Assembly (NCBI RefSeq): GCF_000212375.1
Contig: NC_015501.1
Span: forward strand, 1,674,001-1,738,000
From: Porphyromonas asaccharolytica DSM 20707
GTDB lineage: Bacteria > Bacteroidota > Bacteroidia > Bacteroidales > Porphyromonadaceae
Direction: 5' to 3'
DNA length: 64,000 nucleotides
This document shows positions 1 to 64,000 of this stretch, one piece after another. Under the pieces are notes generated by a model. It saw only the letters and a list, made by a program, of their open reading frames with translations, was not told the origin of the DNA and did no database searches. A program made the position numbers and the translations under genes. Each line of letters starts with the position of its first letter. Within the stretch, counting starts at the first letter, position 1.

Positions 1-648
1 CAGCGTACCTTCTGGCTCTATCTGACTGCAAAACTGCTCAAAGCCTGCCAGGTAACCCGCATAGTCTCCGTAGATGTCTAGGTGATCCGCATCGGTCGAG
101 GTCACGACAGCCATATAGGGGTTCAGATGTAGGAACGAGCGGTCATACTCATCCGCCTCTACCACCAGCAGGTCGGAGTGATCGGAGTAGATAAAGTTAG
201 AGCCCGTATCTACAGCCAGTCCACCGATGAATGCGGTACACCCCACCTCCTGGGCACCATCTAGGATATGTGACAGCATATTGGTCGTCGTGGTCTTACC
301 ATGCGAACCCGCAACAGCCAGTGTACGATAGTTCTCAGCTATGACCCCCAGCGCCTCAGCGCGCTTCAAGACACGGAAGTGATGACTACGCAGATAGCAC
401 AGCTCAGGGTGGTCGTGCGGTATAGCAGGCGTGTAGATGACTAGGGTATTGTCAGGAGTCATCGGAGCTGTCTCCAGCCACGCCGCATCACTGTTGTAGT
501 GTATAGCGATGCCTAGCTGCTCCAGCTCGTCCGTGTACATATTGTGCGAGCGGTCGTAGCCTGACACGTTGCACCCCTTGAGATGATAGTAACGTGCTAG
601 AGCACTCATGCCTGCACCTCCGATACCTATAAGATAAACGTAATTCAT
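1..648 (-). CDS. murC: UDP-N-acetylmuramate--L-alanine ligase MurC (C-terminus beyond window)
   Basis: MurC adds L-alanine to UDP-MurNAc, the first peptide-forming step of peptidoglycan precursor synthesis in the cytoplasm. The 216 residues present begin MNYVYLIGIGGAG, a glycine-rich nucleotide-binding start typical of MurC, and hold the ATP-binding loop AGSHGKTTTT at about residues 113-122. The reading frame is still open at base 1, so roughly the last half of a normal MurC of about 450 residues lies outside the window. It starts 38 bases downstream of murG on the same strand and is almost certainly cotranscribed with it; this order is normal for the division and cell-wall cluster of Bacteroidota. 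Confidence 0.95.
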   Translation of the reverse strand, partial: MNYVYLIGIGGAGMSALARYYHLKGCNVSGYDRSHNMYTDELEQLGIAIHYNSDAAWLETAPMTPDNTLVIYTPAIPHDHPELCYLRSHHFRVLKRAEALGVIAENYRTLAVAGSHGKTTTTNMLSHILDGAQEVGCTAFIGGLAVDTGSNFIYSDHSDLLVVEADEYDRSFLHLNPYMAVVTSTDADHLDIYGDYAGYLAGFEQFCSQIEPEGTL

Positions 649-686
649 GCGTTAGAGAAAGGGTCTTTGCAAAGTAATATAAGAGA

Positions 687-1799
687 CTACCACAGCAGCT
701 CCATCTGATCCACAATGCGCTCCACCGCTTGCGGTGTAGCGAGATCACGGAGCGCAGCCTTCATCTCATCCCTTCGCGTCTCGTCTTTGAGTAGCTCGGT
801 GATGGTGAGCCCCATCTGACCTACCGCTTCGCTGTCGGGGAGAAGGATCGCAGCACCACGAGTAGAGAGTGCACGAGCGTTTTTCGTCTGATGATCCTCA
901 GCCACATTGGGCGAGGGGATCAGTATAGCAGGAAGCTCCGAGAGACAAAGCTCCGAGACACTCAGCGCGCCCGCACGAGACACAGCCACATCGGCGAGGC
1001 TGTAAGCTAGATCCATACGCTCTACGTAGGCAGATACATAAGCTCGCTTGCTAATATCATACTCCTTGATCAGCTCCTGTGCTTCATGCTCATAGCTCCG
1101 TCCCGTCTGCCAGATCAACTGATAGCCCAGCTTGCTCCACTCAGGTAGCGCAGCCACGACCGACTCATTGATCGTCCTAGCCCCGAGACTACCGCCCATG
1201 ACTAGGATCGTACGCGAGAGTGAAGAGGGGAGTGCAAAGTACGCACAAGCCTCCTCACGAGTCGTATGGTTATACTCGATAGCGTGACGTACCGGATTGC
1301 CCGTTAAGATGATCCGATCACTCGGGAAGAAGCGCTCCATACCTGGGTAAGCGACGCAGATACACTTCGCCTCACGAGCTAGGAGCTTATTGGTCACACC
1401 GGCATAGCTGTTTTGCTCTTGTAGGAGGGTAGGGATGCCGCTACGCTGTGCCTCCTTGAGCGTAGGGGCACTCGCATAGCCTCCCACACCGACCGCTAGA
1501 TCGGGGTGAAACTCTGTCAAAGTCTTGCGAACCATCAGGCGGCTCTTGATGAGAGAGCGCAGCACCTTAAAGTTGCGCCAGAGACGCTTACGATCCATCC
1601 CCATGACAGGCAGCCCCATGATCTCATAACCAGCAGCGGGGACACGCTCCATCTCCATGCGTCCCAAGGCTCCCACGAAGAGTATCTGACTCTCGGGATA
1701 GCGTCGACGCACCTCGTCGGCAATAGCTAGGGCGGGGTTGATGTGTCCACCCGTACCGCCTCCACTGATGATCACTCTAGGTTTGTTTGGCTCTTGCAT
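687..1799 (-). CDS. murG: UDP-N-acetylglucosamine--N-acetylmuramyl-(pentapeptide) pyrophosphoryl-undecaprenol transferase MurG
   Basis: MurG transfers GlcNAc onto lipid I to make lipid II at the inner face of the cytoplasmic membrane. The 370-residue product has the family glycine loop GGTGGH at residues 14-19 and the C-terminal UDP-GlcNAc site (SRAGALSVSELCLSELPAIL). The frame is open upstream to an ATG at 1913, but the start at 1799 (MQEPNKPRVI) gives the normal family length, and a TACATTTG -7 box at 1890-1883 lies between the two candidates, which supports 1799. In related genomes murG usually follows ftsW directly; here its upstream side is a hairpin, a repeat array and an insertion sequence. 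Confidence 0.95.
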   Translation of the reverse strand: MQEPNKPRVIISGGGTGGHINPALAIADEVRRRYPESQILFVGALGRMEMERVPAAGYEIMGLPVMGMDRKRLWRNFKVLRSLIKSRLMVRKTLTEFHPDLAVGVGGYASAPTLKEAQRSGIPTLLQEQNSYAGVTNKLLAREAKCICVAYPGMERFFPSDRIILTGNPVRHAIEYNHTTREEACAYFALPSSLSRTILVMGGSLGARTINESVVAALPEWSKLGYQLIWQTGRSYEHEAQELIKEYDISKRAYVSAYVERMDLAYSLADVAVSRAGALSVSELCLSELPAILIPSPNVAEDHQTKNARALSTRGAAILLPDSEAVGQMGLTITELLKDETRRDEMKAALRDLATPQAVERIVDQMELLW

Positions 1800-1882
1800 A
1801 GCACGATGAGATCGATAAAAGTCTACTGAAATAAAAATGGTCTGTCGCAGTCGGCTCCACATAGCCCGACCGCAATCGCTTA

Positions 1883-1890
1883 CAAATGTA
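1883..1890 (-). promoter_or_regulatory. Putative -7 box for murG-murC
   Basis: TACATTTG on the minus strand matches the Bacteroidota -7 consensus TAnnTTTG. It lies 83 bases before the chosen murG start. No convincing TTG -33 box is seen 19-20 bases upstream, so the call rests on the -7 match and position alone. Confidence 0.45.
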
Positions 1891-1924
1891 CGAAAAAGCA
1901 CACAACTGCCCACTTTCGTTAGCT

Positions 1925-1966
1925 ATTGGCGATTGGTCACTGGCTGGCTAACGGCTAATCGCCAAT
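1925..1966. repeat. Inverted repeat ATTGGCGATT/AATCGCCAAT
   Basis: Perfect 10-base arms at 1925-1934 and 1957-1966 are separated by 22 bases that contain further GGCTGGCTAACGGCT-like repetition. It directly borders the first unit of the 22-bp repeat array. There is no T-run on the plus side, so it is not a clear terminator; it may be the edge of a repeat element. Confidence 0.5.
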
Positions 1967-1989
1967 ATCCACGTGGAAAATTTCAATTC
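1967..1989. repeat. 22-bp repeat array A, left fragment (split by the IS element)
   Basis: One unit with a CCACGTGG core at 1969-1976 and an A/T-rich tail. It is the left end of the array that resumes at 3562; removing the IS and one TTC duplication places the next core about 23 bases away, in register with the rest of the array. Confidence 0.75.
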
Positions 1990-2037
1990 TGTCCTCTCCT
2001 GAAATAGTACACAGTTGGGAAGCCAACCCCAACAACA

Positions 2038-2427
2038 ATGAAAGAAGAAAAAAGTACCCGAGGACGAAAGGGATATCCCCTAGATTTCAAGTGGAGAGTC
2101 ATTGACGACCTCCTAGCCACAGGTGACAGTATTGCCACCACCAGCCAGCGCTACGGCATTACCACACGCACCATTCGAAATTGGTTGCGTACCTTTGGTG
2201 TAGAGTTACCCAACCAAAGCAGCAGTAGCACTATGAGCAAGACAAACAAAAACAAAGACGTAGATCCAGAGTACGCAGAACTCAAGCGTGAAAACGCTCG
2301 TCTCAAAGCAGCCCTCTTCCAGGCTGAGAGCAAGGCATTAGTCAACAAGACACTACTCGAAGTGGTCTTGAATCGCTACCACATTGATCTAAAAAAAAGA
2401 CCGATTTGCAGCCGTGAGACAGCTTGA
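2038..2427 (+). CDS. IS3-family transposase OrfA (helix-turn-helix subunit)
   Basis: This 129-residue protein binds the ends of the IS element. The N-terminal half has a transposase_8-type helix-turn-helix (about residues 10-55, with TTSQRYGITTRTIRNWLRTF), followed by a Q/S/N/K-rich linker and a charged coiled-coil segment, YAELKRENARLKAALFQAE, at about residues 79-97, which probably mediates oligomerisation. The ATG lies 18 bases inside the left inverted repeat. Its 3' end crosses a run of eight A (2391-2398) and overlaps OrfB by 14 bases. The IS3 family normally makes an OrfAB fusion by frameshifting at such a site. Confidence 0.92.
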   Translation: MKEEKSTRGRKGYPLDFKWRVIDDLLATGDSIATTSQRYGITTRTIRNWLRTFGVELPNQSSSSTMSKTNKNKDVDPEYAELKRENARLKAALFQAESKALVNKTLLEVVLNRYHIDLKKRPICSRETA

Positions 2428-3469
2428 GTCCGCCAAAGTGAGAGATCAAAAGCTCTCCATAACCTACCTTTGTCAGCTGTTGGAAGTCAGCCGCAAAGGC
2501 TACTACAAGCACACCTTCACCGAGCAAGACGAAGATGTCAAAGTAGCCTCCGTCCTACACTATTGCCAGTATGTGCGCGGTCAGCTCCCCAAAGCAGGCG
2601 TAGACACCCTCCAGCAGTGTGCCAACGAATACTTCAAAGGGACCTTTCAAGTAGGTCGAGACTGGCTGTACAAAGTGTTAGGAGCCAACAACATGCTGCT
2701 GAGAAGTCGCAAGCGCAAGCGTCCACCCCAGACGACCAATGGAGTGGTTAATCACGGCTTCCAAGACCACCTGAACACCATCCCTAAGTACATCGCTACC
2801 GACCATTGCCGGCTCACCGTCTCAGACATAACCTACGTCAAATGTTTAGGGGGCTTCGCATATCTATCCCTGACGATGGACGCTTATAGCCGCATCATCA
2901 CCGGCTTTGACCTGCAGCCCACGCTCTCCACAGAGGGTCCCTACAACGCACTAAGACAGACCGTTGACTTCTATCAGAAGCATGGCTTTGACCTCAAAGG
3001 GCTTATCTTCCATAGCGACCGAGGCTGTCAATATGTCTCCAAGCAGATGACCGACTACGAGGCCAGCCTAGGCATCGTAACCAGTGTCACCCAGACCGGT
3101 AACCCCCTTCACAACGCTATGGCTGAGCGACTTAACGGGATCATCAAGAACGACTGGCTTTACAACTTCGAGGATAAGCCCATAGATGAAGTTCGAGAGA
3201 TCCTCTCTCAAACGATTGCTCTCTATAACACAGCGCGACCTCATCGAGCCATCAACAAGAAGACTCCGATGCAGATGCTCATACCAGATTACCCCAACCC
3301 TCTAACATCACAACCCTCTAAGAACCAGATAGCTAAGAACAATTCTCCCAAAGCTCTGAGCCTCAAATCTCCGAGCTCATGCCGCTTAACTCCACACAAA
3401 GACCTATCTTTGTGTACCTCCGCAGTAAAAACGACCCCAAGTCGTGTACCCCAGCAGGAGCAAAACTAA
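2414..3469 (+). CDS. IS3-family transposase OrfB (DDE integrase catalytic subunit)
   Basis: OrfB carries the strand-transfer domain. Within 351 residues there is an N-terminal HTH_21-like part (SITYLCQLLEVSRKGYYK) and an rve integrase core with the acidic triad in VSDITYV, HSDRGCQY and NAMAERLNG, ending with the family signature NTARPHRAINKKTPMQML. About 60 basic, serine-rich residues follow it, longer than usual. The first in-frame start is a GTG at 2414; the frame is open back to 2393, just past a TAA at 2390-2392. OrfB is in the +1 frame relative to OrfA, so a fusion needs a +1 or -2 shift or transcript slippage on the A8 run. Confidence 0.92.
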   Translation: MRQLESAKVRDQKLSITYLCQLLEVSRKGYYKHTFTEQDEDVKVASVLHYCQYVRGQLPKAGVDTLQQCANEYFKGTFQVGRDWLYKVLGANNMLLRSRKRKRPPQTTNGVVNHGFQDHLNTIPKYIATDHCRLTVSDITYVKCLGGFAYLSLTMDAYSRIITGFDLQPTLSTEGPYNALRQTVDFYQKHGFDLKGLIFHSDRGCQYVSKQMTDYEASLGIVTSVTQTGNPLHNAMAERLNGIIKNDWLYNFEDKPIDEVREILSQTIALYNTARPHRAINKKTPMQMLIPDYPNPLTSQPSKNQIAKNNSPKALSLKSPSSCRLTPHKDLSLCTSAVKTTPSRVPQQEQN

Positions 3470-3561
3470 CAAATGAGTACACTCACAGGACTAACAAAAA
3501 TAGCCCGTGTACCATCTCAGTAATACCTCCCCAACTGTGTACTTTTTTCAGGAAGAGGACA

Positions 3562-3760
3562 TTCTCCACGGAGCTATTTTTTATTTTCCACGTGGGCGTG
3601 AATCATTTCCTCCGAAGTTTCATTTGATTCCTCCGAAGTTTTATTTCTTCTCCACGTGGAGAATTTTCTTTTTCCACGTGGATATTTCAAAATCCCCAGG
3701 TGGGGATTTTTTCGTCCCAATGCGGATGGGACAAATTCGTCCCATAAGTATGGGACGACT
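3562..3760. repeat. 22-bp repeat array A, main part
   Basis: Successive units of 21-22 bp carry cores TCCACGGA (3566), CCACGTGG (3588), CCTCCGAAG (3609), CCTCCGAAG (3630), CCACGTGG (3652), CCACGTGG (3674) and CCCCAGGTGGGG (3694), each followed by an A/T-rich spacer. Two further palindromic units, GTCCC...GGGAC (3714-3732 and 3739-3756), follow at about 25-bp spacing. The ACGT cores on either side of the two CCGAAG units are 64 bp apart. No coding frame explains the sequence. Confidence 0.85.
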
Positions 3761-4139
3761 CTTCCGGACTATTTACCATATTATATACGTAGCCTAGTCG
3801 ACACGAGTAACCCGAGACGTATAACGATCATACGTGTAACCCTTTGTAGGAGAATATCTTATCATGCTGTAGGCGTCCGACTATTACGCTCGGGTAGGTA
3901 GACTGGTCTGACTCCGACCTGGCGCTATGGACTTTGTGCTCTATATCCTCAGACTAATCATTGTGTCGCGCCTCTTTGTGGACTGTTAAAACGCTTGCAG
4001 GCTACAGACGGATCTTGAGTACACTTGAGTGCGATCCCGATGGTCGTTCCATATTACCTTTGCATGGTCTTCACTTACTAGAAGCTCTCACAAGGTGGAC
4101 ACACGGCTCGGGAGAGACCGTCTGTTGCGCCACATCGAT
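3761..4139. other. Gene-free stretch with decayed repeats
   Basis: No convincing gene is seen. At 3796-3850 there is a copy of a motif (ATACGTGTAACC then TTGTAGG) that recurs at 4145-4180 and, more degenerate, at 32037-32053. An isolated TACCTTTG box lies at 4055-4062 without a recognisable gene after it. Short open frames here have no family features and unnatural composition. Confidence 0.5.
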
Positions 4140-4262
4140 ACCGTATAACAATGATACGTGTAACCAGTTGTAGGGCTCGCGCGTCCGTTGTATCAAAGGT
4201 TACAGCGTTGTGGTTTTGATGGGCTCAGACGCCCTCTTAGTAAACACGAGCCGTGCGTCCTT
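4140..4262. repeat. Degenerate dispersed element, copy 1 (GTGTAACC...CGTGCGTCC)
   Basis: By eye this stretch aligns along about 110 bases with 32030-32145: both run ACGTG(T/C)AACC, TTGTA, GCGTCCGTTGT(A/G)TCAAAGG, ACAGCG, a T-rich patch, and end with GAGCCGTGCGTCC or GAACCGTGCGTCC. A partial third copy is at 3796-3850. The copies are non-coding. The right edge reaches the 3' end of the neighbouring minus-strand regulator gene. Confidence 0.65.
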
Positions 4263-4758
4263 ACCGATTGCTCTGAGGAACGAATATCTCATAGCTCCCA
4301 TCGCTGTAGAAGATACGTATCTCACTCACCTCACGAGCTGCAGTATGCTGCTGAAGGAGCATCTGACGTATCTGCTCTACCTCCTCTGGAGTAAATGGTA
4401 TGGACATCTGTCCACTTTGTAAAGTTGGCTCGGGAGAGGGGGTACTCTGTGCCGTCTGTGAAGATGATGCACTGGTCTCATAACTCCCGAAGAGACTGCT
4501 CTCTATGGGTAGCGAGGTGCTCTGCGTCTCACGCTTAGGTGTCCCCTTGCCAAAGAGCAACCACTCATAGCTCCACGATGGGTAAGCGGCTATGATGTTA
4601 TTGAGTGTCTCTATGGTGGGTCGATTGCGCCCGTTGAGCATATGACTAATAACAGACGGCGTAATCCCCGCCTCTGTAGCAAAAGCTGTAGCGTTTAGCT
4701 CCATAGAGTCCATCATATAGCGGACACGCTCTATAATTCCCTCAGATTCTATTAGCAT
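4261..4758 (-). CDS. Small XRE-type helix-turn-helix transcriptional regulator
   Basis: A 165-residue cytoplasmic DNA-binding protein. Residues 20-60 form a Cro/CI-like helix-turn-helix (AFATEAGITPSVISHMLNGR), followed by PSWSYEWLLFGKG, a phrase common at the end of this domain in Bacteroidota regulators. A low-complexity S/T/Q linker leads to a C-terminal segment of unknown fold. The frame is open to an ATG at 4824, but that start falls almost at the transcription start predicted from the TACATTTG box at 4842-4835, so 4758 is preferred. The targets are unknown; an inverted repeat just upstream suggests autoregulation. It has no operon partner. Confidence 0.8.
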   Translation of the reverse strand: MLIESEGIIERVRYMMDSMELNATAFATEAGITPSVISHMLNGRNRPTIETLNNIIAAYPSWSYEWLLFGKGTPKRETQSTSLPIESSLFGSYETSASSSQTAQSTPSPEPTLQSGQMSIPFTPEEVEQIRQMLLQQHTAAREVSEIRIFYSDGSYEIFVPQSNR

Positions 4759-4773
4759 AGTCTTTTCCCTTAG

Positions 4774-4849
4774 TAATACATTTGTGACATGCGAAAATAC
4801 AGGCGATTGAATTGTGTCAAGCATCTTCGCAATACAAATGTAGTAAATA
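4774..4849. promoter_or_regulatory. Inverted-repeat promoter/operator region of the XRE regulator
   Basis: Plus strand 4774-4795 (TAATACATTTG...GCGAA) recurs in reverse at 4849-4826 (TACTACATTTG...GCGAA). Each arm contains a TACATTTG -7-type box (4777-4784 plus, 4842-4835 minus). The minus box can drive the regulator gene. A related GCGCAATACGTTTG sequence occurs at 5202-5215. This is a candidate operator; the assignment is inference. Confidence 0.45.
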
Positions 4850-5413
4850 CAATTGAGATAATAAGAAACATGGTGGATAAATAGGATCCAAATAGGGGAT
4901 TGTTCAGTAAGCAGCTAGTTTTCTACTTGTACTTCAGCTACTCATATTGGTATCTATTGATTGGGTATATGATCGTTACGGATATTCCTGATGGAGTAGG
5001 GTAGGGAGAGATTATTAGATAGCTATATATTTCAATACAGTAGCAAAGATCTACTTAGCAATCGAGCTATATCAACCTCATATATAGGTAGTAATACAAC
5101 ATTTGGACAGAATAATAATATTGTGAAACGGATTGTTTTACAAATAAATCGACGACGCCGTATGCGTGCTCGCAATAGAAGATTTACTTGTGCGAAGTAT
5201 TGCGCAATACGTTTGTATTGGGTATCTATGCGGGTGTAATTGTATTGAATTTCATTTGTAGTTGCTTATGAGTTCATTTGTGAATTGCCATTACCTCTTC
5301 TCTCGACTGTTTGCCTATATGGGCAAACGGCAAAAAAGCTGTACTTTTGTCTCAGCAGAAGCAAGGAGTCTCAAAGAGTGGCTCTCGATAGTTTCTTATA
5401 CGCATACAAATGA
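4850..5413. other. A/T-rich intergenic region with putative pyrK-pyrD promoter
   Basis: No gene is supported here. TACGTTTG at 5208-5215 matches the -7 consensus in the pyrK direction, with a TTG at 5188-5190, 17 bases upstream (slightly short spacing). The box overlaps the palindrome TATTGCGCAATA (5199-5210). The rest is A/T-rich without notable repeats. Confidence 0.4.
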
Positions 5414-6238
5414 ATGGATATGGATCGGACCAAATCATCACAGCCTGTTAGCGTTGATGCTATTGTCATCAATAATGAGCAGGTAGCTCCACGCTATCAC
5501 CTACTTTACTTAAGACTAGAGATCACCTCTAGCTCTAGTGTGTCGTGGCTAAAAGGGGTGGAACCTGGACAGTTCGTACAAATAGACTGTCGTCCAGCAG
5601 GAATACTCTTGAGGCGCCCCATATCTATATATAAGTGGTCTAGCGAAGAGCTCTGTCTGACTCTCCTAGTGCAGCGAGTGGGACGTGGGAGTAGCTATAT
5701 GTGCGATCTAAAAACGGGTGATAAGATCAATATAATCGGACCTTTAGGCACGCCCTTTGCAACAGATCCTGCCATTGCTGGAAAGCGTCCGCTCCTAATC
5801 GCTGGAGGGGTCGGTATGGCTCCCATTATTATGCTAGCTCACCATTTGCAGCAGCTGTTAGGAGTGCACCCCCACTTGATCATAGGAGCTCGCACCTCTT
5901 CTTTACTGATACTTCGCGATGAAATTGAGCAGATCGGTTGCTCCTATAGTTATACGACTGACGATGGGTCTTATGGTACTCGAGGAGCCGTCTTGGCTGC
6001 TCCTGAGCTAGAGCAAGGTGACTACTCGATGATCTATACTTGCGGCCCTCGTCCTATGATGCGAGCTATCCATGGCTGGGCAAAGAAGCATAACGTGCCT
6101 GGTCAAGCTTCGCTCGAAAATCTGATGGCTTGTGGTGTGGGTGCATGCCTTTGCTGTGTAGAGAATATTGCAAACCAGGGCAATACGTGCGTCTGTACGG
6201 ATGGTCCTGTATTTAACTTTGATCAACTATTATGGTAA
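5414..6238 (+). CDS. pyrK: Dihydroorotate dehydrogenase B electron-transfer subunit PyrK
   Basis: PyrK carries electrons from the type 1B dihydroorotate dehydrogenase to NAD+ in pyrimidine synthesis. The 274-residue product has a ferredoxin-reductase-like FAD domain with RRPISIY at about residues 67-73, an NAD-binding domain starting [11 protein letters not shown] (127-137), and a C-terminal [2Fe-2S] cysteine cluster with Cys at 240, 245, 248 and 259 or 261. The start MDMDRTKSS is the first ATG that keeps the family length. The last codons overlap the pyrD start by 7 bases, so the two subunits are translationally coupled. Confidence 0.95.
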
Positions 6239-7146
6239 GCACATCTGTCAATATAGGAGGGGGAATTACGCTTAAGAACCCCATTCTAACAGCTTCTGGT
6301 ACTTTCGGTTATGGGTTGGAGTTTGCTCCATTTCAAGATCTCAATGAGCTAGGTGGATTTATAGTCAAAGGGACTACACTGCACCCGCGACAAGGAAATC
6401 CATACCCTCGTATGGCAGAGACAACGGCTGGTATGCTTAACTGTGTAGGTCTACAAAACAAGGGCGTGGACTACCTGATAGAGCATATCCTACCTGAGAT
6501 AAGTCACTATGATACAGAGATTCTGGTCAATGTGAGTGGCTCTACGATCGAAGATTATGTCGCTTGTGCTGAGCGACTAAATGATCACCCGAAGGTGCGT
6601 GCTATCGAGCTAAATATCAGCTGTCCGAATGTAAAAGAGGGCGGCATGTCTTTTGGTGTCAATTGCGAGAGTGCCTACGAGGTGATTTCTGCAGTGCGAA
6701 AGGCTTACAAGGGGCATCTGATGGTCAAGCTTTCGCCCAATGTCACCGACATTACAGCGATCGCATGTGCTGCCGAAGAAGCTGGCGCTGACAGTCTTTC
6801 GCTTATCAATACGCTCCTCGGTATGGCTATTGATGTCAAGACGCGCAAACCTAAACTATCTACAATCACTGGAGGACTGAGCGGCCCTGCTGTCAAACCT
6901 ATAGCCGTTCGTATGGTGTGGCAAGTGGCGCAGGCGGTATCGATACCAGTCATAGGATTAGGAGGTATCGCTACTATCGAAGATGTAATCGAATTCCTAC
7001 TAGCAGGTGCTACAGCCGTGCAAGTTGGCACCTACAACTTCGTCGAGCCTGACATAGCCTCTAAGCTTGTTCTCCAGCTATCTAACTATCTCGAAGAAAA
7101 TCACATCTCAGATGTCCAAGAACTGATCGGAGCCTTATCGATTTAA
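6232..7146 (+). CDS. pyrD: Dihydroorotate dehydrogenase B catalytic subunit PyrD
   Basis: This FMN enzyme oxidises dihydroorotate to orotate in the fourth step of UMP synthesis and forms a heterotetramer with PyrK. The 304-residue barrel starts with a typical 1B sequence ([17 protein letters not shown]), has the FMN phosphate motif near GLGGI, and carries the active-site cysteine in NISCPN at residue 131, the mark of class 1 enzymes (class 2 uses serine). The ATG overlaps the pyrK stop. The use of the NAD-linked 1B form fits an anaerobe. Confidence 0.96.
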
Positions 7147-7195
7147 CGACTCCGAAAGGCTCTGGCTATAATATGTGCTACCAGACTCTTCGAAC

Positions 7196-7252
7196 AATCT
7201 ATCTAGATTTACCAAATCTATCTAGATCTACAGAATCCATCCAGATCTACAC
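7196..7252. repeat. Three tandem 19-bp repeats
   Basis: Units at 7196-7214, 7215-7233 and 7234-7252 follow the pattern AAT(C)YATC(Y)AGAT(Y)TAC with a few substitutions, and a partial unit follows. They lie downstream of pyrD in a region (7147-7487) with no gene. They contain TCTAGA/AGATCT palindromic cores. Function unknown. Confidence 0.75.
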
Positions 7253-7487
7253 ATCTATACCAGGCGTGCTACAAGAACTCTTCAGGCTGTCCAGCAGGAT
7301 CTTCACAGATCATGGAGCAATATGGGTAGATTTTGTTGGACATCCACGCTGATTTCAGAATGAGTTTTATGTTTAGTTCGAAAAATCATCAATATAGGAG
7401 GAAAAGGTGCTTGTAATCTCAGTTTTTTGTTTAACTTCGCACTGTCAAATAAAATGCCACTCTTTTAACGCGAACAATGGATACACT

Positions 7488-9116
7488 ATGAAGCTACTAT
7501 CAAAGACTAAAGACAGTCAGAAACAAAAGTCTCATCAACAAATGGCGATGAACATTTTGCAAAAAGCAACGCCCAAGCATCAAAGGCTCAACGACTATGT
7601 AACGCTTAGACTCATCTCACTAGTGGTGTGTATGAGTGTACTGCTACTGGGATCATGTCGTAAGTCGCCCAAGGCTATCAATCCTGTAGCTACAGAAGGC
7701 AACTTGACGATACGGCTGAACTGCTTAGGGGCAGATCTCAGAGCTGATGAAAACGATCCTATGTCCGCTGTTGAGAAATTAGATTTATACTTTTTTTCGA
7801 GCGAGTCTGAGCCAGCAGAGCGAACTATGGTGGCTCACCGCACATTTAGCAAAGCTGAAGTAACAACTAAGGCTCCCCTATCTATATCGTTGCCCGTATC
7901 TTCTTATTATTTAGTCGCCGTACTTAATGGCACGCCAGCTATTCAAAGTACGTTTGGTCAGGGGCTATCGTGGAGTAAACTCTTTGAACCAACATACAAA
8001 CTTGTCGATCTATACACAAAGTCAGGAAACAAAGTTACGTCTGTCGTGTGGAGTAATGATCAAGGCCCTATACAGATTGAAGAGCGTGCCTTTGACAAAG
8101 GAGCCTCTTCGGTACAAGTAACGCTCACACGAGCGATCGCCCGTGTAAGATTGTTTGGAGAGCCTAAAGTTCCTCAGTATATGTCGATTGACTTAACCAA
8201 TGGCGGAACGTTTAGGGTTGGATGTCAAGCTCGTGTAGCGTTTTTGATGCGTGAGCTAGCGCCACTCATCGGAGGTGCGGGAAATACTATGGAAAAGCCT
8301 GGAGATGCTTCTAGTTTTGCCAATCGATACGCTTATTCCCCAGGTTATCACGAGATCGCCAGTAGTAATAAGAGTAATCAAGAGGATCTTTTTAAAACTT
8401 ACAGATCTGTCAATGGGAGTAACTCGATCTTCAATATAGAGACTCTCAAGCTCGTGCCCAAGACAATCAATGAGTGTGATCTTGCTCAATCTGGATATTA
8501 CGTTTCCGAAACAACGGTTGATCCCGATCACAACACTTATTACTTCCTGCCAGCCGTGCTCATTGGGTACAAGCTTTATCCTGCTAGCTTGGATGCCATT
8601 GGAGACTTTAAGTCAGACGAGGGATGGGTTAGCTTTAATGGAAACTACTATCGTGGGCGTGACTTTGTCACTTATCTAAAAGCCATCTACGAGCGCAATA
8701 AGAAGACTACGGGAAGTTCTAAGCCTACCGTAACTGCACCAGTAGGTTATCCAAAGAGTTTACAAGATGTATGCGAAGATTTTGTAGCTACTCAAGGTGA
8801 TAAGATGATCATTCCAGGAACTAAATACCAGGGAGAATTGTATCCTATCGATTACAAAGGATTGCGCTACTACCTGAAGAGCTACAACTACTATTACTTA
8901 CCCGTTCAGCACGCACCCACTCAAGAGCGTTATGGGCACTACGGCATCGTTCGAAACAACGATTACCGCATCGAGATCACAAGCATTTCAGACTTTGGCA
9001 CTCCGGTTTTGATGAAACCAGCGGATCATCCTAATGAGTACATACCTAAGCAACCCATCACTGCTACGCTAACGCTCACGCCCCTTGAAGAGCACGATAA
9101 TAAAGCCAATTTGTAG
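7488..9116 (+). CDS. FimA/Mfa-like fimbrial subunit or anchor lipoprotein (putative)
   Basis: From the ATG at 7488 the product has 542 residues. A hydrophobic segment ends in the lipobox LLLGSC with Cys57, so export and lipidation are likely. Next come NLTIRLNCLGADLR and VQVTLTRAIARVRL, patterns typical of the N-terminal domain of Bacteroidales fimbrillins and their FimB/Mfa2-type anchors. Later parts are Tyr-rich and were not assigned. The lead before the lipobox is unusually long; an internal start at 7548 would give a more normal signal, and a GTG at 7407 preceded by AGGAGG is another option. There are no fim or mfa neighbours, so it is an isolated subunit gene. A perfect hairpin terminator follows. 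Confidence 0.65.
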   Translation: MKLLSKTKDSQKQKSHQQMAMNILQKATPKHQRLNDYVTLRLISLVVCMSVLLLGSCRKSPKAINPVATEGNLTIRLNCLGADLRADENDPMSAVEKLDLYFFSSESEPAERTMVAHRTFSKAEVTTKAPLSISLPVSSYYLVAVLNGTPAIQSTFGQGLSWSKLFEPTYKLVDLYTKSGNKVTSVVWSNDQGPIQIEERAFDKGASSVQVTLTRAIARVRLFGEPKVPQYMSIDLTNGGTFRVGCQARVAFLMRELAPLIGGAGNTMEKPGDASSFANRYAYSPGYHEIASSNKSNQEDLFKTYRSVNGSNSIFNIETLKLVPKTINECDLAQSGYYVSETTVDPDHNTYYFLPAVLIGYKLYPASLDAIGDFKSDEGWVSFNGNYYRGRDFVTYLKAIYERNKKTTGSSKPTVTAPVGYPKSLQDVCEDFVATQGDKMIIPGTKYQGELYPIDYKGLRYYLKSYNYYYLPVQHAPTQERYGHYGIVRNNDYRIEITSISDFGTPVLMKPADHPNEYIPKQPITATLTLTPLEEHDNKANL

Positions 9117-9149
9117 TCTCCCCTATTAATACATCATACTTAATTATAG

Positions 9150-9185
9150 ACGCTACGCTTAGGTACCTAAGCGTAGCGTTTCTTT
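9150..9185 (+). terminator. Rho-independent terminator after the fimbrillin-like gene
   Basis: A perfect 30-base palindrome at 9150-9179 (arms ACGCTACGCTTAG and complement, centre GTAC) is followed by TTTCTTTTG on the plus strand. Confidence 0.88.
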
Positions 9186-9271
9186 TGTAAAACCATTGAT
9201 CTGCCGGACCGCTTACACTCTTTCGATGCTTTTCCTTGAAACAATGGGAACGATATGTGGCGTGATTTGCG

Positions 9272-9279
9272 TAGCTTTG
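9272..9279 (+). promoter_or_regulatory. Putative -7 box for fabK-dapA-recF
   Basis: TAGCTTTG matches TAnnTTTG and lies 33 bases before the fabK ATG. No good -33 element was found at the standard distance. Confidence 0.4.
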
Positions 9280-9311
9280 TACAAGAAGTTTGAATTTGCA
9301 ATTAAGACAAT

Positions 9312-10268
9312 ATGAAGAATAGACTCTGCAACCTACTAGGCATACAATACCCGATCATCGCCGGCGGCATGGTCTGGTGTAGCGGTTGGCGACTAGCCTC
9401 GGCTGTGAGCAACGCGGGGGGGCTGGGTCTCCTTGGGGCTGGCTCTATGTACCCAGAGGTGCTGCGAGAGCATATAGCTTGCTGCCGTGAGGCTTCGGAT
9501 CGACCTTTTGGGGTCAATGTACCATTGCTTTACCCGGATATCGATACGTTGATAGAGATCATCGTCGAGGAGCAGGTGCCTATCGTGGTCACCTCGGCAG
9601 GTAGTCCCAAGCGCTTTACTCCGCTTCTCCATGAGCATGGTATCAAGGTAATGCACGTGGTCAGCAGTACGAAGTTTGCGGTCAAGTGCCAAGAGGCAGG
9701 TGTCGATGCCGTGATCGCAGAAGGCTTTGAGGCGGGTGGTCACAACGGCCGTGAGGAGACGACAACGATGGCTCTGATACCAGCTGTGGCTCAGGCTATT
9801 GACCTACCCCTAGTAGCGGCTGGTGGAATTGCTTCGGGACGCTCCATATTGGCTGCTCAGAGCCTAGGTGCCGATGGCGTGCAGATTGGGACACTCTTTG
9901 CGCTAAGTGAGGAGAGTAGTGCGCATGAAGACTTCAAGGAGGCGTGTGTCAAGAGTGACGAGGGAGACACGATATTGACCCTCAAGGAGCTCGCTCCTAC
10001 ACGCTTGCTGAAGAACGACTTTTACCAACAGGTGGCTACCCTGCAAGCTCGGGGAGCCTCTGCCGATGAGCTGCGAGAGCTACTAGGGCGAGCTAGGGCT
10101 AAGCGGGGTATCTTCGAGGGGGATCTCGAGGAGGGTGAGCTAGAGATAGGTCAGGTGGCTGCACAGATAGAGCAGGTGCAACCAGTGGCTCAGATCTTCG
10201 AAAATCTTATTGCTGAGTACAATGCAGCTCGTGCGGAGCTGATCGATATGAACTGGACAAATTGCTAA
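9312..10268 (+). CDS. fabK: Enoyl-ACP reductase II FabK
   Basis: FabK is the FMN-dependent enoyl-ACP reductase that finishes each round of fatty-acid elongation, replacing FabI in some bacteria including Porphyromonas. The 318-residue product belongs to the nitronate monooxygenase-like barrel family. It opens GIQYPIIAGGMVWCSG, has the FabK-type motif EGFEAGGHNG at 137-146 with the catalytic His at 144, and the FMN phosphate motif VAAGGIASG. A nitronate monooxygenase is the alternative within this superfamily, but the whole pattern favours FabK. It is the first gene of a run with dapA (21 bases downstream) and recF. Confidence 0.88.
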   Translation: MKNRLCNLLGIQYPIIAGGMVWCSGWRLASAVSNAGGLGLLGAGSMYPEVLREHIACCREASDRPFGVNVPLLYPDIDTLIEIIVEEQVPIVVTSAGSPKRFTPLLHEHGIKVMHVVSSTKFAVKCQEAGVDAVIAEGFEAGGHNGREETTTMALIPAVAQAIDLPLVAAGGIASGRSILAAQSLGADGVQIGTLFALSEESSAHEDFKEACVKSDEGDTILTLKELAPTRLLKNDFYQQVATLQARGASADELRELLGRARAKRGIFEGDLEEGELEIGQVAAQIEQVQPVAQIFENLIAEYNAARAELIDMNWTNC

Positions 10269-10289
10269 GGGCTATACCTTATTATATAT

Positions 10290-11234
10290 ATGTACGACAA
10301 GTATACTTACCATCCTTATCGCCATCTGACGGGTGCTGGTGTGGCGTTGATTACTCCTTTTCTAGAGAATGGGCAGGTGGACTCGGCTTCGCTGAGTCGT
10401 CTGACAGAGCATGTGGTCTCAGGCGGGTGCGACTTTGTGGTGCTCCTCGGCACTACGGGCGAGTCGCCTACGGTCGTTTACCCTGAGCGACTGCTACTGA
10501 TCGATGTGGTGCGACGAGCCATCGATGGTCGCTGCCCGCTGGTGATCGGAGTCGGAAGTAATAATACGCAGGATCTCTGCCAGCGTATGAGTGACCCGAT
10601 CTATGACAATGTCGATGCCATCCTCTCAGTGGTACCTTACTATAATAAGCCAACGCAGGAGGGGCTGTATCTGCACTTTATGGCTGTTGCCGAGGCGAGC
10701 AAGAAGCCTATCATACTATATAACATCCCCTCGCGTACCGGGTGCGATCTACTGCCCGAGACAGTAGCACGACTGCAGCGTGACTCGGCAAAGATTATCG
10801 GTATCAAGGAGGCTTCGGGGCATGTGGAGCGAATCGGAGAGATTCGTGAGCTATGCCGTCCTGATCTGCTCGTCTACTCGGGCGACGACCACCTGACGAA
10901 AGATATCATCCGTGCTGGAGGCGATGGAGTCGTCTCTGTCGTGGCAAATGCTTATCCTCAAGCGATCAAAGCACTTGTCTCAGCTCTGATTACGGAGCAG
11001 CGAGAGCAGGCGGATGAGATTGATGCACTCTTTACGGAGATGTATCAGTTGCTCTTTAAGGAGGGGAACCCCGTGGGCATCAAGGGGTTGCTCCATACCA
11101 TTCAGCTCATAGAGACCAGTGCGGTGCGCCTGCCTCTGTGTCATGCTACGGAGCAACTCACGAGCCGACTACATAAGCTTCACGAGGAGCTCCTCGTACC
11201 CATGCAGCAGTTAGGAATAGAGCCCCGACTATGA
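10290..11234 (+). CDS. dapA: 4-hydroxy-tetrahydrodipicolinate synthase DapA
   Basis: DapA condenses pyruvate with aspartate semialdehyde, the first committed step to diaminopimelate and lysine. In the 314-residue barrel the substrate loop GTTGESPT is at 54-61, the catalytic tyrosine is in YNIPSRTG at 144, and the Schiff-base lysine is K173 in IGIKEASG. Its last codon overlaps the recF start by 4 bases (ATGA), which ties the two genes into one transcript with fabK. The length is slightly above the usual 290-300 residues owing to a short N-terminal extension (MYDKYTYHPYRH). Confidence 0.95.
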   Translation: MYDKYTYHPYRHLTGAGVALITPFLENGQVDSASLSRLTEHVVSGGCDFVVLLGTTGESPTVVYPERLLLIDVVRRAIDGRCPLVIGVGSNNTQDLCQRMSDPIYDNVDAILSVVPYYNKPTQEGLYLHFMAVAEASKKPIILYNIPSRTGCDLLPETVARLQRDSAKIIGIKEASGHVERIGEIRELCRPDLLVYSGDDHLTKDIIRAGGDGVVSVVANAYPQAIKALVSALITEQREQADEIDALFTEMYQLLFKEGNPVGIKGLLHTIQLIETSAVRLPLCHATEQLTSRLHKLHEELLVPMQQLGIEPRL

Positions 11235-12346
11235 TACTAAGCTCGCTGAGTGTCATCAACTTTAAGAATGTCGCCACGGCAAACTGTCACTTCGCCCCTA
11301 AGCTCAACTGCTTTTTCGGGGGCAATGGCATGGGCAAGACCAACCTCCTAGATGCTATCCACTACCTCTCGGTGGTGCGTGGGCATCTAGGCACGACCGA
11401 TCGCTACGCCATACGCCAGGGGGCACAGGAGGCGATCATCCAGGGCGAGTACCTATGGGACGATGGTCAGGAGGACAAGATCAGTCTGCGTATCTCTACC
11501 GAGCGAAGCAAGCAACTCTCTCGCAATGGTCGTCTCTACAAGCGTCACAGTGATCACATAGGACGTTATCCGCTGGTCATCATATCGCCACATGACCAGA
11601 GGCTCATACGTGGAGGTAGTGACGAGCGCAGACGCTCCGTGGATCGTATTCTCTCACAGCAAGACGCAACCTATCTGGCGAACTTGATCAACTACAACAG
11701 AGCACTCGATCAGCGCAACAATATGCTGCGCAACCAGATCCACGAGCCTGCTCTGATGGATATCCTCGAGGAGACCTTAGCAACGACTGGACTGGCGGTC
11801 ACCACGATGCGACAAGCTTATGTCGAGGAGCTCGTCCCTACCTTCGACCAGATCTATCAGCATCTAGCTGCGGGCGTAGAGCGTGCGGTTCTATCCTTTA
11901 GCGCAGGCAGTGCCAGCACCGCCGAGGAGCAGCTACGCATACTACGTAATGGTCGCCAGAGAGACTACGAGTATGGCTTCACAGCAACCGGCTGCCACAG
12001 AGATGACTTTGAGATGCTCCTCGGGGAGATCCTCATGCGCAAGATAGGATCCGAAGGGCAAAACAAAACTTACCTCATCGCTTACAAGCTGGCCGAGTAC
12101 CGCTATCTGCAGCAGCACCTGACGAATCAGACCGCTCCCCTACTGCTCCTCGATGACATCTTTGACAAGCTAGACAGCGATCGTGTAGAGCGCATCATCG
12201 AGCTCGTCGCTACGGACACCTTCGGGCAGATTTTCATCACTGACACAAATCGCAAGTATCTCGATGAGATCATCTCCTCGAAGCAAGTCCCCTACCGCCT
12301 CTTCCAGATCCAAAAAGGCTCCCCCACAGAAGTCACAGCGGGGTAA
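11231..12346 (+). CDS. recF: DNA replication and repair protein RecF
   Basis: RecF is an SMC-like ATPase that helps load RecA at gapped DNA, acting with RecO and RecR. The 371-residue product has the Walker A motif GGNGMGKTN at about 30-38, the conserved ATGCHRDDFE-like signature near residue 252, and LLLLDDIFDKLD as Walker B. It starts inside the dapA stop (ATGA overlap). recF is often beside dnaN and gyrB; here it travels with fabK and dapA. It is the last gene before a 22-bp repeat array. Confidence 0.95.
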   Translation: MILSSLSVINFKNVATANCHFAPKLNCFFGGNGMGKTNLLDAIHYLSVVRGHLGTTDRYAIRQGAQEAIIQGEYLWDDGQEDKISLRISTERSKQLSRNGRLYKRHSDHIGRYPLVIISPHDQRLIRGGSDERRRSVDRILSQQDATYLANLINYNRALDQRNNMLRNQIHEPALMDILEETLATTGLAVTTMRQAYVEELVPTFDQIYQHLAAGVERAVLSFSAGSASTAEEQLRILRNGRQRDYEYGFTATGCHRDDFEMLLGEILMRKIGSEGQNKTYLIAYKLAEYRYLQQHLTNQTAPLLLLDDIFDKLDSDRVERIIELVATDTFGQIFITDTNRKYLDEIISSKQVPYRLFQIQKGSPTEVTAG

Positions 12347-12373
12347 TATAGTCAGGCGACACTATAACATATG

Positions 12374-12556
12374 ATAGCCACGTGGAAAACGTTAATTTTC
12401 CACGTGGCTATTTTTCATTCTCCACGTAGGGGAAAAACATTTCCTCCGAAGTTTCGTTTGATTCCTCCGAAGTTTCATTTCTTTCCTACGTAGGGATTTT
12501 TCATTTCCTACGTAGGGATTTAAAAATCTCCACGTAGGGATTTCCTCCCTTCTGAA
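12374..12556. repeat. 22-bp repeat array B
   Basis: Units with CCACGTGG cores (12378, 12400), CCACGTAGG (12422), two CCTCCGAAG units (12443 and 12464), CCTACGTAGG (12485, 12507) and CCACGTAGG (12530), each with an A/T-rich spacer. The ACGT cores are 22 bp apart within each block and 64 bp apart across the two CCGAAG units (12424 and 12488), as in arrays A and C. It lies between recF and the serC promoter. Confidence 0.85.
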
Positions 12557-12670
12557 GGAAAATGTGCTGCAAGGCATAAGAGACCCTGCATACAACGCAT
12601 CAGACCTGAGTCTCCAAGCACTTCAAAACAGGAATTATCCGAACATTAGCACAAGGAACCGTCGAAATAG

Positions 12671-12701
12671 TTTGTTTCTCAACTTTAATTGCGTATCTTT
12701 G
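12671..12701 (+). promoter_or_regulatory. Promoter of serC-serA
   Basis: TTTG at 12671-12674, a 19-base spacer and TATCTTTG at 12694-12701 form an exact match to the Bacteroidota promoter consensus. Predicted transcription start is about 12708, giving a leader of about 125 bases. Confidence 0.85.
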
Positions 12702-12703
12702 TA

Positions 12704-12745
12704 GGGGCAAAGAGAGGAGACTCTAAAAAGCTTTCTCTTTGCTCC
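12704..12745 (+). promoter_or_regulatory. 5' leader hairpin of serC mRNA
   Basis: Arms 12704-12717 and 12732-12745 pair over 14 positions including three G-T pairs, with a 14-base loop. It forms at or next to the predicted mRNA 5' end, so it may protect the transcript or be regulatory. No known riboswitch was recognised and no T-run follows. Confidence 0.5.
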
Positions 12746-12831
12746 TTCTAAACAAAGCAAATGGCAGTCGCACAGACCACCTATTGCACACATAGACAAG
12801 CATATAATCCCAAAACAATAAATATAGTAAG

Positions 12832-13914
12832 ATGAAAAAGCACAACTTCTATGCTGGTCCCTCGGTACTGAACCGTGGCGTGATCGAGCGCACTGCTGAT
12901 GCGGTGCTGAACTTTGCTGACATGGATCTCTCACTCCTTGAGATCTCTCACCGCAGCAAGCAATTCCAAGCTGTAATGGACGAGGCCGTAGCTACCTTCA
13001 AGGAGCTACTGGACATCCCCGAGGGTTACGAGGTACTCTTCCTCGGAGGTGGTGCTAGCCTCCAGTTCTACATGGTACCGCTCAACCTCATGGGCAAGAA
13101 AGCAGCTTACCTCAACACGGGTACGTGGTCTACTAACGCTATCAAGCAGGCAGGCTTCGTAGACAAGGTATTCGGTACGGAGACAGTTGTTGTCGCTTCT
13201 TCAGAGGATAAGAACTTCACCTACATCCCCAAGAATTTCACCATTCCCGAGGATGTGGACTACTTCCACTACACCTCCAACAATACCATCTACGGTACAG
13301 AGATCCGCAAGGACTTCGACTGCAAGGTACCTCTTGTTGCCGATATGAGTAGTGATATCTTCTCTCGTCCAGTAGACGTCAGCAAGTACGACTGTATCTA
13401 CGGTGGAGCTCAGAAGAACATGGGTCCTGCCGGTACGACCTTCGTAGTAATCCGCAAGGATGCGCTAGGCAAGATCGATCGTCCACTACCTACGATGCTC
13501 GACTACCAGACGCACGTCAAGAAGGGCTCTATGTTCAATACGCCTCCTGTCCTACCTATCTATACTTGCCTCCAGACCATGAAGTGGTACAAGGAGATGG
13601 GCGGTGTCAAGGCTATGGAGCAGCGTGCTAAGGAGAAGGCTGACGCTCTCTACACAGAGATCGACCGCAACAAGCTCTTCCGTGGTACTGTCGAGGCTGA
13701 GGATCGCTCTCGCATGAACGTATGCTTCGTCCTCAACGATGAGTATGCAGAGCTACAGGATGACTTCTTCAACTTCGCTACCGAGCGTGGTATGGTAGGT
13801 ATCAAGGGTCACCGCTCTGTAGGTGGCTTCCGTGCATCTCTCTACAATGGCCTCGAGATGGAGAGCGTACAGGCTCTGATCAAGGCTATGCAAGACTTCG
13901 AGAAGAAGCACTAA
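12832..13914 (+). CDS. serC: Phosphoserine aminotransferase SerC
   Basis: SerC makes O-phosphoserine from 3-phosphohydroxypyruvate and glutamate, with a parallel role in pyridoxal phosphate synthesis in many bacteria. The 360-residue product starts [13 protein letters not shown], and the PLP-binding lysine is K195 in [11 protein letters not shown]. It is the first gene after a consensus promoter and is followed by serA after 108 bases. Strong codon bias toward one synonymous set, like that of gdhA, suggests high expression. The gene order serC-serA-DUF1015 is common in Bacteroidota. Confidence 0.97.
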
Positions 13915-13947
13915 TCTCTCTCTCATCACTTACATAACTCTATCTGT

Positions 13948-13992
13948 CCTACCCCGCAGCACCTCACACCAATAGGGGGTCTACGGGGTAGG
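13948..13992 (+). other. Intercistronic hairpin between serC and serA
   Basis: Arms CCTACCCCG (13948-13956) and CGGGGTAGG (13984-13992) pair perfectly. What follows is not T-rich, so processing or mRNA stability is more likely than termination. Confidence 0.5.
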
Positions 13993-14022
13993 CTCCTAAA
14001 TAAAGATATCACTCACAATACT

Positions 14023-14943
14023 ATGACTAAAGTACTTATCGCAACTGAGAAGCCCTTTGCACCAGTCGCTGTAGATGGCATTCGCAAGATTGTAGAGGGT
14101 GCTGGCTTTGAGCTAGTACTCCTAGAGAAATATACAGAGCGTCAGCAGCTCCTCGACGCTGTCAAGGATGTAGACGCTATCATCGTACGTAGCGACAAAA
14201 TCCAGGCTGATGTCTTTGAGGCTGCTAAGAACCTCAAGATCGTCGTACGCGCTGGTGCTGGCTATGACAACGTAGACTTAGAGGCTGCTACCAAGCACAA
14301 CGTCTGCGTGATGAACACTCCTGGACAGAACTCCAACGCTGTTGCTGAGCTTGCTTTTGCGCTCATGCTCGCTATGGTTCGCAACCACTTCAACGGCAAG
14401 TCTGGCTCTGAGCTCAAGGGCAAGAAGCTCGGTATCCAGGGCTTCGGACACATCGGTCGTTGCCTAGCTAAGATCGCTCAGGGCTTCGGCATGGAGGTTT
14501 ACTACAACAAGCGTCACCGCCTCGATGCAGCTGAGGAGAAGGAGCTCGGGCTCACCTACTGCAGCCAGGAGGATCTCTTCAAGCAGTGCGACATCGTATC
14601 GCTCAATACGCCCAAGACCGCTGAGACTGTCAAGAGCATCAACGGCAAGTATGTCAAGATGATGCCTAAGGGTGGTCTCATCGTCAATACGGCTCGTAAG
14701 GAGATCATCGATGAGGAGTGCTTCCTAGCAGCTCTCAAGGAGCGCACGGACGTACGCTACGCTACCGATATCGCGCCTGACATGCACGAGGAGTACCAGA
14801 AGGAGCTACAGGATCGCTACCTAGCTACCGCTAAGAAGATGGGTGCTCAGACAGCTGAGGCAAACATCAACGCTGGTCTTGCTGCTGCTAACCAGATCGT
14901 TGGCTTCATCAAGGATGGTTGTGAGACTTTCCGCGTCAACTAA
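14023..14943 (+). CDS. serA: D-3-phosphoglycerate dehydrogenase SerA (short, lysine-type)
   Basis: SerA oxidises 3-phosphoglycerate to 3-phosphohydroxypyruvate, the first step of serine synthesis. The 306-residue protein has the NAD-binding loop GIQGFGHIGR at 137-146 and the substrate arginine in NTARKEIID, and it lacks the C-terminal ACT regulatory domain, so direct serine feedback through that domain is not expected. Where most family members have TPH before MGAQT, this protein has TAKK; the catalytic histidine is replaced by lysine (K272). Lysine-type enzymes of this short class are known, for example from Entamoeba, so the protein is probably active. A strong hairpin terminator follows. 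Confidence 0.94.
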   Translation: MTKVLIATEKPFAPVAVDGIRKIVEGAGFELVLLEKYTERQQLLDAVKDVDAIIVRSDKIQADVFEAAKNLKIVVRAGAGYDNVDLEAATKHNVCVMNTPGQNSNAVAELAFALMLAMVRNHFNGKSGSELKGKKLGIQGFGHIGRCLAKIAQGFGMEVYYNKRHRLDAAEEKELGLTYCSQEDLFKQCDIVSLNTPKTAETVKSINGKYVKMMPKGGLIVNTARKEIIDEECFLAALKERTDVRYATDIAPDMHEEYQKELQDRYLATAKKMGAQTAEANINAGLAAANQIVGFIKDGCETFRVN

Positions 14944-14957
14944 TCACTAAATGACTT

Positions 14958-15010
14958 AGAGACTTTGGTCTCCTCACAACTTGAGGGGACTGAAGTCTCT
15001 CTTTCTTTTT
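14958..15010 (+). terminator. Strong terminator-like hairpin between serA and the DUF1015 gene
   Basis: Arms 14958-14975 and 14983-15000 pair over 18 positions (a few G-T pairs) around a 7-base loop, followed by CTTTCTTTTT. It ends only 29 bases before the next gene start and no promoter box is seen in that gap, so expression of the DUF1015 gene should depend on read-through. Confidence 0.82.
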
Positions 15011-15038
15011 CATTCTCACCCCACTAAGACTCTCTATT

Positions 15039-16283
15039 ATGGCTATAATCAAACCATTCAAAGGATACAGACCACCACAGAATCTTGTCGAGAAGGTCAA
15101 CTCTCGTCCCTACGACGTGCTAAACTCTGACGAGGCACGCAAGGAGGCAGAGGGCAATCCTATGTCTCTATACCACATCATCAAGCCGGAGATCAACTTC
15201 CCCGCAGGTACCGACGAGCACGACCCCAAGGTCTACGACGAGGCTGTCAAGCAGTACCAGCACTTCAAGAAGGAGGGCTGGCTCGTACAGGACGACAAGG
15301 AGTGCTACTACGTCTATGCTCAGACGATGAACGGCAAGACACAGTATGGTCTCGTCATCGGCGCTTATGTCGAGGACTACCTCAACGGTGTCATCAAGAA
15401 GCACGAGCTCACACGCCGTGACAAGGAGGAGGATCGTATGAAGCACGTCCGCATCAACAATGCGAACATTGAGCCGGTCTTCTTCGCTTACCCTGACAAT
15501 GATGAGCTAGACAAGATTGTCGCTAAGTATACAGCCGAGAAGCCTGTCTACGACTTCGTTGCCAACGATACCTTCCAGCATCAGTTCTGGATCATCGACA
15601 ACGATCAGGATATCAAGCGCATCACCGAGCTATTTGGCCAGATGCCTGCACTCTACATCGCTGATGGTCACCATCGTAGTGCTGCTGCAGCACTCGTAGG
15701 TGCTGAGAAGGCTAAGCAAAACCCCAATCACCGTGGTGATGAGGAGTACAACTACTTTATGGCTGTCGCCTTCCCCGCCAACCAGCTCACTGTCATCGAC
15801 TACAACCGTGTCGTCAAGGATCTCAATGGGCTAAGCAGCGAGGAGTTCCTCAAGAAGCTCGAAAAGGACTTCGTCGTCGAGAAGAAGGGCACAGAGATCT
15901 ACAAGCCCGCTAAGCTGCACAACTTCTCACTCTACCTAGATGGCAACTGGTACTCGCTCACCGCTAAGCCAGGCACCTACGATGACAACGATCCTATCGG
16001 CATCCTAGACGTCACCATCTCATCGAATCACATCCTCGATGAGATCCTCGGCATCAAGGATCTACGTAGTGACAAGCGCATCGACTTCGTTGGTGGTATC
16101 CGCGGTCTTGGCGAGCTCAAGAAGCGTGTCGACTCAGGCGAGATGAAGGTAGCACTAGCTCTCTATCCCGTCACGATGAAGCAAATCATGGACATCGCTG
16201 ACACGGGCAACATCATGCCACCTAAGACTACGTGGTTCGAGCCTAAGCTCCGCTCCGGTATCGTCATCCACGAGCTCAGCTAG
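15039..16283 (+). CDS. DUF1015 family protein of the serine operon
   Basis: A 414-residue cytoplasmic protein of the DUF1015 family, which in Bacteroidota often accompanies serC and serA. It starts IIKPFKGYRPP, has the conserved SRPYDVL at 22-28 and the family hallmark YIADGHHRSAAA at 206-217. The biochemical role is not established to my knowledge. The DGHHR motif resembles that of ParB/sulfiredoxin-fold enzymes, some of which phosphorylate free serine, so a role in serine or phosphoserine metabolism is a reasonable hypothesis, not a finding. It is separated from serA by a strong terminator-like hairpin and followed by another terminator. Confidence 0.9.
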   Translation: MAIIKPFKGYRPPQNLVEKVNSRPYDVLNSDEARKEAEGNPMSLYHIIKPEINFPAGTDEHDPKVYDEAVKQYQHFKKEGWLVQDDKECYYVYAQTMNGKTQYGLVIGAYVEDYLNGVIKKHELTRRDKEEDRMKHVRINNANIEPVFFAYPDNDELDKIVAKYTAEKPVYDFVANDTFQHQFWIIDNDQDIKRITELFGQMPALYIADGHHRSAAAALVGAEKAKQNPNHRGDEEYNYFMAVAFPANQLTVIDYNRVVKDLNGLSSEEFLKKLEKDFVVEKKGTEIYKPAKLHNFSLYLDGNWYSLTAKPGTYDDNDPIGILDVTISSNHILDEILGIKDLRSDKRIDFVGGIRGLGELKKRVDSGEMKVALALYPVTMKQIMDIADTGNIMPPKTTWFEPKLRSGIVIHELS

Positions 16284-16308
16284 AGCACAACTTATCTATA
16301 GACGATGG

Positions 16309-16342
16309 GGGGACTGTACCTTTTGTGGTGCGGTCCCCTTTT
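16309..16342 (+). terminator. Terminator after the DUF1015 gene
   Basis: GGGGACTGTACC (16309-16320) pairs with GGTGCGGTCCCC (16327-16338) around TTTTGT, followed by TTTT. Confidence 0.85.
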
Positions 16343-16617
16343 CTACTCTTATGTGGCAATCGCTACTCAAGATTGCTCAGTAAGCATTGGGAGATGGAAA
16401 ACAAGCTACACTATATGCTGGATATGCTTTTTAGGACGGTCTACTCTACCAAGAGAACGTGCAGCGCAACTCAGGGCATGAACATCATGAACAGAATAAA
16501 TCTGACTGTAATTCAAAGGCTTAAAGACGAGCTCAAAGCTTCATCAACACTTCATTTGAAGAAAAAACTAGCATAGATGACCTCAAAGGAAATTTTCAAA
16601 ATGAATTTATACTGCGT
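16343..16617. other. Gene-free stretch upstream of thrS
   Basis: No supported gene. An 83-codon open frame (16325-16576) begins inside the preceding terminator and shows no family features; it may be chance or a remnant. No repeats were noticed. Confidence 0.5.
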
Positions 16618-16653
16618 CAGCCCTGAGGGTTGAGAGCTTTTTTTGTACCTTTG
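16618..16653 (+). promoter_or_regulatory. Hairpin with T-run followed by -7 box for thrS
   Basis: A small hairpin CAGCCC TGA GGGTTG (16618-16632) leads into seven T (16638-16644), then TACCTTTG at 16646-16653 matches the -7 consensus. A -33 TTG at the right distance is not clear. Predicted start of transcription about 16660, 68 bases before thrS. Confidence 0.5.
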
Positions 16654-16676
16654 TGGTGTATATACCTTTTGGAGCG

Positions 16677-16693
16677 TGTTGCCGATGGCAACA
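16677..16693 (+). promoter_or_regulatory. Short leader hairpin of thrS
   Basis: TGTTGCC GAT GGCAACA is a perfect 7-base stem with a 3-base loop, followed by GTCTCTTTAATT. It could attenuate or stabilise the thrS transcript. No T-box or operator mimicry was recognised. Confidence 0.35.
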
Positions 16694-16727
16694 GTCTCTT
16701 TAATTAGTCGACTACAACACACCACTT

Positions 16728-18680
16728 ATGTCTGATCAGATACATATCACGCTACCCGATGGCAGTGTTAAGGAAATGAAGCAGGGGGTGACCCCGCTAG
16801 ATATAGCGAATAGCATCAGCGAGCGACTGGCACAGGAGGTCCTAGCGGCCGAGTGCGATGGCAAGCTCATCGATGTGCGTACTCCGCTCATGCATGATGC
16901 CCACATCAAGCTCCTCAAGTGGGAGGACGAGGGTGGCAAGCACGCCTTCTGGCACACCTCGGCTCACCTTATGGCGGAGGCTCTACAGGAGCTTTACCCT
17001 GGCGTACAGTTTGGCATAGGACCTGCTATCGATGCGGGCTTCTACTATGACATAGATACTGGTGATGAGGTGATCAAGTCGGAGGATCTGCCTAAGATCG
17101 AAGCTAAGATGCTGGAACTGGCGCGTCGCAAGGAGACGCTCGAGCGCAAAGCTATCTCCAAGAGCGATGCCCTAGACTTCTTCAAGAAAACAGGTCAGGG
17201 CTACAAGCTAGAGCTGATCAACGATCTGGAGGATGGCACCATCACGACCTATACGCAGGGTGCCTTCACCGACCTCTGCCGTGGACCACACCTCCCCTCC
17301 ACAGCGCCTATAAAGGCGGTCAAGCTACTGAGCGTGGCTGGTGCTTACTGGCGTGGTGATGAGACACGCAAGCAATTGACTCGTATATATGGTATCACTT
17401 TCCCCAAGAAGAAGCTCCTTGACGAGTACCTTGCGCTGCTCGAAGAGGCAAAGAAACGTGATCACCGCAAGATAGGTAAGGAGCTGGAGCTTTTTGCCTT
17501 CTCACAACGTGTCGGACAGGGGCTGCCTCTATGGCTACCACGTGGTACGCAGCTGAGACTCAAGCTAGAGGATTTTCTCAAGCGTATCCAAAAGCGCTAC
17601 GGCTATCAGCAGGTGATGACGCCTCACATCGGCAATGTGGAGCTCTACAAGACGAGCGGTCACTATGCTAAGTATGGTGCTGACTCATTTCAAGTGATCA
17701 CGACACCTCAGGAGGGAGAAGCCTTCATGCTGAAGCCAATGAACTGCCCCCACCACTGCGAGATATATAGGCTCAAGCCTCACTCCTACAGAGATCTACC
17801 CGTACGTCTGGCTGAGTTTGGTACGGTCTATCGCTACGAGCAGAGCGGTGAGCTACACGGCTTGACGCGCGTACGTGGCTTTACGCAAGACGATGCACAT
17901 ATCTTCTGCCGTCCTGATCAGGTCAAAGAGGAATTCCTCAAGGTGATGGACATTATCTTCATCATCTTTAGAGCACTGGACTTTGAGAACTTTGAGGCAC
18001 AGATCTCTCTACGCAGCCAGACTGACCGTAGCAAGTACATCGGTAGCGAGGAAAACTGGGATCGTGCTGAGCAGGCCATTATCGAAGCTTGTCAAGAGGC
18101 TGGTCTACCGGCACATGTTGAGTACGATGAGGCAGCATTCTATGGCCCGAAGCTTGACTTTATGGTCAAGGATGCTCTCGGTAGACGCTGGCAGCTAGGT
18201 ACGATCCAGGTAGACTACAACCTACCAGAGCGTTTTGACCTAGAGTACACGGGCGAGGACAATCAGAAGCACCGCCCCGTGATGATACACCGCGCACCCT
18301 TTGGCTCGATGGAGCGATTTGTAGCGGTGCTCATAGAGCACACGGCGGGCAAGTTCCCCCTATGGTTGGCTCCAGACCAAGTCGTCATATTGCCAGTCTC
18401 GGAGCGCTTCAACGAATACGCAAATGAGGTGGCAGTTGCTCTAAGCGAGCATGACATCAGCGTATCGATCGATGACCGCAACGAGAAGGTCGGTCGCAAG
18501 ATACGTGACAATGAGCTCAAGCGCATCCCCTACATGCTGATCGTGGGTGAGCAGGAGCAGGCTGACGGCACTGTCTCGGTGCGTAAGCAAGGCGAGGGTG
18601 ATGTTGGTACGGAAAAAATTAGTACCTTTGCCGAGCGTATCCTTCAGGAGATAGAGAGTCAGATGAATGCCAAGGGGTAG
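16728..18680 (+). CDS. thrS: Threonine--tRNA ligase
   Basis: ThrRS charges tRNA-Thr and edits misacylated serine. The 650 residues show the N-terminal TGS domain ([11 protein letters not shown]), the editing domain with [11 protein letters not shown], and the class II catalytic core containing [10 protein letters not shown], whose cysteine helps bind zinc, plus the anticodon-binding C-terminal domain ([18 protein letters not shown]). Full family length. It is followed after 112 bases by infC, rpmI and rplT, the classical thrS-infC-rpmI-rplT order, so it is probably in one operon. Confidence 0.97.
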
Positions 18681-18792
18681 TCATCTACCTTTTATCTCAA
18701 GAGAAAGATAAGTCGTATCAATCTAAGCACTTGATCAAATAACCCAAACCTAGCAAACTGCTAACAAATCACTAACTGCTAATTGCAGACGA

Positions 18793-19422
18793 ATGGCAAA
18801 CAGTAGAAATTTCAGACGTCCACCCATCAAAGAGCAACCGAACCGGATCAACGAGCAGATACCTCATCGCGAGGTACGTCTCGTCGGTGACAATGTAGAC
18901 CAGGGGGTCTACCCTATCCAGCAAGCTCGTCGTATAGCCGAGCTACAAGGACTAGACCTTGTGGAGATCTCTCCCAATGCGGAGCCGCCCGTATGTCGTG
19001 TGACTAACTACCAGAAGTTTCTCTACCAGCAGAAGAAGAGACAGAAGGAGCAAAAGGCTAAGCAGGCTAAGGTGGTCGTCAAGGAGATCCGCTTCGGACC
19101 TCAGACGGATGACCACGACTACAACTTCAAGCTTCGTCACGCTGAGGGCTTCCTTAAGGATGGCTTTAAGGTGAAAGCGTACGTCTTCTTCCGTGGTCGC
19201 AGTATCCTCTTTAAGGATCAAGGCGAGATACTCCTCCTACGCTTTGCCAACGATCTAGAAGATCTGGCGCGTGTCGAGAGTATGCCAGTGCTAGAGGGCA
19301 AGCGCATGACGATCATGCTAGCTCCTAAGCCAGCCTCTGCTAAGGGTAAGAAAAAGGAACCCAAGCAGACCAACGAGGAGCAGACAGATCAAGAAGTATC
19401 GGAGAAGAACGAAGACGAGTAG
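18793..19422 (+). CDS. infC: Translation initiation factor IF-3
   Basis: IF-3 binds the 30S subunit, prevents premature joining of 50S and checks the start codon. The 209-residue product has the N-terminal domain with [15 protein letters not shown], the lysine-rich linker and the C-terminal domain with [17 protein letters not shown]. The start here is an ATG, not the rare AUU used in enterobacteria for autoregulation. An acidic tail of about 30 residues ([17 protein letters not shown]) extends beyond the usual C-terminus. Confidence 0.97.
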
Positions 19423-19580
19423 TCCTAACATAGACTCATTAATAAGCAAGTAAATCACCTACCCTACCAGTTTCGCTCAGTGCGTAGCAGACTATCCAAA
19501 CAGGCATAGGCGTGCCTCTAGGTAGTTGGTCAGGAGGGTGCATCTAACAATAGTTTCACACAATTCAAAATCCAAACAAA

Positions 19581-19775
19581 ATGCCTAAACAGAAGACAGT
19601 ATCAGGCGCTAAGAAGCGTTTTTTCCTGACAGGTAGCGGACGCGTCAAGCGTAAGCATGCGTACAAGAGTCACATCCTCACCAAAAAGAGCAAGAAGCGT
19701 AAGCGCAATCTTACCTACACAGCTCTCGTGCACCCACACAATGAGAAGAGTGTCAAGGAGATGCTCAACCTTTAA
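19581..19775 (+). CDS. rpmI: 50S ribosomal protein L35
   Basis: A 64-residue, strongly basic protein with the L35 pattern [26 protein letters not shown] up to the usual C-terminus (only key residues noted: [16 protein letters not shown]). It sits between infC and rplT. The 158-base gap before it contains complementary patches (CCTACC near 19460 and GGTAGT near 19520) that could fold into a leader; autoregulation by L20, known in other phyla, is possible but not shown. Confidence 0.97.
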
Positions 19776-19832
19776 TCGAGGACTTAACAGAGTTTAGTAC
19801 GTACTAATTACACACACTAATCGACACAAGAA

Positions 19833-20180
19833 ATGCCTAGATCAGTAAATCACGTCGCTTCACGAGCTAAGCGCAAGAGAATACTCAAGCTAACACGCGG
19901 ATACATCGGTGCCCGCAGTAACGTATGGACCGTAGCCAAGAATGGCTGGGAGAAGGGTCTGAAGTACGCTTACCGTGACCGTAAGAATAAGAAGCGCTCT
20001 TTCCGCGCTCTATGGATACAGCGTATCAACGCTGCTGCACGCCTGGAGGGTATGACCTACTCTACACTTATGGGTGCCCTACATAAGCAGGGGATTGAGA
20101 TCAATCGTAAGGTCCTCGCTGACCTCGCGATGAACAACCCCGAAGCCTTTAAGTCTATCTGCGAAAAGGCTAGAGGCTAA
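19833..20180 (+). CDS. rplT: 50S ribosomal protein L20
   Basis: L20 binds 23S rRNA early in 50S assembly and in several bacteria represses its own operon. The 115-residue product begins [18 protein letters not shown] and has the conserved [14 protein letters not shown] and [12 protein letters not shown] segments. Length is normal. A long hairpin lies 22 bases after the stop. Confidence 0.97.
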
Positions 20181-20202
20181 ACGAGCAGCTCTCTAACAAA
20201 GC

Positions 20203-20269
20203 CTAGGCGCAAGACACAGGACGCACGATGTCTCCTTTACGGCATCACGATCTTGAGTCTTGCGTCTAG
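20203..20269 (+). terminator. Long hairpin after rplT, possible terminator
   Basis: Arms CTAGGCGCAAGAC (20203-20215) and GTCTTGCGTCTAG (20257-20269) pair with one mismatch-level wobble; the loop region itself can pair further (CGATG/CATCACG). What follows is only weakly T-rich, so termination is uncertain. Confidence 0.45.
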
Positions 20270-20393
20270 TCATTAATCTGTTTTCTATCGAGTCGCTATA
20301 GTTATGCTCAGCACATCGCGTCAGCTGTGGCAGACCTAGCGTAGCGACACGCCCCTTTTTGTCATCTTACAACTCTCTTCAATCCATAATAGT

Positions 20394-21728
20394 ATGTCAG
20401 CTCTTCAAGCAATCTCACCTCTAGATGGACGCTATGCGAGCAAAACGGCTCCCCTAGCAGCTTACAGCTCCGAGTCAGCGCTCATCCGCTACCGTGTACG
20501 TATCGAGGTAGAGTACCTCATAGCGTTAACCCAAGCGATACCCGCACTGAGCAAAGCCCTCACAGAGCCTAAGCAAGAGGCTCTAAGAAAGCTTTACAAG
20601 GAGTGGTCCGCAGAGGCCGCACAAGAGGTGAAGGATATCGAGGCTACGACCAATCATGATGTCAAGGCTGTCGAGTACTACATCAAGCGTCATCTACCTC
20701 AGTTGGGACTAGAAAAGATTGAGGAGTTTGTCCACTTCGGACTAACCTCACAAGATGTCAACAATACCGCCTTCCCGCTTATGCTGCGCGAGGCACTGCA
20801 CGAGGTCTACCTTCCTACGCTTCAGAAGCTCATCGAGCAGCTACGTCAGCTCGCTAATGAGTGGCACGATGTCGCTATGCTAGCGCGCACGCATGGTCAG
20901 CCCGCTAGCCCCACACGTCTAGGCAAGGAGATCATGGTCTTCGTCTACCGCTTGGAGCAGCAGACCAAAGCTCTAGAGAGGGTGCCTATCACGGGCAAGT
21001 TTGGCGGTGCTACGGGTAATTTTAATGCACACCATGTCGCCTACCCTACCATTGACTGGGTCGCTTTTGGCAATAGTTTCCTCTCATCTCTAGGGCTAGA
21101 GCGTGAGCAGTACACGACACAGATCTCCAACTACGACAACCTCGCCGCCCTCTTTGAGGCGATGGCTCGTATCAACACGATCCTCATCGATCTCGCTCGA
21201 GACTTCTGGAGCTACATCTCTATGGGTTACTTCGGACAGAAAATCAAGGCGGGAGAAGTCGGCTCTAGTGCTATGCCTCACAAGGTTAATCCCATTGACT
21301 TTGAGAATGCTGAGGGCAATCTCGGGCTAGCTAATGCAGTGGCTCTGCACCTAGCCTCTAAGCTTCCCATATCTCGTCTGCAACGGGACCTGACCGACTC
21401 GACGGTGATACGCAATCAGCTTGTTCCGATGGGCTACACGCTGATAGCTTTCAGTAGCCTCTCTAAGGGTCTTGGCAAGCTTGTCATCCACCCCGAGCGC
21501 ATCGCTCATGATCTAGAGTGCAACTGGGCCGTGGTCGCCGAGGCTATCCAGACGATTCTGCGCCGTGAGGGTTATCCGCACCCCTATGAGACACTCAAAG
21601 CACTGACCCGCACGGGTGAGGAGATAAGCCAAGAGACGATCGCCCACTTTATCGACACCTTAGAGGTTGATGAGGCGGTCAAGGCAGAGCTTCGTCAGAT
21701 CACGCCACATAACTATGTAGGGCTCTAG
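20394..21728 (+). CDS. purB: Adenylosuccinate lyase
   Basis: PurB cleaves SAICAR and adenylosuccinate, releasing fumarate in purine synthesis. The 444 residues start with the signature LQAISPLDGRYASKT, hold TSQDVNNTA near residue 120, the catalytic-histidine segment ARTHGQPASPTRLGKE, and the flexible fumarase/aspartase-superfamily loop GEVGSSAMPHKVNPIDFENAEG. Normal length for the E. coli-type enzyme. It stands alone between rplT and the pseudouridine synthase gene, all on the plus strand. Confidence 0.96.
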   Translation: MSALQAISPLDGRYASKTAPLAAYSSESALIRYRVRIEVEYLIALTQAIPALSKALTEPKQEALRKLYKEWSAEAAQEVKDIEATTNHDVKAVEYYIKRHLPQLGLEKIEEFVHFGLTSQDVNNTAFPLMLREALHEVYLPTLQKLIEQLRQLANEWHDVAMLARTHGQPASPTRLGKEIMVFVYRLEQQTKALERVPITGKFGGATGNFNAHHVAYPTIDWVAFGNSFLSSLGLEREQYTTQISNYDNLAALFEAMARINTILIDLARDFWSYISMGYFGQKIKAGEVGSSAMPHKVNPIDFENAEGNLGLANAVALHLASKLPISRLQRDLTDSTVIRNQLVPMGYTLIAFSSLSKGLGKLVIHPERIAHDLECNWAVVAEAIQTILRREGYPHPYETLKALTRTGEEISQETIAHFIDTLEVDEAVKAELRQITPHNYVGL

Positions 21729-21744
21729 TCTGCCAATAAATTAG

Positions 21745-21752
21745 TACCTTTG
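21745..21752 (+). promoter_or_regulatory. Putative -7 box for the pseudouridine synthase gene
   Basis: TACCTTTG, 148 bases before the next ATG, matches TAnnTTTG. No clear -33 box. Confidence 0.4.
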
Positions 21753-21899
21753 CCTCAGCTCGATCAAACAGTACGATCCATAGTTAGTAAGATCCGAAGG
21801 AAAGTCTGTTGATACTGTTTTAGCAACAACAGAGACCCCTTGATACAGAACACTACCACGCAACAGACCACGCTTGTTGTGTAGTCATTAAACAGCTTC

Positions 21900-23312
21900 A
21901 TGTCTATAGACAGCAATCCTACATCAGAGGCACAGCACAAGAAGAGTCCCTCTGCCGACTCCTCTGCGGAGGTGCCCTCGTCAGCATCTACTGGCAAGCG
22001 AAAACGTCAGCGCATAGCGCGACCCGCTGTCAGTGAGTCCTTGATCCGTGTCAAGGTCAGTGGTGAAGAGAGTGCCACCGTGACGCATCGCAACATAGAT
22101 GCCTCCGAGATGGTCAAGCCCCGTGACATCAATGCAGAAAAAGCTTTAGAGCGAAGACATAACTTCGACGATCAACATAATGAAGGGCGCAATTTTCACA
22201 AAGTTTCGGCACCGATGTCTGTAGTAAGCGAAGGTAATCAGGATGACCCTGTCATATACCCATACGCCAAGCAGAGAGGAAAGGCTACCCGCCCTAAAGC
22301 ACATAGCGAAGAAGCTCGCACCTCATCACCACGACGCAAGAGAGGAGCCAATACAACCGATCGTAAAGATAAGCGCTCCTCAGCTCCTCGCAAGAACACT
22401 GGTCAACGGTCTAATAAGCAACGTAAGGGCGAAGCAAAGCCTCGCACACCTAAGGCGCCTGTCGAGCCCGTACGCTACGCCTCTCCCCTAGTCGAGGCTG
22501 GCGAACCGATACGACTTAATAAGTTCCTCTCCAACTCTGGGCTATGTTCGCGTCGCATGGCAGACCAGTACATCGCTGCAGGACGTGTCAAGGTCAATGG
22601 TGCCGTTATCTCCGAGCTTGGCTCGCAGGTGCTGCCGACTGATCAAGTGATGGTCGATGACAAGCTGGTCTCTCTAGAGGCTAAGGTCTACGTACTACTC
22701 AACAAGCCGAAGAACTGCGTCACCACGCTCACCGATCCCGAGGGGCGACGCACCGTCATGGATCTCGTGCACAACGCTTGCACCGAGCGCATCTACCCCA
22801 TCGGTCGCCTAGACCGCAACACGACCGGCATACTCCTTCTCACCAATGATGGCGATCTAGCGGTACGCTTGATGCACCCCGCCTTTCGCAAGAAGAAAAT
22901 CTACGAGGTAGCCCTCGACAAGGAGGTCACCGTAGAGCACATGCAGATGATCGCTCATGGCTTCGAGTTAGAAGATGGAGAGATCCACGCCGATGCCATC
23001 AGCTATATCACAGGACAGACCCACGACAAGGTCGGCATAGAGATCCACTCGGGTCGCAACCGCATCGTGCGTCGCATCTTCGAGCATCTAGGCTATCGCG
23101 TTGTGCACCTAGACCGTGTCTACTACGCAGGTCTCACCAAGAAAGATCTACCACGAGGACGCTGGCGCTACCTTACGCCCGAGGAAGTACGCTACCTCCG
23201 CATGGGTGTCAAGGAGCAAGAGGACAACGGCGTAGCACCCACCACCAAAGTCTACCATAAGCACCAAGAGACACCAGATCATCCCTTTGCATCCGAAGAG
23301 ATAGAAGACTAA
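21900..23312 (+). CDS. rluB: RluB/RsuA-type rRNA pseudouridine synthase with long basic N-terminal extension
   Basis: The last 270 residues are a complete RluB-type enzyme: an S4 RNA-binding domain (IRLNKFLSNSGLCSRRMADQ, about residues 204-223) and a catalytic domain with GRLDRNTTGILLLTNDGDL, whose catalytic aspartate is D305. It should isomerise a uridine in 23S rRNA. The first 200 residues are low-complexity, rich in S, R, K and P, and have no recognisable fold. Similar though variable extensions occur in Bacteroidota homologues and may bind rRNA. The start at 21900 is the first ATG of the frame. asnS follows after 28 bases. Confidence 0.9.
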   Translation: MSIDSNPTSEAQHKKSPSADSSAEVPSSASTGKRKRQRIARPAVSESLIRVKVSGEESATVTHRNIDASEMVKPRDINAEKALERRHNFDDQHNEGRNFHKVSAPMSVVSEGNQDDPVIYPYAKQRGKATRPKAHSEEARTSSPRRKRGANTTDRKDKRSSAPRKNTGQRSNKQRKGEAKPRTPKAPVEPVRYASPLVEAGEPIRLNKFLSNSGLCSRRMADQYIAAGRVKVNGAVISELGSQVLPTDQVMVDDKLVSLEAKVYVLLNKPKNCVTTLTDPEGRRTVMDLVHNACTERIYPIGRLDRNTTGILLLTNDGDLAVRLMHPAFRKKKIYEVALDKEVTVEHMQMIAHGFELEDGEIHADAISYITGQTHDKVGIEIHSGRNRIVRRIFEHLGYRVVHLDRVYYAGLTKKDLPRGRWRYLTPEEVRYLRMGVKEQEDNGVAPTTKVYHKHQETPDHPFASEEIED

Positions 23313-23340
23313 ATAGGTATAAACCATATCAGCAGATACT

Positions 23341-24756
23341 ATGAATAACTCACTACCACGCACTACTATCAAGGAGCTCCCCCAACTTGCTCAGCGTCAG
23401 CTCCCCCAGCCCGTCTGTGTCAAGGGATGGGTACGCACCAAGCGAGGCAACAAGGCTGTCTGCTTCGTTGCGCTCAACGATGGCTCGACAGTACATAACA
23501 TACAGATTGTCATTGACAAGGCTCAGACCGACCCCAAGCTCCTCGAGCAGATCACCACAGGCGCCGCTATCGGTGTCGTCGGTACGCTCGTCGCTTCACA
23601 GGGTCAAGGGCAAGAGTACGAGATCCAAGCTGACGAAATAACCATCTACGGTACCTCTGATCCCGTTCGCTATCCACTGCAAAAGAAAGGGCACACACTA
23701 GAGTTCCTTCGTGAGATCGCTCACCTGCGTCCACGTACCAACACATTCGCAGCCGTTCTCCGCATTCGCCACAACATGGCTTATGCGATCCACACTTTCT
23801 TTCACGAGCGTGGTTACTTCTACCTTCACACCCCGATCATCACCTCAAGCGATGCCGAGGGGGCTGGGCAAATGTTTACCGTCACCACGCTAGACATGAA
23901 CAAGCTCCCCCTTGCTAAAGACGGGAGTGTGGACTATAGCAAAGACTTCTTTGGCAAGCACACCTCGCTGACCGTGTCGGGACAGCTAGAGGGTGAGCTA
24001 GGAGCCATGGCTCTAGGCGGTATCTATACCTTTGGTCCTACCTTTAGAGCTGAAAACTCCAACACACCTCGTCACCTGGCTGAGTTCTGGATGGTCGAGC
24101 CTGAGGTCGCCTTTATGGATAATGAAGGCAACCAAGACCTCGCAGAGGCATTCACCAAGCACTGTCTGCAGTGGGCTCTAGATCATTGTATGGACGACCT
24201 CGAGTTCCTAGCCGAGCATTATGACAAGGAGCTCATCGAGCGCATCCGCTTCGTCGTGGAGCGTCCATTCGTACGCACCACCTATACCGAGGGTGTGGCG
24301 ATCCTCGAGGAGGCCGTCCGTGGCGGCAAGAAGTTCGAGTTCCCCGTCTACTGGGGTGCTGACCTCGCCAGCGAGCATGAGCGTTACCTCGTCGAGCAGC
24401 ACTACAATGCGCCCGTCATCATGACCGACTACCCGAAGGAGATCAAGGCCTTCTATATGAAGCAAAACGACGACGGCAAGACCGTCCGCGGTATGGACGT
24501 TCTCTTCCCGCACATTGGCGAGATCATCGGAGGTAGCGAGCGAGAGACCGACATCGACAAGCTCACAGCACGTGCCCAGGAGGTCGGCATCAAGGACAAG
24601 GATCTATGGTGGTACCTCGACACGCGTCGCTATGGCTCAGCACCACATGCGGGCTTCGGGCTAGGCTTCGAGAGACTCCTCCTCTTCGTCACTGGCATGA
24701 CCAACATCCGTGACGTGATCCCCTTCCCCCGCACGCCAAACAACGCCAACTTCTAG
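23341..24756 (+). CDS. asnS: Asparagine--tRNA ligase
   Basis: This class II enzyme charges tRNA-Asn. The 471 residues have the N-terminal OB-fold anticodon domain ([22 protein letters not shown]), motif 2 with [22 protein letters not shown], and motif 3 [10 protein letters not shown] near the C-terminus. The asparagine-specific pattern and length exclude AspRS. It likely shares a transcript with the upstream pseudouridine synthase. A terminator follows. Confidence 0.96.
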
Positions 24757-24803
24757 TCCCTTCCCCACTCGCTAGAGGACTAGCAATCATATCTTATCCG
24801 TTC

Positions 24804-24845
24804 AAGGCTGTAGCACCTCCACGTATGGTGCTGCAGCCTTTTCTA
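24804..24845 (+). terminator. Terminator after asnS
   Basis: AAGGCTGTAGCACC (24804-24817) pairs with GGTGCTGCAGCCTT (24827-24840) around a short loop, followed by TTCT. Confidence 0.85.
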
Positions 24846-24907
24846 TTTGTTGCCCTGCAGAAATGAGCTAACTATCAGTTCCACTCGGGTGAAACTATAG
24901 ATTGGTA

Positions 24908-24942
24908 AAATAAAAAAGGAGTTGCCGCAGATACGACACTCC
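24908..24942 (-). terminator. Terminator after truA (minus strand)
   Basis: On the minus strand GGAGTGTCG (from 24942) pairs with the segment ending ACTCC (24918) with one bulge, followed by TTTTTTATTTTA. Confidence 0.75.
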
Positions 24943-24996
24943 CTTGGTAGGTGTAGTGGATCAATGTATAGAGAGCGTGAGTAGCCGACGAATCTT

Positions 24997-25785
24997 TTAC
25001 TCGGGATCTGTGCTGTAGATCGAGTCGGGATAGGTCGCCTCAACGAAAAAGAGCGCACGGGCTGGAGCTGCCGAGCCGGCCAGCGAGCGGTCTTCGCTCT
25101 GAATCAACTCTGCGATAGAGTCTGGCGTGCGCTGTCCGTAGCCCACCTCGAGGAGCGTTCCCACCATCGTACGCACCATGCCGTGGAGAAAGCGATTGGC
25201 ACACACCTCGTAGCGCATCGCATCCCACAGACCAGGCATCTCGACCTGCTCCCAATGCGCTGTGTAGACGGTACAGCGGTTGTGCTTCGTCTGCGTGTGT
25301 AGCTTGCTAAAGGAGGTGAAGTCGTGCTCACCGATGAAGTGGCGACAAGCTTCGTTCATCAGCGCCATATCAGGGAGCGTGCGTCGCTCCCAGCAGTAGT
25401 CGCTCCAAAAGGGGTTGCTACAAGCGGATATGTAGTAGTGATACCTTCGTGAGGTGGCGTCAAAGCGGGCGTGAGCTGTCGGGATGACTGGAGTGACAGA
25501 GCGAACGGATATACCTCCACGCAGTATGCCGCACAAGCCTCTCTGTATTTGCGCTAGCGGAGGGTGCGGGATCGGCAAGTCAGCATGCGCCATCATACTG
25601 TAGGCGTGTACCCCAGCGTCTGTGCGCCCTGCGCCTGTGACCGAGATCGACTGGCGGAAGAGCATCGAGAGGGCGCGCTCTAGCTCAGACTGCACCGAGA
25701 CACCACGAGGCTGTACCTGCCAGCCACAATAGTTGGTGCCGTCGTAAGCGACCTCTAGGAATACACGCTGTACGGGAGCCTCCAT
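24997..25785 (-). CDS. truA: tRNA pseudouridine(38-40) synthase TruA
   Basis: TruA modifies uridines 38-40 in the tRNA anticodon stem-loop. The 262-residue protein starts with VFLEVAYDGTNYCGWQVQP and carries the catalytic aspartate D56 in GAGRTDAGVHA. Further family marks are RRYHYYI and FLHGMVRTMVGTLLEVG. It lies 21 bases downstream of topA on the same strand and is likely cotranscribed. A terminator follows. Confidence 0.95.
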   Translation of the reverse strand: MEAPVQRVFLEVAYDGTNYCGWQVQPRGVSVQSELERALSMLFRQSISVTGAGRTDAGVHAYSMMAHADLPIPHPPLAQIQRGLCGILRGGISVRSVTPVIPTAHARFDATSRRYHYYISACSNPFWSDYCWERRTLPDMALMNEACRHFIGEHDFTSFSKLHTQTKHNRCTVYTAHWEQVEMPGLWDAMRYEVCANRFLHGMVRTMVGTLLEVGYGQRTPDSIAELIQSEDRSLAGSAAPARALFFVEATYPDSIYSTDPE

Positions 25786-25806
25786 GGCTTTAAAGGTAGA
25801 TAGCTA

Positions 25807-28281
25807 TCACGACTTAGAGGCCGCACTACGCTTAGGCGCAGCCTTCTTAGCAGTGCTAGTCGTCTTCTTGGTCGTACTCTTCTTAGATGTGCTAGTAGCC
25901 TTCTTTGCTGTTGCACGACCCTTCTTAGGAGTCTCGTTATCTTGCTCAGCGATGATAGCGACGACCTCGGCGTATGTCAGCTTCGTGGGCTCGGCTTTCT
26001 GTTCCTTGGTGAGCTTGTAGTTCTTCTTGCCCACCTTGATGTAAGCGCCCCAGCGTCCGTCACGGATCACAATATCAGGGTCCTCGGGGAAGCTCTTGAG
26101 CAGACTGGCGGCATCCTTACGACGCTTTTCCTCAATGAGCTCGATCGCTTCCTGGAGCGTGATTTCCTCGGGTGTCAGACCACTGCTCTTGGGGATTGAG
26201 GTAAAGGCACCTTTGTGACGCAAGTAAGGGCCAAAGCGTCCCACAGCAGCAACCACATCGCCACCCTCAAACTCACCCACCGTGCGGGGCAGGTCAAAGA
26301 GCTTGAGCGCCTCCTCTAGCGTGATCGTCTCTATGAGCAGATTGCTCGGGATGCTGGCGAAGCGAGGCTTGAGACGCTCCCGCTCCTCCTCAGGCAGAGA
26401 ACTGTCGGGAGCCTCTCCGATCTGCACCATCGGACCATAGCGTCCGATGCGAGCAATAACTGGTTTACCACTTACAGGATCAGTGCCGAGCAGTCGCTCG
26501 CCTGTATAGCGCTTAGCTCCAGACTGGCTCTGCTCCTCGATGATCGGGTGGAACTTATCGTAAAACGTGCCGATCAGATCTTGCCAGTGAGCCTCTCCCT
26601 CGGCAACTTTGTCAAAGTGCTCCTCGACATCTGCCGTGAAGTTATAGTCGACGACACGGGAGAAGTTTTCCATCAGGAAGTCGGTCACGACAATCCCCAT
26701 ATCGGTGGGGACAAGCCGTCCGCGATCGCCTCCATAGCGCTCCTTCTGCTTGTGCGACTTGATGGTTGTATTTCCTGCTCCGTGCTGCCAGTTAAGGTAT
26801 AGCACATCGCGACTCTCGCCTTGGCTCTCGCCACGACGCACGTACTCTCTGTTTTGGATCGTCTGGATAGTCGGAGCATAAGTTGACGGACGACCGATGC
26901 CTAGCTCCTCCATCTTGCGAACGAGGGATGCCTCCGTGTAGCGGGGCTTAGGCTTGGTAAAGGATTGCCGCCCCTCTATCTCTCGTAGCTGTAGCGAGTC
27001 ACCCTCCCTCAGCTTGGGAAGCACATTGCCACTAGTATCCTCCTCGTCATCACGACTCTCCGTGTAAGCGCTGATGAAACCGTCGAAGACAATCACCTCG
27101 CCACGAGCCTCTAAACGAACAGAATCAGCGCCTTGCGAAGCGATCTGCGCTATCGTCCGCTCGATGCGAGCATCGGCCATCTGACTAGCGAGTGTGCGCT
27201 TGCGTATGAGGTCGTAGAGGGCTTGTTCCTGCTTGGTACCCTGTATCGTAGCGTTGCGCAGATAAGTCGGACGAATAGCTTCGTGCGCCTCCTGCGCCCC
27301 TTTGCTCTTAGCGTGATAGTGTCGGCGCTGATAGTAGTCAGCCCCCCACTGCTCTAGGATCACTGTCTCTGCATCGTGGAGTGCAAGGCTAGAAAGATTG
27401 ACCGAGTCGGTACGCATATAGGTGATGAGACCTCGCTCGTAGAGAGCCTGCGCCACACGCATCGTATTGGAGACGCTCATACCGAGCTTGCGAGAAGCCT
27501 CCTGCTGGAGCGTACTGGTGGTAAAAGGTGCCGACGGAGAGCGACGTCCAGGCTTTTGCTCTACCTGCTGTACAGCAAAGGTGGACTGACTATCGATAGC
27601 TCGCTGCATAAGCTGGCGAGCAGCTTCTTCGGAGGGAAGGTTTTCAGGGAGTGTGGCAGAGAAAGTGTCTCCACCCTTGGTCTCTAGGCGTGTCGTGATA
27701 GCAAAAGAGGTCTCTGGCTGGAAGGCTAATATCTCGCGCTCCCGCTCTACAATCAGACGCACAGCGACGCTTTGCACACGTCCTGCCGAGAGCGAGGGCC
27801 CGACACGTCTCCAGAGGACAGGTGAGAGCTCAAAGCCCACGATACGATCTAAGACACGACGCGCCTGCTGGGCATCTACAAGGTTTTCGTTGATCGATCG
27901 TGGATTCTGAATAGCATGTTGTATGGCGCTCTTAGTGATCTCGTGGAATGCGATACGATGTGTCTCCTTGTCCTTAAGGTCTAGCACCTGATAGAGGTGC
28001 CATGCGATCGCCTCTCCCTCGCGGTCCTCATCGGATGCGAGCCATACGATGTCGCTCCCCTTAGCAGCTTTGCGCAGCTCCGAGACAAGACGCTGCTTAT
28101 CTGCGGGGATCTCATAGATAGGTGCGAAGTGATGCTCCACGTCTACACTGAAGCTGCTCGGCTTGAGGTCACGTATGTGTCCATAGCTCGAGAGCACTTT
28201 GTAGTCAGCACCGAGGAATTTGCCAATCGTCTTCGCCTTTGCGGGGGACTCTACTATTACTAAGTTCTTCTGGTTTGCCAT
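25807..28281 (-). CDS. topA: DNA topoisomerase I
   Basis: TopA relaxes negative supercoils by cutting one strand. The 824 residues contain the Toprim domain (LVIVESPAKAKTIGKFLG), the catalytic tyrosine Y288 in GLITYMRTDS, and in place of cysteine zinc fingers three C-terminal topo-C repeats (around IGRYGPMVQIG, VGRFGPYLRHKG and DGRWGAYIKVG). The last 50 residues are a Lys/Ser/Thr/Ala tail that probably binds DNA nonspecifically. Length and layout match Bacteroidota enzymes. A TACCTTTG -7 box lies 44 bases upstream. Confidence 0.96.
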   Translation of the reverse strand: MANQKNLVIVESPAKAKTIGKFLGADYKVLSSYGHIRDLKPSSFSVDVEHHFAPIYEIPADKQRLVSELRKAAKGSDIVWLASDEDREGEAIAWHLYQVLDLKDKETHRIAFHEITKSAIQHAIQNPRSINENLVDAQQARRVLDRIVGFELSPVLWRRVGPSLSAGRVQSVAVRLIVEREREILAFQPETSFAITTRLETKGGDTFSATLPENLPSEEAARQLMQRAIDSQSTFAVQQVEQKPGRRSPSAPFTTSTLQQEASRKLGMSVSNTMRVAQALYERGLITYMRTDSVNLSSLALHDAETVILEQWGADYYQRRHYHAKSKGAQEAHEAIRPTYLRNATIQGTKQEQALYDLIRKRTLASQMADARIERTIAQIASQGADSVRLEARGEVIVFDGFISAYTESRDDEEDTSGNVLPKLREGDSLQLREIEGRQSFTKPKPRYTEASLVRKMEELGIGRPSTYAPTIQTIQNREYVRRGESQGESRDVLYLNWQHGAGNTTIKSHKQKERYGGDRGRLVPTDMGIVVTDFLMENFSRVVDYNFTADVEEHFDKVAEGEAHWQDLIGTFYDKFHPIIEEQSQSGAKRYTGERLLGTDPVSGKPVIARIGRYGPMVQIGEAPDSSLPEEERERLKPRFASIPSNLLIETITLEEALKLFDLPRTVGEFEGGDVVAAVGRFGPYLRHKGAFTSIPKSSGLTPEEITLQEAIELIEEKRRKDAASLLKSFPEDPDIVIRDGRWGAYIKVGKKNYKLTKEQKAEPTKLTYAEVVAIIAEQDNETPKKGRATAKKATSTSKKSTTKKTTSTAKKAAPKRSAASKS

Positions 28282-28324
28282 AATCTCACGCTATCAGAGA
28301 CTATTGCCATAGTCTCAATTGGTG

Positions 28325-28332
28325 CAAAGGTA
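28325..28332 (-). promoter_or_regulatory. Putative -7 box for topA-truA
   Basis: TACCTTTG on the minus strand. A TTTG occurs 16 bases upstream (28352-28349), shorter than the usual 19-20. Confidence 0.45.
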
Positions 28333-28360
28333 CTCTTTTATAAGGAAACAAAGGCTTTAG

Positions 28361-28412
28361 CAGAAAAAAGGGAAGGCGTCCGTCAATCTAACAGTAGATC
28401 GACAGACGCCTT
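28361..28412 (-). terminator. Terminator of the kor operon (minus strand)
   Basis: On the minus strand AAGGCGTCTGTC (from 28412) pairs with GACGGACGCCTT (ending 28373), followed by CCCTTTTTTCTG. Confidence 0.85.
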
Positions 28413-28443
28413 GTCATTGTTAGTGCGAGGGTCTCTCCCTAGA

Positions 28444-28989
28444 CTAGTTGACCTTGATCAGACTATCCATACCACGCTTGATAGCCTCCTCGTTGAGGGG
28501 GATCAGCTTGTGGTGGCGCTCAGGCAGAGACTTCTTGAGTCCTGCGATGATGCTCTCGAGCTTTAGCATAGGAGCAGCCTTGAGCATACCACCGAGGATG
28601 ATCATGTTGAAGATCTTATCATTACCCATCTCTAGGCTCTGCTCAGTAGCAGGTACCTCGTAGATGTTGATATCCTTACGGTCAGACTTGTGCTGGATGA
28701 GAGCTGGGTCGTAGATGAGGATACCGCCCTTCTTGACACGAGGAGCGAACTTGTCGAGTGATGGTTGATTGAGTACGATGACGACATCATACTCGTTGAC
28801 AACTGGCGAGCTAACAGGCTCATCGCTCACGATGACCGTAACGTTACTCGTACCACCACGCTGCTCAGGTCCGTAAGAAGGCATCCAGGATACCTCCTTG
28901 TCCTCCATGATACCAGAGTAAGCAATTATCTTACCCATAGAGAGTACACCCTGACCTCCGAAGCCAGATATGACTATTTCGTAATTCAT
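28444..28989 (-). CDS. korC: 2-oxoacid:ferredoxin oxidoreductase, gamma subunit
   Basis: Gamma subunit of the CoA-dependent oxidoreductase that turns a 2-oxoacid into an acyl-CoA, CO2 and reduced ferredoxin. The 181 residues start EIVISGFGGQGVLSMGK and include PSYGPEQRGGTSNVTVIVS, both typical of this subunit. It is the last gene of the minus-strand order korD-korA-korB-korC, 19 bases after korB. Substrate choice (2-oxoglutarate or branched-chain 2-oxoacids) cannot be settled from sequence alone; the kor names follow the usual Porphyromonas annotation. Confidence 0.9.
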   Translation of the reverse strand: MNYEIVISGFGGQGVLSMGKIIAYSGIMEDKEVSWMPSYGPEQRGGTSNVTVIVSDEPVSSPVVNEYDVVIVLNQPSLDKFAPRVKKGGILIYDPALIQHKSDRKDINIYEVPATEQSLEMGNDKIFNMIILGGMLKAAPMLKLESIIAGLKKSLPERHHKLIPLNEEAIKRGMDSLIKVN

Positions 28990-29008
28990 AGTTGTTCCTT
29001 TCGTCTGA

Positions 29009-29812
29009 TTAGATTTTCATTGTAACCACCTCATCGTTGCTACCCTTAGACTCGACATCCTTGATGTCACCAAGAGCGTACTTGTCGACCATAAACTTCG
29101 ACATCCACTCATTAGCCTTAGCAGGGCTCATCTTCCAGCCTGTATTGCAGGTTGAGACAAACTCAACGACGCTGGTACCCTTGCCTGCAAGTGAATTCTC
29201 AAAAGCCTTGCGTAGAGCCTTCTTAGCCTTACGTACAGCAGGCGCTGTGTGTACACTCTGACGTGTAACGTAGCAAGTACCGTCTAGCTCAGAGAGGATC
29301 TTGGAGATGACGAGAGGATAGCCGTTGAGCTCTGGCGTACGACCATCAGGACAGGTGACAGTCTTCATACCGAGTAGTGTGGTAGGAGCCATCTGACCAC
29401 CGGTCATACCATAGATACCGTTGTTGATGAAGATGATGACAATGTTCTCACCACGGTTTGCAGCGTGGATTGTCTCAGCGGTACCGATAGCGGCTAGGTC
29501 ACCATCACCCTGATAAGTGAAGACGAGCTTATTAGGGTATAGACGCTTGATAGCAGTAGCTACAGCAGGCGCACGTCCGTGAGCAGCCTCCTGCCAGTCT
29601 ATGTCTATATAGTTGTAAGCGAAGACGGAGCAACCCACAGGAGCTACACCGACAGTCTGGTCGCCCATGCCCATCTCCTCGAGGACCTCTGCAACCAGCT
29701 TGTGCACGACACCGTGGCTACAGCCTGGGCAGTAGTGCATCGTGTTATTGTTGAGCAAACTTGGCTTCTGATAGACCAAGTTCTCTGGTTTAGTTATATC
29801 CTTTATATCCAT
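29009..29812 (-). CDS. korB: 2-oxoacid:ferredoxin oxidoreductase, beta (TPP-binding) subunit
   Basis: The beta subunit binds thiamine diphosphate and the substrate. In the 267 residues CPGCSHGVVHKL near residue 28 supplies cluster or TPP-site cysteines, and YQGDGDLAAIGTAE with the following NNGIYGMTGGQMAPTT forms the TPP motif (GDGD...NN). It follows korA after 40 bases. Working with KorA, KorC and the small ferredoxin KorD, it feeds low-potential electrons to ferredoxin in amino-acid fermentation. Confidence 0.92.
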   Translation of the reverse strand: MDIKDITKPENLVYQKPSLLNNNTMHYCPGCSHGVVHKLVAEVLEEMGMGDQTVGVAPVGCSVFAYNYIDIDWQEAAHGRAPAVATAIKRLYPNKLVFTYQGDGDLAAIGTAETIHAANRGENIVIIFINNGIYGMTGGQMAPTTLLGMKTVTCPDGRTPELNGYPLVISKILSELDGTCYVTRQSVHTAPAVRKAKKALRKAFENSLAGKGTSVVEFVSTCNTGWKMSPAKANEWMSKFMVDKYALGDIKDVESKGSNDEVVTMKI

Positions 29813-29852
29813 GATATTTGTTGTCTATTACTGGTTATTGATAAGGGTAAGC

Positions 29853-30932
29853 TTACTTGACGAGCTTCGTACGCAAAGCGTTGAGGACCTCGTCTGGAGA
29901 GAATAGCATACCACCCATACGTCCGAAGTGCTCTACAGGGCAGCGACCGTTGACGGCAAGTCTGACATCCTCGACCATCTGACCAGCATTGAGCTCGACA
30001 GAGAGGAAGCCCTTGACACCACGCTCAGCGAGCTTGGTGATCACTTCGTATGGATAAGGCCATAGCGTGATAGGACGTACGAGACCTACCTTGAGACCCT
30101 CCTGGCGAGCTACCTGAACGACCTTCTGGCAGATACGTGCAGAAGAGCCGAAAGCTACTAGTACGTAGTCAGCATCCTCCGTCATCGTCTCCTCGTAGCG
30201 TATCTCGTTCTCCTCGATCTTGCGATACTTCTCCTGGAAGCGTAGGTTGTTTTGCTCCATCACAGCTGAGTCTAACTCGAGAGATGTGATGATAGAGCGC
30301 TTATCAGGTGTATGACCTGTAGTAGCCCAGGGGCAGGAAGCTGCGATCTCCTCATCGGTGTGACGAGGCTTCTGCTCGGGTAGAACCACCTTCTCCATCA
30401 TCTGTCCGATGATACCATCGCTCAGTATCATAACTGGGTTACGATACTTAAACGCCATATCCATACCGACACCGACGAAGTCGACCATCTCCTGTACAGA
30501 GTAAGGAGCTAGTACGATGAGACGATAGTCACCGTGTCCACCACCCTTGGTGGTCTGGAAGTAGTCGGCCTGACTTGGCTGGATCGTACCTAGACCAGGT
30601 CCACCGCGCATCACGTTGACGATTAGTGCGGGTAGCTCAGCACCAGCGATGTAGCTGATACCCTCAGCCATCAGGCTGATACCAGGGCTAGAGGAGGAGG
30701 TCATAACACGCTTACCAGCGCCAGCACCTCCATAGACCATGTTAATAGAAGAGACCTCGCTCTCAGCCTGTAGGACGACCATACCGGTCTTCTCCCAAGG
30801 GCGTAGCGACATAAGAGTCTCGAGCACCTCAGACTGAGGTGTGATAGGATATCCGAAATAGCCATCCAGTCCGTTGAGGATTGCCGAGTGTGCCAGGGCC
30901 TCGTTGCCCTTCATCAGTTTTACTTCTGCCAT
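29853..30932 (-). CDS. korA: 2-oxoacid:ferredoxin oxidoreductase, alpha subunit
   Basis: The 359-residue alpha subunit has the pyrimidine-binding domain with GLDGYFGYPITPQSEV near residue 22, followed by the SSPGISLMAEGISYIAGAELP segment and the C-terminal transketolase-like domain (VGLVRPITLWPYP). Homologues are also named VorB (branched-chain 2-oxoacid enzyme), so the substrate is uncertain. It starts 13 bases after the ferredoxin subunit gene and is part of the same operon. Confidence 0.92.
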   Translation of the reverse strand: MAEVKLMKGNEALAHSAILNGLDGYFGYPITPQSEVLETLMSLRPWEKTGMVVLQAESEVSSINMVYGGAGAGKRVMTSSSSPGISLMAEGISYIAGAELPALIVNVMRGGPGLGTIQPSQADYFQTTKGGGHGDYRLIVLAPYSVQEMVDFVGVGMDMAFKYRNPVMILSDGIIGQMMEKVVLPEQKPRHTDEEIAASCPWATTGHTPDKRSIITSLELDSAVMEQNNLRFQEKYRKIEENEIRYEETMTEDADYVLVAFGSSARICQKVVQVARQEGLKVGLVRPITLWPYPYEVITKLAERGVKGFLSVELNAGQMVEDVRLAVNGRCPVEHFGRMGGMLFSPDEVLNALRTKLVK

Positions 30933-30945
30933 GATAGCTATAGGA

Positions 30946-31173
30946 TTAAAGGGTTACTTTATAGACGCTGATACAGCCGTCGGGACAAACCACGCCACAG
31001 TTTGCGCAGCCAATGCATGTTTCGGGGCTGCTCATATAGCAGTAGTGATACCCCTTGTCGTTCACCTCGTCTGGGTGAAGTGAGATACTCGTAGTAGGAC
31101 ACGCTACAACGCAGAGGTTGCACCCCTTGCAGCGTTGCTCGTTGACTACGATTGCTCCTCTAAATTTTGCCAT
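30946..31173 (-). CDS. korD: 2x[4Fe-4S] ferredoxin subunit of the 2-oxoacid oxidoreductase
   Basis: A 75-residue delta subunit with two cluster motifs, CKGCNLCVVACP and CIGCANCGVVCPDGC, that passes electrons out of the complex. The frame is open to an ATG at 31260, but MAKFRGAIVVNEQRC at 31173 gives the usual subunit length, and the -7 box at 31265-31258 is so close to 31260 that the upstream start is unlikely. It is the first gene of the kor operon. Confidence 0.92.
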   Translation of the reverse strand: MAKFRGAIVVNEQRCKGCNLCVVACPTTSISLHPDEVNDKGYHYCYMSSPETCIGCANCGVVCPDGCISVYKVTL

Positions 31174-31257
31174 GTGTAGTACTTTATAGATATTGCACTC
31201 TCCTCCCGTCAGCTGACAAAAGTCGAGTACTGTGATACAATTAGTTTTCTTCGACCT

Positions 31258-31265
31258 CAAAGTTA
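31258..31265 (-). promoter_or_regulatory. Putative -7 box of the kor operon
   Basis: TAACTTTG on the minus strand, 85 bases before the korD start. No clear -33 TTG at 19-20 bases. Confidence 0.45.
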
Positions 31266-31363
31266 CAAAGAATATTCGGAATACCTACCATTGGGTAGAG
31301 AAAAAGGTTGTTTTCATGATATGTTCTCCATAAAGAGGCTCTTTAGATGATGTGTAGGCCCCT

Positions 31364-31407
31364 AAAAAAACGACTAGAGACTGCAGCTGACAAGCGACAG
31401 TCTCTAG
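31364..31407 (-). terminator. Terminator after the small secreted-protein gene (minus strand)
   Basis: On the minus strand CTAGAGACTGTCGC (from 31407) pairs with GCAGTCTCTAG (ending 31374), followed by TCGTTTTTTT. Confidence 0.85.
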
Positions 31408-31443
31408 AAGGATAAGAGCGAAAGATGCAGACTACACCGTCGA

Positions 31444-31842
31444 TTATGGCTGACTTGTTAGCCCAGCCGAGCGAAAGTCGTCTATCGCCTTCACGAATTC
31501 CGCGAGGGATACGCCATCCCACGTGGCAGTCTCTGCTAGATGCTGATACTTTGGGAGGAGAACGATGTGATTGTCTTCAAGCGTAAGTGCAGAGGCTAGG
31601 TTTGTAGCCTCTTTCTCGCTGTACTCTTTTTGGCCAGTGAGGGCTCGCACCACCTCGACAGCCTTACGTGTCGTAGCATCCGCCTGATCGAGGATAGCCT
31701 CCTGCTCAGATAGATGCATGACGGTCTCTATGACCTTTACGATCTCTTGCTGAGATTCATCCAGCACCACCTGCTGCTGTCCCTTTGCCACGAGTGGTAG
31801 CAGGAATAGGAGCAAAGCGCATAACCATGTCGTATGTTTCAT
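31444..31842 (-). CDS. Small secreted protein of unknown function
   Basis: From the ATG at 31842 the product has 132 residues: a clear signal peptide (MKHTTWLCALLLFLLPLVAKG) with likely cleavage before QQQ, then about 110 mostly helical, charged residues without a family I recognise. The frame is open further upstream, but the only upstream start downstream of the promoter lacks a signal sequence at its N-terminus. A consensus promoter precedes it and a terminator follows, so it is a stand-alone transcript. Periplasmic or surface location is inferred from the signal peptide. Confidence 0.7.
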   Translation of the reverse strand: MKHTTWLCALLLFLLPLVAKGQQQVVLDESQQEIVKVIETVMHLSEQEAILDQADATTRKAVEVVRALTGQKEYSEKEATNLASALTLEDNHIVLLPKYQHLAETATWDGVSLAEFVKAIDDFRSAGLTSQP

Positions 31843-31975
31843 AATTATAAAGCTTAGAAGTTTGTATTGTTGGTTTGTTGTCATTTCGCTCTCTTTAGAT
31901 CTCTCGTTGAAGTCTCTCGTTGCTTCAACACCTTGTACCAGAAGATGAAACAAGCAAGAAACAATCACCATGTCG

Positions 31976-32007
31976 CAAAGATAGTTTTTTTTGTTGCACA
32001 CAGCAAA
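31976..32007 (-). promoter_or_regulatory. Promoter of the small secreted-protein gene
   Basis: On the minus strand TTTG (32007-32004), 20 bases, then TATCTTTG (31983-31976). Good match to the Bacteroidota consensus; about 134 bases before the ATG. Confidence 0.75.
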
Positions 32008-32025
32008 ACGCTTGACAGCGGGTTA

Positions 32026-32148
32026 CGAAACGTGCAACCCTTTGTAAGGACGCACCTTGGTGCGTCCGTTGTGTCAAAGGGAACAGCGTCTGTGTTTTAA
32101 CGGGGACGGATGCACGAACCGTGCGTCCCTACACAGGGTTACTCGTCT
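32026..32148. repeat. Degenerate dispersed element, copy 2 (inverted GGACGCAC repeats)
   Basis: Contains GGACGCACC TT GGTGCGTCC (32049-32068, a perfect small hairpin), then TTGTGTCAAAGG, and ends GAACCGTGCGTCCCTAC. It aligns by eye with 4140-4262. Arms GGGTTAC near 32021 and GGGTTACTCG near 32136 bound it. It directly precedes array C, as a related copy follows array A. Confidence 0.65.
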
Positions 32149-32172
32149 CTAATCTCTAACCTCTAATTCGAT

Positions 32173-32362
32173 ATCCACGTAGATATTTTTCATTCTCCAC
32201 GTGGATATTTTTCATTCTCCACGTGGATATTTTTCATTCTCCACGTGGAGACGAAATGATTCCTCCGAAGTTTTATTTGATTCCTCCGAAGTTTTATTTC
32301 TCGCCTACGTGGAGATTTTTTATTTGCCACGTGGGGATTTGAGAATTTCCACGTGGGGATCA
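32173..32362. repeat. 22-bp repeat array C (most regular copy)
   Basis: Nine units: ACGT cores at 32177, 32199, 32221 and 32243, each exactly 22 bp apart, then two CCTCCGAAG units (32262 and 32283), then ACGT cores at 32307, 32329 and 32351, again 22 bp apart. The gap across the CCGAAG pair is 64 bp. Spacers are A/T-rich, often ATATTTTTCATTC. It occupies the gap between two divergently transcribed genes. Confidence 0.9.
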
Positions 32363-32446
32363 GCTTTTTTGTGGCAAAAGCGTATCGAGGATAAGAGATT
32401 CTGTTCATAAGGCACTAGTGAGTGGAATATGCGGAAGGTGGCATAT

Positions 32447-32477
32447 TTTGCTCTCAGCAGTTATTTCAGTAGATTTG
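32447..32477 (+). promoter_or_regulatory. Promoter of the TPR/outer-membrane/HAD-hotdog/pepT cluster
   Basis: TTTG (32447-32450), a 19-base spacer and TAGATTTG (32470-32477) match the consensus exactly, 60 bases before the first ATG. Confidence 0.8.
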
Positions 32478-32536
32478 CGTTAGAATCGATCGGGCGCATC
32501 CAGTGGACTGAGCCCCCTAAGTAAGACCATTTACCG

Positions 32537-35500
32537 ATGAACTACAAAGGATACCTATATACGTTACTTCTATGCGGGCAGTTGCCACTAGCCTACCAAC
32601 TGCAGGCGCAAGAGACCTTTAGCATACCCACCGAGCAGCATGCTATCGAGGTGACACTCGCAGCTGGCTCGCCCCTGCGTACCACGACGCTCCTCTCCTC
32701 TACACAACGTCTGAGCAAGGCTGATGGGTGGTTTGCCACCTACGGGGCGCATCTGCTGGGTCGTCCTAGCGCTGCTGCCGAGCTGGAGGAGTATATCACC
32801 ACAGATCCCATCTCCCGTCAGGCGCAAGTAGCTCGTATAGCTCGTGCTACACACTACCTATATAATAAGGAGTACAATCGTGCACGCCATACGCTAGAGC
32901 AGGTACGTGAGCAGACCTTGACAAGCGAGATGCGGAGCGAGTGGCAGGTCAAGATGGCCTACGCACTCCTGCTGTCTGGTCGTCCTGTGGAGCAGGTGGA
33001 GCAGCTTTTTGAGATGACCGCTGCAGGTGATGACTACTGGAGCGATGTGGCTAGACTCTATCTAGCGCAGCTATACATAGCGCAAAACGACCTAGACAAG
33101 GCTGAGCGCACGCTCCTCCCGATACAGGATCAGGGGGATCTGCAGTACGATGCTCGTCTAGGACTGGCACGGATAGCACTTTATCGGCAAAACTATCAGT
33201 CAGTGCTCACGCACACCGAAGCGCTTGCTACGGCACGTCTCTCGGAGGAGCAGCGTGCGGAGAGTCAGATCATAGAGGCAAATGCTTGGTATCGTCTTGA
33301 GGAGCCGAGCAAAGCTATCGAACGTCTTGCCCCGCTATCAGACCAAAATGCTAGTCTCCTTACCCCCGAAGACCAACTCATCCTGGCGGCTGCCTATATG
33401 GAGACGGAGCGCACGGAGCAAGCGATCCCGCACCTACTCCTAGCGACCCGTGGCGATGCAGAGACGAGTGGCGTGGCCAACCTTTACCTAGCACGTGCTC
33501 GTAGAGATATGGGGCTTTACTCCGAAGCCCTTGCCTCCTATCAGGTGGCGGCAGATAGAGCCGTAGCACCTACGATCCGTGAGGCTGCCATGTATGAGCA
33601 GGTATTGCTGATGCGCAGCAAGGCGAGCGGTTCGTTTGGTCAGGAGGTGAGGCTCTGCGAGGAGTTTCTCAATACATTCTCCCAGTCGGCACACCGTGAG
33701 GCTATGGAGCACTTTCTCATTGAGAGCTACTACCGCAGTCCAGACTACTTGACTAGTCTAGCCTCGATAGGACGTATCCAGAGACCTTCGACAATTATCG
33801 TGGAGGCGCAGTGCTATCTGCTCAATCAGCTCACGCAGCAGGCGCAACAAGCGGGAGACCTAGCCCTAGCACAACGCTATAACCAGCAGGCGCAGCAGCT
33901 TACCACAAAGTCTGCTCACCACACTGAAGCAGAGCTACTAGGGGCGCAGCTTCTCTCTCAGCAAGGAGCTTACAAGCAAGCAGCACAAGCCCTCACTGCT
34001 ATCCTCAGTAAGCGCGCAGCCTCTAGCAAGCAGCTACAGATCGCTCGCTACCTACTAGGCTACAGTCAGATCAGGCAGCAGCAATACGGAGCTGCTACGC
34101 AGACGCTCTCTATATTACTCCAAGAGGGCACGCTCGACAATACGTTACAAGCAGATGTCCACGCCCGTCTAGGCGATGCGCACTACATGCAGGGTCACTA
34201 CACGCCAGCCGTACGCTACTACGAGGAGGCTTATAGACTCGCACCTGATAATCAGGTCTATGCGCTCTATATGCTGTCAGACATTGAGGGTCTCAAGAAG
34301 GACTACAAGGCACAGATAGCTGCCCTCGATAAGTTAGTTGCTCGCCACCCCAATAGTCTCTACAAGCCTCGTGCTATGTACGATCAGGGACGTGCTATGG
34401 AGCTGTCGGGACAGCAGGCGGAGGCTATCGGAGCCTTCACACGCCTGACACAAGAGTACCCGCAGAGCGAGTATGGACGCAAGGCTGCCTTGCAGTTGGC
34501 ACTACTATATTATAATAGGAATGAGACGAGCCGAGCCATCGAGACCTACAAAGCACTCCTAGCCGAGGCACCACAGAGTGGCGAGGCGAAGCAGGCATAC
34601 GAAGCCCTCAAGAGTATCTACATCGAGGAGGGTCGCTCCACAGAGTTTGTCCAGTATGCGAACAGCATTGGCGGAAGCTACTCCATCAATGAGAGTGAGG
34701 CGATGAGCATCTCCTTCGAGACAGCTGAGCGTGCTTACCAGTCCCGACAGCCACAGGCGGAGCGCTTGCTCAAAGAGTATCTAGCTCTGAAGCCGCAGGG
34801 AGCCTCTTCGCTCTTAGCGCATTACTACCTGGCAGACATCTACGATCGTGCTGGTAAGGAAGAGGAGGCTCTAGCACTCTATGAGCGCATCTACCCCAGT
34901 CGCAAGCAACTGTCGCAAGAGCTGCACATAGGTTTGCTTCAGAAGATGTCTGCCATGCGCATTCAGCAGCGAGCTTATGCTCAGGCATTGCCCTTGCAGC
35001 AGGAGCTACTCACGCTACCGCTAGAGCCAGCGAGCTATCAGACGACACTGCTTTCGGCTACTGAGAGTGCGCTCCAAGCGGGACAGTATGAATGGGTCAT
35101 CAAGGTCGTGGCTCCTCAGCTAGACAAGGCTAAGGGTTGGAGCCAAGAGCAACTAGACCTCTTGACTTGTCGCCTAGCGACCAGCTACTTGAAGACAGGT
35201 CGGGGCAACCAGATCGAGTCGCTGCTGAAGCCGCTTGTCGCCCGCATAGAGACCTACGCCGGCACTCAGGGGACGCTTCTATTGGCGCAATACTACGTCT
35301 CCAACAAGATCCAGCAGAGCTACTCGAAGCAGCTACTCGACAAGTTGGTCAACGATGCTTACCCAGACCCCGAACTATCTGCCGAGACAATCATAACGCT
35401 CTCTGATTGGTACCTCACCAAGGGAGACCCCGACACGGCAAGACTATACCTAGAGAGCCTACTCAAGAATTACACCGACGAGACCTCCCCGATACGTCAG

Positions 35501-35548
35501 CGCGCTGCAGAGAAGCTCGCACAGCTTCGCCAGAGCACCGCTCGCTAA
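32537..35548 (+). CDS. Very large periplasmic or surface TPR-repeat protein
   Basis: The 1003-residue product begins with a signal peptide (cut probably after QLQAQ, near residue 25) and is otherwise almost entirely helical tetratricopeptide-like repeats: for example ARLGDAHYMQGHYTPAVRYY, AMYDQGRAMELSGQQAEAIG and SLLAHYYLADIYDRAGKEEE. Such solenoids are protein-interaction scaffolds. No catalytic motif was seen. It opens a plus-strand cluster with an outer-membrane protein gene 42 bases downstream, which suggests a joint role at the outer membrane. I do not recognise a specific function. Confidence 0.85.
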   Translation: MNYKGYLYTLLLCGQLPLAYQLQAQETFSIPTEQHAIEVTLAAGSPLRTTTLLSSTQRLSKADGWFATYGAHLLGRPSAAAELEEYITTDPISRQAQVARIARATHYLYNKEYNRARHTLEQVREQTLTSEMRSEWQVKMAYALLLSGRPVEQVEQLFEMTAAGDDYWSDVARLYLAQLYIAQNDLDKAERTLLPIQDQGDLQYDARLGLARIALYRQNYQSVLTHTEALATARLSEEQRAESQIIEANAWYRLEEPSKAIERLAPLSDQNASLLTPEDQLILAAAYMETERTEQAIPHLLLATRGDAETSGVANLYLARARRDMGLYSEALASYQVAADRAVAPTIREAAMYEQVLLMRSKASGSFGQEVRLCEEFLNTFSQSAHREAMEHFLIESYYRSPDYLTSLASIGRIQRPSTIIVEAQCYLLNQLTQQAQQAGDLALAQRYNQQAQQLTTKSAHHTEAELLGAQLLSQQGAYKQAAQALTAILSKRAASSKQLQIARYLLGYSQIRQQQYGAATQTLSILLQEGTLDNTLQADVHARLGDAHYMQGHYTPAVRYYEEAYRLAPDNQVYALYMLSDIEGLKKDYKAQIAALDKLVARHPNSLYKPRAMYDQGRAMELSGQQAEAIGAFTRLTQEYPQSEYGRKAALQLALLYYNRNETSRAIETYKALLAEAPQSGEAKQAYEALKSIYIEEGRSTEFVQYANSIGGSYSINESEAMSISFETAERAYQSRQPQAERLLKEYLALKPQGASSLLAHYYLADIYDRAGKEEEALALYERIYPSRKQLSQELHIGLLQKMSAMRIQQRAYAQALPLQQELLTLPLEPASYQTTLLSATESALQAGQYEWVIKVVAPQLDKAKGWSQEQLDLLTCRLATSYLKTGRGNQIESLLKPLVARIETYAGTQGTLLLAQYYVSNKIQQSYSKQLLDKLVNDAYPDPELSAETIITLSDWYLTKGDPDTARLYLESLLKNYTDETSPIRQRAAEKLAQLRQSTAR

Positions 35549-35590
35549 TATCCCTCTACCCTACTATTCCAACGATTAAGTCTACAAGCG

Positions 35591-37399
35591 ATGAAACGAC
35601 TATATAGTCTCCTCCTAATCCTGCTCAGCACACTACTCCCAGCTTTAGCTCAAAACACCAAAACATTGGCCGAGCGTGACACGATCAGCCGTGAGGTTAC
35701 CGTGGTGAGCGACAAGGTGAGACAGATCGATGACACCAATCCTATCTTTACCCCTATACCTCTGACGAAGCCTCAGGTAGAGCGCTACAATCCAGCCACA
35801 CCTCGCTCCACGAGAGACTTCACGCCGACCCTTTCGCCAGCACCGACGCCTCAGCTGTCGGGCTTTGCCCGTGAGGTGCCTCAGCCTTACAATGGCATTA
35901 TGGCTCGCCTCTTCGGAGGCTATGCGCCTGCCTTCGGTGGGGATCTGGCGGGTCAGTGGCACTTCGGGAGCCAGCACAACGTTCTTTCCTTCGATCTGAC
36001 GCATCGATCGGAGCTTTTCTCGCTCAGCAAGAACTGGCCAAACCGCTCTGTGCATGGGCCGATTGATGAGTCCGATGCGGACTATCACTACCTCGAGGAA
36101 GTCCCCGACCAAACCAATATGTACCGTCACGCTACTGAGGGAGTCCTAGGCTACAGCTATCACTGGCGAGAGAGTATGATCAAGCTGCAGGGAGGCATAC
36201 GCAGCCACATCTTTGCGCATACGCCTACACAGCAGAGGATGGAGCTAGGCACGATACCCCTACTAGACCGCACCCGCTGGCAAGATGCGCTGCGCGAGTA
36301 CAGTCTGACGGGACGCATAGACAACCTACAGGCGCAGAACTGGTCTTTCGACCTTGGTGCGCGCTATGCTTTCCTATCCCACTCGTTGCCCAGTCCAGCC
36401 CAAAAGGATCTCATCGCTAACGAGTACATGCACGTGATCGATGCTGATGGAGCCACCGCTGTGCAGCTCTCTGACGACTGGTCTCTAGGACTAGGCGCCG
36501 ATATGCGTATCCGCACAGGCCAGCCGTCACAGCTCTTCCTCCTAGGAGCGCACCCACAGTTCCGCTATCGTGGGTTCGTTAACTTTGCCGATCTAGACTT
36601 TTCAGGCGGTGTGGGCGTGGACTTTGCCAACCAAGAGGTGCTAGTTTATCCAGAGGTTCGTCTATCGCTCTCTGACCAGAGAAGCTGGGAGTGGTACCTG
36701 CAGGCGTCAGGCGGACTACAGGATGTCAACCCCTTTGACTATCTAGCCCGCATACCAGGCATCATGCTCGACGCACTACCTAGACCCGAGCGTCAGCAGC
36801 TAGGCTCTCGCACAGGAGTCAAGCTCCAGCTTGGCTCAGGCACTTACGAACTGTACGGCGGATACGATCACTATGCCCGCACTTACGGCTTCAACCTCCT
36901 ACCCTACTACACGGGCGAAGAGCTTTACGGCTCGTGGCTACAGTCGCAGCGCAATGAGTACACGAAGCTCGACATCTTCTATGCTGGTCTAGACCTCTCT
37001 ACCGTCATCGCACGAGTCTGTGAGCTAAGCCTCGGAGCGCAGTTTAACCGTCTTGCTAACTACACCTTCCGCGTCCCCAAGCCTTACTTCCAAGGCTATG
37101 CGAAGTTGGCCGTCCGTCCTACGAAGCGCCTAGACCTTCGTGGGGTGGTCTACTACGACACCAGTCTCACGACCAAGATCCTGCACCCCGCCCAAGCTCC
37201 CGAAACAGGGCTTCGCGAGGGTGCTGCTAGGGGTTCGCTCACAAGACTCACCGCTGAGGTGACGGCGCAGTATCGCTTGACAAAGATGTGGACGCTCTTT
37301 GCCACTTTCGACAGTCAGCACTATGGACTAGGTGCTTACGACATGTCACAGCCCTACAGTGGGCGCATTGGTGTACAGTTTAACTGGTCCGCTTTATAA
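35591..37399 (+). CDS. Predicted outer-membrane beta-barrel protein
   Basis: A 602-residue exported protein: signal peptide MKRLYSLLLILLSTLLPALA, a Pro/Thr-rich N-terminal stretch of about 80 residues, then a long series of alternating amphipathic strands rich in Tyr, Phe, Trp, Gly and Asp (such as GYDHYARTYGFNLLPYY and LRGVVYYDTSLTTK), as in outer-membrane barrels. The last residues RIGVQFNWSAL look like a final strand. No TonB box or plug domain was recognised. The pairing with the TPR gene upstream suggests assembly or transport at the outer membrane; substrate unknown. Confidence 0.7.
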   Translation: MKRLYSLLLILLSTLLPALAQNTKTLAERDTISREVTVVSDKVRQIDDTNPIFTPIPLTKPQVERYNPATPRSTRDFTPTLSPAPTPQLSGFAREVPQPYNGIMARLFGGYAPAFGGDLAGQWHFGSQHNVLSFDLTHRSELFSLSKNWPNRSVHGPIDESDADYHYLEEVPDQTNMYRHATEGVLGYSYHWRESMIKLQGGIRSHIFAHTPTQQRMELGTIPLLDRTRWQDALREYSLTGRIDNLQAQNWSFDLGARYAFLSHSLPSPAQKDLIANEYMHVIDADGATAVQLSDDWSLGLGADMRIRTGQPSQLFLLGAHPQFRYRGFVNFADLDFSGGVGVDFANQEVLVYPEVRLSLSDQRSWEWYLQASGGLQDVNPFDYLARIPGIMLDALPRPERQQLGSRTGVKLQLGSGTYELYGGYDHYARTYGFNLLPYYTGEELYGSWLQSQRNEYTKLDIFYAGLDLSTVIARVCELSLGAQFNRLANYTFRVPKPYFQGYAKLAVRPTKRLDLRGVVYYDTSLTTKILHPAQAPETGLREGAARGSLTRLTAEVTAQYRLTKMWTLFATFDSQHYGLGAYDMSQPYSGRIGVQFNWSAL

Positions 37400-37410
37400 T
37401 AAGGAGTAAT

Positions 37411-38673
37411 ATGATGAATCAAGCAAAGAGTGGCGGCTATAAGTTCCTCGCCATCAAAGATCGTGACTGCCTACTCGGGAGCAATGGCGAGATCGCTCTA
37501 GAGGATCGCGAAGCTCTCCTAGAGGTGCAGGAGGAGTATGCCCTGCGTGTGGCGGTCGCCAGCGAAGCTCCTATGACTAGTCTCCTGAATATCTCGGAGC
37601 AGCTGCAGCTACCACGCAACAGTGGCTACATCATCTCCCATCTAGGCGCACGCATTCACAACTGTCGCACGGGTCGTGAGCTAGCCTCTCGTCCTCTCCG
37701 TGCGGAGCAGCTCACGCATCTCTATGAGCTGGTCGATAGCGACTATACGCTGGCGCTCATAGGCGAGAAAGCACTCTACGCCACCAAGACCCATCAGCCA
37801 CGTATCCTCCAGCTAGCCAAGCTCTGGAGCATGCCGATCCTAGACTTGACCAAGGCAGATGAGCCCTTCAAAGCTCCCGCCGAGCCAATCTTTAGAGCCC
37901 TCATCTTAGCCAGACAAGATCGCCTGGCTAAGCTGAGCGACCAGCTCAACGCAGGACAAGGTTTGACCGCCACCCTCTACGATGAGCCGATGAATGAGCT
38001 CTCGATCGTAGCCTCTGGCGTCAGCCTGCGAGGAGCGCTCGACTTTATCCTCGACCGACTAGACCTCAACCAGCAAAACATCATCGCCGTCGGCACTACC
38101 CTAGAGGATGTCGCCATGGTACAGCGTGCTGGACTAGGCGTAGCTATGGCAAACGCTCCCGAGCCACTCAAGAGCTGCGCCGACTACATCACCACCTCTT
38201 GCGATGCTGCGGGCTTAGCCCACATGATCACCAAGCAGATCAAGCTGCGCTACGACGGAGTCCCCTTTGATCCAGAAGATGCCAACGAGATCATGCCCAA
38301 CACGCTCATGGGTACGCTCGGTATGCGCTGCACGGAGATAGCCCGTGGCTATGTCACGGGTACGATGCCCGTGGACAATCGCACGCGACAACCGATGGGC
38401 ATACTGCACGGAGGGGCTTCGCTAGCCTTTGCAGAGACCCTTGCAGGACTAGGATCAGTAGCCATAGCTAACGAAGGCGAGATACAAGTCGGCATGCAGG
38501 TGAGTGGCTACCACGTCTCTTCGACAGTCGTCGGAGACACCGTGCGCGGCGTCGCCACGATACTTCACAAGGGGCGCAGCACGCATGTCTGGAACGTAGA
38601 CATCTACTCCACCCAGAGTGGCAAGCTCATTTGCACTTGCCGTGTCATCAACAGTATCATCAAGCAGCGCTAA
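37411..38673 (+). CDS. Fusion of a degenerate HAD (Cof-type) domain with a hotdog acyl-CoA thioesterase
   Basis: In this 420-residue protein, residues 1-275 follow the Cof/HAD phosphatase fold (KFLAIKDRDCLLGSNGEI, then GLGVAMANAPEPLKSCADYI), but the catalytic sites differ from the family: DxDGT-LL is KDRDC-LL, the lysine before GxAL is lost (VSLRGAL, 204-210), and GDxxND is GTTLED (228-233). Residues 295-420 form a complete PaaI/MenI-like hotdog thioesterase with GILHGGASLAFAETLAG (HGG 333-335, Glu342). The likely activity is acyl-CoA hydrolysis, perhaps of the menaquinone intermediate DHNA-CoA; the HAD part is probably structural or regulatory. AAGGAG precedes the ATG, unusual in this genome. 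Confidence 0.85.
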   Translation: MMNQAKSGGYKFLAIKDRDCLLGSNGEIALEDREALLEVQEEYALRVAVASEAPMTSLLNISEQLQLPRNSGYIISHLGARIHNCRTGRELASRPLRAEQLTHLYELVDSDYTLALIGEKALYATKTHQPRILQLAKLWSMPILDLTKADEPFKAPAEPIFRALILARQDRLAKLSDQLNAGQGLTATLYDEPMNELSIVASGVSLRGALDFILDRLDLNQQNIIAVGTTLEDVAMVQRAGLGVAMANAPEPLKSCADYITTSCDAAGLAHMITKQIKLRYDGVPFDPEDANEIMPNTLMGTLGMRCTEIARGYVTGTMPVDNRTRQPMGILHGGASLAFAETLAGLGSVAIANEGEIQVGMQVSGYHVSSTVVGDTVRGVATILHKGRSTHVWNVDIYSTQSGKLICTCRVINSIIKQR

Positions 38674-38688
38674 GCATCGGCACACGCT

Positions 38689-39921
38689 ATGAGCCAACTC
38701 CTAGAGCGATTTCTCCGCTACGTAAAGGTGCACACCACCTCCGATCCGAATAGTCCGACGAAGCCCTCGACACCCTGTCAGTGGGACTTGCTCCACCTGC
38801 TTCACACCGAGCTAACGGAGCTACAGATACCCTCCACCTGCTACGATGCAGGCTATCTGATAGCGCAAATCCCTGCCACCGTTGGCTACGAAGAGGTGCC
38901 CCGCATCGCTCTCCTCGCTCATGTAGACACCTCGCCCGAAGCTCCTGGCGAAAGGGTTTCACCCTGTCTCCACCCCAACTACGACGGCAAAACTATCCAG
39001 CTCAAGGGCAGCACACTGAACCCCAGCAACTACCCCGACCTGCTGCGCTATGTGGGGCATACGCTCATCACGAGCGATGGGACGACGCTCCTCGGAGCCG
39101 ATGACAAGGCAGGCGTCGCTATTTTGATGACCCTTGCTGCGGAGCTTCAGAGCAAGCCCGAGCTAGCGCACGGACCTATCGCACTAGCCTTCACGACAGA
39201 CGAAGAGGTCGGGCGAGGACTAGAGACCTTTGACGAGAGCCAGCTTCAGGCGACCTATGCCTACACCATCGACGGAGGACTCGAGGGCGAGTTTGAGTAC
39301 GAATGCTTTCACGCAGCCTCTGCACGCATCACCGCTACGGGACACAACGTCCACCCAGGCAGCGCCTACCACACGATGCGTCACGCACTTCAGTCGCTCA
39401 TCAAGCTCGACTACAGACTAGGTTACACGCACGAGCGACCCGAGGTGACCCAGGGACGGGAAGGCTTCCTGCACCTATGTCACATGTCGGGCGATGTCTC
39501 GTTCGCAACTGCTGAGTACATCATTCGCGACCACGACCGCCAGCTCCTAGAGCAGCGCATAGCACGCATCCGAGAGGTAGCTCAGCAGATCAACGAAGAG
39601 CCACACACCGCACAGCTAGCGGTCGAAGTCTCCTACCAGTACCGCAACATGTACGACTACATCGCTCCGCACCCAGAGGTCATCGAGCACGCTATCGCAG
39701 CCTATGAGGCGGTCGGTGTCAAGCCTATCATCCAGCCGATACGGGGCGGCACCGACGGGGCGGTTCTCTCGGAGCGAGGCATCCCCTGCCCCAACATTTT
39801 CACCAGTGGGGGCAACTTCCACTCCCTCCACGAGTACTGCTCGCTCGATGCTATGGAGCGCTGCCTCGCCATCCTGACGCAGCTAGTCCGTCGCTATGCC
39901 GCATCGCAGGCCTTAGACTAA
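38689..39921 (+). CDS. pepT: Peptidase T (aminotripeptidase)
   Basis: PepT is a cytoplasmic zinc enzyme that removes the N-terminal residue of tripeptides, important for a peptide-fermenting organism. The 410 residues show the M20 family layout: LLAHVDTSPEAPG with the first zinc ligand, GADDKAGVAILMTLA, FTTDEEVGRGLE with the catalytic glutamate, and the C-terminal IRGGTDGAVLSERGIPCPNIFTSG and FHSLHEY. Full length. It starts 15 bases after the HAD/hotdog gene and ends the cluster with a strong terminator. Confidence 0.96.
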   Translation: MSQLLERFLRYVKVHTTSDPNSPTKPSTPCQWDLLHLLHTELTELQIPSTCYDAGYLIAQIPATVGYEEVPRIALLAHVDTSPEAPGERVSPCLHPNYDGKTIQLKGSTLNPSNYPDLLRYVGHTLITSDGTTLLGADDKAGVAILMTLAAELQSKPELAHGPIALAFTTDEEVGRGLETFDESQLQATYAYTIDGGLEGEFEYECFHAASARITATGHNVHPGSAYHTMRHALQSLIKLDYRLGYTHERPEVTQGREGFLHLCHMSGDVSFATAEYIIRDHDRQLLEQRIARIREVAQQINEEPHTAQLAVEVSYQYRNMYDYIAPHPEVIEHAIAAYEAVGVKPIIQPIRGGTDGAVLSERGIPCPNIFTSGGNFHSLHEYCSLDAMERCLAILTQLVRRYAASQALD

Positions 39922-39940
39922 GAGCCAACGCATTAAATCT

Positions 39941-39990
39941 GTAGCCCGCTAGTAGGTCTCCCCTCCTACCAGCGGGCTACATTCTTTTTT
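39941..39990 (+). terminator. Terminator after pepT
   Basis: GTAGCCCGCTAGTAGG (39941-39956) pairs with CCTACCAGCGGGCTAC (39965-39980) with one small mismatch, followed by ATTCTTTTTT. Confidence 0.9.
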
Positions 39991-40093
39991 AGCAGCCCCT
40001 TGCTACAATAAGGTGCTGTCAAAGAGCCTTCATATCATGCTGAACTTGTGACAGATACGAGTTTCAAAAGTTGTTGCCCTTTTGGATTTTTTT

Positions 40094-40137
40094 AGTTCCA
40101 ACGGAGGAACTTTTTAGTTCCAAGGGAGGAACCGTTG
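40094..40137. repeat. 22-bp repeat array E (TTCC...GGAA type, two units)
   Basis: Two adjacent 22-bp units, each AGTTCCAAxGGAGGAAC plus a spacer (40094-40115 and 40116-40137). Cores are imperfect palindromes GTTCC...GGAAC. Located between pepT and a lipoprotein gene. Confidence 0.75.
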
Positions 40138-40168
40138 ATCAGACCAGGGGGGAGTCTCTTTGTTTTCG

Positions 40169-40176
40169 TACCTTTG
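40169..40176 (+). promoter_or_regulatory. Putative -7 box for the lipoprotein gene
   Basis: TACCTTTG, 108 bases before the ATG at 40284. A TTTG lies only six bases upstream and no -33 box is at the usual distance. Confidence 0.4.
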
Positions 40177-40283
40177 TCCGCAGGGGAGGTCGATTTCTTC
40201 AGTTTGATGACAATGATCATCTGCTGTGGGTGCCTCCCTTTGCTATTTAGCTCTGATATATACACTAACAAGGTTAGAATACT

Positions 40284-41924
40284 ATGAATAAGCAAATCTA
40301 TTTGGCCCTTGCATTGATCTTGTCAACTTGCTTTGGGCTAGTCAGTTGTAGCCCCAGCTCTCCAGATGATGGTGGCGATCCCAACAAAAAGGACACGATC
40401 CCGATGGGCGAGTACACACCTATCTATGAGCTAGATGCTGACGGCAATCTGAAGCATCTGCCGATACCCTTCGTAGACTTTACGGCGGGGGAATTGCCGC
40501 TCAAGAAGTGGGAGGCCGCCCACGGAGCCATACTACAAACGGAGAAGGTATCCGAGTTCAAAGACAAAAAAGTCAAGAGCTACGTCTTCAACACCCAGGA
40601 CAAGAGTGGCAAGCAGCCGCTACGCATCTATCTCGTCGGCGATGCGGGTCAGGGCAAACTGCAAGTATCCACCCTACTTCTAGACAAAAAGCTTGTCTAC
40701 GCCGAAGATGGCACCATCAGACAAGACTTCGACATTATGACCATCAATGACGGCTTTGAGGCACTAGATAAGAACTCCAGTAAGACGCCTATGTACCGCA
40801 AGGGCAACCTTGTCGTGGGTGTCTCTCTAGCTGACACTCCAGGCTTTGCGCAGCTCTCATTTATCCCGATGCCTGGGTCGGTTGCTACGGGCAACTTTGA
40901 CAAGAGTCTCAAGGACTTCCCCTTCGCCAGCAAGAAAGCTCAGGAGACCTCTCTCGATGAGATCCGCAAGTATGAGGCTGCTCTAGGACTCAGACAGGAG
41001 AAGGCACAGAGTGATCCCAAGCGTGCCAACTTCATCGCGAAGGACAAGAAGAAGGGCAACTTCGACCTAGTCGCTTACTACCCACAGGGCTACACGTCCA
41101 AGGGAGAAACTTACAAGCCTGGTATCCTGGCACTCAGCTATGCACTCACCCTAGATATGGTCGAGAGCAATCCCGATGTAGCCGAGTGGTTTGTACGCAA
41201 CGGCTTTAGCAAGCCTCAGAAGTCAGACATTAGCGACAAGACCTTCACCAGCGAAAACGACTACTACACGCTCCTCATCATGGAGGGTGGTCAGGGTATC
41301 GCCTTTAGCTTCTCTGCCAAGGAGGAGGCTCCCACACCACCCCCCGCAGAGGACACCAGCATCTTCCCCTCTTACAACTTTGGCGAGAAGTTCAACCCCG
41401 CTGACGTGCCTACCCCGGGGACACCCGCAGGCTCTATCTACACCAGTGAGATGGCTAAGGGGGAGAACGTCACCTACAACGCTCCTGGAAAAGGCGATGA
41501 TGGCAAGATAGACTATTCCTCTACTTACCTGCAAGTCTTAATTAAAAGCCCTCAAAAAGATTCTTCCGCCGCCATTAATGGCTATTACTACTACCCCTCT
41601 TACAATGCCACCGAGGCCACTATGCACGTTTACGATAATGGTGGACTAGCCATCAACCACGCTAAGAAGTTTAAGACGGGTATCGACAAGGAGCTCAAAG
41701 CTGTCCTCGAGAAAGCGGGCTACCAATACACTGGTACGGATACAAGTAGTCTAGGCAACGAATATTGGTACTACTACAACGCCAAGGAGAATGTATCACT
41801 ACATATAGTGAAGCTCTCGGGGCTAGGATCTTCTACTATGTCTGCGTCTTTCTTCCCTGGCGATGACTACAAGCCACAAGCGGGCAAGCAAATCCGCCTA
41901 AACACGCGCTACTTACGCCGCTAA
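40284..41924 (+). CDS. Surface or periplasmic lipoprotein, apparently built of three related domains
   Basis: The 546-residue product has a type II signal peptide with lipobox GLVSC (Cys22), followed by a flexible Ser/Asp/Gly stretch. By eye three segments (about residues 50-205, 210-355 and 395-535) share a pattern: strands, a helical pair, a GF or GY turn, an aromatic strand such as EYWYYYNA, and a closing strand (AQLSFIP, IAFSFSA, MSASFFP). This suggests internal triplication of one domain; a proline-rich linker (EEAPTPPPAEDTS) separates the last copy. No known family was recognised. It is a single-gene unit with a terminator behind it. Confidence 0.75.
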   Translation: MNKQIYLALALILSTCFGLVSCSPSSPDDGGDPNKKDTIPMGEYTPIYELDADGNLKHLPIPFVDFTAGELPLKKWEAAHGAILQTEKVSEFKDKKVKSYVFNTQDKSGKQPLRIYLVGDAGQGKLQVSTLLLDKKLVYAEDGTIRQDFDIMTINDGFEALDKNSSKTPMYRKGNLVVGVSLADTPGFAQLSFIPMPGSVATGNFDKSLKDFPFASKKAQETSLDEIRKYEAALGLRQEKAQSDPKRANFIAKDKKKGNFDLVAYYPQGYTSKGETYKPGILALSYALTLDMVESNPDVAEWFVRNGFSKPQKSDISDKTFTSENDYYTLLIMEGGQGIAFSFSAKEEAPTPPPAEDTSIFPSYNFGEKFNPADVPTPGTPAGSIYTSEMAKGENVTYNAPGKGDDGKIDYSSTYLQVLIKSPQKDSSAAINGYYYYPSYNATEATMHVYDNGGLAINHAKKFKTGIDKELKAVLEKAGYQYTGTDTSSLGNEYWYYYNAKENVSLHIVKLSGLGSSTMSASFFPGDDYKPQAGKQIRLNTRYLRR

Positions 41925-41972
41925 GCAAGAGCCTGTCGTCCCAGTACGACACTTCCAGCGCACTAAACAGAG

Positions 41973-42013
41973 CAAGAGCCTACTCGCTAATCAGCGGGCA
42001 GGCTCTTGTTTTA
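41973..42013 (+). terminator. Terminator after the lipoprotein gene
   Basis: CAAGAGCCT (41973-41981) pairs with AGGCTCTTG (42000-42008); the inner part GCTAATCAGC adds more pairing. TTTTAT follows. Confidence 0.85.
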
Positions 42014-42064
42014 TCTCGCTATTTCTCTACGTCAGCCACCTATCGGGCGCTTCGTTTGTTAACT

Positions 42065-42163
42065 TTCCAAAAAGCTTCCAAGCTTGGAAAAATAAATTTC
42101 CAAGGGAGGAAACTTTCTTTTCCAAGGGAGGAAATGTTTCGTTCCAACAGAGGAAAGGAAGCT
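42065..42163. repeat. 22-bp repeat array F (TTCC...GGAA type, four and a half units)
   Basis: A half unit (42065-42075) and four full 22-bp units at 42076, 42098, 42120 and 42142. The first core TTCCAAGCTTGGAA is a perfect palindrome; the next are TTCCAAGGGAGGAA twice and TTCCAACAGAGGAA. It lies between convergent genes. Confidence 0.85.
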
Positions 42164-42238
42164 GACCTCTGTTGAGACGTTTACACGTCCCAACTAAACA
42201 ACGAAAGATAGGTGTAGTGCTTAGTGCTAGCTCTTATA

Positions 42239-43135
42239 CTAGCTTTTGGGCAGCGGGACTAAGATGGGCAGTTGCTGCTTTTGGATTGTGATCTCGATGC
42301 GACGTCCCAGCTCGATGAGCTCACCGTCGACCTGCGCATAGTCCTCCTTCTCACGCTCTATGATGAGATGATCCGTGCGATAAATGTCGATAGAGGCACT
42401 CTCATCCACACGCTTTGTGAAGAGACTGATGGCCACTTGAGGAGCTTTGAGTAAAGACATATCTCTAATGACCACCACGTCAAAGAGTCCGTCATCTAGC
42501 TCGGCATCAGGTGCGATGATCGCATTATTGCCATACTGATCCGCATTAGCGCAGGTCACGAGGAAGGCTTTCTGCTCGATCACCTCACCATTGAGATGTA
42601 GACGATAGAGCGAGGACTTGTGCTTGATAAACTGATCGACCGTCGAGAGAACGTAGGAGAGCGGCCCTCGAAAGTTCTTCTGATCATAGCTAGCGGTCAC
42701 CTGCGCATCAAAGCCCACGCCGAAGGTCACGAAAAAGGGAACTCCATCGGCCTCGCAGCAGTCAATCCGCTTGACATACCCTCGGCGAATAACCTCTAGG
42801 GCAGCTTCGGGGTCCAGCGGGATGTCTAGTGAGCGCGCCAATCCATTGCCCGAACCCATCGGGACGATACCGAGAGACATATCCGTAGGACGCACTGCGT
42901 TGGCTACCTCATTGATCGTACCATCCCCACCGATCGCGATAACCGTGTCAAAGCCTTGACCAGCTATATCCTTGATGATGCGATCGGCATGTCCCTCTCC
43001 ATTGGTATAGACGAAGTATAACTCACTGTCATTGTCCGAGAGCATATTAAATGCGAGCTCTGGCAGACTCGTCTTCCTAGAGGTGCCAGAGATAGGATTG
43101 ATGATGACAAGATACTTCTTTTGAGAGCTTAGCAT
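42239..43135 (-). CDS. Diacylglycerol kinase family (YegS/BmrU-like) lipid kinase
   Basis: A 298-residue cytoplasmic or membrane-associated kinase of the DAGK catalytic family. It opens LVIINPISGTSRK, has the nucleotide-binding motif IGGDGTINEVANAV near residues 68-81, and PMGSGNGLARSL typical of these enzymes. The lipid substrate cannot be told from sequence (diacylglycerol, sphingoid base or another lipid); Porphyromonas makes sphingolipids, so both are possible. It follows queF by 12 bases on the minus strand. Confidence 0.9.
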   Translation of the reverse strand: MLSSQKKYLVIINPISGTSRKTSLPELAFNMLSDNDSELYFVYTNGEGHADRIIKDIAGQGFDTVIAIGGDGTINEVANAVRPTDMSLGIVPMGSGNGLARSLDIPLDPEAALEVIRRGYVKRIDCCEADGVPFFVTFGVGFDAQVTASYDQKNFRGPLSYVLSTVDQFIKHKSSLYRLHLNGEVIEQKAFLVTCANADQYGNNAIIAPDAELDDGLFDVVVIRDMSLLKAPQVAISLFTKRVDESASIDIYRTDHLIIEREKEDYAQVDGELIELGRRIEITIQKQQLPILVPLPKS

Positions 43136-43147
43136 ACGACTAGATCT

Positions 43148-43639
43148 CTAGTGGTGGAAGGCGAGCATACGTTCACGAGCATACGACTCGTAGGGCGTGC
43201 CTGGACGACCGTAATTGCAAAAAGGCACAATGCTGATACCCCCTCGTGGAGAGAAGTCGCCCGTCACCTCGATATACTTCGGGTCCATCAGACGGATCAG
43301 GTCATCCATGATGATGTTCACACAATCCTCATGAAAGGCGCCATGCGAGCGAAAGCTAAAGAGATAGAGCTTGAGACTCTTGCTCTCGACCATACGCACG
43401 TCTGGGACATACTCTATATATATAGTGGCGAAGTCCGGCTGCCCGGTGATAGGACAGAGAGCTGTAAACTCAGGGCACTCGAAGCGTACGTGATAGTCTC
43501 GGTCTTGATGCCTATTCTCAAAAGCCTCCAGCACACTCGGATCGTAGTCCTGTGCGTAGACTGTGCGCTTATTGCCTAGGAGGGAGAGCCCCTCGACAGC
43601 TTTGTCACGAGCTCCTGAGGAAGATATAGTTTCTTTCAT
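43148..43639 (-). CDS. queF: NADPH-dependent 7-cyano-7-deazaguanine reductase QueF
   Basis: QueF reduces preQ0 to preQ1 in queuosine synthesis. The 163-residue product is the short unimodular type, with the nucleophile Cys62 and the proton donor Asp69 in CPITGQPD, and the NADPH-binding signature [13 protein letters not shown] followed by HGAFHEDC. A perfect 13-bp palindrome lies between phoH and this gene. It probably shares a transcript with the lipid kinase gene downstream. Confidence 0.96.
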
Positions 43640-43659
43640 ATTACAGATTTAGGATATTG

Positions 43660-43693
43660 TACTAGTGCTACTAAGCCTCTAGTAGCACTAGTA
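43660..43693. other. Intercistronic perfect hairpin between phoH and queF
   Basis: TACTAGTGCTACT (43660-43672) and AGTAGCACTAGTA (43681-43693) form a 13-bp stem with an 8-base loop. On the minus strand the following CAATATCC is not T-rich, so it may be a weak terminator or a processing site. Confidence 0.6.
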
Positions 43694-43702
43694 TCTATAG
43701 CA

Positions 43703-45139
43703 TTAGAGTAGGTGCGAAGCCAGCTCACTGAGTTCGCTGCGCTCACCCTTGATCAGGTTGACGTGTGCGAAAAGCGTCTCGCCACGCATCTTATCGATCA
43801 TGTAGGCCAGACCATTGCTCTGGCTGTCTAGATAAAGCGAATCGATCTGCTCCACGTCACCGCAGAAGATCATCTTCGTTCCCTCACCGGCACGTGTGAT
43901 GATCGTTTTGACCTCGTTCGGGGTTAGATTTTGCGCCTCGTCGACGATCACGATAGCGTCCGCCAGACTACGACCACGCAGATAGGCCAGAGCCTCGATG
44001 ATGAGCTTATTGTCCTGTTGTAGCTTCTCCAGCTCAGCCTGCTGCTTACCGCCCTTAAATTGCGACTTGATCACATTCAGATTGTCAAAGAGGGGCTGCA
44101 TATAGGGACGTATCTTCTCCTGCTCCGTACCTGGCAGAGCACCGAGGTCCTTATTTGAGAGAGCCACAATAGGACGCGCCAGCATGATCTGCCCATAGCG
44201 GTCAGCTTGGTCTAGAGCTGCGGCAAGCGCTAGGAGCGTCTTACCCGTACCGGCCTTGCCCGAGAGTGCTACGAGGAGCACGTTGGGGTCCATCAGCACG
44301 TCGAAGGCAAAAGCTTGCTCCGCATTTCTAGGCGTGATGCCCATGTGGGTGTACTTATCGACCCGTCGCACCATCGCCTCAAAGGGGTTGTAACGCGCCA
44401 GCACACTGCTCTGGTCACTCTTGAGGACGAAGCACTCATTAGGTAGTATCTTGCTACCAAACTCAAACTCATCAAGTGGGACTCCCTGCTCATTGTTATA
44501 GAGACGATTGATAAGCTCTGCATCGATCCCCTCGAAGACTGGCTGAGCCTCCTCAAAGAGGTCGAAGGTCTGCACCTTATCGTTGAAGTAATCCTCGACA
44601 GGGATGCCGAGCGACTTAGCCTTCATACGGAGGTTGATGTCCTTGCTCACGAGGATCGTCTGCTCACCCTCGTTCGCCTCAGAGATGTGCAGTGTGGCGC
44701 TCAGGATCTTGTGGTCTGGGATGTTCTCCCCAAAGGCATGCGCCACACGCTCATGAGGCTTATTGCCTAGGTAGACGTAGAGGCGTCCTCTCCCCTCTCC
44801 TAGATCAACTCCATGCTCGAAGAAGTCAGCCCCCGTCAGCTCATCAAGCTTGCGAACGAAGGCTCGTGCATTGAAGTTGATCTGATCAGAGCCTTTCTTA
44901 AACTTGTCCAGCTCTTCGAGGACTACGATAGGGATATAAATGTCGTTGTCCTCAAACTTATCGATGCACTCATAGTCGTGCAGGATGACGTTGGTGTCCA
45001 GGACAAAGTTCTTACTGTGCGAAACACTTGTAGCCTTGCTCTTAGCACTGGAGCGGGGCGTCGTCTTGGATTGACTCTTGTTGGTAGTCTTCTTTCGCTC
45101 TGTAGTGGCAGAGGAGGTCTTCTTTTGAGCTGTTGGCAT
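43703..45139 (-). CDS. PhoH-like protein with N-terminal PIN domain
   Basis: A 478-residue PIN-PhoH (PhoH2-type) protein, a family of ATP-driven RNA helicase/nucleases. After a Lys/Ser/Thr-rich leader of about 40 residues comes the PIN domain (NFVLDTNVILHDYECID, with ELDKFKKG), and then the PhoH ATPase with P-loop SGKAGTGKTLLALAAA and the Walker B-like IVIVDEAQNLTPNE. The frame extends to an ATG at 45223, but a -7 box at 45197-45190 lies inside that extension, so 45139 is chosen. Related PIN domains are toxin-type RNases; no antitoxin gene is adjacent. Confidence 0.9.
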   Translation of the reverse strand: MPTAQKKTSSATTERKKTTNKSQSKTTPRSSAKSKATSVSHSKNFVLDTNVILHDYECIDKFEDNDIYIPIVVLEELDKFKKGSDQINFNARAFVRKLDELTGADFFEHGVDLGEGRGRLYVYLGNKPHERVAHAFGENIPDHKILSATLHISEANEGEQTILVSKDINLRMKAKSLGIPVEDYFNDKVQTFDLFEEAQPVFEGIDAELINRLYNNEQGVPLDEFEFGSKILPNECFVLKSDQSSVLARYNPFEAMVRRVDKYTHMGITPRNAEQAFAFDVLMDPNVLLVALSGKAGTGKTLLALAAALDQADRYGQIMLARPIVALSNKDLGALPGTEQEKIRPYMQPLFDNLNVIKSQFKGGKQQAELEKLQQDNKLIIEALAYLRGRSLADAIVIVDEAQNLTPNEVKTIITRAGEGTKMIFCGDVEQIDSLYLDSQSNGLAYMIDKMRGETLFAHVNLIKGERSELSELASHLL

Positions 45140-45189
45140 ATTGGTCTGTTTTTCTAGTTCATATTCGCAAGCTTGTCTCTTGCTCGTCC

Positions 45190-45197
45190 CAAAGTTA
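45190..45197 (-). promoter_or_regulatory. Putative -7 box for phoH
   Basis: TAACTTTG on the minus strand, 50 bases before the chosen start. No convincing -33 box. Confidence 0.45.
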
Positions 45198-45299
45198 GCT
45201 ATTTTGCTCCAAACGGCCAGCATCTAGGAGAGAGAATCTTTTGTCTAGATAGGCTGGTTCTTCCTGAGAGAGCAAGCGAAAGATGTCGCTGGTTTGAAA

Positions 45300-45316
45300 T
45301 ATATTTGGTAAGTTTG
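45300..45316 (+). promoter_or_regulatory. Two overlapping -7-type boxes upstream of the phosphoglucomutase gene
   Basis: TATATTTG (45300-45307) and TAAGTTTG (45309-45316) both match TAnnTTTG, 40-56 bases before the ATG at 45356. Their position inside the 5' extension of the frame supports that ATG as the start. Confidence 0.45.
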
Positions 45317-45355
45317 TACTATCGAATAAGAACCAATCTAACAACAGAACATTCT

Positions 45356-47107
45356 ATGGCAACTTTATCTCCCGAACTAATACAACAGGCACAAGATCGT
45401 GCCAAGCAATGGCTCGCACCCGCCTTCGACAGTGAGACTCGTCAGCAAGTAGAGACTCTCCTTGCAGCTGAGGATAAGACGCCTCTCGTGGAGGCATTTT
45501 ACCAAGTACTAGTGTTTGGCACGGGCGGTCTGCGCGGCATCATGGGCGCTGGCACCAACCGTATGAACAAATACACCGTCGGCATGGCTACCCAGGGACT
45601 GGCCAACTATCTCCTGCAATGCTTCGCTGGCGAAGAGATCTCCGTCGCTATCGGCTACGATGGGCGCAACAACAGCCCCTTCTTCGCTCAGACGACAGCC
45701 GACGTGCTCACGGCAAACGGCATCAAGGTCTACCTCTACGACGCACTTCGCCCTACCCCGATGGTCTCCTATGCGATCCGTCAGCTGGGATGCAAGAGCG
45801 GTGTCATGGTGACGGCCTCGCACAACCCCAAGGAGTACAACGGCTATAAAGTTTTCTGGAGCGATGGCGCTCAGATCATAGCCCCGCACGACAAAGCAAT
45901 CGTCAACGAGGTAAAGAGCATCACAAACATTGACCAAGTGAAGTGGCAGGGCAATCCAGCGCTCGTCGAGATGATCGGTGCCGAGATGGACGACCGCTTT
46001 ATCCACGATGTGTGTAGTCTATCGCTCTCGCCTGAGTCGGTAGAGCGTCATCGTGATATGGGGATCGTCTACACACCTATTCATGGTACAGGCGTGCGCA
46101 TCGTGCCTCGTGCGCTAGAGGCTTTTGGCTTTAAGAACATCATCCATGTACCGGAGCAAGATGTGATCGATGGCAACTTTCCCACGGTCGTATCGCCAAA
46201 CCCCGAGGAGCCAGCAGCTATGAAGCTGGCGATAGAGCGTGCCGAGGCTACGGGTGCTGACCTAGTCCTAGCGAGTGATCCCGACGGCGATCGCATCGGT
46301 GTCGCTGTACGTAACGAGCAGGGTGAGATGCACCTAATCAATGGCAATCAGATCTGCGCTCTGCTGACCTACTACTCAATAGCCCGCCGCAAAGAGCTGG
46401 GCGACCTACGTCCCGATGACTTTGTGGTCAAGACAATTGTGACCACGGAGCTGATCCCCGCCATTGCGAAGGACTACGGAGTGGACTATATGGATTGCTA
46501 CACAGGCTTTAAGTGGATCGCTAATGAAATACGCGAGCAGGAGGGCAAGCGGCGCTATATAGGTGGCGGCGAGGAGAGCTACGGCTACCTCTGGGAGACA
46601 TTCGTACGAGACAAGAGTTCGGTGTCGGCTTGTGCTATCTTTGCAGAGCTGACGGCGTGGGCTCTGGACAAGGGGTTGACCATTGATATGCTTCTTGAGA
46701 AGATCTACTACGAGCATGGCTACTTCCTCGAGCAGGGCGTCAGTGTAGTACGCAAGGGCATCAAGGGGGCTCAGGAGATAAGCCAGATGATGGTCGACTA
46801 CCGCTCCAACCCAATGAAGGAGCTGGCGGGCAGTCCCGTGGTTAAGATCCTAGACTATCAGTCGCTTGAGGGTAAGTGCCTCAAGAGTGGCGAGACCTTC
46901 CCGATCAAGATGCCTGCAACCAGCAATGTACTACAGTATCACACGGCCGATGGAACAGTGCTCTCGATACGTCCCTCAGGTACGGAGCCTAAGATCAAGT
47001 ACTACATCGGTGTCACCTACAAGCGTGGCTCCGATCCCGCTTGCGATCATCCGGAGCAGCTACTTCGCGACCGCATCAAGGCTATACGTGAGCAGTTAAG
47101 CATCTAA
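45356..47107 (+). CDS. Phosphoglucomutase/phosphomannomutase family protein
   Basis: The enzyme interconverts hexose 1- and 6-phosphates through a phosphoserine. The 583 residues have FGTGGLRGIMGAG near the N-terminus, the phosphorylated serine S155 in TASHNPKEYNGYK, the metal loop ASDPDGDRIG, the sugar loop GGGEESYG and the phosphate loop SIRPSGTEPKIKYY. The long, PGM2/PgcA-type layout suggests glucose-1-phosphate or pentose phosphates as substrates. The frame is open upstream to 45173 but the promoter position favours 45356. A TPR-like gene follows after 21 bases. Confidence 0.93.
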   Translation: MATLSPELIQQAQDRAKQWLAPAFDSETRQQVETLLAAEDKTPLVEAFYQVLVFGTGGLRGIMGAGTNRMNKYTVGMATQGLANYLLQCFAGEEISVAIGYDGRNNSPFFAQTTADVLTANGIKVYLYDALRPTPMVSYAIRQLGCKSGVMVTASHNPKEYNGYKVFWSDGAQIIAPHDKAIVNEVKSITNIDQVKWQGNPALVEMIGAEMDDRFIHDVCSLSLSPESVERHRDMGIVYTPIHGTGVRIVPRALEAFGFKNIIHVPEQDVIDGNFPTVVSPNPEEPAAMKLAIERAEATGADLVLASDPDGDRIGVAVRNEQGEMHLINGNQICALLTYYSIARRKELGDLRPDDFVVKTIVTTELIPAIAKDYGVDYMDCYTGFKWIANEIREQEGKRRYIGGGEESYGYLWETFVRDKSSVSACAIFAELTAWALDKGLTIDMLLEKIYYEHGYFLEQGVSVVRKGIKGAQEISQMMVDYRSNPMKELAGSPVVKILDYQSLEGKCLKSGETFPIKMPATSNVLQYHTADGTVLSIRPSGTEPKIKYYIGVTYKRGSDPACDHPEQLLRDRIKAIREQLSI

Positions 47108-47128
47108 GAGCAGGTACACATTATATAT

Positions 47129-49375
47129 ATGGTTACAGACGACATCTACCAGCTCATCTCTGAGCATCAGATCGCCGCAGCCGTCAAGCTACTAGGCGAG
47201 CAGATGCAGTCTCATGTGCGTATTCCTGTGGAGCAGCGTGATCGCTACCACTCGGCAAAGCGTATCCTAGAGACGATGCTGCAATACCTAGAGTCGCCGA
47301 TACAAGATCCAGAACTGGAGACTAACTACAGCTACCTGCTCCGGACGCTCTACGAGGTGACCGATGCTCTGAGAGATACCGAGTGGTTAGCTCAATCGCC
47401 TCAGTACGAAAAGCAGTCGAAGTACTACTCCCTACTGCTGGACAATGGTGGGCTCTCGATGGTTGTCGAGCAACTGACACTTCAGTCCAACCTGGCCACA
47501 GTAGACCGTCCGCGCTACGACGAGCTGGTTACAAGGCTCTCGATGGGACTACTCTACACACAGGAGTGGAGCGATGAGATCTCCTCTTCACTAGATCAGC
47601 TCGACGACTATGTACAGCAGGCAGCACTCACAGCTGTCACCCTATCTTTGCTACGCTCGTGGCATTGGGGCAAGCTTTGCTGGCTCCTCGCTAAGCTCAT
47701 GAAGACACAAGGCGAGCAGACGATGGTGCGCATTCGTACCGTCGTCGGGGTGCTACTCGTTGGTGAACTATATAGTAGCCGTCTAGCACTCTACGAGGAG
47801 CAGCTTCCCTATACGCTCCAGCAGATCGGCGAGGCGATTACCCTCGAGGAGTATGACATGGTCTGGAGCCATCGCCTGCGCATGAAGTATACGCCACAGG
47901 TTGTAGAGTATGTGCAGAAGCTCTTCGGGCGATTCAACAGCCCTGAGTTTCAGCAACGCTTTCAGGAGATTATCTCCTCAACAGGTGATAGAGAGGGTCC
48001 AGCCACCTTCGAGAGTGTCTTCGGGGATGAGGAGGAGTTACTGCCCCTCGTAGACGATGTACAGGATGGGTACGAAGCGCTAAAGCGGCTCGTGGCACGA
48101 GGCTTCGATGTCAATGCCTTTGCGACTAGCTCGCTCCTGCAGGGGCCTTTCTTTGACGATGAGGCGCACTGGCTCATCCCGTTTGACCTGCAGCACAGTT
48201 CGCTAGGAGCTGTGATGGCTCAGTTTAGCAATGAGTACCAGCTCGGTGAGGATCAGCTGATGACGCTACTGCGGGAGTCTATCTTCCAGCAGGTAGACAT
48301 AGACTTCTACGGCTCCATCTTTAGGATTAGCCAGTTGCCTGGTCAGGTGCTACAAGGCATCTCGCAGGGCGTCCTAGCTATGGAGAATGTGATCAACCGT
48401 ACCCCTTACCTCCGTCCACAAGAGCGGCGACTGCTAGCAGCGGAAGACTATACGAAAGCATTGCAAGGGTATATCTGTCAGCTGGCACGCATCTATAGCT
48501 TCATTGGAGCAAAGGTGGCAGCAGAGACTCCCTTTGAGATACGCTTTGGCAAGCTCAACCCCTTTGCCCAAAAGCAAACAGAGGAGCTATACGACAAGCA
48601 TCTCGACTTGCTACGAGCTTATTGCGTTCAGACGAAAGAGTATGCCGGCGAGCAAGCTGCCATACAGTTTCAGCTCGGACGCACTTCAGAACCTGAGGCT
48701 CGTGCTCAGCTCATGTACCGCCTCGCACAGACCTACTACGAGGAGGAGAAGTACATGCAGGCTTACTTCGTCATGCAGCAGATTCCTCCGCAGCTACTAT
48801 CGGGCGAGACCAGTCCGCTCTTTATTGCACAGATACTCTACCGCATGGAGCAACCAGGTCTTGCGATCGCATTGCTAGAGCAAGTGCGCCAGCATGCAGA
48901 GCCAGCGAAGCCTTCACTCGCTATCTTACGACTACTCGGCGTACTCTATGTGAAGCTCCGTCTCTACGACAAGGCACTCCCGTTGTTGCTACAATGCGAA
49001 TTTGAGGACGAGCATCCCGACACGCTCTATCCACTCATCGCTTGGTGCCTCATGATGGCGCAGCGATGGGATGAGGCAAAGGCTTATGCCAGTCGCCCCG
49101 TCACCTCATACGACCAGCTGGACAAAGACTCTCTCGAGCTTCAATACAAAGAGTTCACTCCCCTACTGCCTGCTCTCTTTACGCTCATCGGTGGAGACCT
49201 ACAGGGCACGCTACAAGCTCTAGGTAAGCTCCTCGCCACTGCTGACGAGCATCAGCAGAAGAGACTTATCTCCGTCTACGGAGAGTGCATGTACGACCTG
49301 CAGCAGCTAGGCGTGCCGAGTCATCTGCTGGAGCTGATACAGACTTGGCTTCATCAGCGCATAAACACTTTCTAA
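47129..49375 (+). CDS. Large helical, TPR-like protein of unknown function
   Basis: A 748-residue protein without a signal peptide, hence cytoplasmic. It is helical throughout; the C-terminal third shows TPR-like pairs such as ARAQLMYRLAQTYYEEEKYMQAYFVM, AKPSLAILRLLGVLYVKLRLYDKALPLL and a closing helical repeat. The first 450 residues are helical without clear repeats. I do not recognise the family; it looks like the Bacteroidales hypothetical type often placed near housekeeping genes. It lies between the phosphoglucomutase and pgk genes and is probably in their transcript. Confidence 0.8.
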   Translation: MVTDDIYQLISEHQIAAAVKLLGEQMQSHVRIPVEQRDRYHSAKRILETMLQYLESPIQDPELETNYSYLLRTLYEVTDALRDTEWLAQSPQYEKQSKYYSLLLDNGGLSMVVEQLTLQSNLATVDRPRYDELVTRLSMGLLYTQEWSDEISSSLDQLDDYVQQAALTAVTLSLLRSWHWGKLCWLLAKLMKTQGEQTMVRIRTVVGVLLVGELYSSRLALYEEQLPYTLQQIGEAITLEEYDMVWSHRLRMKYTPQVVEYVQKLFGRFNSPEFQQRFQEIISSTGDREGPATFESVFGDEEELLPLVDDVQDGYEALKRLVARGFDVNAFATSSLLQGPFFDDEAHWLIPFDLQHSSLGAVMAQFSNEYQLGEDQLMTLLRESIFQQVDIDFYGSIFRISQLPGQVLQGISQGVLAMENVINRTPYLRPQERRLLAAEDYTKALQGYICQLARIYSFIGAKVAAETPFEIRFGKLNPFAQKQTEELYDKHLDLLRAYCVQTKEYAGEQAAIQFQLGRTSEPEARAQLMYRLAQTYYEEEKYMQAYFVMQQIPPQLLSGETSPLFIAQILYRMEQPGLAIALLEQVRQHAEPAKPSLAILRLLGVLYVKLRLYDKALPLLLQCEFEDEHPDTLYPLIAWCLMMAQRWDEAKAYASRPVTSYDQLDKDSLELQYKEFTPLLPALFTLIGGDLQGTLQALGKLLATADEHQQKRLISVYGECMYDLQQLGVPSHLLELIQTWLHQRINTF

Positions 49376-49410
49376 GTTCATTCACACAGACTAATTACAT
49401 ACCTCTATTC

Positions 49411-50682
49411 ATGACAAATATTCATCAGTTCGACTTCTCAGGTCTTCGCGCACTCGTTCGTGTAGACTTCAACGTTCCCTTTGACGATCAGGGGCAGATC
49501 ACCGACGACACCCGCATGCGTGCCGCCCTGCCTACGCTACGCAAGATTCTATCCGATGGTGGTAGCGTCATCATCGCTACGCACCTCGGTCGCCCCAAGG
49601 GTCGTGATCCCAAGCTCTCTACTGCGCTCATCGTGCCACATCTCAAGGAGCTCACCCATGTACCCGTCATCCACTGCCCTGTGAGCCGTGGTGCTCAGGC
49701 AAAAGAGATGGCGCAAGCACTTCAGCCGGGCGAAATCCTTGTATTGGAAAACGTACGCTTCGAGGAAGAGGAGCAAGGCAAGCTAAACAACCCTGACCAA
49801 TACACCAACGAAGAGGACCTCAAAGCTGCTAAGGCTGATCTCAAGGAGCGTCAGAAGGCTTACGCCAAGGAGATGGCTACACTAGCTGATGTCTACGTCA
49901 ACGATGCCTTTGGTGCCGCACACCGAGCACACGCCACGACAGCTCTCATCGCTCAGTACTTTGCCGCAGACAAGAAAATGTTTGGCATGCTCATGCTACA
50001 AGAGGTCGAGGCTGTGCAGCGTGTCCTACATGGTGCTAAGCACCCCTTTACCGCCATCTTAGGAGGCTCTAAGGTCTCCTCCAAGATCGACATCATCCTC
50101 AACCTGATGGACAAGGTGGACAACCTCATCATCGGGGGCGGCATGGCCTATACCTTTGTCAAGGCACAGGGTGGCGAGATCGGTCGCTCCCTCTGTGAGG
50201 AGGACAAGATCGACGTGGCACGAGACATCATGGAGCGTGCTAAAGCTAAGGGTGTGCGACTGCTCCTACCTGCAGATACGGTCGCCACATGTGACTTTGC
50301 CAACAATGCGCCTGCCGAGACTTACCCAACCAATCAGATCCCTGCCGACCGCATGGGTATGGACATCGGTGCTCAGGCTTGCGCAGACTACCGTGAGGTC
50401 ATCCTGACCAGCAAGACGATCCTGTGGAATGGACCCGCGGGAGTCTTTGAGTTTGACAACTTCGCTCGTGGCTCCGAGGCTATCGCCCAGGCAGTCGCTG
50501 AGGCTACACGACAAGGCGCTTACTCGCTCGTCGGAGGTGGTGACAGTGTCGCCTGCATCAACAAGCTCGGTCTAGGCGACGAAGTATCTTACGTATCCAC
50601 CGGTGGTGGTGCACTCCTAGAGGCTATCGAGGGGAAAGCACTCCCCGGCATCGTAGCCATCGATCCGAACTATGGCAAGTAA
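49411..50682 (+). CDS. pgk: Phosphoglycerate kinase
   Basis: Pgk makes ATP and 3-phosphoglycerate from 1,3-bisphosphoglycerate. The 424 residues begin with RALVRVDFNVPFDDQ, have the HLGRPKG signature and KVSSKIDIILNLMDKVDNLIIGGGMA (only the key GGSK and IGGGMA parts are listed as identifying), and end with GGGDSVACINKLGLGDEVSYVSTGGGA. The frame extends upstream into the preceding gene, but the ATG at 49411 gives the family start. The last 11 bases overlap the GNAT gene. Confidence 0.97.
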   Translation: MTNIHQFDFSGLRALVRVDFNVPFDDQGQITDDTRMRAALPTLRKILSDGGSVIIATHLGRPKGRDPKLSTALIVPHLKELTHVPVIHCPVSRGAQAKEMAQALQPGEILVLENVRFEEEEQGKLNNPDQYTNEEDLKAAKADLKERQKAYAKEMATLADVYVNDAFGAAHRAHATTALIAQYFAADKKMFGMLMLQEVEAVQRVLHGAKHPFTAILGGSKVSSKIDIILNLMDKVDNLIIGGGMAYTFVKAQGGEIGRSLCEEDKIDVARDIMERAKAKGVRLLLPADTVATCDFANNAPAETYPTNQIPADRMGMDIGAQACADYREVILTSKTILWNGPAGVFEFDNFARGSEAIAQAVAEATRQGAYSLVGGGDSVACINKLGLGDEVSYVSTGGGALLEAIEGKALPGIVAIDPNYGK

Positions 50683-51268
50683 TTCGCCGGATAGCTCCTC
50701 CTCTACCCCATTCGTCTCGCTAGTTCGCATGACGCGGTGTGACCTCTGCAATGAGATGCACCAGAGCCATCTGCCTACGCTCAGACAGCTTTACGAGGAG
50801 GCCTTTCCTCATAGTGAGCGACGTCCTTGGAGTGACCTAGAGCAGCTCATCGGGGAGCAGGGAGCTTACCACTTCTTCATCTTAGAGCATCCCGAGCTAG
50901 GAGTCGTAGGCTTCGTCACACTGTGGCACTTTGACGACTTCTACTACGGAGAGCACTTTGCCATCCTGCCACAGCTACGTAACCATCGCCTTGGCGAGCA
51001 GACACTGCACACCATAAAAGAGTACATAGGTCACGAGCCAATCTACTTTGAGGTGGAGCCAGAGACGCTCTCCGAGATCGCAGGGCGACGCATCAACTAC
51101 TACGAGCGCAACGGCTTCCAAGTCGTCAAGCGGGACTACCTACAGCCCCCGTATCACCGTGAGGAGCAGGGCGTCCCGCTCTACATCATGTCGTCCGAGA
51201 TGGGCGAGAGAGACTTCATCGAGCGAGTCTGCCAGACACTCGTCGATCGAGTCTACCCGCACTTCTAG
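50672..51268 (+). CDS. GNAT-family N-acetyltransferase
   Basis: A 198-residue GCN5-type acetyltransferase. It has the usual strands LGVVGFVTLWHFDD and YGEHFAILPQLRNHRLGEQTLHTI, the latter covering the acetyl-CoA loop region (Q/R-x-x-G/A in QLRNHRLG), and RINYYERNGFQVV, the family tyrosine and strand near the C-terminus. The substrate is unknown. The frame overlaps pgk by 11 bases, so translation is probably coupled. An alternative start at M20 (MTRCDLCNE) would avoid the overlap and is possible. Confidence 0.85.
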   Translation: MASNSPDSSSSTPFVSLVRMTRCDLCNEMHQSHLPTLRQLYEEAFPHSERRPWSDLEQLIGEQGAYHFFILEHPELGVVGFVTLWHFDDFYYGEHFAILPQLRNHRLGEQTLHTIKEYIGHEPIYFEVEPETLSEIAGRRINYYERNGFQVVKRDYLQPPYHREEQGVPLYIMSSEMGERDFIERVCQTLVDRVYPHF

Positions 51269-51296
51269 ACAGATACAACATCCCCAATCAACACAA

Positions 51297-51336
51297 GAGG
51301 AGACGGCCACACAAGTTGGTCGTCTCCTCTTTTCTT
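51297..51336 (+). terminator. Terminator after the GNAT gene
   Basis: GAGGAGACGGCC (51297-51308) pairs with GGTCGTCTCCTC (51318-51329) around ACACAAGTT, followed by TTTTCTT. Confidence 0.9.
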
Positions 51337-51351
51337 GTCTCTTTGATACCC

Positions 51352-51427
51352 AGTTCCTCCCTTGGAACTAAAAAGTTCCTCCGCTGGAACTAAAAAGTTC
51401 CAAACGGGGAACTGTTTTTGGAACTCG
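51352..51427. repeat. 22-bp repeat array G (TTCC...GGAA type, inverse orientation)
   Basis: Units at 51352-51373, 51374-51395 and 51396-51417, each 22 bp, with AGTTCC...GGAACT cores and AAAA or GTTT spacers; a partial unit follows. Relative to arrays E and F the first two units read as the reverse complement. Located between convergent genes. Confidence 0.8.
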
Positions 51428-51529
51428 TATGTACTACTAAGCCAGCACGATACAAAGAGATCCCAAGTCCGCTCCTCAGATTTCGCCAAAGGGGGGACAG
51501 TAAGAGCTGCAGGGCTAAGTTGCCTTTGC

Positions 51530-53260
51530 CTAGCTCTCTACCCGCTGCAGGTCACAAGCGGTGCGGTAGTAGCCCGGCACATCGTACAGTTCGTCAGGCG
51601 TACCAGAGGCAGCGACCGTGCCCCCAGAGAGTACTACGATGCGGTCCGCATTGCGTATCGTGCGCATACGATGGGCAATGATTAGCACCGTCTTATCCGT
51701 CGTAAGCTGTGAGAGAGCCCGCTGTATCTGCGTCTCACTCTCCGCATCTTGGCTCGCAGTCGCCTCATCGAGGATGATGATCGGAGCATTCTTGAGGATA
51801 GCTCGAGCTATCGATATGCGCTGACGCTCACCGCCAGAGAGGCGACTGCCATTCTCCCCTATCTGCGTCTGGTACCCCTCGGGCAGCCGCGCTACAAAGT
51901 CGTCACACTGCGCCAGCCGAGCTGCCTCGAGGACCTCGGCATCTGTCGCCTCTTTGCGTCCGATGCGAATGTTTTCCATCACCGTATTATTAAAGAGTAC
52001 CACATCTTGGAAGACGATGGCGTAGTACTTGAGGAGTGTCTCTGGTTCGACTGCTGTTAAGTCTTCGCCCCCGAGCGATACGGTACCACTCTGACAGTCC
52101 CAGAAGCGGGAGGCTAGTCGTGCACAGGTACTCTTGCCACCACCGCTCGGACCGACGAGAGCCGTCACCTCGCCCTGCTTGGCGGTAAAGGAGACATTAT
52201 TCAGCACCTGCGCATCCTCATTGTAAGAAAAGGATACATCCTCAAACGTTAGGTCGAAGCTCTTAGGCGTAAAGTCCGTCCGCCCCTCCTGCGTCGGCAT
52301 ATTGTAGATCTCATTCATACGATCTATCCGCACAGAGGCAAAGAGCGTTAGGAGCGCATTCGCCATCAGCATAGTCAGCGGGGTATAGACCGACACAGAG
52401 ATGAGCAGGAAGAAGAGGAGGATGCCGAGCGACACCTCTCCCGCTAGGTAAAGGTGGCTCCCCACGATGACCAGCGTCGGTATAGCCAGCTGTAGCAAAG
52501 AGCGTAGTCCATTGACCACGACGAAGCTAGCCAACTCGGTGTTAAAGCAAGTGCGCTCATAACTCGCCAAGACGGTATCCAGCTCTGTCATATAGAGCGT
52601 TTCGCCACCGTATGCCTTGATCGTCTGATGTAGCTGTAGCCCCTCCTCGACCTTTTCGCTCACAGAGAGTTGCGACTTGGATACCTTGACGAAGGAGCGC
52701 TTTTGCGAAGCCATACACCCCCATAGGATCAAGAGCGACACGGGCGCTGCCCAAAAGAGAGCCACGGCTAACCGCCAATCTAAGAAGGCTAATCCACAGC
52801 CCGCCAAGATGAGGACGATAAAGGAAGCAACCATCTGCGGTAGTGCATGCGAATAGGCGTTTTCAAGAAATGAGACGTCAGACATCACACGACTTGTCAG
52901 ATCGCTCGCATCGTGGCGGTCGAAGAAGGAGAGCGGTAGTCGTCTCATCTTCTCCGCTAGTCGTATGCGCATAGTAGCACTCTCGCTGTAGACGGCTAGG
53001 AAGGTACTGTTGTACTGTCTGCGAGTGATGAGATACATACCTATTATAGATAGGAGTGCCATCCCTATCAGCCCCCAGAGGGTGAGGTCTCTGCTCTCGC
53101 CAAAGAGCTCCATCATTAGAAGGTAGACGAGCATCACGGGGAGCATGAAGGAGAGGTTTTGCGCACCAGTCCAGAGACAAGCCGAGAGGAAGTTATGCGC
53201 TCCTCTAGGCGAGAGCGCCATCTTGCGCTCCATCCAGTTGATTAGATTTAGATGCTTCAT
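51530..53260 (-). CDS. ABC exporter half-transporter, second subunit
   Basis: A 576-residue fusion of a six-helix transmembrane domain (about residues 20-310) and an ATPase domain with Walker A GPSGGGKSTCARL, signature LSGGERQRISIARAIL and Walker B IIILDEATAS. It starts 3 bases after the other subunit gene and almost certainly forms a heterodimer with it. Similar pairs include siderophore-linked YbtPQ/IrtAB and multidrug exporters; the cargo cannot be told. Bases 51428-51529 downstream show no terminator I can support. Confidence 0.92.
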   Translation of the reverse strand: MKHLNLINWMERKMALSPRGAHNFLSACLWTGAQNLSFMLPVMLVYLLMMELFGESRDLTLWGLIGMALLSIIGMYLITRRQYNSTFLAVYSESATMRIRLAEKMRRLPLSFFDRHDASDLTSRVMSDVSFLENAYSHALPQMVASFIVLILAGCGLAFLDWRLAVALFWAAPVSLLILWGCMASQKRSFVKVSKSQLSVSEKVEEGLQLHQTIKAYGGETLYMTELDTVLASYERTCFNTELASFVVVNGLRSLLQLAIPTLVIVGSHLYLAGEVSLGILLFFLLISVSVYTPLTMLMANALLTLFASVRIDRMNEIYNMPTQEGRTDFTPKSFDLTFEDVSFSYNEDAQVLNNVSFTAKQGEVTALVGPSGGGKSTCARLASRFWDCQSGTVSLGGEDLTAVEPETLLKYYAIVFQDVVLFNNTVMENIRIGRKEATDAEVLEAARLAQCDDFVARLPEGYQTQIGENGSRLSGGERQRISIARAILKNAPIIILDEATASQDAESETQIQRALSQLTTDKTVLIIAHRMRTIRNADRIVVLSGGTVAASGTPDELYDVPGYYRTACDLQRVES

Positions 53261-53263
53261 AGC

Positions 53264-55039
53264 TTATATAGTCCATTTGATAGATTCTTGATACTCTTGC
53301 CACATAGAGGCGTAGAGTCCATTAGTACGAGCCAGTAGCTCCGTGTGGGTGCCTTGCTCTACGATGCGTCCCTGCTGCATCACCACAATAAGATCCGCAT
53401 TGACCACCGAGGAGAGACGATGCGCTATCATCAGGACGGTCTTGTGCGCCATCAGACGATGCAGGCTCTCCTGGATCGCATGCTCACTCTCAGGGTCGGC
53501 AAAAGAGGTAGCCTCGTCCAGGAGCAGTATCGGCGCATCCTTGAGGAAAGCTCTCGCCAGAGCTATCCGCTGCTGCTCTCCCCCACTGAGGTAGACGCCC
53601 TTAGAGCCGATGACCGTGTCCAACCCTTGTGGCAGACTACGCACCAGATCTAGGCAGTGCGCTTTGTCGAGAGCCGCATAGATCTCTTCGTCCGTAGCTT
53701 TAGCAGATCCGTAGGCTACATTGTCACGGATGGACTTCTTAAAGAGCCTTTCATTCTGGAAGACGAAAGAGATGTGCCGTAGCACCTCCTCGACGGCAAC
53801 CTGACTTATATCTTCCCCCCCGATAGTAATCCGCCCTGTCTCCACATCCCAAAAGCGAGCCACGAGACGAGCCATCGTTGTCTTGCCACTACCGCTAGCT
53901 CCTACGAGAGCCACGCATGCACCTTCAGGGATTGTGAGCGTCACATCACTCACCGCCAGAGGAGCCTCTGGAGTATATCTAAAGGATACCCCCTCCAGCT
54001 GGATCGTATGACTAGAAAGCTTGAGAGGCGTACTGTCCTTTGCCCCCAAAGAGGCATCGCAGAGGGCATCCAGCCTATCCAAAGCCTGCACAGCCTCACG
54101 CTTGCCACTGACCACATACATGAGCCGCATCGTACACTCACCGATGAAGGGCGTCACGAGGATAAAGAAGACCAAGCTACTCACCACACCGACCATATCT
54201 TCGCCTCGGCTCAAGAGATAATAGGCAAAGGGTACCAAGATAAAGGCATAGCCAAAGGAAGCTACCGTGTAGATGCTAAACATACGCCGACAACTACGGG
54301 CATAGACCTTCGCCCACTTAGCATAGTCCAAGAGCGTCTGGTGAAAAGCATTGAAGGAGTAGATCGACTGCTGGAAAGCTTTCACCACAGGCATACCACG
54401 CACATACTCAACCGCCTCGCTGCTCATCCTTTGCTGGTGATTCATATAGGCACCCATACTCTCACGGTACGCTTTGTTGGTCATCATCGAGCCCATCGCT
54501 AGGAGCTGTATCAAGACTGGTATGAGACAGAGCAGAGCCATCCGCCACTCTAGGACAAACATCATCACGCAGAGCGTAGCAAAGCAGACCAGCGTCCCAA
54601 CGAGGTCTGGCAAGAGGTGAGCGCAGAAAGTGTGGGTCAGACCAACATTGTCGTCGATGACGTTCTTGAGCTTGCCTAGGTTCTGCTGATCGAAGAAGCC
54701 CAAGGGCATCTCCAGCATACGCCTCATAGCATCCCCTCGCAGAGTACGCTCTACCCTAAAGGCTGCCACATGCGTCAGCACCAACGCCACCGCATAGAGG
54801 AGTATATGGAGCAGTCCCGTCCCGACTGCCCACCAAGCCCATCGCGTGATGGTGCCTGAGTCCACAGAGCCTCCGAGCAGCTCCCGCAGGATAAGCCAAA
54901 TAAAGATGAATGGCACCAGTGCCACCACGTGCGCCACAGCAGAGCAGACCAGCCCTAGATAAGCGAGCGGTCGCTTGCTCCCCATGGAGCGTCCTAGGCG
55001 TCCCAATGCGCCTAGGGATTGATTGTTTGATTGTCTCAT
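53264..55039 (-). CDS. ABC exporter half-transporter, first subunit
   Basis: A 591-residue membrane-ATPase fusion with a six-helix domain (about 25-320; signature-like MPLGFFDQQNLGKLKNV) and an ATPase domain having Walker A GASGSGKTTMARLV, signature LSGGEQQRIALARAFL and Walker B ILLLDEATSFAD. It is the first gene of a two-gene operon behind a good promoter. Both subunits have intact ATPase motifs, so both sites may be active. The N-terminal start MRQSNNQSLGALG is the first ATG after the promoter. Function: export or siderophore/lipid-type transport, undetermined. Confidence 0.92.
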   Translation of the reverse strand: MRQSNNQSLGALGRLGRSMGSKRPLAYLGLVCSAVAHVVALVPFIFIWLILRELLGGSVDSGTITRWAWWAVGTGLLHILLYAVALVLTHVAAFRVERTLRGDAMRRMLEMPLGFFDQQNLGKLKNVIDDNVGLTHTFCAHLLPDLVGTLVCFATLCVMMFVLEWRMALLCLIPVLIQLLAMGSMMTNKAYRESMGAYMNHQQRMSSEAVEYVRGMPVVKAFQQSIYSFNAFHQTLLDYAKWAKVYARSCRRMFSIYTVASFGYAFILVPFAYYLLSRGEDMVGVVSSLVFFILVTPFIGECTMRLMYVVSGKREAVQALDRLDALCDASLGAKDSTPLKLSSHTIQLEGVSFRYTPEAPLAVSDVTLTIPEGACVALVGASGSGKTTMARLVARFWDVETGRITIGGEDISQVAVEEVLRHISFVFQNERLFKKSIRDNVAYGSAKATDEEIYAALDKAHCLDLVRSLPQGLDTVIGSKGVYLSGGEQQRIALARAFLKDAPILLLDEATSFADPESEHAIQESLHRLMAHKTVLMIAHRLSSVVNADLIVVMQQGRIVEQGTHTELLARTNGLYASMWQEYQESIKWTI

Positions 55040-55161
55040 ATTGATCTGTTGTTATATACGTTGTTATATACTTGGAGCCGTTTTACTGAAATAGCCCCTA
55101 TGTGCAAGAGCGTTTAGAGAGGAGGTGAAAAGCATCTCCCTATGGACACCCTTACACTGTG

Positions 55162-55192
55162 CAAAGGTAGAGCGTAATCGTTAGAACAGCAA
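55162..55192 (-). promoter_or_regulatory. Promoter of the ABC exporter operon
   Basis: On the minus strand TTG (55192-55190), 20 bases, TACCTTTG (55169-55162). Matches the Bacteroidota consensus; leader of about 115 bases. Confidence 0.7.
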
Positions 55193-55331
55193 TACCAAAT
55201 AGTCGGTAATCTATTGTATATCAAAGCAATGTGAACGTTCAGCATCCATCGTTCGAGGCCTATCATGCCTCCTCCCTTCGATTAGTTAAATTCTGAATAC
55301 TATAAGTAGAGAGATGCGCCCAGATACTGAT

Positions 55332-55484
55332 TTCTCACGAGGAAATTGAAATTCTTCAGGGAGCAATCGGCAAATTCCTCCGAAGTTTCATTTCATTCTT
55401 CCGAAGTTTTATTTGACTCTTCCGATCTATTTCGGCTTTTCTCGGTAGAGATTTGAGATTTCCTAGTGAGTTATTTGGCAAATA
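55332..55484. repeat. 22-bp repeat array D (degenerate copy)
   Basis: Two clear units with CCTCCGAAG (55377-55385) and CTTCCGAAG (55398-55406), 21 bp apart, flanked by weaker units in the same register (TTCTCACGAGG, CTTCAGGGAG, TTCCGATC, TTCTCGGTAGAG, TTCCTAGTGAG). ACGT cores have been lost. It lies between the ABC operon and gdhA. Confidence 0.65.
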
Positions 55485-55603
55485 GTTCGTATGACCCCAA
55501 AGTTGTCGGCACAAGATGTCAGCTCCAGACGGCTTCTTTCCTGCACCCCAAGTAGGAATGGAGGGACTTGACTCAGCTTTTTAGACTTTGGTATGCTGAG
55601 GGC

Positions 55604-55634
55604 TTGCTTCATTGGGAAATTAGGCGTAACTTTG
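55604..55634 (+). promoter_or_regulatory. Promoter of gdhA
   Basis: TTG (55604-55606), 20 bases, TAACTTTG (55627-55634), 36 bases before the ATG. Confidence 0.75.
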
Positions 55635-55669
55635 TGGTACATATCTGATAATCCTAATCATTAATTCAA

Positions 55670-57007
55670 ATGAAGACAAGTGAGATCATTGCCCAGCTAG
55701 AGGCAAAGCATCCAGGCGAGCCGGAGTTCATCCAGGCTGTCCGTGAGGTCCTCCTTTCTATCGAGGACATTTACAACCAGCATCCAGAGTTTGAGAAGAA
55801 CAAGATCGTCGAGCGTCTCGTCGAGCCCGACCGTATCTTCACCTTCCGTATCCCCTGGGTAGACGACAAGGGTGAGGTACAGATCAACCTCGGTTACCGC
55901 GTACAGTTCAACAACGCCATTGGCCCGTACAAGGGTGGTACACGTTTTCACCACACGGTGAACCTCTCTACCCTCAAGTTCCTCGGCTTCGAGCAGACCT
56001 TCAAGAACGCCCTCTCTACGCTACCTATGGGTGGTGGCAAGGGTGGCTCTGACTTCTCTCCAAAGGGAAAGAGCGAGCGCGAGATCATGCGCTTCTGCCA
56101 GGCTTATGTCACAGAGCTCTACAAGTACATTGGGCCGGACATGGATATCCCTGCAGGCGATGTAGGTGTCGGTGGTCGTGAGGTAGGCTTTATGTATGGT
56201 ATGTACAAGAAGCTCACCCGTGAGTGCACTGGTACTTTCACAGGCAAGGGTCATGAGTTTGGTGGATCACGCCTCCGTCCAGAGTCTACTGGCTACGGTG
56301 CTATCTACATGGTCAATGATATCTGCAAGCAGCACAACATCGACTTCAAGGGCAAGACAGTTGCTATCTCAGGCTTCGGTAACGTCGCTTGGGGTGCTAC
56401 TATGAAGGCTACTGAGCTAGGTGCTAAGGTTGTCTGCATCTCTGGTCCTGATGGTTACATCTACGATGAGAACGGTGTCAGCACACAGGAGAAGTTTGAC
56501 TATATGTGCGAGCTCCGTAATAGTGGCAACGACGTCGTAGAGCCATACGCTAAGAAGTTTGGCGCACAGTTCTTCGCAGGCAAGAAGCCCTGGGAGCACA
56601 AGGTAGACATCGCTCTCCCCTGCGCTATCCAGAATGAGCTCAACGGTGACGATGCTAAGAAGCTCGTCGAGAACGGTGTAACGATCGTTGCTGAGGTTTC
56701 TAACATGGGTTGTACAGCAGAGGCTGCTGAGTACTTCGTTGAGAAGCGCATCATCTTCGCTCCTGGTAAGGCTGTCAACTGCGGTGGTGTCTCCTGCTCT
56801 TGCCTAGAGATGTCGCAGAACGCTGCTCACATCTACTGGTCTGAGGCTGAGGTAGACGAGCGTCTACACCAGATCATGAAGGACATCCACACTCAGTGCG
56901 TAGAGTACGGTAAGGAGCCAGACGGCTACATCAACTACGTCAAGGGTGCTAACATTGCCGGCTTCATGAAGGTCGCTAAGGCAATGGTTGGTCAGGGCGT
57001 CTGCTAA
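55670..57007 (+). CDS. gdhA: Glutamate dehydrogenase (hexameric, NAD(P)-dependent)
   Basis: Glutamate dehydrogenase links glutamate and 2-oxoglutarate; in Porphyromonas it is an abundant catabolic enzyme. The 445 residues show the substrate site NAIGPYKGGTRFHHTVN and LPMGGGKGGSDFSPKGKS with the catalytic lysine, PAGDVGVGGREVGFMYG, and the NAD-binding loop ISGFGNVAWG. The size fits the small hexameric class. Codon use is strongly biased as in serC, consistent with high expression. It is a single-gene unit with its own promoter and a downstream hairpin. Confidence 0.97.
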   Translation: MKTSEIIAQLEAKHPGEPEFIQAVREVLLSIEDIYNQHPEFEKNKIVERLVEPDRIFTFRIPWVDDKGEVQINLGYRVQFNNAIGPYKGGTRFHHTVNLSTLKFLGFEQTFKNALSTLPMGGGKGGSDFSPKGKSEREIMRFCQAYVTELYKYIGPDMDIPAGDVGVGGREVGFMYGMYKKLTRECTGTFTGKGHEFGGSRLRPESTGYGAIYMVNDICKQHNIDFKGKTVAISGFGNVAWGATMKATELGAKVVCISGPDGYIYDENGVSTQEKFDYMCELRNSGNDVVEPYAKKFGAQFFAGKKPWEHKVDIALPCAIQNELNGDDAKKLVENGVTIVAEVSNMGCTAEAAEYFVEKRIIFAPGKAVNCGGVSCSCLEMSQNAAHIYWSEAEVDERLHQIMKDIHTQCVEYGKEPDGYINYVKGANIAGFMKVAKAMVGQGVC

Positions 57008-57024
57008 AACAGATATACAGCACA

Positions 57025-57062
57025 ATAGCCTAGCTACACACGTATGCGTGTCAGCTAGGCTA
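57025..57062 (+). terminator. Hairpin directly after gdhA
   Basis: ATAGCCTAGCT (57025-57035, with one preceding base) pairs with AGCTAGGCTAT (57053-57063) and the inner ACAC/GTGT extends it. The downstream bases are only mildly T-rich, so this may act with the next hairpin. Confidence 0.55.
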
Positions 57063-57094
57063 TAGCTTATACCTTATTTGTTTGCCTTTTCATT

Positions 57095-57137
57095 AGAGAG
57101 GGTCGCTATTCACTCAGTGTGAGTAGCGACCCTCTCT
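57095..57137. terminator. Bidirectional hairpin between gdhA and ung
   Basis: AGAGAGGGTCGCTA (57095-57108) pairs perfectly with TAGCGACCCTCTCT (57124-57137). It sits between convergent genes and could stop transcription from both sides, though T-runs are short. Confidence 0.65.
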
Positions 57138-57165
57138 CTATCTATCTCTTATGTCTACACCCTTA

Positions 57166-57831
57166 TCACCAGCGGATCGGCTCGTAGCCGTATCGCTGTA
57201 GGTAAGCATTGGCCTTGGAAAAGTGCCGACAGCCGAAGAAGCCCCGATGAGCCGACAGCGGACTAGGATGAGGCGCCTCGAGGATGAGGTGCTTCTGGCG
57301 GTCTATCAGCGCCCGCTTACAGCGTGCATAGTTGCCCCACAGCATGAAGACGAGATGCTCCCTCTGACTACTCAGGAGCGAGATGACCTGATCGGTGAAG
57401 GTCTCCCACCCGCGTCCCTGATGCGAGCCTGCTTCGTGTGCTACGACCGTGAGCGTAGCGTTCAGCAAGAGGACACCCTGACTGCACCATGGCGTCAGAT
57501 GCCCCCCGACGATCTGCGAGGGATGCCCTAGGTCAGAGGCGATCTCAGTCAATATGTTGCGCAGACTGGGTGGCACCTCGACACCCTCTGGCACGGAGAA
57601 GGCTAGCCCCTCGGCTTGCCCCACGCCGTGGTAAGGATCCTGCCCGAGGATGACGACCCGCACATCTTCGAAGGGACAAAGATCAAAGGCTCGAAAGATC
57701 TGTCCCCCAGGGGGGTAGATCCTCTTCGTCTGATACTCCGAGCGCACAAAAGAGGTCAGCGTCTCAAAGTAAAACTTCTCGAACTCTTCCTCTAGCACTC
57801 GATGCCAGCTAGGCTCTATGCGTACATTCAT
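57166..57831 (-). CDS. ung: Uracil-DNA glycosylase
   Basis: Ung removes uracil from DNA in base-excision repair. The 221-residue product has the catalytic motif GQDPYHG at 63-69 (Asp65) and the C-terminal HPSPLSAHRGFFGCRHF with the essential histidine. Family 1, normal length. It lies downstream of the CoA-transferase gene with a 107-base gap, so it may have its own promoter; none was clear. Confidence 0.97.
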   Translation of the reverse strand: MNVRIEPSWHRVLEEEFEKFYFETLTSFVRSEYQTKRIYPPGGQIFRAFDLCPFEDVRVVILGQDPYHGVGQAEGLAFSVPEGVEVPPSLRNILTEIASDLGHPSQIVGGHLTPWCSQGVLLLNATLTVVAHEAGSHQGRGWETFTDQVISLLSSQREHLVFMLWGNYARCKRALIDRQKHLILEAPHPSPLSAHRGFFGCRHFSKANAYLQRYGYEPIRW

Positions 57832-57938
57832 ACGAATGGCTCAATAGTTTTATCAAAAAGCTAAGCGAGCCTCCTCTGAGCAACGATACTGGTGTCGCTA
57901 CTAGAGAAGACTCGCATATAATGGTCAGTAAGTTATGA

Positions 57939-59249
57939 CTACTTGCCCCAGCGCTTGATGACAGCCTCTTGTAGCATCTCCCTAAACTTAGGATGTGCGA
58001 TGCCAATGAGAGCCTCAGCGCGCTCACGAGCCGTCTTGCCACGCAGACGTGCTACACCGTACTCCGTGATGACATAGTCCACATCGTTGCGACCAGTAGT
58101 CACTGCTGCGCCCTCTGCTAGGATAGGCACGATACGGCTGATCTCGCCGCCCTTGGCAGTAGAAGCGAAGGCGAGGATACTACGCCCGCCCTTGGAGCGT
58201 CTTGCACCACGCATGAAGTCCACCTGACCACCAGAGCCACTCAGCATATTGTAGCCGATGCTCTCAGCATTGACCTGACCGAGCAGGTCAATCTCTAGGC
58301 AAGAATTGATCGAGACCATGTTGTCGATGCTAGCCACGACAAAGGGATCATTGGTATAGCTCACAGGATACATCTCAACCTCCTCATTGTGGTCGAAGAA
58401 GTCGTACAGTTCCTTCGTACCCATCGCAAAGGCCGTAACCACCTTGTTGGGGTTGCGCGTCTTACGCTTGCCCGTGATGACACCCTCACGCATCAGCTTC
58501 ATGACACCATCGGTGATCATCTCAGAGTGGATACCTAGATCCTTGCGATCCTTAAGATTGCTCAGGACTGCATCTGGGATAGCACCAATGCCTAGCTGTA
58601 GCGTGTCGCCATCCTTGATCATCGAAGCGCAGATCTCACCGATCTTGCGCTCGATCTCACCAGGCACAGCGGGAGGTACCTCGGGTACAGCCGTGCTCAC
58701 CTCAATGATATGATCCAGCTTCGTCACATGGATCAGGTTGTCGCCACCGATGAAGGGGAGCTGATCATTGACCTCAGCGATCACGATCCGAGCAGCCTCC
58801 ACAGCAGGCTTGGTGTAGTCACACGAGAGACTGAAGGAGCAGTAGCCCTCTTCGTTAGGTGGAGTCACCTGCACGATAGCTACATCCACAGGATAGAAGC
58901 CATCCGTAAAAAGCCCTGGCACCTCATGGAAGTGACAAGGGAAGAAGTCCACCAACCCAGCACGGCATGCCTTGCGAGCATTGGCCTCGAGGAAGTTGAC
59001 CTTAAGATTGAAGTGCTGTGCTATCTCCGGCGTGAACTGGTACCCAGCACCATAATACAGGACGTGAAAGATATTACCTGTGGGTAGCTCAGCGACATGC
59101 TCCATCATACACTTTAGGATTGTGTCTGGAGCAGCAGCTGCATGACCTACGACAATGTTACACCCCTCTGTGAGCTCCTTCTTGAGTGCCACTAGGGGGG
59201 TGGTCAGATGAGATTGATAATAGGACCTCCAGTCCTGATTCTTTTGCAT
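57939..59249 (-). CDS. 4-hydroxybutyrate/acetyl-CoA type CoA-transferase
   Basis: A 436-residue CoA-transferase of the Cat1/AbfT family. It opens with NIVVGHAAAAPDTI, and the thioester-forming glutamate is expected in GIHSEMITDG near residue 240; GYNMLSGSGGQVDFMRGA and ITEYGVARLRGKT are further family marks. In Porphyromonas such enzymes activate 4-hydroxybutyrate in the succinate-to-butyrate route, and the alcohol dehydrogenase gene next to it fits that use; acetate or butyrate transfer is the alternative. A TATCTTTG -7 box lies 122 bases upstream, after the alcohol dehydrogenase gene. Confidence 0.88.
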   Translation of the reverse strand: MQKNQDWRSYYQSHLTTPLVALKKELTEGCNIVVGHAAAAPDTILKCMMEHVAELPTGNIFHVLYYGAGYQFTPEIAQHFNLKVNFLEANARKACRAGLVDFFPCHFHEVPGLFTDGFYPVDVAIVQVTPPNEEGYCSFSLSCDYTKPAVEAARIVIAEVNDQLPFIGGDNLIHVTKLDHIIEVSTAVPEVPPAVPGEIERKIGEICASMIKDGDTLQLGIGAIPDAVLSNLKDRKDLGIHSEMITDGVMKLMREGVITGKRKTRNPNKVVTAFAMGTKELYDFFDHNEEVEMYPVSYTNDPFVVASIDNMVSINSCLEIDLLGQVNAESIGYNMLSGSGGQVDFMRGARRSKGGRSILAFASTAKGGEISRIVPILAEGAAVTTGRNDVDYVITEYGVARLRGKTARERAEALIGIAHPKFREMLQEAVIKRWGK

Positions 59250-59370
59250 AGTGTGTCTAGCTTATCTATTGTTTGAAATGATGTCTATACTTAGCCCTCA
59301 GAGGCACTTCCCCGCCCGTGCTGACTTTAGCATCAGCCCGAGCGAGGAGCGCATCAAGCTTTATCGGATA

Positions 59371-59378
59371 CAAAGATA
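59371..59378 (-). promoter_or_regulatory. Putative -7 box for the CoA-transferase gene
   Basis: TATCTTTG on the minus strand in the gap between the alcohol dehydrogenase and CoA-transferase genes. No TTG at 19-20 bases was found. Confidence 0.45.
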
Positions 59379-59398
59379 CACATTATTACGGGAGCGAC

Positions 59399-60562
59399 TT
59401 ATTCGTAAGCCAGCTCCAGTATCTGTCGTACGATCTCAGGCGTCATATTCTGATGCTCTCCGAGCACGGTGCCACGCTCTGTAAAGCGGCGAACCACTTC
59501 GTCGATCACCTCATGAGGCACCTCCGCATCGCGTAGTGTGACCGAGAGCCCAAGCTTGGCAAAGAATTGCTTCGTCGCCTCGATAGCTGCCGTGATAGCG
59601 TGTTCTTCGCCCTGGCATGCCTGAGGGGTCAAGCCCCATATACGAGTAGCGTACTGCAGGAGCTTGTCCTGCTTACCTAGATGGCGCATCACCTGCAGTG
59701 TGGCGGGCAGGATGATAGCGAGCGTATGTCCGTGCGTCAGTCCCGTCAGAGCAGTCACCTCGTGACCTATATAGTGCGTACTCCAGTCTTGGTCCACACC
59801 CCACGAGAGATAGCCGTTGAGGCCGACAGTAGCGCAGAGCATGAACTCGCCCATCAGGTCGACATCCTTATGGTTGAGCGTCAGCCCTGGAGCGATCTCA
59901 ATAAGCGTGTGTAGCACACCCTCGGCCATACGATCCATCAGGAGCGGACTGCGCATCGTCGTCATGTACTGCTCCATAACATGAACGAAGGTATCTGCTA
60001 TACCACATGCTACTTGGTAAGGAGGTAGTGATGTCGGTACACGAGGGTCGAGGATAGAAAATTGTGGATGCTTGCTTGAGAACGAGTACTTCTCCTGAGT
60101 CTCACGACAAGAGATGACACCACCGCTATTCATCTCCGATCCCGTAGCGGGGATCGTGAGCACGACACCAAGAGGTAGATACTCGCCTCTATGCTTGCCA
60201 GCACGGACTATATCCCAGGGGTCTTGGTCACTGCACATCGCAGCGATGATTAGTTTGCTCGCATCTATGACAGAGCCGCCACCCACAGCTAGGACAAAGT
60301 CGCACTGCTCCTGACGCCCCAGCTGGACAGCTTTACGGATCGTCTCGACCGTAGGATTGGACTCGATGCCCCAAAACTCGGTCACCGAGCGCCCCTCTAG
60401 TGCTTGGCACACGGCATCGTAGACGCCATTGCGCCGTATGCTACCACCGCCCATCACAAGGAGGATGCGGTAGTGTGGATCAATGAGCCGAGGAAGCTCG
60501 GCAATGCGTCCCTCGCCGAAGACAAGCTTCGTGGGATTGTAGTATGTAAAGGGTTGTATCAT
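59399..60562 (-). CDS. Iron-containing alcohol dehydrogenase (YqhD/butanol dehydrogenase-like)
   Basis: A 387-residue family III alcohol dehydrogenase reducing aldehydes with NAD(P)H. It starts FTYYNPTKLVFGEGRI, has the cofactor motif AVGGGSVIDASKLI near residue 92, and metal-binding histidines in FVHVMEQYM and GLTHGHTLAIILPA (with an upstream Asp). The sequence is nearest to the YqhD/BdhA branch. Its neighbour is a CoA-transferase, so an aldehyde step such as succinate semialdehyde to 4-hydroxybutyrate is plausible, but the branch is also used for general aldehyde detoxification. It lies downstream of ppx and has its own -7 box. Confidence 0.88.
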   Translation of the reverse strand: MIQPFTYYNPTKLVFGEGRIAELPRLIDPHYRILLVMGGGSIRRNGVYDAVCQALEGRSVTEFWGIESNPTVETIRKAVQLGRQEQCDFVLAVGGGSVIDASKLIIAAMCSDQDPWDIVRAGKHRGEYLPLGVVLTIPATGSEMNSGGVISCRETQEKYSFSSKHPQFSILDPRVPTSLPPYQVACGIADTFVHVMEQYMTTMRSPLLMDRMAEGVLHTLIEIAPGLTLNHKDVDLMGEFMLCATVGLNGYLSWGVDQDWSTHYIGHEVTALTGLTHGHTLAIILPATLQVMRHLGKQDKLLQYATRIWGLTPQACQGEEHAITAAIEATKQFFAKLGLSVTLRDAEVPHEVIDEVVRRFTERGTVLGEHQNMTPEIVRQILELAYE

Positions 60563-60619
60563 GCTTCTTGGTAGATTAAAGTGTCAATTAAAAGATAGGC
60601 TTCGTAGCCTTGCCAAGAG

Positions 60620-60627
60620 CAAAGATA
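60620..60627 (-). promoter_or_regulatory. Putative -7 box for the alcohol dehydrogenase gene
   Basis: TATCTTTG on the minus strand, just downstream of the ppx stop and 57 bases before the alcohol dehydrogenase start. No clear -33 box. Confidence 0.45.
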
Positions 60628-60632
60628 CGAGT

Positions 60633-61535
60633 TTAGTCCATTATCTTCAGGTAAAGCTGATCGATAATGCCGTCCGCCACGCCAATCGTTGGCACGATCA
60701 CCTGGTCCGCATGTAGTGCAGTGACTACTCTGGTGAAAAGCTCTCCCGCTGGGACGATCACATCGGAGCGATCAGGCTTTAGATTAAAGCGGGTCATACG
60801 CTGCTCATCTGTCAGCGCCGCAAGCGTCTCGTAGATCTCTTGCAGTGCCTCGGCAGAGATGAAGCGTGTATCAGGCATGGAGGGGTCTTTCGTGCCGTTG
60901 ATCCGAGCAAGACGATTGATGTTGCCCCCCGTGCCGACGATGGTCGCAGATCCATACTGACTGTATAGATCCGAGAGATACTGGTCGAAAGCCTGAAAGG
61001 TCGCTTCTCGCACTACCCCACTCAGCATACGCACCGTGCCGATGTCAAAGGAGCGTGTGGCGACAGGCTCTCCTCCCACATAGAGGTTTAACTCGGTGCT
61101 ACCTCCGCCCACATCCATAAAGAGGTAGTTACGATCTGTCGTGATGATGCGATGTATCTTACTTTGCGCCACGAGAGCAGCCTCCTCCTCACCAGAGATC
61201 ACCTCTATCTCTATACCGGTCTTGCGCAGCACTTTGTCCACAATCTCATTAGCATTGCTCGCCTCTCGCATCGCTGAGGTTGCGCAGGCTCGGTAGTGAG
61301 CTACGTCGTAGATCTTCATCAGATGCTTGTAGACCTTCATGAGAGAGAGTATATCACGCTGCTTCCGCTTAGATATCTGCCCAGAGATAAAGGCATCTTC
61401 GCCCAGTCGAAGTGGTACACGCAGGAGCTGTATCTTGCTGAGCGGTTGCTCGGAGAGGTCACTATTGACGCACTTGATAAGGAGCCGCACTGCATTCGAG
61501 CCAATGTCAATGGCGGCGAGGTTGAGCTTTCTCAT
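60633..61535 (-). CDS. ppx: Exopolyphosphatase (Ppx/GppA family)
   Basis: Ppx shortens polyphosphate or removes the phosphate of pppGpp. The 300-residue product has the sugar-kinase/actin fold: phosphate-1 loop AAIDIGSNAVRLLI at about 7-20 and the FMDVGGGSTELN loop near residue 138. The short length means only the two ATPase-like domains are present, as in many bacterial Ppx proteins. It starts inside the ppk1 stop (4-base overlap), so synthesis and breakdown of polyphosphate are translated together. Confidence 0.93.
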   Translation of the reverse strand: MRKLNLAAIDIGSNAVRLLIKCVNSDLSEQPLSKIQLLRVPLRLGEDAFISGQISKRKQRDILSLMKVYKHLMKIYDVAHYRACATSAMREASNANEIVDKVLRKTGIEIEVISGEEEAALVAQSKIHRIITTDRNYLFMDVGGGSTELNLYVGGEPVATRSFDIGTVRMLSGVVREATFQAFDQYLSDLYSQYGSATIVGTGGNINRLARINGTKDPSMPDTRFISAEALQEIYETLAALTDEQRMTRFNLKPDRSDVIVPAGELFTRVVTALHADQVIVPTIGVADGIIDQLYLKIMD

Positions 61536-63631
61536 ATCTTCGTATCAGTGTCTATATCTTGCTGTAGGTAGTAAGCGTAGAGGTCGGTCTGCGAGCGGTA
61601 CCATGGCGTCGGAGCCTCCTCGCGCCGAGGACGACCATCGTGACTATTGACGTAGTGTCCCTGAGAGACGTCTTGCAGTCCGCACGCCACGATGTGATGC
61701 AGGTCTCGCTGTATCTCCTTATCGTAGACAGGAGCCACCACCTCGATACGACGATCTAGGTTGCGCTGCATCCAGTCCGCCGACCCGATGAAGTAGAGCG
61801 GATTGTCATTATTGCAAAAGATAAAGATGCGCGAGTGCTCTAGATAGCGATCTATGATGCCGTAGACGCGAATGTTTTCGCTCACCCCCTTGACACCAGG
61901 TACCAGCGAACAGTTCCCACGCACCAAGAGGTCAATGTCCACACCCGCCTGAGAGGCTGCGTAGAGACGCTTGATGAGGGCAGGATCGACGATGTGATTC
62001 ACCTTTATCATAATGTAAGCAGGCTTGCCCGCAAGCTTGTTTTTGATCTCCCGATTGATCAGAGCGGTAAAGCGACGGCGCATATCATTTGGCGAGACCA
62101 GCAGCTCCTTAAAGTGGGTATCTAGGTAAGGCTTCTCGATATACTTAAAGACATCAGCCACCTCCCTCGCCACACTCTTATTGGCTGTCATAAGCATCAC
62201 ATCGGTGTAGACACGGGCTGTACCCTCGTGCATATTGCCCGTACCGATGCAAGCTATATCTCCATGTCGGGTCGTGATATGGACCAACTTGCTATGTATC
62301 TTGAGCGTCTCAGGACCAAAGAGCACATTGATGCCCGCCTCGATCATCTCCTTAGCCCAGGCTATGTTGCTCTCCTCGTCAAAGCGCGCCAGCAGCTCCA
62401 CAACGACCGTCACCTTCTTGCCATTCTTAGCCGCAGCGATCAGGGCATTGATCACGTTCGAGTCCTTGGCGACACGATAGAGCGTACACTTGATCTCTTT
62501 CACCTCATCACTAATAGCTGCCTCACGCAGGAGACGCAGGAAGCGGTTGAAGCTGTGATAGGGGAAGTGCAAGTGGCGATCTTGATGCAGCACCTGATCG
62601 ATCATACTCTCTGTAAAGTCAATACCATCACCTAGGATCGGTGTCTGTGGCGGATTACGCAAGTCTTGGCGACCGCACTTAGGAAAGTCCATCAAGTCAC
62701 GCAGGTTGTGGTAACGTCCGCCTGCCACCTTGGCATCGTTGCTGTCTAGTCCGGCCTTGCGAAAGATCTTATTGCGCAGCGAGCCAGGCATATCGGCATC
62801 GTAGACCACACGGAGCATCTCTCCCTTGCGACGGCGACGCAGACCCTTAGAGACACGCTGCACCACACCTACATCGACATCCTCCTCGCGAATGTCCATC
62901 TCCGCATCCTTGGTAAACTTGAAGGTGTAAGCCTCAAAGTCATTGCACCGCAAGCCCGCAAAAATATACTTAAGGTTGAAGCGGATCACATCATCGAGGA
63001 ACATGATGCAGACCCTCCCCTCCTCATCGTCTGCGATGCGGATGAATCGGCCGAACTTCTCTACCGGAGCCTTGATGATGCCGACGCTCTGACGCAGTGG
63101 TTTGTCACTCCCCGGCTCCAGCTCTTTCATCTGCACTGCTAAGTAGATCGACTCCTCTATCTGATCTGCCGAAAAGTCCATCTTGCGCAGCGAGAGCGGA
63201 TTAGTACTCGCGCCCAGCTGCCTAATATAAAAGTCAAAGACCTGCTCCTTCTGTCGGGGCGTCAGCTCCAGCTCGTTGACCACTCGTATGCCCTCCTTAG
63301 CGAGATCGTCCAGAGCCTGCTGAAAGTTCTCCTCAAAGGTCTCAGCATACTCTTTATTGATTTTGTAGATCTTGCGCAGCGTCCGCTCCGCCTCCTTGCG
63401 CTGTGGTGCTGACAGATCCTCGTCCTCTGCGATGCGACGTAGCGAAGCCACACGCACACGAAAGAACTCGTCCAGATTGTTTGAGTAGATACCCAGGAAG
63501 TTCAGTCGCTCCATCAGCGGGACATCCTCTCGGGCACTCTCTAGCAGGATGCGCCGATTGAAGTACATCCAGCTTATATCTCGATCTATATAAGGGAATT
63601 TGTTCACTTTGCGTTTTGTTGTTTTGCCCAT
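61532..63631 (-). CDS. ppk1: Polyphosphate kinase 1
   Basis: PPK1 makes polyphosphate from ATP. The 699 residues follow the N, head, C1 and C2 domain order: RDISWMYFNRRILLES-like start, then the active-site histidine in IHSKLVHITTRHG, and the second conserved histidine in YLEHSRIFIF of the C-terminal domain. Length is normal. It overlaps ppx by 4 bases. A TACATTTG box lies 26 bases upstream. The C-terminal tail (GRPRREEAPTPWYRSQTD) is slightly extended. Confidence 0.96.
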   Translation of the reverse strand: MGKTTKRKVNKFPYIDRDISWMYFNRRILLESAREDVPLMERLNFLGIYSNNLDEFFRVRVASLRRIAEDEDLSAPQRKEAERTLRKIYKINKEYAETFEENFQQALDDLAKEGIRVVNELELTPRQKEQVFDFYIRQLGASTNPLSLRKMDFSADQIEESIYLAVQMKELEPGSDKPLRQSVGIIKAPVEKFGRFIRIADDEEGRVCIMFLDDVIRFNLKYIFAGLRCNDFEAYTFKFTKDAEMDIREEDVDVGVVQRVSKGLRRRRKGEMLRVVYDADMPGSLRNKIFRKAGLDSNDAKVAGGRYHNLRDLMDFPKCGRQDLRNPPQTPILGDGIDFTESMIDQVLHQDRHLHFPYHSFNRFLRLLREAAISDEVKEIKCTLYRVAKDSNVINALIAAAKNGKKVTVVVELLARFDEESNIAWAKEMIEAGINVLFGPETLKIHSKLVHITTRHGDIACIGTGNMHEGTARVYTDVMLMTANKSVAREVADVFKYIEKPYLDTHFKELLVSPNDMRRRFTALINREIKNKLAGKPAYIMIKVNHIVDPALIKRLYAASQAGVDIDLLVRGNCSLVPGVKGVSENIRVYGIIDRYLEHSRIFIFCNNDNPLYFIGSADWMQRNLDRRIEVVAPVYDKEIQRDLHHIVACGLQDVSQGHYVNSHDGRPRREEAPTPWYRSQTDLYAYYLQQDIDTDTKI

Positions 63632-63656
63632 AAGTTGCGATACAATGGTATTTAGG

Positions 63657-63664
63657 CAAATGTA
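63657..63664 (-). promoter_or_regulatory. Putative -7 box for ppk1-ppx
   Basis: TACATTTG on the minus strand, 26 bases before the ppk1 ATG. The -33 position (around 63684) shows no TTG. Confidence 0.4.
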
Positions 63665-63712
63665 CCACTTGTATGTTGAGGATCTGTTAAGGAATAGTGT
63701 ACACCCACCGCT

Positions 63713-64000
63713 CTAATCACGGCGAAAGATGTCTCGTGTGTAGACCCGCTCAGCGACATCGTCGAGGTCGGCGTGGTAGCGGTTCGTAATGATCGCCTGA
63801 GAGCGAGCCTTAAAGGTCGCTAAGTCGTTCTCCACAAGGCTCCCGAAGAAGGTCGTATGCTGCGCCAGCGTAGGCTCGTAGATGATCACCTTAGCCCCCT
63901 TTGCCTTGATGCGCTTCATCACCCCCTGGATCGAAGAGTGACGGAAGTTATCACTGTGGCTCTTCATCGTCAGGCGGTAAATGCCGATGACACACTCACG
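63713..64000 (-). CDS. UDP-glucose/GDP-mannose dehydrogenase family protein, C-terminal part only
   Basis: The last 95 codons of a gene whose start lies beyond base 64000; the frame is open to the window end. [18 protein letters not shown] and the following [14 protein letters not shown] and VIIYEPTL segments match the C-terminal UDP-binding domain of UDP-glucose 6-dehydrogenase-type enzymes, which make UDP-glucuronate for surface polysaccharides. The exact substrate cannot be told from this fragment. ppk1 follows on the same strand after 81 bases with its own promoter-like box. Confidence 0.85.

What the first reader, a model, noticed from the sequence alone, without database searches (positions are those of the whole stretch)
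32173..32362. Strict 22-bp phased palindrome array with a fixed two-unit centre
Seven cores containing ACGT are exactly 22 bp apart in two blocks, split by two TTCCTCCGAAG units so that the blocks are 64 bp apart. The same plan, with the same 64-bp gap, occurs at 12374-12556 and in the array interrupted by the IS (3590 and 3654). The period equals about two helical turns, so all cores lie on one DNA face. This could be a MITE-like minisatellite (P. gingivalis has a MITE family with short tandem repeats, BrickBuilt, as I recall), a phased protein-binding array, or a structured RNA. The invariant centre argues against random slippage growth and suggests selection or spread as a unit.
Basis: partly seen in the sequence, partly recalled or inferred. 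Interest (0 to 1): 0.75.

Follow-up and report, generated by a model that had tools for sequence, protein, structure and literature searches.

The report
Evenly spaced mobile palindrome arrays
A Porphyromonas chromosome carries at least 126 copies of a rigid 170-base array of palindrome-like sites, spread by small transposons but spaced far more evenly (about every 17 kb) than chance, which suggests either a chromosome-organising element or mobile DNA that keeps its distance from itself.

Summary
The array is real, one of at least 126 in this 2.19-Mb genome. The usual plan is rigid: three cores 22 bp apart, two TTCCTCCGAAG units, three cores, inner cores 64 bp apart. The two-unit centre is common, not invariant: my searches needed a unit pair, one single-unit copy turned up by its ends, and 45 of 64 P. 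uenonis arrays count three. At least two unrelated miniature transposons carry it: one with 26-bp ends shared with six near-identical ISL3-type insertion sequences and 8-bp target duplications, the other with CAGGGCTGACGCAT ends and 10-bp duplications. Seventy-six arrays show neither end; homology stops at the outer cores. In P. uenonis most cores are CCTAGGT-type on the same lattice. Most surprising is spacing: CV 0.49 against 0.99 random and 0.93 intergenic-only, with avoidance between differently borne arrays; a second genome agrees. Best reading: a transposon-borne phased protein-binding array that excludes another nearby, possibly kept as a chromosomal anchor. Binding protein and function are unproven. 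It is not BrickBuilt.

The parts
32171..32361 (+). array of the finding: 4 left cores + 2 centre units + 3 right cores
32260..32291 (+). two TTCCTCCGAAG centre units, 21 bp apart
32362..32430 (+). right arm related to family A (left side not assigned); end approximate
12374..12541 (+). second array, plan 3+2+3
12542..12641 (+). family-A right arm, ending in what I read by eye as a decayed inverted-repeat end (about 12615-12641); no array in this gap in G018 or G013
3562..3708 (+). third array, cut at its left end by an IS3-family insertion sequence
55308..55475 (+). fourth array, degenerate, no ACGT core; both flanks conserved in P. uenonis (L233); extent approximate

Best explanation
The feature is a mobile, non-coding array of eight (sometimes nine) two-fold-symmetric sites on one face of the helix, about 22 bp apart. 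Miniature transposons of at least two unrelated kinds have carried it into intergenic gaps (shown). I infer that a dimeric DNA-binding protein of the host or of a helper element occupies the sites, and that an occupied array keeps a second array from being inserted or kept within roughly 10 kb, in the manner of transposon cis-immunity or of selection for well-spaced chromosomal anchors. The result is a quasi-regular ladder of arrays about every 17 kb. Shown: lattice, copy number, vectors, target duplications, spacing, avoidance between arrays of different vectors, conservation concentrated in the sites. Inferred: the bound protein, the exclusion mechanism, and any benefit to the cell.
For: Spacing of 126 arrays has CV 0.486; none of 10,000 random sets was as low (mean 0.99); 5 intervals are under 5 kb, 31 expected; the longest gap is 44 kb, 94 kb expected. 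Placement restricted to modelled intergenic gaps gives CV 0.93, 0 of 5,000 as low. G018: 93 arrays, CV 0.64 against 0.98, 0 of 10,000. Avoidance crosses vector types: 4 of 50 A/B arrays have an array of the unassigned class within 5 kb, against 17 after rotation (p 0.003). A control repeat shows no such order (CV 0.85 for 19 merged loci, 1.30 unmerged). In the 68 aligned unassigned arrays identity is 0.81 inside and 0.39 just outside, and columns in sites average 0.89 against 0.76 in spacers. Most cores differ together between species. Vectors.
Against: No binding protein was identified. The P. uenonis spacing signal is weak (p 0.026, part of the contigs and a capped list). Taken alone, B arrays are not significantly regular (CV 0.87, p 0.38) and A arrays only slightly (p 0.045). 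Unassigned arrays are less alike (0.81) than A (0.89) or B (0.95) arrays, so they may simply be older. Cores within a subfamily share descent, so their uniformity is partly copying, and core2 of P. uenonis often keeps another sequence (CCGTAG in 27 of 58). Core1:core2 covaries as a hairpin (z 10), which a pure double-strand site does not require. The array list misses single-unit arrays.
Confidence: 0.42

Rival explanations
1. A purely selfish miniature transposon family. The 22-bp sites are binding sites of a transposase or its regulator, as at the ends of Mu or Tn7 (recalled), and give cis-immunity; the spacing is a by-product and the cell gains nothing.
For: Two vectors with inverted repeats and target duplications; species-specific subfamilies. 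Passages read report that Mu cis-immunity in vivo is strongest around 5 kb and decays over 5-25 kb (PMC7350765), which resembles the deficit here (5 intervals <5 kb, 21 <10 kb).
Against: Avoidance acts between arrays borne by different vectors, so it would have to be array-specific rather than end-specific. The matching transposase found is ISL3-type, for which I know of no target immunity (recalled). 76 of 126 arrays keep the array without recognisable ends. A-type ends also occur without any array, so the array is not needed for movement.
Confidence: 0.28
2. Old arrays are thinned by recombination or instability: close copies delete or rearrange, leaving a spaced set.
For: A P. uenonis locus has two arrays about 3 kb apart where the own genome has one (L240); gene order around arrays is much rearranged.
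Against: Deletion should remove direct pairs only, but below 5 kb both direct (1) and inverted (4) pairs are few. It does not explain the lack of long gaps. Another intergenic repeat clusters freely.
Confidence: 0.13
3. A structured RNA or transcription terminator: core1 and core2 form a hairpin followed by T residues, with similar hairpins for the other strand.
For: Core1:core2 covariation z=10.1 and compensatory pairs; strong folds, z -6.2 to -9.3 in four foldings of 149-nt stretches of two arrays.
Against: 46 of 126 arrays lie between divergent genes and only 19 between convergent genes; the two window arrays fold differently; no Rfam family reached its threshold in the window; it does not predict even spacing.
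Confidence: 0.1

Closest known systems
BrickBuilt (P. gingivalis minisatellite within a MITE; PMC4596501)
   Same: Same genus; tandem short repeat inside a non-coding inverted-repeat element; intergenic; many copies lack one or both ends.
   Different: 23-nt unit in variable number (1 to 22.8), 19 copies in ATCC 33277, ends of IS5 type such as GAGACCTTTGCA. Here: usual plan 3+2+3 on a 21-22-bp lattice, at least 126 copies, other ends, two vectors, even spacing.
REP/BIME elements with RAYT transposases (PMC2817692, abstract start and passages seen)
   Same: Intergenic palindromic repeats in more than 100 copies; regularly spaced palindromes within an element; proposed protein-binding and chromosome role.
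   Different: Here inverted-repeat vectors leave target duplications; a set plan of sites; even spacing along the chromosome. RAYT linkage was not tested.
ISL3-family insertion sequence (six 1,658-bp copies in this genome, 99.8-100% identical)
   Same: The 26-bp ends of family-A elements match these copies; 8-bp target duplications at family-A elements.
   Different: The family-A element carries the array and no transposase.
Mu / Tn7 transposon ends with cis-immunity
   Same: Several phased ~22-bp sites (recalled) and exclusion over 5-25 kb (Mu).
   Different: No Mu- or Tn7-type transposase or ATPase was searched for; the array lies inside other ends. Likeness of behaviour only.

Membership tests
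[quoted passage not shown]
   Family-A end on the left in 19, right in 24, both in 15 of 126 arrays, at a threshold equal to the highest of 252 shuffled flanks. Second ends: at least one in 15 of 20 B arrays, 1 of 30 A arrays and 0 of 76 unassigned arrays.
[quoted passage not shown]
   A: at the best offset of a scan, 7-bp repeats (<=1 mismatch) in 5 of 7 tested copies against 0 for mismatched pairs; 3 of 7 at 8 bp. Perfect 8-bp repeats at 1452532 and 1493713 and at 980715. Second vector: 6 of 26 distinct array-bearing pairs by script, 10 bp as read. Unassigned arrays: none detected.
[quoted passage not shown]
   Family A only: six 1,658-bp copies with the same ends, ORF with DDE_Tnp_ISL3 (E 1.6e-34). 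None seen for the second vector among the loci held; no genome search was made for one.
BrickBuilt | GAGACCTTTGCA-type ends (IS5) | tested here: not met
   Ends are GGCTAATTCCTATTTTGAGG or CAGGGCTGACGCAT against Table 2 of PMC4596501.
BrickBuilt | 23-nt unit in variable number | tested here: not met
   22/21-bp lattice at set offsets. The 23-nt sequence itself was not available to me for comparison.
REP/BIME | palindrome with a GTAG/GTGG-type head and a linked RAYT gene | not tested
   Head not scanned for; no RAYT search made. The definition comes from passages of PMC2817692.
Mu/Tn7-like ends | Mu/Tn7-type transposase and AAA+ partner, 5-bp duplication (recalled) | tested here: inconclusive
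   The duplications seen are 8 and 10 bp, not 5; no search for the proteins was made.

The most novel reading that the evidence does not exclude
The arrays are a chromosome-wide architectural system: mobile phased-site modules, passed between unrelated transposon vectors, that a DNA-binding protein uses as anchors or domain boundaries about every 17 kb, with position in the chromosome, rather than sequence of the vector, under selection.
Probability: 0.27. Interest if true: 0.92.

Novelty: new variant of a known kind. Interest (0 to 1): 0.72.

Why it matters
A transposon-borne array that keeps nearly regular distances, across two vectors and in at least two genomes, makes either natural transposition immunity or selection for evenly spaced chromosomal sites directly measurable. 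If the second holds, it would be a case of mobile DNA laying out bacterial chromosome structure.

Tried and rejected
BrickBuilt membership: rejected on ends and unit plan. Rfam family: 0 matches at the curated thresholds in the window. Fixed RNA structure: only core1:core2 covaries strongly; the two window arrays fold differently. Terminator of convergent genes: context does not fit. Orientation polarity along the chromosome: weak in G000 (runs test p 0.046), absent in G018 (p 0.61). A first impression that reverse copies stop late in the genome came from truncated listings and was dropped.

Recombination between arrays as the cause of rearrangement: of 64 P. uenonis arrays, 14 join flanks of two different own-genome arrays, 5 match one array, 25 have one matched flank and 20 none. 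Of the seven with both flanks within 450 bp of an own array, five join different arrays, and each of these pairs a flank of same polarity with one of flipped polarity. Simple recombination through arrays would not give that, so I claim rearranged gene order only.

First reading of the window array-3 site in G013 as empty (my notebook) was wrong: it holds a degenerate array on the other strand (L263). The site lacks an array only in G018. Exact insertion borders from empty sites were not resolved; the alignment was poor. A target duplication for the 76 unassigned arrays: none found.

On recheck I found that a pair search cannot see single-unit arrays and that core2 of P. uenonis often differs from the other cores; my first wording claimed more. 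Adding the one single-unit array leaves the spacing CV at 0.485.

Full report
WHAT IS THERE. The window lies in a single-contig genome of 2,186,370 bases. From its size and relatives I recall it as Porphyromonas asaccharolytica; no tool named it. Pair patterns for the TTCCTCCGAAG centre gave 82 forward and 78 reverse matches and none to the reversed control. These cluster into 126 arrays. Anchored on the first centre unit, ACGT cores stand at -61, -39, -17, +47, +69 and +91 in 94, 96, 113, 107, 82 and 91 of 126 arrays. Dyad centres of the cores lie at -59.5, -37.5, -15.5, +48.5, +70.5 and +92.5; with the two centre units (about +5 and +26) the eight sites form one lattice of about 22 bp, roughly two helical turns. 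The array at 32173 has one extra left core.

LIMIT OF THE LIST. The searches required a pair of centre units, so single-unit arrays are absent from it. One came to light through its ends: a 280-bp element at 980715-980994 with four cores, one centre unit and three cores, again eight sites, between perfect 8-bp repeats. In the own-genome stretches held for the array analysis, no single centre unit lies away from the listed arrays. Three groups of two or three cores do, each 0.5-2 kb from a listed array; I read them as array halves split off by insertions. Those stretches are biased to array neighbourhoods.

WHERE. Contexts of the 126 arrays: divergent genes 46, codirectional 35 and 24, convergent 19, one flank not called in 2. 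Background gene pairs without an array: 29 divergent of 215. Sixteen of 126 overlap an open frame of at least 100 aa, called mechanically.

RELATIVES. Of 40 relatives searched at up to 3 mismatches, 4 of 24 same-genus genomes and 0 of 16 others from the order carry the centre pattern.

VECTORS. Family A: elements of about 279 or 340 bp with 26-bp inverted ends; left end in 19, right end in 24, both in 15 of 126 arrays. Target duplications: at the best offset of a scan, 5 of 7 tested copies share a 7-bp flanking repeat with at most one mismatch, against 0 for mismatched pairs, and 3 of 7 at 8 bp; two listed copies have perfect 8-bp repeats. The same 26-bp end bounds six 1,658-bp copies that are 99.8-100% identical; the ORF examined is an ISL3-type transposase (PF01610, E 1.6e-34; NCBIfam ISAon1 and ISL3 models below their cut-offs). 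A-type ends also occur without an array (a unit of roughly 170 bp in L301 and one of 65 bp in L302). Second vector: ends CAGGGCTGACGCATNATAA. Of 26 distinct array-bearing end pairs in the loci held, 24 from P. uenonis, 6 show a long flanking repeat by script, which I read as 10 bp. By profile, 30 own arrays have at least one A flank, 20 at least one B flank, 76 neither; at least one second-type end is near 15 of the 20 B arrays, 1 of the 30 A arrays and none of the 76. In those 76, homology falls to background just outside the outer cores and no target duplication was found. In the 68 of them that could be aligned, identity is 0.806 inside and 0.387 in the 20 bp outside each edge; sites average 0.89 and spacers 0.76. 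A and B arrays are more alike (0.894 and 0.948), so the unassigned ones may be older. Either the vector ends have decayed while the array was kept, or there is a third, duplication-free way of moving.

AGE AND TURNOVER. Between the matched blocks around the window's second array lie 292-300 bp here but 47 bp in G018 and 49 bp in G013, and no centre pair was found in the stretches fetched there. For the third array the figures are 395 bp here and 25 bp in G018; G013 holds a degenerate array on the other strand in that gap (L263). The fourth, degenerate array has both flanks conserved in P. uenonis (L233). Of 128 flanks of 64 P. uenonis arrays, 63 match the flank of an own array and 36 do so within 450 bp of the array in both genomes, 21 with the same and 15 with flipped polarity. 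So the same gaps are often used in both species, largely with different elements; part of this must follow from arrays being confined to intergenic gaps.

CORES CHANGE TOGETHER. By type, 50 of 64 P. uenonis arrays are CCTAGG-type, 2 CCACGTGG and 12 other. Of 58 that could be examined by position, ACCTAG stands at core1 in 35, core2 in 15 and core3 in 47, and its reverse complement CTAGGT at core4 in 41, core5 in 47 and core6 in 44; core2 is CCGTAG in 27. In the own genome 84 of 116 two-unit arrays have at least three CCACGTGG and 28 more are ACGT-type. The P. uenonis array is thus largely an inverted repeat of sites around the centre. Within the own genome core1 and core2 covary as a hairpin (z 10.1); other core pairs, self-pairing included, reach at most 4.8 (116 arrays; shuffling does not correct for relatedness).

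EVEN SPACING. Intervals of the 126 arrays: mean 17.35 kb, CV 0.486. None of 10,000 random sets was as low (mean 0.99); 5 intervals are below 5 kb against 31 expected. Confining random sites to intergenic gaps (model: 20 gaps of the window tiled along the genome) gives CV 0.93, 0 of 5,000 as low. The longest gap is 44 kb against 94 kb expected. A simple exclusion model of 10 kb with 10% leak comes near (CV 0.54, longest gap 54 kb). In G018, 93 arrays up to 1.97 Mb (later reverse copies were not listed) give CV 0.64 against 0.98, 0 of 10,000. In G013, 61 within-contig intervals give CV 0.74 against 0.91, p 0.026; these are from contigs 1-9 of a listing capped at 100 of 120 matches, and I left contigs 10-16 out. 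Split by vector: A CV 0.73 (p 0.045), B 0.87 (p 0.38), neither 0.77 (p 0.007). Between classes, 4 of 50 A/B arrays have an array of the unassigned class within 5 kb against 17 after rotation (p 0.003), and the median nearest distance is 14.8 kb against 8.0 kb (p 0.006). A control repeat (30 matches, 19 merged loci) has CV 0.85, or 1.30 unmerged. The avoidance thus seems to belong to the array, not to one set of ends.

HOW IT MAY WORK. A protein on the array could block new insertion nearby, as cis-immunity does for Mu: strongest near 5 kb and fading over 5-25 kb (passages of PMC7350765). Or selection could keep arrays as evenly spread anchors. The data do not separate these; strain-level insertions would. 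Loss of close copies by deletion is less likely, since inverted close pairs are scarce too (4, against 1 direct, below 5 kb).

LITERATURE. BrickBuilt (abstract, section 5, and the first part of section 7 read) is a different element. Searches for P. asaccharolytica, P. uenonis or Porphyromonas with repeat, palindrome or MITE terms and for evenly or regularly spaced bacterial repeats or immunity listed nothing, by title and start of abstract, that describes these arrays or their spacing; two searches showed 12 of 28 and 8 of 13 papers. PMC5771137 was seen in passages only. Only open-licence papers are held.

Noticed in passing
window 2038-3561: An IS3-family insertion sequence lies at the left end of the first array. 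The same left flank occurs at four own-genome arrays (this one included) and inverted at the right of a fifth; 6 of 12 G018 copies listed also run on into array sequence.
   Followed up: partly
window 40089-40132, 42086-42156, 51352-51413: Other 22-bp-period arrays of TTCC...GGAA sites with different spacers; perhaps a wider class on the same lattice.
   Followed up: no
window 16367-16626: A repeat of about 260 bp found many times in G018; it sits at a synteny breakpoint with both G018 and G013.
   Followed up: no
window 32040-32140 and 4140-4260: GTAGGGACGCACG...CGTGCGTCC repeat; 13 of 19 merged genome loci lie within 2.5 kb of an array, where 28% of the genome lies, so arrays may sit in repeat islands.
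   Followed up: partly
flanks of 41 of 126 arrays: Three or more TCTAAY/TTAGAR motifs of a seven-base repeat close to the array on one side.
   Followed up: no
own genome 1638128/1638425; G013 C1:114560/114859; G018 351868/352165: Two arrays in opposite orientation about 300 bp apart in three genomes; orthology not tested.
   Followed up: no
G000 980715-980994 (L300): Family-A element with 4 cores + 1 centre unit + 3 cores and perfect 8-bp repeats; a core seems to stand in for a centre unit, keeping eight sites.
   Followed up: partly
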